A stretch of DNA of 24,114 nucleotides from Planctomycetota bacterium (GTDB taxonomy: Bacteria; Planctomycetota; Planctomycetia; Pirellulales; Pirellulaceae): contig JAJRVM010000091.1 in assembly GCA_024277285.1 (NCBI GenBank), positions 1-24,114 on the forward strand. Reading direction: 5' to 3'. Under the pieces are notes generated by a model. It saw only the letters and a list, made by a program, of their open reading frames with translations, was not told where the DNA came from and searched no databases. The position numbers and the translations under genes were made by a program. This document shows positions 1 through 24,114 of the stretch, piece by piece (positions within the stretch are counted from its first letter, which is position 1; each line of letters begins with the position of its first letter).

Positions 1-125
1 GGGAGAGAGGGAGAGTGGGAGAGAGGGAGAGTGGGAGAGAGGGAGAGTGGGAGAGAGGGAGAGTGGGAGAGTGGGAGAGAGGGAGAGAGGGAGAGTGGGA
101 GAGTGGGAGAGTGGGAGAGTGGGAG
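1..125. repeat. Purine-only short tandem repeat
   Basis: About 125 bases contain only A and G on the plus strand apart from a regularly spaced T. They are built from alternating octamers GGGAGAGT and GGGAGAGA. The array runs into the window edge, so its full length is unknown. A polypurine tract of this kind can form triplex DNA and is prone to length change by slippage. The open frame across it (Glu/Arg/Gly/Trp repeats) is a by-product of the repeat and is not called as a gene. Confidence 0.9.
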
Positions 126-356
126 TTGACTCTATTTCCGGGGAAAGAACGGTTTGCTGACCCGTCGTACACCGAGGCCGGGCAAGCCCGGCGGAGCGTC
201 TTTTCATCAGCGCCTATCCGCGTTGATCAGCGGTCCCTTCCTCAATGTGCCGATCGCGTCCTCGTTTCCGTGAACGCTTACGGTCGAGTTGTTGGGTGAG
301 CTTGCGCGGCGGTCGATGTTCTGGCAAGCACAGCCCTGCGGCCAAGAAAAAGGGAG
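126..356. other. Spacer without a recognisable gene
   Basis: Between the purine repeat and the htrA terminator I see no convincing coding region. The stretch at 205-240 contains a small inverted repeat (CCGC...GCGG around GTTGATCA). It resembles a dispersed intergenic sequence I recall from planctomycete genomes, but only one copy is present here, so that cannot be tested within the window. Confidence 0.4.
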
Positions 357-392
357 GAGCCCGGCAGCTGAACTTGGTTCGCTGCCGGGCTC
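340..392 (-). terminator. Rho-independent terminator of htrA
   Basis: A perfect 12-bp stem (GAGCCCGGCAGC at 357-368 pairing with GCTGCCGGGCTC at 381-392) encloses a 12-base loop. Read on the minus strand, the stem is followed by CTCCCTTTTTC, so it ends transcripts arriving from htrA, whose stop codon lies about 50 bases upstream. There is no T-tract on the plus-strand side. Confidence 0.85.
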
Positions 393-444
393 CCAGGAGC
401 TGGATTGGCTCGCAATCGTTGGATCCCACCGTTGGGGTGCGTGG

Positions 445-1977
445 TTACTTGCTGAGTTTCAACACCACGTACTGCGTATGGTCGCCCTGTTGAACCAACA
501 GCAGTAGGGAGCCAGTCCCTTTGTTGGTCTTCACGACATCGGCAAACTCGCCTGGCGTGCGGACGCGTTTATGATCAACTTCCTTGATCACCATGCCCGG
601 TCGCAGTCCATGTGCGGCTGCTTCCGACCCGGGTGCGACCTGCGTGATCACAACGCCGCTGTTCGCACTGACACCCAGCTTCGCAGCCAGTTGCTCGTCA
701 ATCGCCTGGACGCTCAGTCCCAGCGCTTTGACCGAGCTCGGTGCAGCGGCACTGGCCATCGTGTCACCTGCCAGTTTACCGATCGTGACCGAGACGGTCT
801 TGCTGTTGCCGTCACGCATCACTTCCAGCTTGGCCTTGCTGCCAGGTTTGATCATGGCGACCCGATTGCGGAACGAGGTGATGTCTTTGACGGCGTCGCC
901 ATCAAGTTTTACGACCACGTCACCGCGTTGTAGACCGGCTTTGGCTGCGGGCCCGTCCGCGGAAACATCCCCGATCAGTACGCCATCCGTTCCCTTTAAG
1001 TTGAACGAGGCTGCCAGGTCGGGCGTGAGCGGTTGGATCATGACGCCGAGGAACCCTCGAGTGACCGAACCGTTTTCGATCAGTTGCTCGCAAACCGCCT
1101 TGGCCATATTCATCGGAATGGCGAAGCCGATGCCGTTGTAGCCACCACTACGACTGATGATCGCCGTGTTGATTCCGATCGCTTCACCTTGCATATTGAC
1201 CAACGGTCCACCCGAGTTGCCGGGATTAATGGCGGCGTCGGTCTGGATGAAGTTCTCGTAGTCAGTGATCCCCATACTGTTGCGCCCCTTGGCACTGACG
1301 ATCCCCGAGGTAACGGTGCCGGTGAGTCCGAACGGGCTGCCGACGGCCAACACCCACTGTCCCACCTCGATCTTGTCCGAGTCGCCCATTTTGAGCGTCG
1401 GCAAATTGCTTTGATCGATTTTGATGATGGCCACATCAGTATGTTTGTCGGTGCCCACCAATTGCGCCTCGAACATACGTCCATCATGCAACGTCACTTC
1501 CAGCTTGTCGGCGTTGCCGACCACGTGATTGTTGGTCAGGATATAGCCGTCGCGCGAGATGATGAACCCGGACCCTTGCCCGACCATCGGCTGCGACTGT
1601 CCTTGACGCGGCCCCATCTGTGGTGGCCCCATCTGCGGTGGCCCCATCTGCGGTGGCACGGCGCCGCCAAAGAATCGCTTGAGCATCTCGTCGGGGATCT
1701 GCCCCTGAAGGCCGCCGAATCCTTGTACGTTACCGGTCTGCACGACCTGTTTCGTGGCCTTGATAAAGACAACCGCCGGCGCTACTTCTTTCGTTACGGC
1801 CGAAAAGGCCTTGCCCGTTTCGATCACACTGGCGATTGCGCTGTCGCGCGTCTCCGCTACCGCCGGCCCTTGCATCAGCAGGCTCGCGGCAACCACGCCG
1901 ACCATGCAGACGATACCAAGGATCGTTGCGTTTCTCTTCGTGCAAACCGCGTGCACCCTATTCCTCGTTCTATTCAT
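445..1977 (-). CDS. htrA: HtrA/DegP-family periplasmic serine protease with two PDZ domains
   Basis: This 510-residue protein is a Do-type protease and chaperone that degrades misfolded envelope proteins. A basic N-terminus and hydrophobic stretch (about residues 18-35) form a signal peptide or anchor. The trypsin-like domain carries the triad His151 (TNNHVVG), Asp181 (TDVAIIKID) and Ser255 (GNSGGPL). Two PDZ domains follow, at about 300-390 and 410-505, and the length is normal for DegP/DegQ. The segment before the protease domain contains a Pro-Gln-Met-Gly repeat encoded by three 15-bp units (1610-1654). The ATG at 1977 is supported by a GGGAG Shine-Dalgarno in AAAGGGAGAATGAACG. A consensus sigma-54 promoter lies about 110 bases upstream and a terminator follows. 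It is transcribed alone. Confidence 0.96.
   Translation of the reverse strand: MNRTRNRVHAVCTKRNATILGIVCMVGVVAASLLMQGPAVAETRDSAIASVIETGKAFSAVTKEVAPAVVFIKATKQVVQTGNVQGFGGLQGQIPDEMLKRFFGGAVPPQMGPPQMGPPQMGPRQGQSQPMVGQGSGFIISRDGYILTNNHVVGNADKLEVTLHDGRMFEAQLVGTDKHTDVAIIKIDQSNLPTLKMGDSDKIEVGQWVLAVGSPFGLTGTVTSGIVSAKGRNSMGITDYENFIQTDAAINPGNSGGPLVNMQGEAIGINTAIISRSGGYNGIGFAIPMNMAKAVCEQLIENGSVTRGFLGVMIQPLTPDLAASFNLKGTDGVLIGDVSADGPAAKAGLQRGDVVVKLDGDAVKDITSFRNRVAMIKPGSKAKLEVMRDGNSKTVSVTIGKLAGDTMASAAAPSSVKALGLSVQAIDEQLAAKLGVSANSGVVITQVAPGSEAAAHGLRPGMVIKEVDHKRVRTPGEFADVVKTNKGTGSLLLLVQQGDHTQYVVLKLSK
1610..1654 (-). repeat. In-gene 15-bp tandem repeat (Pro-Gln-Met-Gly linker)
   Basis: Three units of GGCCCCATCTG(T/C)GGT, read on the plus strand, are fused head to tail inside htrA and encode a repeated PPQMG linker. 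The copy number keeps the frame, so slippage would change only linker length. Confidence 0.85.
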
Positions 1978-2086
1978 CGTTCATTCTCCCTTTACACGGT
2001 ATGTGTTGATGTGGTTTCAAATTCGCTGCGTTCCACTCTGTGCCGCGACAACCTGACAGCTGTTGTTCCGCGACGTGTCGACTCAT

Positions 2087-2102
2087 TGCAATTGTCGTGC
2101 CA
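2087..2102 (-). promoter_or_regulatory. Sigma-54 (-24/-12) promoter of htrA
   Basis: On the minus strand the site reads TGGCACGACAATTGCA. It matches the RpoN consensus TGGCACG-N4-TTGCW at every specified position, with GG and GC separated by exactly 10 bases. The predicted start is near 2076, giving an untranslated leader of roughly 100 bases before the htrA ATG. A nearly identical site precedes the kinase gene at 9220-9235. Confidence 0.8.
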
Positions 2103-2372
2103 ATTTGCAAGACACCGGATTTCGCATGAGGGAAGGTGCGTTTGTGGGGAATTGGCGAAACGTCAAGCGGACCTTGCGGGCCGCTGGGGTGTGGCATTGT
2201 GCCCCGGTGGGGCGTTTTGCCGCGCGGCAGCGGCGTCGGTATCCGATCGGGATCCTGGAAAACACTTTCCAGCTCCGTGTGGCCCGGGATTCCATCCCGG
2301 GCGCCAGGCGGTTTGGACCTTGTATCGGCTTTACTGCAATAGAAATGGTTCAGCAGATGGGCGCCGATCCAC

Positions 2373-2393
2373 GCTTGGGAAAGATTCCCAAGC
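2373..2393. repeat. Intergenic hairpin repeat, copy 1
   Basis: GCTTGGGA-AAGAT-TCCCAAGC is a perfect 8-bp stem with a 5-base loop. It is preceded by GCCGATCCAC, the same lead-in as copy 3, and followed by a TACGTAG tail that resembles the TACCTGG of copy 2. Confidence 0.75.
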
Positions 2394-2482
2394 TACGTAG
2401 TGTGGTACGCCGCTCCGCGGCGTTCGCATTGCCTGGTAACAGCCGAATTGGATTATCACCCAACGCTGCGAATCCGCCCCCC

Positions 2483-2528
2483 CACGGCACGGAGTGCCGT
2501 GCCACATTTCTTGGGAAAGATTCCCAAG
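2483..2528. repeat. Intergenic double-hairpin repeat, copy 2
   Basis: Two hairpins lie side by side: CACGGCA/TGCCGTG around CGGAG (2483-2501) and CTTGGGA/TCCCAAG around AAGAT (2510-2528). The same order recurs in copy 3 about 120 bases away, so the pair is one repeated module. Confidence 0.8.
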
Positions 2529-2599
2529 CTACCTGGCGTTCGCATCGCCTGAAAGCAGCCCAATTGCATTGCCGCCCAACGCTGAGGAACGGCCCCCCA

Positions 2600-2644
2600 C
2601 GGCACGGAGTGCCGATCCACACTTCTTGGGGAAGAATCCCCAAG
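2600..2644. repeat. Intergenic double-hairpin repeat, copy 3
   Basis: CGGCA/TGCCG around CGGAG (2600-2614) is followed by CTTGGGG-AAGAAT-CCCCAAG (2625-2644). Relative to copies 1 and 2 the closing pair of the second hairpin changes from A-T to G-C, a compensatory change that keeps the pairing. The module ends about 20 bases from the sigma factor stop codon. Confidence 0.8.
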
Positions 2645-2662
2645 CGGCTGCCGTCAATCCGT

Positions 2663-4303
2663 CTACGGATCGATCAACTCAGCCAACGGCGCGACAGCGG
2701 GATTGTTGCGCAGTGTGGCGAACGCTTTCTTTTCGATCAGACGGATGCTCTCGCGCGACAAGCTCATGATCTCGCCGACTTCGACGAGCGAACGACTGTG
2801 GCCGTCAAGAAGACCGTAGCGTAACCGCAGCACCTCGCGCTCACGCAGCTCAAGGAGTTCCAGCACGCTGTGTAGTTCGTCTTTCAGTGCGTGCCGCGTA
2901 AAGTGTGCCAGAGGATCTTCTTGGTGAGAGTCCGGCAGCATGTCGCGCAGGTCGCCGTTACTGGTCTGTTGACAAGGGTACTCCAATGACAGTGGGGCTT
3001 GGCTGAGCCGCATAAGGCACTGGGTATCGGTCAGCGACAGGCCGGTCAATTGAGCCAACTGCTCCAACGAAGGTTCACGACCATGTTCGACCAGATACTC
3101 GACCATGGCGTTTTGGACACGTTTGAACGGACCGTGCAGGTGGAATGGTAGCCGGATGGTTCGGCCCTGTTCCGCCAACGCTCGGGTTATTCCTTGGCGA
3201 ATCCACCAGAGGGCGTAGGTCGAGAACTTGTGCCCACGGTGGCGATCGAATTTGTCGACCGCGCGCATCAGGCCGATGTTCCCTTCCTGGATCAAGTCCT
3301 GAAAGCTCATCGCCCAGCGGCGATACGGTCGAGCGATCGAGACGACGAGCCGTAAATTGCCCAGTGCGAGCCGGTGTCGCGCTTGCAGATAGCGGCGCCG
3401 GGCGTTCAGCGTACGGCGTACGTGGCGTGAGAGCGTGCGCGGGCTCTCACGGGTCAGCCACATGAGACGGTGCAGACGCTGGCGCCGTTCTCGGTCGCGT
3501 TGAGGGTGGCCGTTGCCTTCGAATAGATCAACCTCATCCTTCAAGGTAAGCATTTCGCGGCAAATGTCGACCAGGTTGATCAGCAGAGGATCGAAACACT
3601 GCGGACGCAGATCCAATTGTTTGACCAATACGTGTGCATCGTCCCGCCTTTGAATGATTCCACGCCACGCGTCTTGACGTTCGGCGTGCGAACGCTGCTG
3701 GTCCATCGCGATACGGAATTCGTCGCCATTGCGTTGCAGCATTTCAAGGATCGATTGAGTGCAGGGTTCGATCAGTTTCTGAATCGCCTGTTTTTTGGGC
3801 ACGTCGATCACCCACAGGTTGATCGTCCGATCGAGCCTCAGGCGACCACTTTGGATCAACGTCAAAATGCGCGCCACACCACGCAACACGTAGTCGGATC
3901 GGGCAAGCGTCCGGAGGTACGCCGCGCGCGACTTTTCCAGTTCTCGTGTTAAGACGCGCTCTTGGCGAATGCCGAGCAACGGCGCGCTGCCGACGTCCGT
4001 CAGATACAGCTGGATCGGGTCGTGGACAAGGCGGCGGCCACGGACCTTGCCGTCCCCTTCGGTGGCCGCACGGTGTGGTGGCATAGGGGCTGCGTGCGCT
4101 GGATCGATGGCGGTCGCGGTAAGTGGATTGCCCTCGACCGGCGACTGCGCGCGCGTCGGCAGCGACGTACCATTCGTGTCGGTGGGCGGAGGGAGATCCA
4201 ATTGTACGCCGCATTGCGACGAGGCATGGGCTGTGTCCTGGCGCGGTGCCGGAGCGTGGGCAGCGTCGCATCGCGTCTTGCGGTCGGGCCGTTGATGAGT
4301 CAC
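2663..4303 (-). CDS. Sigma-70 family RNA polymerase sigma factor (RpoD/RpoS-like, group 1/2 type)
   Basis: This 546-residue factor directs RNA polymerase to promoters. About 90 N-terminal residues are low in hydrophobic content and look disordered. Region 1.2 is seen at about 95-120 (DPIQLYLTDVGSAPLL). A long alpha-helical insert precedes region 2 at about 310-380, with DLIQEGNIGLMRAVDKFD and YALWWIRQGITRAL for core binding and -10 recognition. Region 3 follows at about 385-460 and region 4 at about 475-535. Region 4.2 reads SLVEVGEIMSLSRESIRLIEKKAF, somewhat diverged from the usual TRERIRQIE helix. The start is GTG at 4303, with GGGAG nine bases upstream. It lies 276 bases downstream of the PP2C gene on the same strand. 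Full region-1.1 features of the housekeeping factor are not evident, so an alternative group-2 factor is more likely. Confidence 0.93.
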   Translation of the reverse strand: MTHQRPDRKTRCDAAHAPAPRQDTAHASSQCGVQLDLPPPTDTNGTSLPTRAQSPVEGNPLTATAIDPAHAAPMPPHRAATEGDGKVRGRRLVHDPIQLYLTDVGSAPLLGIRQERVLTRELEKSRAAYLRTLARSDYVLRGVARILTLIQSGRLRLDRTINLWVIDVPKKQAIQKLIEPCTQSILEMLQRNGDEFRIAMDQQRSHAERQDAWRGIIQRRDDAHVLVKQLDLRPQCFDPLLINLVDICREMLTLKDEVDLFEGNGHPQRDRERRQRLHRLMWLTRESPRTLSRHVRRTLNARRRYLQARHRLALGNLRLVVSIARPYRRWAMSFQDLIQEGNIGLMRAVDKFDRHRGHKFSTYALWWIRQGITRALAEQGRTIRLPFHLHGPFKRVQNAMVEYLVEHGREPSLEQLAQLTGLSLTDTQCLMRLSQAPLSLEYPCQQTSNGDLRDMLPDSHQEDPLAHFTRHALKDELHSVLELLELREREVLRLRYGLLDGHSRSLVEVGEIMSLSRESIRLIEKKAFATLRNNPAVAPLAELIDP

Positions 4304-4442
4304 GTGTTCCAGCTCCCAAGAAGGAGAATCTTGTCGTCCGTTGTGGAGTCGAGAGTTATTGCGTTACTAAAGTGGATAGACCGTTTGGCCGTGCGGCGCG
4401 TGCGTTGCACGACCGTTATTCGATTGAGATTGCCACGCCGCG

Positions 4443-4458
4443 CCGATCACAAGATCGG
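4443..4458. promoter_or_regulatory. Inverted repeat upstream of the sigma factor gene, copy 1
   Basis: CCGATC-ACAA-GATCGG is a perfect 6-bp inverted repeat with an ACAA spacer. A second version with changed but still paired arms is found 64 bases away. It may be an operator or an RNA hairpin in the sigma factor leader; the role is unproven. Confidence 0.4.
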
Positions 4459-4506
4459 TTCGATAACTACACTGCAGGCGATCGGTGTTCGCGCGGCTGG
4501 AGAGTG

Positions 4507-4522
4507 GCGATCACAAGGTCGC
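4507..4522. promoter_or_regulatory. Inverted repeat upstream of the sigma factor gene, copy 2
   Basis: GCGATC-ACAA-GGTCGC has the same ACAA spacer and GATCACAAGRTC core as the copy at 4443-4458. The outer pair is swapped from C-G to G-C and one pair becomes a T-G wobble. A third partial GATCAC follows at 4523-4528. Confidence 0.4.
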
Positions 4523-4579
4523 GATCACGGTGTCTTCCAGGTGCGTCTCCCAGAGCGTCTCCCCGTGCAGCAGCGCGAT

Positions 4580-5386
4580 TCATGTGACGTTGATCACCAC
4601 GCTGGTGGCATCGTCGCGTGTGCCGCGCGCCACGGCTGATCGCGCCAGCGCTTCGGCCGCGGCATCGGTCTCAAAGTGCATGTTGAGGATCATCGTAAGG
4701 TCGCGATCTGTGAGTGTTTCCGTGACGCCATCAGTGACCAAGGCCACGCGATCACCTGGCCGGGTGTGGATGACGTTGATATCAGGGCCATCGATTAGTT
4801 TTTCCAATCCGAGATACTGCCAAAGCATGTGACGCCACTGGTGTTCGCGTGCGTCTTGCCGTGAGATGACGCCTTGACTGACCAACATTTCCGCCATGTT
4901 ATGATCGACCGTGCATTGTTGGAGGTTGCCGTCGCGGAGCAAATAGGCGCGGCTGTCTCCCAGGCTGGCGATGTACATCCGATTGCGAATCATCATTCCC
5001 ATTACCATTGTGGTGCCCATGCCGTAGAGTCGGGCGTCGGCGCTGGCGGCTGCGACAATCTCGTGGTTGACATCAAGAAACGCCTGGCGGATCGCGCGCC
5101 GAATCGTTGCGCAATCGTCGTTATTTCGACAGAGCAGGGCAGGGTGACCGGCCAGCAGTGTGATTGCCATGTGCGCCGCGCGTTCTCCGGCGCGGCAACC
5201 GCCCATACCATCGGCGATGGCATAGAGTCCGCGTTGGTTATCGACCAGGAAACGGTCCTGGTTTACCTGGTTCCGCGTTCCGGTGATCGTGTGTCCTGCG
5301 GCATTCAACCGCAACACGGCGCGCGTTGAATCGAACTGCGACGGTGTCTTGGTGGGCGTTGGCGTCTTGGTGGATAGTCGGGTCAT
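4580..5386 (-). CDS. PP2C-family serine/threonine protein phosphatase
   Basis: This 268-residue cytoplasmic metal-dependent phosphatase resembles bacterial Stp/PrpC enzymes, which reverse Ser/Thr kinase phosphorylation. Visible metal-binding and family motifs, in order, are NQDRF (about 42-46), ADGMGG (about 58-63), ASLGDSRAYLLRDG, ALVTDGVTE and the C-terminal RDDATSVVI. All of the acidic metal ligands expected for the family are present. No membrane segment or extra domain is seen. The ATG at 5386 has GAGGAG nine bases upstream. The start codon overlaps the stop of a doubtful 129-codon frame (ATGA). A sigma-54-like promoter lies at 5557-5572. No Ser/Thr kinase gene is in the window, so its substrate is unknown. 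Confidence 0.94.
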   Translation of the reverse strand: MTRLSTKTPTPTKTPSQFDSTRAVLRLNAAGHTITGTRNQVNQDRFLVDNQRGLYAIADGMGGCRAGERAAHMAITLLAGHPALLCRNNDDCATIRRAIRQAFLDVNHEIVAAASADARLYGMGTTMVMGMMIRNRMYIASLGDSRAYLLRDGNLQQCTVDHNMAEMLVSQGVISRQDAREHQWRHMLWQYLGLEKLIDGPDINVIHTRPGDRVALVTDGVTETLTDRDLTMILNMHFETDAAAEALARSAVARGTRDDATSVVINVT

Positions 5387-5772
5387 CTCGCGCCGCTCCT
5401 CGTAAATGCCATTTGGTGTCGATTGCGAGGCTCGTGGGCCAGGCGATCAGCGTGTTGAGGAACCAAGGGCAGCATGCGTGACAGCAGCAACGGGGCGTGC
5501 CCGACCGCCACAAGCGTGGCGGCGTCATGTGCCGGAAGTTCGGTGACACTTACTAAGGCAAATGGAGTGCCAATCGCCGCTCGGAAGTGGCGAAAATGCG
5601 GCAAACAGGCGGCAACACGGACCAGACCACTTAAAATGAGGAGAGCGGCGTGCCCAGTCCAATCGAGAAAAAAAAGAGGGGCTGGCCGTGTCGCCGAGCG
5701 GGACTGGCGTGGCGTCGGTCGCAGCGGGGCAATATGCCCCGGGCGCGGAATTGTGCCGCGCCGGCGCAGCAT
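5383..5772 (-). CDS. Doubtful 129-residue open frame overlapping the PP2C start
   Basis: This frame ends in TGA that overlaps the PP2C ATG in the ATGA arrangement typical of translationally coupled genes. That is the main reason to list it. The product has a moderately hydrophobic middle but no domain I recognise, and no clear Shine-Dalgarno was found at its ATG. The candidate PP2C promoter at 5557-5572 lies inside it, which argues that it may be non-coding leader. I consider it more likely spurious than real. Confidence 0.25.
   Translation of the reverse strand: MLRRRGTIPRPGHIAPLRPTPRQSRSATRPAPLFFLDWTGHAALLILSGLVRVAACLPHFRHFRAAIGTPFALVSVTELPAHDAATLVAVGHAPLLLSRMLPLVPQHADRLAHEPRNRHQMAFTRSGAR
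5557..5572 (-). promoter_or_regulatory. Candidate sigma-54 promoter of the PP2C gene
   Basis: On the minus strand the site reads TGGCACTCCATTTGCC, that is TGGCAC-N5-TTGC with the required 10-base gap between GG and GC. It deviates from consensus only at the less conserved G after TGGCAC and the final W. The predicted start is near 5546, leaving a leader of about 160 bases before the PP2C ATG. Confidence 0.5.
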
Positions 5773-6223
5773 CAGCGAATTCCGTCCGCTCGCCGCGTGG
5801 AACTCGCATCAGCAGACCCTACCTGGGCTAGTGGCCGACACGACGCTTTTCGTTCCAGATTGACGCGTGCTGTGTTCGAGTAGGAGTAAACCGTTGTCTC
5901 GTCGCAGCGTTATCCAACAATCGCTATTCGTTGCCCCTCATCTTCTTTGCCTTTGCTGCCCTCACGCTCATGGATGCCGCTCTGGCTGTTCTCGTTGGAG
6001 GGCAAAGAAAATGACGGGCAAAAAAGAAGTATGATGCCAGCCTCGTTGCTGCCCGCATGATGCCTGACTTCGACTGCTAGCTGCTTGCCTGCGCGCCCCA
6101 CATCGACCACGTGCTCGCGGCACAATAACGGGATAAACAGAACCACGACAGCTCAGCAAGCTTTTGACAGCCCAGGCCCTACCGCCCTTATCGGTAGACC
6201 TGCCAAGCTGCGAAATCGATCGA
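5773..6223. other. Gene-poor spacer downstream of the response regulator
   Basis: No frame in this stretch shows a recognisable domain or a convincing ribosome-binding site. It contains an imperfect long inverted repeat (5939-6034) described separately. I see no clear terminator for the two-component operon. Confidence 0.5.
5939..6034. repeat. Imperfect ~100-bp inverted repeat (REP/MITE-like)
   Basis: The left arm CATCTTCTTTGCC...TGCCCTC (5939-5963) is mirrored by the right arm GAGGGCAAAG...GGGCAAAAAAGAAGTATG (5998-6034), around a spacer of roughly 35 bases. The right arm itself contains two tandem GGGCAAA(G/A)AA units. No coding capacity is evident. The arrangement fits a small non-autonomous palindromic element, but there is no second copy in the window to define its ends. 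Confidence 0.4.
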
Positions 6224-6277
6224 CACCATGGTCGCAGTCGGCACCATGGTCGCGGTCGGCACCATCGTGTCAATCGG
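6224..6277. repeat. 18-bp tandem repeat spanning the response-regulator stop codon
   Basis: Three units are consecutive: CACCATGGTCGCAGTCGG (6224-6241), CACCATGGTCGCGGTCGG (6242-6259) and the degenerate CACCATCGTGTCAATCGG (6260-6277). The third unit contains the TGA stop of the NtrC-type gene. The repeat therefore begins in the last codons and continues downstream. Confidence 0.85.
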
Positions 6278-7628
6278 CGCCAAAGTGGCGGAGTTTGCGA
6301 TAGAGGGTCTTCCGATCGAGACCCAAGACGCGTGCGGCGTTGGTCTTGTTGCCGCCGACCGTTTCGAGCACATGCAGGATATATCGACGTTCGACATCTT
6401 CCAATGGCAGCAACTCGGTGGGGTCAGTGCCACCGAAGATCACCTGCGATTTCTGGTAGTTGCGGATCTTTTCGGGAAGGTCGTCGACCGCCAGTTTTTC
6501 GAAGCGTGTCAACGCCACGGCACGTTCGATCACATTCCGCAACTCGCGGATGTTGCCTGGCCACGCGTAGGCCATCAGCTTTTCGGCAACGGCATCGGAC
6601 AGGCTAGTCACTTTTTTTCCCGAGCGACCGGTGAAGATATGGACAAAGTGTTGCGCCAGCAGCAACACGTCGCTACCGCGGGCACTCAAGGGTGGCACAT
6701 TGACTTGGATAACGTTGATGCGAAAATAGAGGTCTTCGCGAAAACGCCCTTCTTCGACCGCCGATTCCAGATCTCGATTCGTCGCGCTGAGGATGCGCAC
6801 GTCGAACGGTTGTTCGCGATCTCCGCCGACCGGTCGCACTTTTTGTTCTTCCAAAGCGCGGAGTAATTTGGCTTGAGTGCGGAGCGGAAAATCACCGATT
6901 TCGTCCAAGAACAGTGTCCCCGACTCGGCTTGCAAGAACAGGCCTTTACGGGCCGCATGGGCATCGGTGAAGGCTCCTTTGGCGTGTCCGAACAGTTCAC
7001 TTTCGAGCAGCGTATCGGGCAGCGCGGCGCAGTTAATGGCGACGAAAGGTTGCTCGCTGCGGCGGCTCTTACGATGAATTGCCTTGGCTACCAATTCCTT
7101 GCCGGTACCACTTTCGCCGGTGATCAACACCGAGGCTTCGGAATCGGCGATTCGCGAAAGTTCGTCGAAAAGCTCTTGGATCGGCGGACTCATGCCGAGC
7201 ATCTCATCGAAGCGCTTCAAGCTCTCGACTTCTTCGCTCAACACCGTCACTTTTTCCTGCAAATGATGGTGGCGGATGGCGCGTTGCAGGGTCAGCGCAA
7301 GCAGAGCGGGTTCAATCGGTTTGGTCACGAAGTCGTAGGCACCAGCGCGGATGGCGGCCACGGCCGTTTCCATGCTGCCAAAGGCGGTCATCACGACCAC
7401 GGGCACATCGGGACGGTTTGCCGCGACGCGTTCGCAAAGTTGCGTGCCGCTCATGCCGGGCATTTTCAAATCGGTCAGCACCACGTGGAATGACTGGGAC
7501 TTTGCCAGTTGCAATGCCTCGAGCGGTTGGGTCGTCCAGGTGCAATCGAAATCGCGCAATTGCAGATCGGCTTCGAGCATTTCGCACATACCGCGATCGT
7601 CATCGACGATCAGGATTCGTCCTTGCAT
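6270..7628 (-). CDS. NtrC-family sigma-54-dependent response regulator
   Basis: This 452-residue bacterial enhancer-binding protein activates RpoN promoters when phosphorylated. The receiver domain (about 1-120) has the acidic pair DD and phosphoacceptor Asp53 (LTDLKMPG). The AAA+ domain (about 140-370) shows Walker A GESGTGKE, the sigma-54 contact loop as GAFTDA (not GAFTGA), and Walker [10 protein letters not shown] Fis-type helix-turn-helix closes the protein ([20 protein letters not shown]). I place the start at the ATG at 7628, because GGAGG lies seven bases upstream and [11 protein letters not shown] begins exactly at the receiver. The frame could extend 12 codons further, but that adds nothing conserved. 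It overlaps the kinase gene by 19 bases, so the two are translationally coupled. Confidence 0.95.
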
Positions 7629-9088
7629 GGTGCAGCCTCCATCGGCAGGAATACGGAGAAACAACTTCCCTGGCCTGATTCGCTTTCCACGGCGATCCAG
7701 CCACCGTGCTCGCGTACCATACCGTAGGCGATGGACAGTCCCAGCCCGGTCCCGTCACCGACATCCTTGGTGGTAAAGAACGGTTCGAAGATCTGTTCTT
7801 TGATTTCTGGCGAGATGCCGTCGCCCCGATCGCATACGGCTAGCCGCGCGTAGACTCGTTCAGGTCCATTCGCATCTTCGGGCGGTTTGGCCGTGACCTG
7901 TTCGATCGTCAGTTCGACTTGACCGCCATTGGGCATCGCTTCGACCGCATTGACGATCAAGTTGGTCAGTACTTGCTGGATCTGGCCGGCATCGAGGTTT
8001 AGGGCGAGCTTGTCAGGTGTCTGGACCAGCGCGATGCCGCAATCGCGTTTTTCCGCGATCGGCGCCAGCAGTTGGATGGTTTGTCGAGTGAGGTTGGGAA
8101 GGTCGACGGTCTTGCATTGAGGCGTGTTGCGGCGCGCGAAGTCGAGCAGTTGGCGGATGATGGTCGCGATGCGATCCGCTTCGCTCTTGATCGTCAAGGC
8201 GCTCTTGCGTGTCTCTTCCGCGTTCAGTCGTCCGGAAGCGATCAGGGCAGCGCGGCCGCTGACCACATTCAAGGGCGTCCCCAGTTCGTGCGCGATCCCA
8301 GCGGCCAATCTGCCGACGGTGCGCAGTCGGTCGGCGTGCCGCAGTTGATCGAGTGCCGCCACGCGCGCCTTGGCTTCGACGTCAATCCGCTGTTGAGCGG
8401 TTTGCAGCTGGCCGCACATCGAGTTCAAAGCGTCTGCCAGTTCGCCGAATTCATCTTTGCGTCGCAGTTGCAGTGGGCCGGTTAGGTCGCCTTCGCCGAT
8501 GCGCCGCGTCTTTTCGATCAAACGCCGCAGGGGCCGGCCAATCCACGCACCGCCGATGGCGATGACCATCACTGCGCCGAGCATGGCGGTGGCACCGATG
8601 AGGATCATGGCGTGCAGGGCGAAGTAGGCGGAGTTGCGCGCCGCGTGTTCGATCGGTTCGGCGATTTCGATCGCCGCGGGCCGCGTGTCGATCGCCAGCC
8701 GAGCGTAGGTGCAGAGATGTTCCTTGCCGCTGGAATCACGGTAATACTCGGAACGAGCGTGTCGGAGCTGGAGTGTGGTGAAATCGATACTGGCATTGAG
8801 CGGGGCACTGGCGTTTGGACGCTCGACATCAAAATAGACGATTCGCACGCTGATGGTGTCACGCAGTTCGTCAATCTCTTTGAGTGCCGCCAACGCTCGT
8901 TGCTGGCCGCCGAGCTCCCAGAGGTCTTCGATGATGTGAGAAACGGTGGTGCTCAGCTGCGTCGCGTCACCGCGCATATCGAGCGTCATCTCTTCGTTCT
9001 CGTGCCGCAGCATGGCGAATTCGGCGATGACCATCAACAACAAGACGCCAAGGAGCAGGACGGCGGTAATTTTGGCGGTAAGTCGCAT
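7610..9088 (-). CDS. Membrane sensor histidine kinase (NtrB/AtoS/ZraS-like)
   Basis: This 492-residue sensor autophosphorylates and passes phosphate to the regulator encoded next. It has a transmembrane segment at about 7-27, then an extracytoplasmic sensor region of about 130 residues without a domain I recognise. A second transmembrane segment lies at about 157-180. A HAMP linker follows (about 183-235, with the KDEFGELADALN end), then a short coiled region. HisKA carries His267 in AAGIAHELGTPLN, and HATPase_c (about 375-488) has N-box NLIVNAVEAMPNGG, DRGDGI, EPFFTTK and GTGLGLSI motifs. The ATG at 9088 has AGAGG seven bases upstream. A sigma-54 promoter lies about 130 bases upstream, so the operon is probably activated by its own product. 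The signal sensed cannot be deduced. Confidence 0.95.
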   Translation of the reverse strand: MRLTAKITAVLLLGVLLLMVIAEFAMLRHENEEMTLDMRGDATQLSTTVSHIIEDLWELGGQQRALAALKEIDELRDTISVRIVYFDVERPNASAPLNASIDFTTLQLRHARSEYYRDSSGKEHLCTYARLAIDTRPAAIEIAEPIEHAARNSAYFALHAMILIGATAMLGAVMVIAIGGAWIGRPLRRLIEKTRRIGEGDLTGPLQLRRKDEFGELADALNSMCGQLQTAQQRIDVEAKARVAALDQLRHADRLRTVGRLAAGIAHELGTPLNVVSGRAALIASGRLNAEETRKSALTIKSEADRIATIIRQLLDFARRNTPQCKTVDLPNLTRQTIQLLAPIAEKRDCGIALVQTPDKLALNLDAGQIQQVLTNLIVNAVEAMPNGGQVELTIEQVTAKPPEDANGPERVYARLAVCDRGDGISPEIKEQIFEPFFTTKDVGDGTGLGLSIAYGMVREHGGWIAVESESGQGSCFSVFLPMEAAPCKDES

Positions 9089-9219
9089 TGATGGCCTCTT
9101 GTCGGGCGGAAAATGGACCGTGGCAGGTTGAGGAAACGGATTTGGCCCGCGATGCTGTCACCAGACGCTTGCCGAAACCGAGCGGCTGCGACACATCACC
9201 TGAGTGTACTGACCTGGCG

Positions 9220-9235
9220 TGCAATTGTCGTGCCG
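9220..9235 (-). promoter_or_regulatory. Sigma-54 promoter of the kinase/response-regulator operon
   Basis: On the minus strand the site reads CGGCACGACAATTGCA, with GG and GC separated by 10 bases. It shares the 15-mer GGCACGACAATTGCA with the htrA promoter and differs from consensus only in the first T. The predicted start is near 9209, giving a leader of about 120 bases. The operon encodes a sigma-54 activator, which fits autoregulation. Confidence 0.75.
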
Positions 9236-9354
9236 GGGCGGAATAAAAATAGAGTGTGTGGCGCACTTGATGCGGCTTTGTTCAAGTCGCGTTGTTCGAG
9301 TTGGGCGAGCTGACCGAGTGGCAGTGCGCGTTGCAGGCCAGATGTTTTGCTCGG

Positions 9355-9867
9355 ATGGGGGAAATCAAGGTGCCGGATTTTTGGACGGAGAGTTTTCTGG
9401 GAACGCGCGGATCCTTCATGCTGGACCTGGTCAGCCTGGCGATGGTGGGCATCGTGCTGGTCCTGGCAGTCAGCGTTTTTTTGGTGCGGTGGCGGCGCGC
9501 TTATGCGGTCCACAAGTGGTGCCAATTGACGCTGGCCGCGTTGCTGGCGGTCACGGTGACCTTATTCGAGATCGATGTCCGCTTCATCACGGACTGGCAA
9601 GCGCGCGCCGAACTGTCACCCTATTTCGAGCGCGACAGGTGGAATGCTGTTTATACCTGCCTGTCGGTACATCTATGCTTTGCGATCCCGACTGCGCTGC
9701 TGTGGTTCGCCGTGATTCTGCAGGCACTGCGGCGTTTCCCCCGTCCGCCCGTACCCGGTCGCCACAGTCGCCACCACGTATTCTGGGGCAGGCTTGCCGC
9801 CTGTGGCATGGTCATGACCGCCGTGACCGGATGGCTGTTCTACTGGCTAGCCTTCGTTGCGGTGTGA
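9355..9867 (+). CDS. DUF420/CtaM-like four-helix membrane protein
   Basis: This 170-residue integral membrane protein has hydrophobic helices at about 22-44, 56-76, 100-124 and 145-167. Conserved-looking polar residues sit at membrane edges: His53 in AVHKW, Asp74, His106, and a His-rich loop GRHSRHH before the last helix. Size and pattern match the DUF420 family, to which the cytochrome oxidase assembly factor CtaM (YozB) belongs; the oxidase link is family knowledge, not shown here. I choose ATG 9355 because PDFWTESFLGTRGSFMLD looks like the native N-terminus. An upstream TTG at 9292 is in frame, and no strong Shine-Dalgarno distinguishes them. Its 3' end overlaps convergent leuA by 21 bases. 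Confidence 0.75.
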   Translation: MGEIKVPDFWTESFLGTRGSFMLDLVSLAMVGIVLVLAVSVFLVRWRRAYAVHKWCQLTLAALLAVTVTLFEIDVRFITDWQARAELSPYFERDRWNAVYTCLSVHLCFAIPTALLWFAVILQALRRFPRPPVPGRHSRHHVFWGRLAACGMVMTAVTGWLFYWLAFVAV

Positions 9868-11385
9868 AGGATTGACGATGATGCGATTGACCGCATTCAG
9901 CAGTGCCTTGACGGTCGCTTCGACGGTATCGGTCGATACGCCGAGGCCTCGGTACGAGCGACCATCGTGTTCGATTTCGAGTGACGCTTCCCCCAGGGCG
10001 TCTTGGCCGATCGTGGCGCTGCGCACCTGATAGTCTTTGCAGACCAATTCGAGTCCCGTGATTTGCTCGACAGCCCGGAACGCCGCATCGATGGGGCCGT
10101 CGCCGGTAGTGACTTCCTTGGTGATCGCTTCGCCACCGTTCTGGAGCGTCATTTTGACATACGGCACGTCGCCGGTGCGTGAAACGACTTCAAAACTGAC
10201 CAGCTTCCAATGTTCTTGAGTGGCGCCGTGCAACAGCTGTTCGATCAACGCGACAATATCGCCGTCGTAGATCTCTTTCTTCTTGTCGGCCAACGCCTTG
10301 AAATCTTCGAAGACCTGTTGCAGTTGTTCGCCGGTGAGTCGAAACCCGAGTGTCTTGGCGCGATCGGCCAGCGCGGCGCGACCGCTGTGCTTGCCCAGCA
10401 CCAGGTCGGTTTGAGCGAAGCCAACGTCCTCGGGACGCATGATCTCGTACGTCGTTCGTTCCTTGAGCATGCCATCCTGGTGGATACCGGCCTCGTGCGC
10501 AAACGCATTGCGGCCGACGATCGCCTTGTTACGTTGGACCTTCAGGCCAGTGATTCCCGAAACCAGGCGACTGGTCGGGACGAGTCGCCTGGTTTCAATG
10601 TTGGTATCAAACGGGTAAACGTCGCGTCGCGTCCGCATCGCCATGACAACTTCTTCGAGCGAACAGTTGCCGGCGCGTTCGCCGAGTCCATTGATGGTGC
10701 ATTCGATTTGACCGGCACCGTTGGAGACGGCGGCCAGACTGTTGGCTACCGCCAAGCCGAGATCGTTGTGACAGTGGATGCTGATGACCGCTTGGTCGAT
10801 GTTCGGAACACGATTGATCAGCATGGCAATCGTGTCTCCCATCTGATTTGGAGTGGCGTAACCGACCGTATCGGGAATATTGACGGTCGTGGCGCCGGCG
10901 TCGATGGCCGCTTCGACAACGCGACACAGAAAATCATGCTCGGTGCGTACCGCATCTTCGGGTGAGAATTCGATGTCGTCGCAGTAGCTTGCCGCCAGCT
11001 TGACGCTTTCAACCGCGCGCGCCACGATCTCGTCACACGACATCTTCAATTTGAATTCGCGGTGGATCGCGCTGGTCGCCAGGAACACGTGGATGCGTGC
11101 TCGTTCGGCGACCTTTAACGCCTCCCAAGCTCGTTCAATATCTTTCGTGTTGGAGCGAGCCAATCCACACACGGTGGTGTTGCGGATCGCGCCGGCAATC
11201 TCCCGGACCGCTTCAAAGTCACCCTGTGAGGCGATCGGGAATCCAGCTTCGAGCACATCGACGCCGAGGTCTTGCAGCGATTGAGCGATTTCCAGTTTTT
11301 CGGTCAGATTCATGCTGGCGCCCGGCGATTGTTCGCCATCGCGCAGTGTCGTGTCGAAAATAGTAATGCGGCGTCGCTCGGTCAT
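9847..11385 (-). CDS. leuA: 2-Isopropylmalate synthase
   Basis: This 512-residue enzyme condenses acetyl-CoA with 2-ketoisovalerate to give 2-isopropylmalate, the first committed step of leucine synthesis. The catalytic TIM barrel starts with DTTLRDGEQSPGASM (about 11-25). Metal ligands His204 and His206 lie in ISIHCHNDLG, and the NGLGERAGNCSLEEV stretch follows. The C-terminal LeuA allosteric domain (about 390-505) is complete, so leucine feedback inhibition is expected. The ATG at 11385 has AAGGG eight bases upstream; 27 further in-frame codons upstream show no family similarity. It stands alone, without leuBCD nearby. A leucine-rich leader peptide and attenuator hairpin precede it, indicating control by leucine supply. 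Confidence 0.97.
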   Translation of the reverse strand: MTERRRITIFDTTLRDGEQSPGASMNLTEKLEIAQSLQDLGVDVLEAGFPIASQGDFEAVREIAGAIRNTTVCGLARSNTKDIERAWEALKVAERARIHVFLATSAIHREFKLKMSCDEIVARAVESVKLAASYCDDIEFSPEDAVRTEHDFLCRVVEAAIDAGATTVNIPDTVGYATPNQMGDTIAMLINRVPNIDQAVISIHCHNDLGLAVANSLAAVSNGAGQIECTINGLGERAGNCSLEEVVMAMRTRRDVYPFDTNIETRRLVPTSRLVSGITGLKVQRNKAIVGRNAFAHEAGIHQDGMLKERTTYEIMRPEDVGFAQTDLVLGKHSGRAALADRAKTLGFRLTGEQLQQVFEDFKALADKKKEIYDGDIVALIEQLLHGATQEHWKLVSFEVVSRTGDVPYVKMTLQNGGEAITKEVTTGDGPIDAAFRAVEQITGLELVCKDYQVRSATIGQDALGEASLEIEHDGRSYRGLGVSTDTVEATVKALLNAVNRIIVNPSHRNEG

Positions 11386-11552
11386 GGCCGGAACCCTTGT
11401 AACAATATGCGAATGACAATCTGCGAAACAACGGAAAGCGTGTGACAAAACTGTCCCGTGAACCATCCCAATCCGTACACGATGACGCGTTGAAACAATT
11501 GTGTCGTGCGTTGTGCGTCAGGTGTGTTGGAATTACGTTAGCGGTCAAAACG

Positions 11553-11590
11553 AAAAAAGCCCCGAGGCAAAGTACAGGCCTCGGGGCTTT
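11553..11590 (-). terminator. Attenuator terminator in the leuA leader
   Basis: A perfect 13-bp stem pairs AAAGCCCCGAGGC (11556-11568) with GCCTCGGGGCTTT (11578-11590) around a 9-base loop. On the minus strand it is followed by an uninterrupted run of T to 11553, making a strong intrinsic terminator. It lies about 170 bases before the leuA ATG and 37 bases after the leader-peptide stop, so it would end transcription before the structural gene. Confidence 0.85.
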
Positions 11591-11641
11591 GGGTTATAAG
11601 CGTCTGGCAACGACAATAAACCTTCCCTACGGCCTGCCTTT
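11569..11641 (-). promoter_or_regulatory. Predicted antiterminator pairing of the leu attenuator
   Basis: The last codons of the leader peptide contain AAAGGCAGGCC (11641-11631 on the minus strand). This can pair with GGCCTGTACTTT (11580-11569), using six contiguous G-C-rich pairs plus four A-T/G-C pairs. The second strand overlaps the 5' arm and loop of the terminator, so the two structures exclude each other. A ribosome at the stop codon would mask AAAGGCAGGCC; one stalled at the early Leu codons would leave it free. Confidence 0.65.
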
Positions 11642-11686
11642 AGCAAGCAACAGCGACAACGGGAGAAGGTAAAGTCTGGTTGCCAT
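11627..11686 (-). CDS. leuL: Leucine-rich leader peptide of leuA attenuation
   Basis: The 19-residue frame reads MATRLYLLPLSLLLAKGRP and ends in TAG. Seven of residues 5-14 are leucine, using CTT, CTC, TTG and CTG codons. It lies directly upstream of a terminator hairpin and of leuA, the arrangement of enterobacterial leuL. No strong Shine-Dalgarno is seen, and ACCACT precedes the ATG. Its sequence need not be conserved; its job would be to stall ribosomes when charged leucyl-tRNA is scarce. It is too short for ordinary gene finders. The symbol is assigned by position and composition. Confidence 0.75.
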   Translation of the reverse strand: MATRLYLLPLSLLLAKGRP

Positions 11687-11807
11687 AGTGGTAAATCGAA
11701 TTCTGGTAATCAAGGTGCTGGGGCTCGGGTGCTCGACGGACCAATCCGTTTGGGTGCAGAGCACCTGTGGGGCGTGCCGACGAGCTTACTCGTCAATCTA
11801 ATTATCG

Positions 11808-11836
11808 ACTCTACGGTACGAAACGCTTGAGGTCAA
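11808..11836 (-). promoter_or_regulatory. Candidate sigma-70 promoter of the leu leader
   Basis: Minus-strand TTGACC (11836-11831) is separated by 17 bases from TAGAGT (11813-11808). The -35 half lies inside an 8-bp inverted repeat ACGCTTGA-GG-TCAAGCGT (11823-11840) that could be an operator. The predicted start near 11800 would give a leader RNA of about 115 bases before the leucine-rich peptide. Confidence 0.45.
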
Positions 11837-11927
11837 GCGTGGAACATGTGCCCGGTGAGTTCACGCGGGCGCCCTGGGGCGAACGCGCCGGCCGTTGGCC
11901 GGGCAATTATCCGTTCGCGTGGGCTGC

Positions 11928-13391
11928 TCAAGGTGCCTCGTCGGAGTTGGCGCGGCCATTAAGGACGCGGCTGATGCGCGGGCGTGCCGTGGGTGGCCGT
12001 TCGGGGCCCGCTGCCGCAGGCTTCTTTGCCGGACGCTGTTCGACGCAATAGAGGTTGTCGTAGGTGCGGATGAAAATCTGACCCTCGGAAAAGGCCAATG
12101 ACGCCCCCATGCGTTTCTTGATCGGATTCTGAGCCAAGACCAGGCACTCGGTCATGTCCGGTTTCAGGACGAATGTGGTGCCGTGCGAGTCATTGACGTA
12201 GATGCGCTGGTCGGCATAGCACATGCTGCTCCACGAGGTGGCGACCCCCAAACGGTGCTTCCACAGGATGTCGCCCGTCGCCAGTTCCATGCACCAGGCT
12301 ATTCCCTGCTCATTGAGTACGTACACGCAGTCGTCGACAACGATCCCCGAACCGATCCGTTGGGGAGTTTTTTCGGCGTGGAGCCACAGGCGGCGCGTGG
12401 CCGTGACATCTCCCTGCCCTCCAAGGGAGACGGCCAACGTGGGACCATGGTTGCCGGACATCGCCACCACCACGCTCGCGGTCTCCACTCGATCGGCAAT
12501 CGCCTCGGCGGACCCGGCAACACTACGGTTGGCAACACTATCAGCGAGAACACTACCGCTGGGGCCGGTTGAGGAGGTGGGAACCGAATGGGGCGAATCG
12601 CCGCAAATCGGGCTGGTGTAAACCAGCTTTCCCAGGCCAGCACATGACCACTGCGGTTGACCGGTGAGCGGATCGAGCGCGAAGAGTTTCGTCGGCAGGC
12701 TGACCAGCAGCGAGTCCGTGTCGCCGTGTGACACGACCAGCGGCGTGCTCCATGAACCAACGTAATCGTCCGGCTTTTGTGAGGCCATGCCAGGCAGTTG
12801 TCGGCGCCAACGCTGTGTGCCGGTGCGTTTGTCGACGGCCAACATAAAACTATGCACACCGGGGCCACAATTCAAAACGACCAAGTCTTGGTAAATCACG
12901 GGACTCGAGGCGCTGCCCCAAATGTGTTTGAATCGGCCCAAGTCTTCTTGCCAAAGCCGTGCGCCATCGAGGTCGTACGCAAACAGGCCCGCCGACCCGT
13001 GCCAGACGACAACGCGTTGGCCATCGGAAACCGGGGACGACGAGCAGTAGGGATTGGCGACATGGGTCGATTCTTCTTGGGCATAATCGACATCATGCCT
13101 CCACAGCATGGTCCCGTCTTTTCGGTTGAGGCAGAGAAGGGTGCGGCGGTGGCCGTTTCGACTGGCGCAACTGACAAAGACGCGGTTGCCCACGATGATC
13201 GGTGTGGCGTTGCCGGGACCTGGGAGCTTAGCGACCCATTCGATGTTTTCACTGGCGGACCAATTGAGTGGAAAGCCGGTGTCGCGGCTATAGCCATTTG
13301 CCGTTGGGCCGCGCCAGGCGGGCCAATCTTCGGCCTGCAGTGGCAGCACTGCTAGCAACAGCAACGTGGCAACAAGCGGTATGTGGCGCAT
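11928..13391 (-). CDS. Secreted PQQ-type beta-propeller protein
   Basis: This 487-residue protein has a Sec signal peptide (MRHIPLVATLLLLAVLPLQA, cleavage after LQA) followed by EDWPAWRGPTANG. That opening is typical of planctomycete outer-membrane-assembly or alcohol-dehydrogenase-like propellers annotated as BamB/PQQ-binding-like. Repeated blades of the form LLCLNRKDGTMLWRHD, LFAYDLDGARLWQEDL, LAVDKRTGTQRWRRQL and LFALDPLTGQPQW each place Asp-x-x-Gly before Trp. No catalytic residues of a quinoprotein dehydrogenase or other enzyme can be assigned, so a structural or binding role is likelier. The ATG at 13391 is chosen because the signal peptide begins there; an upstream GTG at 13460 would bury it. 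A Shine-Dalgarno is not apparent. The C-terminal tail is Arg/Pro/Ala rich. Confidence 0.88.
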   Translation of the reverse strand: MRHIPLVATLLLLAVLPLQAEDWPAWRGPTANGYSRDTGFPLNWSASENIEWVAKLPGPGNATPIIVGNRVFVSCASRNGHRRTLLCLNRKDGTMLWRHDVDYAQEESTHVANPYCSSSPVSDGQRVVVWHGSAGLFAYDLDGARLWQEDLGRFKHIWGSASSPVIYQDLVVLNCGPGVHSFMLAVDKRTGTQRWRRQLPGMASQKPDDYVGSWSTPLVVSHGDTDSLLVSLPTKLFALDPLTGQPQWSCAGLGKLVYTSPICGDSPHSVPTSSTGPSGSVLADSVANRSVAGSAEAIADRVETASVVVAMSGNHGPTLAVSLGGQGDVTATRRLWLHAEKTPQRIGSGIVVDDCVYVLNEQGIAWCMELATGDILWKHRLGVATSWSSMCYADQRIYVNDSHGTTFVLKPDMTECLVLAQNPIKKRMGASLAFSEGQIFIRTYDNLYCVEQRPAKKPAAAGPERPPTARPRISRVLNGRANSDEAP

Positions 13392-13515
13392 AGGTATTAT
13401 TCGATCACTGTGTATGGCGCGATGACGCAATTCGTATGGGAAGAACGTCGGGCGATGCACGGTGCGACGTCAAAACCCCATGCAATACGGTCTCCTGTCG
13501 GCGAGATATCCATGG

Positions 13516-13590
13516 GCGCCAAGTGCTGCGGCGCCAAGTGCTGCGGCGCCAAGTGCTGCGGCGCCAAGTGCTGCGGCGCCAAGTGCTGCG
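13516..13590. repeat. Five perfect 15-bp tandem repeats
   Basis: GCGCCAAGTGCTGCG is repeated five times without a mismatch. Junctions create GGCGCC palindromes, and GCGCC/GGCGC arms allow repeated small hairpins. Because 15 is a multiple of three, all six frames stay open across it (for example Ala-Lys-Cys-Cys-Gly on the plus strand). It lies about 125 bases upstream of the PQQ protein start. I regard the frames through it as incidental. Confidence 0.9.
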
Positions 13591-13791
13591 GTGGCACGTC
13601 CAACGGGGGTTGGGCGAAATCGGGTTTCGGAGGGCTGGAATACCAGTGTTCAGAGGGCTCGGGGTAAAGTGGGGGTGCAAAGCTGCCTAGCCAAATGGGT
13701 CGATCCATTGTACACAGGACCGTGGGCTGGCTAAACAGTTGCACTGCGGGGACTGGAAAGAAATCCCCTGAGATGACGAAAAACGGGCGTT

Positions 13792-14025
13792 ATGACTGGC
13801 GAACAGTTCGACTTGAGCAGCGACCCGCCTTGGGACGATAGGGCGAATAACCGGGACGGGCTTCCGTATTTGGGCGTTTGTTTCGCCTGTTGCGGTGTCT
13901 ACGCAAGGGTTTACGCGAATCGAGCTCGCACGTATTACATTGGTCATTGTCCACGATGTGCTCGGCGGGTCCAGTTCCGAATCGGTCCCGGCGGGAGCGA
14001 AAACAGGTTTTTCACTGCGTATTGA
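13792..14025 (+). CDS. Small zinc-ribbon-like protein, conserved type
   Basis: The 77-residue product has an acidic N-terminal half (FDLSSDPPWDD) and a C-terminal half carrying CFACC and HCPRC. These are two cysteine knuckles about 20 residues apart, as in a zinc ribbon. The ending RIGPGGSENRFFTAY and the overall build match small uncharacterised proteins I recall from planctomycetes. The function is unknown; nucleic-acid or protein binding through the ribbon is possible. The ATG at 13792 follows a weak purine tract, and no strong Shine-Dalgarno is visible. A 383-base spacer separates it from the next gene on the same strand, so co-transcription is uncertain. Confidence 0.75.
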   Translation: MTGEQFDLSSDPPWDDRANNRDGLPYLGVCFACCGVYARVYANRARTYYIGHCPRCARRVQFRIGPGGSENRFFTAY

Positions 14026-14408
14026 GCTAGAACGGGATTTCGCGTACTATTCGCCGGCGCCGTGTCAGCCGATCGCTCGAGAACGTGTCTTGGAGTTTGC
14101 TGAGCAGGCGGCTCGGAGCCGAATATCTCGGAGCCGAAGATCGCTTGGTCTTGCTCCGCAATAGAGGTTGAAACCGAACCGATTGTGCGTTGGGAACCAT
14201 TTATGTATCTGTTTGGCCATCTGAAGTAGGGTGGCTTTCGGTCGGAAGGCGGGCCGCGCGAACTGGATCAGCAAAGCGATTTTGCCAACCTGAGCGTTAT
14301 TGTAATTTGCTAGCTTTCGCCGCCTACCGACCTTCTCGGTTGCTTCATTTGGCTAAAGTGTTACCCATTTACAAGACAGGTTCTAACTCGAAACGCGACT
14401 GAATCCTC
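14026..14408. other. Spacer without a gene
   Basis: No supported gene is seen. The spacer contains a short duplicated motif CTCGGAGCCGAA near 14114-14143 that also forms CGGCT/AGCCG hairpins. I see no clear promoter or terminator. Confidence 0.5.
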
Positions 14409-14897
14409 ATGCTCGATTTTCAAGTGCAACGATTCACGCGCCGCTGTTGTGAGACGGAACGGCAATTTGAGCCGGGCGACACGGTCTATTCCGTCCTGTT
14501 GGCCCAAGGTGGTGACGTCATTCGCAAGGACTACAGCCAGCAGGCCTGGAGTGGCCCACCCGAGGGCTCGATAGGCTGGTGGAAATCGCAAGTGCCTGAT
14601 GCGCATGCGGCCAAGATGCACTGGGCTCCCAATGACGTAATTCTGCATTATTTCGAGCAACTGGAAGACTGTGCCGAGAAGGCGGACATGCGCTATGTGC
14701 TGGCACTGTTAATGATCCGGCGGCGTATCGTTCGGCTGGAAGACACGGAAACCGATGACGGTCAGGGCGAGGTGTTTGTGCTGTACTGTCCGCGTAACGA
14801 ACGCGAGTACCGGGTGAAGGTTGTTGTTCCGCCGGAGCCAAGGATTGGCGAGATTCAGAACGAGTTGGCTGAGTTGTTGTTTGCTGACAAGACCTAG
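14409..14897 (+). CDS. Conserved protein of unknown function
   Basis: The 162-residue soluble protein has no signal peptide or membrane segment. Its N-terminus contains Cys14, Cys15 and a following Gly-Asp segment, suggestive of an incomplete metal-binding knuckle. The body includes GPPEGSIGWWKSQVPD, MRYVLALLMIRRRIVRLEDTE and a C-terminal ELAELLFAD helix. I recall proteins with the same order of motifs in other planctomycetes but no assigned function. The following lipoprotein gene begins 33 bases after its stop (TTG at 14931), so the two probably form an operon. Confidence 0.8.
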   Translation: MLDFQVQRFTRRCCETERQFEPGDTVYSVLLAQGGDVIRKDYSQQAWSGPPEGSIGWWKSQVPDAHAAKMHWAPNDVILHYFEQLEDCAEKADMRYVLALLMIRRRIVRLEDTETDDGQGEVFVLYCPRNEREYRVKVVVPPEPRIGEIQNELAELLFADKT

Positions 14898-14930
14898 CCG
14901 CGCAGAGCTCTGTTGAGCAAGGATGCTACC

Positions 14931-15998
14931 TTGAGCCGCCGTCAGGCACTATTGCTGGTCTGTCTTCTTGTGCCACTTGCTGCGACTGGCTGTCGAGTGC
15001 GACCTTTCTGGCTGCGCAAGAACCAAGTTGAGTTGCCTCCGGAAGTGTTCACGCAATCGCCGACCCTCGATGACGTGATTGATGTGGTCAATGCCAACAC
15101 CAGTCGCGTGCGTCAGCTGCAGACGGAAAACGCGACGTTGCGCGCCGAGGGAATTCCGACGTTGCGGGCGAACATTGCCTACGAGCAGCCGCGGAACTTT
15201 CGGTTGCGTGCGCAGCTGTCCCAATTCACGGGCAGTGAACTTGATATTGGGAGCAACAACGACTTGTTCTGGCTGTGGGTCAAGCGGGACGAGCAGCCAG
15301 CCGTCTATTACGCTCGGCATGCGGAGTTTGCCACGAGTCCGGCACGCGACCTGGTGCCGATCGAGCCGAATCAGTTGACCGACGCGTTGGGGTTGATCCA
15401 CTTGTCCCCCGACGATCGCCACTCCGGGCCGACCCGGCGCGAGAACCTGCTGGAAATCCGCTCGCAAATCCCTTCACCTCGTGGTGATATGACGCGTGTT
15501 CTGTTGGTGGATGCGAAATATGGCTGGATGGTCGAGCAACACTTCTATGATGCCAATGGGCAACTGTTGCTTTCGGCGCGTGCCAGCGAGCACCGATACT
15601 ATCCTGAAAACGCCGTGACCATGCCTCACCATATCGAGATCCGGCTGTCACCGGGCCAGCCCACGCATCTGGCGTTCGATCTGGATGTGGGGCGGTACAT
15701 ATTCAACCGTTTGGCCGGAGATCCCAATGAACTGTGGGCGATGCCACAGAAAAAAGGCTTTCCTTCGATCGACATTGCGGCACCGCAATTCCGACCGAAA
15801 GTCGCTGCCGTGCGCCCAAACCCGTATGGCGCTGGCGGCGGATACGCGCCACCATCGTACGATGCGTTGTCGCGCGGCGCGGTGGTGCCCCCCGACCCTT
15901 TGAATGCCTTCGCGCCAGCAACGGCAGGTGGAATTCCACGCAGTGTGTACGGACCACCACGTACTGCGGCTGTGCCAGCTTATCGCGGTTACCGCTGA
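14931..15998 (+). CDS. Lipoprotein of unknown function, possibly LolA/LolB-like fold
   Basis: The 355-residue product starts MSRRQALLLVCLLVPLAATG followed by Cys21, a good lipobox (LAATGC), so it is a lipid-anchored envelope protein. SRRQALL also resembles a twin-arginine motif. The mature part has a segment TLRANIAYEQPRNFRLRAQL and a beta-rich middle that recall outer-membrane lipoprotein carriers, which is inference only. The last 60 residues are Pro/Gly/Ala/Tyr rich and probably disordered. I prefer the TTG at 14931, because AAGGA lies seven bases before it. An in-frame TTG at 14913 would add six residues without a good ribosome-binding site. It is co-directional with the unknown gene before it and convergent with the ECF sigma gene after it. 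Confidence 0.82.
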   Translation: MSRRQALLLVCLLVPLAATGCRVRPFWLRKNQVELPPEVFTQSPTLDDVIDVVNANTSRVRQLQTENATLRAEGIPTLRANIAYEQPRNFRLRAQLSQFTGSELDIGSNNDLFWLWVKRDEQPAVYYARHAEFATSPARDLVPIEPNQLTDALGLIHLSPDDRHSGPTRRENLLEIRSQIPSPRGDMTRVLLVDAKYGWMVEQHFYDANGQLLLSARASEHRYYPENAVTMPHHIEIRLSPGQPTHLAFDLDVGRYIFNRLAGDPNELWAMPQKKGFPSIDIAAPQFRPKVAAVRPNPYGAGGGYAPPSYDALSRGAVVPPDPLNAFAPATAGGIPRSVYGPPRTAAVPAYRGYR

Positions 15999-16030
15999 CG
16001 TCGCTTCGCGCCGCAGCGACCGCAGCTATG

Positions 16031-16062
16031 GCATGTCAGAATTGCGGCATGCCAGAATTACG
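16031..16062. repeat. Two-copy 16-bp direct repeat at the ECF sigma 3' end
   Basis: GCATGTCAGAATTGCG is followed directly by GCATGCCAGAATTACG and a partial third GCATACCG. The second unit overlaps the last codons and TAA stop of the ECF sigma gene. The repeat lies in the short convergent gap after the lipoprotein gene. Confidence 0.7.
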
Positions 16063-16627
16063 GCATACCGGTGCGGCGCATCTTGGCTCGAGCACGGCTG
16101 AGTGTTGGGCCGACACTGTTCTCGGGCATGCCGACCTGTGAGCTGATCTCGTGGTACGACTTCCCCTCAAGATGGTAGAGTCGTACGACATCGGCTTCCT
16201 GGGAATCGAGGCTGTGCAGCAGGCGTTCCACCTCTTCCCGATTGCTGATGCGCTCCTCGGCTGCGGCGTGGGTATCGATTTGCTTCCGCTCGCGGGCGGG
16301 GCCGGACCACAGGGCACTGGCCGAACGGCGTTTGAGCATCTCGCGCACGACCACGCGTCGGGCGACCACGGTCAGGTACGTGGCCAAACTACTCTCGCCG
16401 CGAAAGTGCCGTAACGTAGCGAAATCGTTGACGATGATGGCCAGAAACACTTCGCTTGCCATGTCCTCCACGTCCGCTGCATTCAGCACGATCGCGCGCG
16501 ATTGGGCCGTATGGTGGATGACGTGGACGGCCAGGCCGAGAAATCGCTCAACGAAATCTTCCCACGCACCCGGCTTGCGGTCCAAGCAACGCTGCAAGAG
16601 CTTGCGGTCAATTTCAGAAAGTCCCAC
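16058..16627 (-). CDS. ECF-type RNA polymerase sigma factor
   Basis: This 189-residue factor has sigma region 2 at about 50-97 (DVEDMASEVFLAIIVNDFATLRHF, then SSLATYLTVVARR) and region 4 at about 133-185 (SLDSQEADVVRLYHLEGKSYHEI and a recognition helix PENSVGPTLSRARAKMR). Between them is a charged linker. No region 1 or 3 is present, which defines the extracytoplasmic-function class. No anti-sigma gene lies beside it, so its control is unclear. The start is GTG at 16627 with AAGGG nine bases upstream. It is divergent from the ferredoxin gene across 412 bases. Confidence 0.92.
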   Translation of the reverse strand: MGLSEIDRKLLQRCLDRKPGAWEDFVERFLGLAVHVIHHTAQSRAIVLNAADVEDMASEVFLAIIVNDFATLRHFRGESSLATYLTVVARRVVVREMLKRRSASALWSGPARERKQIDTHAAAEERISNREEVERLLHSLDSQEADVVRLYHLEGKSYHEISSQVGMPENSVGPTLSRARAKMRRTGMP

Positions 16628-17039
16628 AGGTGACTACCCTTACCGTTAACCAACACGGAGAGAGAGGCGTGTGATGGTGATCACAGTGAATGCTCCACGG
16701 ATAACGGCACCCGCGATTCACCTTCATTTTAAGAAGCCTCAGATCCTGAAGCAAGCTCGGTTATTTCGGCCTCGACTTCTTCAAATCCGCAGGCCCTAAG
16801 CCGCTGTGAACTCTCGCTGCGACGTATGCCGCGCAATTTCGTCTGGTTGCCCTTCACGCTCTCGCTCCGAAACAATGGGCCCGCCGGTAAACTCTCGCTC
16901 GGTTCCCTCTTCCATGCCCCTCTCGTAGGCGGTAGAATCTCCAAAAGTTGTTTGCGGATACTGGTTTGGTGCAATGTCAGCTGGTTTGTATCGCGAGTAC
17001 GTGTTTTTCACGTACGACATAATAAGGGGAGTTTCTGCC
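16628..17039. other. Divergent intergenic region between ECF sigma and ferredoxin genes
   Basis: No supported gene. It should hold promoters for both flanking genes. I can see an 8-bp palindrome GTGATCAC at 16676-16683 and the inverted repeat listed at 16997-17015, but no convincing -35/-10 pair. Confidence 0.5.
16997..17015 (+). promoter_or_regulatory. Inverted repeat in the ferredoxin leader
   Basis: GTACGTG-TTTTT-CACGTAC is a perfect 7-bp inverted repeat ending 24 bases before the ferredoxin ATG. It could be a repressor operator or a 5' mRNA hairpin. The following ACATAATAAGG contains the Shine-Dalgarno. Confidence 0.45.
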
Positions 17040-17315
17040 ATGACACATGTCGTTGCAAAGCCGTGTTTTGCCTGCAAGTACACAGATTGTGTCGTCGTTT
17101 GCCCGGTCGAGTGTTTCTACGAGGGCGAGCAAATGTTGTACATTCATCCGGACGAGTGCATTGATTGCGAGGCATGCGTGCCTGAATGCCCGGTGGATGC
17201 CATCTTCTTGGAAGATAACGTTCCAGACGAGTGGAAAGAGTTTGTTCAGCTCAACGCTGAAATGGCTTCCCAATGTCCGGTCATTACGGAAAAAAAAGAC
17301 GCTCTGGGCGACTAG
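17040..17315 (+). CDS. fdxA: Seven-iron ferredoxin (3Fe-4S/4Fe-4S type)
   Basis: This 91-residue soluble electron carrier resembles FdxA/Azotobacter ferredoxin I. The first cluster region is [19 protein letters not shown] with Cys9, Cys12, Cys17, Cys21 and Cys25. The second is [18 protein letters not shown], providing the remaining ligands. The [17 protein letters not shown] and [12 protein letters not shown] segments are characteristic. The C-terminal extension is shorter than in Azotobacter ferredoxin I, as in many bacteria. The start is ATG 17040, preceded by AAGGGGAG at suitable spacing. Its redox partner is not encoded nearby. It appears monocistronic. Confidence 0.93.
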
Positions 17316-18176
17316 AAGCTCGAGTAGTGATCTAACTTTGCCGCGTTCCAAATGGTACGTTGGCACCGTTGTGGGCCGTTCAATACGCCCTTGCTCTACC
17401 CTGTTGATGGAGCTTTATGTGCGCGTTCCGACTTGGTTGGGAGCGCGCACGGCGCGAGACCAATTCCCGGTTGTGCCTCGTCTTGTCTTCCGAATTGGCC
17501 ACACTGGCTCCGCTCGTGGATGATGTTCCCTTGGTGATGGTAACGCATTCTCTTGCTCGCTCAGGAAAGTGCCATCCGAGCCCGGTGAACCTCAGGATCA
17601 GCAGTCACTCCCTTGGCATTTGCTTCGAGCCGCACCAAGTACCGAGGGCGTAGCAGGCCTCTATTACCAACTCTCTCCAATCTAACCCAACGCCCACCTG
17701 TTCATCAGGCCAGTCTGCCCCACTGGCATTCTCCTTGGCGCACCTCCTCTTCACCGAGCCGCAGCTGGTCGCTGCGTTGCGTTCCGACTGGGTAGTGCAG
17801 CGGTAGTGATTGACGTTCTGTTTGGGCTGCGCAATCGTCGCGCGTCGTGTCACGCAGAAATTCTGTGGGAAATGACGTTGACGTTGAGTTCGGCTGTGCC
17901 TATTATCCGCCCGCCTTGTGCCAGCCGAATCGACCGTTTTCGATGCTTCGTGGGGAGTATGGTAAACTTTGCGGATTGTGTGGATTCTAACGATTCGGTT
18001 GCCGAAACATAGAAGTAGGCCGTCTGCCCATGCTCAGAGAGTGCATGACGCGCTGCTGAAAACCAAACAAACTTGTCGTAATCACGATTCTCAGCAAGAG
18101 GACCGCTGTCTGGATTCTTGGCAGTTCTGCCGCCGACGCGCGCGTTTCCTCACCAACACGTAAGGTCTCAACAACC
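17316..18176. other. Long spacer without a recognisable gene
   Basis: About 860 bases contain only short frames without Shine-Dalgarno sites or recognisable motifs on either strand. I found no tRNA-like fold, tandem repeat or clear terminator. It may contain decayed coding sequence, but nothing could be matched to a family. Confidence 0.5.
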
Positions 18177-19289
18177 ATGCGCAATTAACTTTGGCGTTGT
18201 TCACTCATTTCGGCTGCCATCGGCGTGGCACTGCTGGCTACGGGATGCCGTAGTGGCGGATGGGGTATGCCCGGTTCAAGTTGGGTCAGCCTCGGCAAGA
18301 AGAAGCCGCCCGCATCATCGATTGCAGGTACTCATGAGGCGCCGGAACCGCCATCCATCACTTATCCACCTTACTCGTCGGGCGAGTCGAAGACGCCGTC
18401 GGCGGTGGCCAGCACGCCGAACGGTTACCCCTCTTCAAACGCGACCAGCACGGCGGCTACGCCCAGTTCCTATGCGGTGAAGCAGGCAGACAATACTTCG
18501 GGCTACTCAGTGGGACCATACGGTACGGGAGGCAGCTCGACAGGTGCCACGCAGGACAACTTCTACAAGCCGTCTTATCCGCCGGCTGGTGGTCCTGTGG
18601 CGTCGACAGCTGACGCCCGCGCCAACGCCTATCCACGTTCCACTTCCATGAACGGTATGACACCGCCGACCAGCGGGTTTCCAAGCAGTACCGCGCCAAA
18701 CTCGTCCAGTTTTGGTGGCGCAAGTGGCTATTCGCAGCCGGCTGCCAGTAGCTATGGCACCGGTGGTTCAGGCTATGGTACCGGCGCGACGACGACGCCC
18801 CGTTCGAGTGTCACGACCCCGATTTATCCACCGACCTCGCCGACTAACGGTTATCCCGCGGCGTCGCCTTCAAGCAGCTATCCGACTGCACCGTCAAGCA
18901 GCTATGCGACACCACCCTCGAACAGTTACCCGGCGTTGCCATCGAGCGGCTACCCGACCAGTTCATCGACTAGCCCGTCCGCGGCGTTGCCGAGTTCTGG
19001 AGCGAGTGGTTACAACGCGCCGTTGCCTTCTGGCTATAGCACGACACCGTCAGGTGTTGCCGCTCCGTATAACTCTCCCTCCAATTACGGCGCGCCTTCC
19101 GGCTATGGCACGCCTTCCGGCTACGCCGGTTTACCAAATACCGGTAGTTCCACAGCCGGCGGTTATTCTGCGAGTCAAGGTTTTCGACCGGGCAGCACGG
19201 GCCGTGGGCGCGACGCGTTTGGCCCGACGCCGACACGTACAGCCTCGCCTGCCGGAAGCTCCGTCTACCCGAGCACTTATGCTCGCTAA
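18177..19289 (+). pseudogene. Low-complexity Ser/Pro/Tyr/Gly-rich lipoprotein with in-frame stop at codon 4
   Basis: From ATG 18177 the frame reads Met-Arg-Asn-stop(TAA), then LWRCSLISAAIGVALLATGC and 345 further residues to a TAA at 19289. The region around the stop is an otherwise complete lipoprotein signal ending in the lipobox LATGC. TAAGG lies 11 bases before the ATG. The first in-frame start after the stop, GTG 18225, leaves only MALLATGC, too short to export the protein. The mature part is dominated by SGYP, SSSYPT, GYGT and TPPS-like repeats, and looks like a disordered, surface or stalk-like polypeptide. Either a point mutation (for example AAA to TAA) has inactivated the gene, or there is a sequence error or readthrough. 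A strong terminator follows. Confidence 0.7.
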
Positions 19290-19335
19290 ACGTGGCATGG
19301 AATCGGCCACAGGACTTGGTTAACTGGTCGATTGG

Positions 19336-19382
19336 TTCGGCATTAGCCATGCCGAAGAATCGTCTTGAGACCGGTTCTTCGG
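19336..19382 (+). other. Two overlapping, mutually exclusive hairpins
   Basis: TTCGGCAT/ATGCCGAA (19336-19343 with 19349-19356) and CCGAAGAA/TTCTTCGG (19352-19359 with 19375-19382) share bases 19352-19356, so only one can form at a time. They lie in the 3' region between the lipoprotein frame and its terminator. Confidence 0.4.
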
Positions 19383-19403
19383 ATTGTGAATGCGACACAC
19401 AAC

Positions 19404-19452
19404 ACCGTCTTGTTTGACACCGCAGGGTGTTCGAGCAGGACGGTATTTTTTT
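19404..19452 (+). terminator. Rho-independent terminator of the low-complexity lipoprotein gene
   Basis: A long hairpin pairs ACCGTCTTG...GACACC (19404-19421) with GGTGTTCG...GACGGT (19426-19444) around a GCAG tetraloop, with several G-T wobbles. It is followed by ATTTTTTT. It is about 115 bases after the lipoprotein stop codon and works on the plus strand only. Confidence 0.75.
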
Positions 19453-19690
19453 CTTGGCAGCGCATGACGTGTCAAAGCGTGGTGTGTCAAAGAGGGGCCG
19501 TTCGCTATCTCGGGAGCGAGTGCGTTCGGAGCGTGCTCTGGGGGGCGACGGCGAGTTTGGCACGTCTACCAATGCATGGTGCGACCGGCGCGCACGTGTC
19601 CCCAACGGCGCAAGCAGGCCGTTGGGGGCCGCGAAATAGATACAGCGTGGCGCTGTCGAATAGGCCACATACACGAGTGGGGCGAGTTTT
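19453..19690. other. Spacer after the terminator
   Basis: Between the terminator and the convergent small gene I see no supported gene or site. Plus-strand frames here lack a ribosome-binding site and any recognisable motif. Confidence 0.5.
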
Positions 19691-20020
19691 CTACCAGCCC
19701 ATCACCATGTTCGACTCGATCACTTTTCGAGCGTTTTCCAAGTCGGATCCTGTTTCGTGCATGTAAAGTCGAATGGCATGCACTTTGTCGCCCGAGGCTT
19801 TCGACAGGCAATCGCGCGCGACGTTGCAAGGATCACTGTTCTGACTGGTTGCCAAACCCAGGGCGCCTTTCGAAATCACCCACGTGTCACGAGGTCGTTT
19901 GGTCATGCGGATCACTTTGTCGCGTGGGTATGCATCCGCAAGCACCTCGCTTGCCGCAGCCTCGCTGTCCGCCCATGTGATAATTATGTGTGCGTCGGTT
20001 TCGACCTCGAACAACGGCAT
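19691..20020 (-). CDS. Small conserved protein, possible L7/L12-C-terminal-like fold
   Basis: This 109-residue soluble protein starts MPLFEVETDAHIIITWADSE. Its ATG has a very strong AGGAGGAG Shine-Dalgarno, so the frame is well supported. The centre is basic (RDKVIRMTKRPRDTWVISKG). A DPCNVARDC motif holds two cysteines, and the end reads KVHAIRLYMHETGSDLENARKVIES. This last part resembles the ribosomal protein L7/L12 C-terminal helix-strand pattern (K-x-x-I-x-x-x-x-x-x-T-G-x-x-L-x-x-A-x-x-x-I-E). That resemblance is my inference; no function is known to me. The gene is isolated and convergent with the lipoprotein frame. Confidence 0.8.
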   Translation of the reverse strand: MPLFEVETDAHIIITWADSEAAASEVLADAYPRDKVIRMTKRPRDTWVISKGALGLATSQNSDPCNVARDCLSKASGDKVHAIRLYMHETGSDLENARKVIESNMVMGW

Positions 20021-20688
20021 GTCGGTCTCCTCCTATAATGGAATCAGGTCGGATGAGATGGAAAGGGCAATTACGTCTGCAGGGCGGGTGGGATTGAGCA
20101 ATCGTTTGCGCAACAAGCAACTGGCGCTAGCCTACCCCAATCTTGCCTAGCCGGTAGCCCTTCATGAGTTAGCATGCCGGACGGGGCCCATTTTTTCAAG
20201 TCCACCTCCTTGCCGTTGCCGGCTCAGGAGCTTGCCGAGCCAGTTTCTCCCAGATTCCGACCTGCAGATCTTCGTGTCTCAATCGGTGTGTCTGCGACAA
20301 CGGGTATTCTGCGAGTGGGGGTTGAGTTGCTGGGCAGGGTAACGGGGGCTTGGCCAGCGCTTGGCGGCAGGCGGCCCCGCACTGACTGCCGATGGCAGTC
20401 GTTGGCGCGATGGTCTCATTCCGAAACCGCCAATGGGGGGGGGGCATCTTGCGGCATCTCACCCGCCTCGACGTCTTTGCTATTGCCGTTATCATTTGCT
20501 GGTGGAGGCTGTTGGGCTCGGAGGTGCGAAACGGCCCCCGGAGCTGCCGCCGACGCCTCGCCAAGGAAGGGCAAAGTAGCTCCAGAGAGCCCCAGCCCAA
20601 GAGAGTGGCACTCGCGTTCTTGAATAAGGCACAGTACCAGTGTGGCACAGCACCCGATTTTGACAACTCTGCAGCACACGGAGCTGCC
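20021..20688. other. Divergent spacer with a ten-G run
   Basis: No supported gene. An open frame continues upstream of the TPR gene from 20392, but it lacks similarity to anything and crosses a run of ten G (20435-20444), a likely site of slippage or sequencing error. The spacer must hold the promoters of the two divergent genes; I could not identify them. Confidence 0.5.
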
Positions 20689-21894
20689 ATGCAGAAATTA
20701 CTGATTGTCGTGGCGGTCATTGCGTTAGTCGTGATGCCGGTGCTATTTCACGAGGCACCGCGAGAGATTGCGCGCTGGTACGTGGCGGCGGCGAAAGAAG
20801 CGAACCTCGACGACGATTCTGTTGCCGCGGTTGCCCACATGGACCGAGCGATTGCTTGGAACGACAGCAATGCGGGGCTCTATCTCTTTCGCGCCGACTG
20901 CAAACTCGAAGCAGGGCAGTGGGAGAGCGGCCTCGAAGACTGCGACCGAGCGCTGCAACTGGCACCCGACGATGTGGGCATCCGGTTCACACGCAGCCAG
21001 ATTCTTGCGCGGCTAAACCGTCATGAGTCCGCCATTGCCGAGTTGAAGGAAGTGTTACGGGAGCAGGCGGACGAGACGCCCGGCAAGCGTGCTCTTTCGT
21101 TGAATGCGCTGGCCTACGCGCGCGCTGTGGGGAAACGCGAACTTGCGGACGGTCTGGCCAACGTGAACAAGTCGCTGGAAATTGCCGGCACGCGCGCCGG
21201 GATACTCGACCCGTTTGGCTACCTTTGCGCTAGTCGTGGTTGCTCGGCCATGAAGCGGGGCGATAATGAAGTTGCGTTGGCGAGCTTGAACGACGCCGCT
21301 CGCACTGCCGAGGCTGTTTATCAACGCACCTTACACCGCTTTGAAATACTCAAGAGCTTGCCGTCGGGTGGCGAGGAATATGCGGAACGCACGATGGTGA
21401 TGCGATCGCACCTGGCTGGCATCCTTAAGTTGCGCGCGACCTTGTTCGACGAACTCGAACAACCCAAGAAGGCGGAGCATGATCGCGAACGAATTAAGGA
21501 ATTGGCTCCTAGCGGCAACTTGGCCATGGCCGCACCTATCGACCTGCTGGTGGCATTTGAGCGTTTGCAGGTAACCAGCAACATGCTGGATACGCGCGGT
21601 TTTCTGCACTATCAGTTGGGGGAGCTGCCGGCCGCCCGGCGTGACATGCAACGCGCTATCACCATCATCGACCTGCTTTGTAAACACTTTGCGTGGCAAG
21701 TCGAGGCATTGAAGTACGAGATCGTTGACCTGCGTCGCGTTACCGCAGTTAAACGTTCGATGCTCGAAGGCAAAGCCGTCATGTACTACCACCAGATGCT
21801 TGTCCATCAGGCGCTAGGCAGAGAGCAAGCCGCTGTGCGCGATCGGGAAGTGGTCGTTGAATTGGGGTACGAACCCAACGACCAGCTTTACTGA
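20689..21894 (+). CDS. Membrane-anchored tetratricopeptide-repeat protein
   Basis: The 401-residue product has an N-terminal transmembrane anchor (about 4-20, LLIVVAVIALVVMPVLF) and then an all-helical region with TPR units. Examples are DSVAAVAHMDRAIAWNDSN, LYLFRADCKLEAGQWESGLEDCDRALQLAPDD and the following FTRSQILARLNRHESAIAELKEVL. Later repeats (RGFLHYQLGELPAARRDMQRAI) are more divergent. TPR arrays bind partner proteins; no catalytic motif is present. I use the ATG at 20689, because GGAG lies six bases upstream and the anchor begins there, although the frame is open for 99 more codons. No neighbour suggests a partner. Confidence 0.85.
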   Translation: MQKLLIVVAVIALVVMPVLFHEAPREIARWYVAAAKEANLDDDSVAAVAHMDRAIAWNDSNAGLYLFRADCKLEAGQWESGLEDCDRALQLAPDDVGIRFTRSQILARLNRHESAIAELKEVLREQADETPGKRALSLNALAYARAVGKRELADGLANVNKSLEIAGTRAGILDPFGYLCASRGCSAMKRGDNEVALASLNDAARTAEAVYQRTLHRFEILKSLPSGGEEYAERTMVMRSHLAGILKLRATLFDELEQPKKAEHDRERIKELAPSGNLAMAAPIDLLVAFERLQVTSNMLDTRGFLHYQLGELPAARRDMQRAITIIDLLCKHFAWQVEALKYEIVDLRRVTAVKRSMLEGKAVMYYHQMLVHQALGREQAAVRDREVVVELGYEPNDQLY

Positions 21895-22019
21895 GCCGGA
21901 AAAGGTGTCAGGAACGGATGGCACTGTCAGTTACAGTGGCCAAGCCGTTGGCGAGAGTCAGGAGGCAAGAGATTGCGAATTGGTAATAGTTTTGCCGAAT
22001 GAAGTTGATCGTGCATTGA

Positions 22020-22880
22020 GGTTGGGTTGGCTATGGAACGCCCCTCACCGCTGAAGGTGGTGGGAGAGAGGGGGGAAGGCGTTATTGGTACCGGCACCGT
22101 GTTTATCTCGCGCGGTTGGGGCGGTTCTTGTCGAGGGATCCGGTGGGGTATGAATCTAGGGAATACTCACTCTATGCCTACGCGAGATCTGCCCCTGTCT
22201 TCCTGCTTGATTCACTCGGTTTCGAGGCTTGCAAGCCTCACTGGAACAACGATGGTTGCTTTCGCATTTCGGATTTTCGGTTCGTAGGTACGAGCTGGGG
22301 AGAGTATGCCCATCCGTTCGTTGGAGATAGGTGGTGGATTCGAGGCGCCGCGTACATTTCAGGTGACGTTTACATACAGCTCATCATCAATGACAAAGTA
22401 GAATGTTGCTGCCCAAAACGATACGTTGAAGTGCACGGAGGACTAGATGTTCACTTGGCAATAGAGTACTGGAAGGTGGCGGAAAGATGGCAAATCCTCC
22501 AGAGGGTTGGCGAGAGCCTCTTTTTCCCTTGGTGGGCCAAGGCCGTTCTGTTTGGCGACAATATCGTGGGTTTGAATAACCTCATCAAAAAGAGCCTTCC
22601 GGAAGGAGTCGTTGATCTGACTGCGGCGGGTGTGTGTGCTTCTGGGCTGAATAGCATCGGTTTCGGGTACCGCAACATCACTCTGAATGTCAAGTTCGGC
22701 CCCGCCCCTGGCAGAAGCAATCGGCACGATGATCCAACGAATATCAACGTCGACATTGGTGATGCCATTGGCGACCTCCGATGGTGTCCTGGATCTGGAT
22801 TGGAGCTTTACAATTCCGATATCCCGTCGGGAGGGATTCCAGCCCGTTACCGTCCACCAATTATTGGCCCGAAATGGTAG
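22020..22880 (+). pseudogene. 5'-truncated RHS-repeat C-terminal fragment (orphan RHS tip)
   Basis: The frame opens after a TGA at 22017 and contains YRHRVYLARLGRFLSRDPVGYESREYSLYAY, with LLDSLGF a little further on. This is the hallmark end of the RHS repeat-associated core, after which each RHS protein carries a variable tail. The tail here (about 210 residues) has ECCCPKRYVEVHGG, WQILQRVGE and IPARYRPPIIGPKW and matches no toxin domain I know. No methionine codon occurs from the RHS motif to the stop; the possible starts are TTG/GTG without a ribosome-binding site. Upstream sequence lacks the YD repeats. It is therefore an orphan tip or decayed gene, lower in G+C than its neighbours. A small membrane protein follows within 21 bases. 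Confidence 0.72.
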
Positions 22881-22901
22881 GAATACTAGGGGGATCGGAC
22901 T

Positions 22902-23111
22902 TTGAACCAGAAATCCGCCAGGCGATCGTGGCAGTTCTCGATGGCAGCGTTTTTGAAGTTAATGGCCCTGGTCGCAGTGATGTGCGTTTTCGCTAAGCGT
23001 CTTTCAAACGGCGTTAGCGTGATTGCAATCGTCTTGGCTGTCTTAATCGCCCCACTCGTGTTCTTCCCTGAGCTAATTGATTTGTGCCTACGCCGCACGG
23101 ACGATATGTAA
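22902..23111 (+). CDS. Small two-helix membrane protein downstream of the RHS tip
   Basis: This 69-residue product starts at TTG 22902 (MNQKSARRSWQFSMAAFLKL), with AGGGGGA about eight bases upstream. Two hydrophobic helices lie at about 14-31 and 38-55, and the C-terminus is charged. The Arg-Arg-x-Trp-Gln-Phe-Ser...Leu-Met-x-Leu-Val-Ala-Val pattern is one I associate with small planctomycete membrane proteins. Its position directly after an RHS tail would suit an immunity protein, but it may equally be a common family unrelated to toxins. Confidence 0.6.
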   Translation: MNQKSARRSWQFSMAAFLKLMALVAVMCVFAKRLSNGVSVIAIVLAVLIAPLVFFPELIDLCLRRTDDM

Positions 23112-23652
23112 GCCTAGATTACCCCAACGTTGCGGAAATAATCATGCTGCAAGGGAATCAAGACTATCGAGTATTTGAACAGTCGATCCTTGAGCAGCTT
23201 CCCGCAACAGAAAGCCAGCGTTAGTCGACCGCGTGGTTGAGTGAGCCTTCCAGCCCACTGAACAACGGTCTTTCCCGGTTCCCAAGAACAAGAATAGGTG
23301 ATGAACCTGACCGCGTGCCATTCGAGGGTGCGCAGGGTGACCGGCAGGCGGGGGAGGTGGAAAAGCGCGAGAATCGCGAGTGACTCTATATATTAGGGAA
23401 AAGTAACGTGCAAGTTTTTTGCCTGCGAGTGAGTCCAAGCGAGGGGAAGACGCCCGAAGAGGGCGTTTTTTTATTGCCAGGCGTGAAACGCGGCGCGGGA
23501 CGCTCCGAATGTGACAAGAACCGGTCATAATGACGTTATTGCGCGTCAGTCGAGGCGCACCGGTAGCGCGGTGGTGTGCAAAACACTTTGAAAACCGGTC
23601 GGTCATGCGTTCGGATGACCTTTCATGGTTGGATGGGGCGTCGCGATGGACA
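23112..23652. other. Spacer without a supported gene, flanking the IS91-like transposase
   Basis: No frame here shows a recognisable domain. It contains TGACTCTAT...GGGAAA (23391-23402), which also occurs near the left end of the window (126-146), and the terminator at 23450-23472. It may include the terminus of the IS91-like element, but I could not define its boundary. Confidence 0.45.
23450..23472 (+). terminator. Rho-independent terminator
   Basis: ACGCCC-GAAGA-GGGCGT forms a 6-bp stem followed by a seven-base T run on the plus strand. It is about 340 bases after the small membrane protein and could end the transcript from the RHS tip region. Confidence 0.7.
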
Positions 23653-24114
23653 TCACAGCGATGCAAACTCGAGACGCCCTTGCCGATCAGGGGGTGGACC
23701 GCGTCGCTGATTCTGTTTGCACGGTTGCTCTGCCTCGCGCGCCGCCGCCTGCTCCGCTAGTCTCGCCTTGAGACCATCCAAATAGACATCCTCGTGCGTG
23801 CGCACGCGGTAGGAGTTGGGCCAGACGTCCAATGCCGCCGCCATGTCCTCCCACAGCATGTCCAACACTACCGGCACGGTCGGCCGATGCGTGGCGCAAA
23901 GGTGCGTGAGCTCGGTCTTGCAGACCGCGCAGTGCCGCGGCTTTTTGCTTTCCTCGTCCCCCTCCTCACTGGCCTCGGGCACCACTGGCGCCACGCCCAT
24001 CTGGCCGCGGATCAGCGCGAGGTTCACGGTTCTCACGCGATGGCCCCAAAAACCATATCTCCGTTTGTTGTGAAAGCCGCTCGGCAGCATGTGCCGCAGG
24101 AATCGCTCGAGGAA
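23653..24114 (-). mobile_element. IS91-family-like transposase, C-terminal part (runs off window)
   Basis: The frame is open to the right edge of the window and begins there as FLERFLRHMLPSGFHNKRRYGFWGHR. This matches the region of IS91-type Y2 rolling-circle transposases where a conserved LP-x-G-F-x-x-x-R-x-Y-G-F segment is found. A C-terminal cysteine pair CAVC with a downstream CATH may bind zinc. The catalytic tyrosines and HUH motif would lie beyond the edge, so activity cannot be judged. An internal ATG at 24090 is not the real start. IS91 elements move by rolling-circle transposition and leave no target duplication. Confidence 0.72.

Follow-up and report, generated by a model that had tools for sequence, protein, structure and literature searches.

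The window, a stretch of 24,114 nt from a Planctomycetota bacterium, carries on its minus strand leuA, whose product, 2-isopropylmalate synthase, scores above cut-off for both NF002086 and TIGR00973. Its likely start is the ATG at 11385 (the longest ORF runs from 11466). Upstream of leuA we found a leader ORF of 20 codons including the stop, followed by an intrinsic terminator that ends 167 nt before the gene. The features at this locus are the following:

9847..11385, minus strand: leuA, 2-isopropylmalate synthase
11553..11590, minus strand: intrinsic terminator, a 13-bp hairpin (11590-11556) and T run, seen in the fold and in covariation among relatives
11576..11595, minus strand: putative antiterminator 3' strand (segment 3), overlapping the terminator's 5' arm
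11619..11635, minus strand: putative antiterminator 5' strand (segment 2), which spans the stop codon and is proposed from a sequence that recurs around the stop among relatives and from energy tests
11627..11686, minus strand: leader peptide ORF, MATRLYLLPLSLLLAKGRP, with stop TAG at 11629-11627
11632..11648, minus strand: possible pre-emptor hairpin (1:2), GCUUGCU/GGCAGGC, weak, which would hide the antiterminator strand
11645..11674, minus strand: regulatory Leu codons 5, 7, 8, 10, 12, 13 and 14 (CTT CTT CTC TTG CTG TTG CTT)
11808..11836, minus strand: possible promoter TTGACC-N17-TAGAGT, a pattern match only (9/12)

The 19-residue peptide on the minus strand (11686..11627) has seven leucines at positions 5-14, as an earlier sequence-only reading of this DNA had described. 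That reading's 13-bp terminator with a T run was also borne out: 11590-11578 pairs with 11568-11556 in 13 perfect base pairs (-24.7 kcal/mol), an energy matched by 0 of 200 shuffles, and the T run reaches 11553. The window has a short ORF rich in the residue of the pathway and then an intrinsic terminator ahead of the structural gene, the arrangement that marks attenuators, and on sequence grounds the order and spacing of the elements match those of a classical attenuator. Promoter-like sites of the grade listed above occur three times in the region, compared with 1.3 in shuffles. No leuB, leuC or leuD was recognised beside leuA when the ORF list was read. Elsewhere in the window, the ORF at 22116-22880 has a start that, judged from the letters, resembles the end of an RHS-repeat core.

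Conservation of the leader and its alternative pairings

We took 80 leuA loci from named genome records and searched them with a joint detector for a Leu-rich ORF plus a terminator, with thresholds fixed after a first view of the leaders. The detector fired upstream of 58 of the 80 leuA genes (L009 in, L076 out); 800 randomised regions gave no hit, and the other strand of the same loci gave one in 1,289,665 nt. A looser script combined with inspection also gave 58/80, L076 replacing L009. The sequence-only reading had named just this search for a Leu-rich micro-ORF and terminator before related leuA genes as a check on its proposal, and the check came out in its favour. On inspection we removed L009, L018 and L075 from the hits of the looser script, and they count as leaderless in the codon, tRNA and antiterminator-energy tallies. 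The element was not detected in 22 of the 80 loci, two of which (L054, L063) are among the four with less than 500 nt of upstream sequence (L019, L054, L063, L066). By their record titles, the nearest relatives are planctomycetes; the window was anticipated to be a notable planctomycete case, and it is a planctomycete case, but not an isolated one. The record of L013 is titled Alphaproteobacteria, yet its LeuA groups among planctomycetes, and it is probably mislabelled. In L012, a cobalamin riboswitch lies downstream of leuA (5691-5945).

For the alignment we used 43 of 59 leaders, window included, and left out 16 with different spacing or stop (L012, L016, L021, L024, L026, L028-L031, L034, L041, L046-L049, L052). 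L030 belongs to the cultured Rhodopirellula rubra. At the terminator, 89.7% of the aligned cells are paired, nine pairs have changed on both sides, and the covariation score exceeds that of all 500 shuffles. A conserved 5' RNA before leuA might also be a riboswitch or T-box that senses leucine or tRNA without translation. We consider this extremely improbable: an Rfam scan for leader RNAs and T-boxes gave nothing at gathering threshold in the window or, across the 16 related loci scanned, at any leader, and the alignment shows no conserved block besides the ORF, the stop region and the hairpin.

We scanned genomes with a covariance model built from the 43 leaders, 392 from the phylum and 396 from an order. 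The model matched in 72/392 (E ≤ 1e-5) and 182/396 (E ≤ 1e-7), tallies that include bare terminators and are not attenuator counts, since weak matches can be bare terminators (L189-L191 have no leader). We opened 30 loci of the phylum, 28 with leuA, and at least two of these loci came from the first set (L081, L082). Loci numbered after L081 were found by the model; their tRNA status provides an independent test, which their leaders, stops, spacing and antiterminators do not.

The sequence-only reading had also predicted a pairing that competes with the terminator. Such a pairing exists, but its 5' strand has the stop codon at its centre and is not AAAGGCAGGCC set against the loop; we replaced the exact pairing with AAAGGCAGGCC by the stop-straddling one, which is the better form. 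In the window, AGGCC/U/GGG/GGUU (within 11635-11619) pairs with AACC/CCC/G/GGCCU (within 11595-11576), and in RNA truncated at the 5' arm of the terminator, the best fold joins bases around the peptide stop to that arm. Taken alone, the window's antiterminator is no better than shuffles (52/200 as good for a 76-nt stretch, 54/200 for duplex energy), and its reality therefore rests on conservation. We ran the energy test locus by locus, skipping one locus with an unread base. Of the 58 loci that leuA homology had brought in, 35 have an antiterminator superior to shuffled segment 2 at p ≤ 0.05 (16 at p ≤ 0.01), which at the level of the family points to an antiterminator that would exclude the terminator. 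Among 109 further loci the figures are 78 and 53, biased in that these loci were chosen by a model containing the antiterminator sequence. L059 is an example, with GGCCTTAGGGTTCG opposite CGAACCCCGAGGCC in 13/14 pairs. On the 43-leader alignment, 67.9% of the antiterminator cells are paired; of the covariation that the earlier reading had proposed to look for, the terminator's was found, whereas that of the antiterminator is not above shuffles on this fixed alignment. The pre-emptor folds no better than 66 of 200 shuffles of its 34-nt stretch, and no single register of it is conserved among relatives.

An ordinary terminator of an upstream transcript, combined with a chance Leu-rich ORF, would fit both the antiterminator that is unremarkable in the window alone and the upstream ORF at 11928-13460, on the same strand as leuA. 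However, the combination of ORF and terminator stands before 58/80 leuA genes and almost never elsewhere in those loci, and we regard this explanation as very unlikely.

Proposed mechanism and leader codon choice

Conservation in 58/80 loci, covariation of the terminator and an antiterminator in 35/58 together support the leucine attenuator before leuA that the sequence-only reading had proposed. The window's element is very probably a ribosome-mediated transcription attenuator of leuA. We infer that the ORF is translated and that the switch, the antiterminator and the response to leucine work as follows. RNA polymerase would transcribe the leader as a ribosome translates the 19-residue peptide. 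When Leu-tRNA is ample, the ribosome would reach the UAG stop and cover the surrounding bases; segment 2, being covered, could not pair with segment 3, so that the terminator would form and transcription would end before leuA. When Leu-tRNA is scarce, the ribosome would stall at the Leu codons, which lie 16-45 nt ahead of the stop, leaving segment 2 free to pair with the terminator's 5' arm, and leuA would be transcribed.

The leader stop is TAG in 43/59 leaders of set 1, compared with 30/80 leuA stops (p = 4e-5), and in 94/109 model-found leaders, where the stop codon is not independent of the model. The rare codon CTA makes up 88 of 406 leader Leu codons (last 20 codons before the stop) and 43 of 2078 in leuA; at further loci it makes up 116/462 in leaders and 29/2123 in leuA. 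Attenuators are held to favour codons whose tRNA discharges first, which in E. coli is the case for CUA (PMC1183508, in the part available), and the CTA richness of the family agrees with this idea. The window's leader has neither CTA nor TTA, and the absence of CTA, enriched in the family, counts against the attenuator reading here.

tRNA-Leu(UAA) genes downstream of leuA

In 15 of the 58 leader loci of set 1, a tRNA-Leu(UAA) gene in the same orientation follows leuA at a distance of up to 1,700 nt (L005-L008, L039, L059, L060, L064, L066-L069, L073, L078, L080); the same linkage was seen in 36 further loci and in none of the 15 leaderless loci with 1.6 kb or more of sequence after leuA. At L080, from the cultured Lacipirellula limnantheis, the tRNA is 1.6 kb away. 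TTA occurs in 15/15 linked set-1 leaders and in 4/43 unlinked ones. We next put this rule to the test with loci picked out by the leader model, which is blind to tRNA; exact repeats of set 1 were removed, and near relatives remain. TTA was present in 18/19 linked and 9/39 unlinked loci of a first further set (p = 3e-7) and in 14/16 and 7/25 of a second (p = 3e-4). Pooled, 51 of 155 attenuated leuA loci are linked (within 1,750 nt), with TTA in 47/51 compared with 20/104 unlinked loci (p = 5e-19). The linked leaders without TTA are L117, L143, L276 and L286, and L011 and L251, which have TTA and a tRNA 3.5 kb away, were scored as unlinked. The other five Leu codons showed no association with linkage in 113 loci (p from 0.21 to 1). 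The mean number of TTA codons per leader is 1.96 where the tRNA lies within 350 nt (n = 27) and 0.92 where it is farther away (n = 24; p = 1.5e-4).

The gap between leuA and the tRNA is at most 311 nt in 22 of 35 linked loci. The other 13 gaps are all longer than 500 nt, and in each an ORF of at least 70 codons runs on the opposite strand (ORFs called mechanically), which makes co-transcription doubtful there. A script for terminators detected none in any of the 35 leuA-tRNA intervals, nor any within 80 nt beyond the tRNA, and is uninformative on co-transcription. A similarity search of 13 linked genomes gave 51 matches; the best 30 of the 51 comprise 13 UAA, 12 CAA and 4 UAG tRNAs and one match that is no tRNA. 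Among these 30, tRNA-Leu(UAA) occurs once per genome, always as the leuA-linked copy.

These loci are related, and linkage changes at least 13 times on their tree. Independent contrasts between tRNA and UUA gave 11 pairs, with means of 5.0 agreeing, 0.4 opposing and 5.6 tied, which is not significant (median p = 0.125). A correlated-evolution likelihood test on 114 rows gave a likelihood ratio of 41.4, reached in 0 of 60 simulations, and tests of this kind can overstate few events.

In part of the family, the attenuator might also control its own decoder, in an isoacceptor-specific leader-peptide feedback on a tRNA gene, which we put forward tentatively as a serious possibility somewhat short of probable. 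The leader's UUA would be read only by tRNA-Leu(UAA), whose gene sits downstream of leuA. If charged tRNA-Leu(UAA) ran low, whether for want of leucine or of the tRNA itself, the ribosome would stall at UUA, the terminator would be bypassed, and both leucine synthesis and tRNA-Leu(UAA) would rise. The window has neither a linked tRNA nor UUA, and its copy is a family member without this extension. The association of tRNA-Leu(UAA) with UUA would directly test the theory that leader codon choice follows isoacceptor supply. Under that theory, in the part of PMC1183508 available, UUA is predicted to serve badly as a regulatory codon in E. coli; in this family, leaders contain it where the controlled gene has the matching tRNA gene as its neighbour.

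Known systems and other pathways

In the enteric leu leader of E. coli and Salmonella, a Leu-rich leader and a terminator precede leuA, and the window's element resembles it in this. It differs in giving no Rfam match and in that leuB, leuC and leuD were not recognised beside the window's leuA. No paper among the matches listed in our literature search concerned amino-acid attenuators in Planctomycetes, with most subscription journals and the work of Lopatovskaya et al. 2010, reportedly a survey of attenuation, outside its coverage; likewise, with most subscription journals outside coverage, no paper among the matches listed concerned a tRNA gene under leader-peptide attenuator control. The mechanism is classical and not certain to be new in Planctomycetes. 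The finding would carry classical attenuation, in several amino acid pathways, into a phylum for which the matches listed held no such report.

As far as the accessible part of PMC1183508 goes, the rare CUA is favoured in the enteric leu attenuator, as it is in most of the planctomycete family but not in the window, and UUA, used by some planctomycete relatives, is predicted to make the E. coli leu attenuator less sensitive. Two systems from other phyla can be likened by description only, from partial texts: the actinobacterial attenuators of amino acid genes (PMC1262725), likewise leader-peptide control outside Proteobacteria, and the Leu-rich peptide of Staphylococcus aureus (PMC5794164), likewise a Leu-rich leader, which attenuates branched-chain amino acid genes. 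A 2010 study states, in the part available, that, apart from ermC, leader peptide systems had to its authors' knowledge been demonstrated only for Proteobacteria and Actinobacteria until its own Firmicutes case (PMC2965389). The main text of PMC4833913, as far as available, counts leader genes in Planctomycetes and leaves leuA unmentioned. A table in PMC2864571, seen in part, lists a motif under the name Rhodopirellula-1.

Similar elements precede other genes. Eight stand before citramalate synthase (TIGR00977; L111, L175, L176, L178, L181, L182, L184, L186), the proteins being 53-100% identical to that of L111; an Ile/Val-rich frame is present in 7/8 (in L182 by reading), and the script showed none for L178. 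Another eight stand before DAHP synthase (L112, L173, L174, L177, L179, L183, L185, L192), with a clear Phe/Tyr/Trp-rich frame in 7/8 (in L112 by reading) and a doubtful one in L192. At L280 and L298, Leu leaders precede the other, non-orthologous type of 2-isopropylmalate synthase (PRK03739, TIGR00970). As read from these frames and the genes behind them, the leader amino acid tracks the pathway, being Ile/Val, aromatic or Leu according to the gene.

This bears on whether the peptide's sequence, rather than codon supply, might stall the ribosome, as in a nascent-peptide arrest leader. Some C-terminal residues do recur (e.g. RP, GC, RS), but the end that recurs is the stretch occupied by the antiterminator strand, and the peptides otherwise vary while Leu persists. 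Synonymous choice is skewed to CTA and TTA, and the leader amino acid follows the pathway; we consider arrest highly improbable, more so than an ordinary terminator and less so than a riboswitch or T-box. Two further aromatic leaders (L187, L188) lie before proteins that, judged from the letters, resemble another type of DAHP synthase, and at L296 an aromatic-rich leader precedes a DAHP synthase identified by reading the protein.
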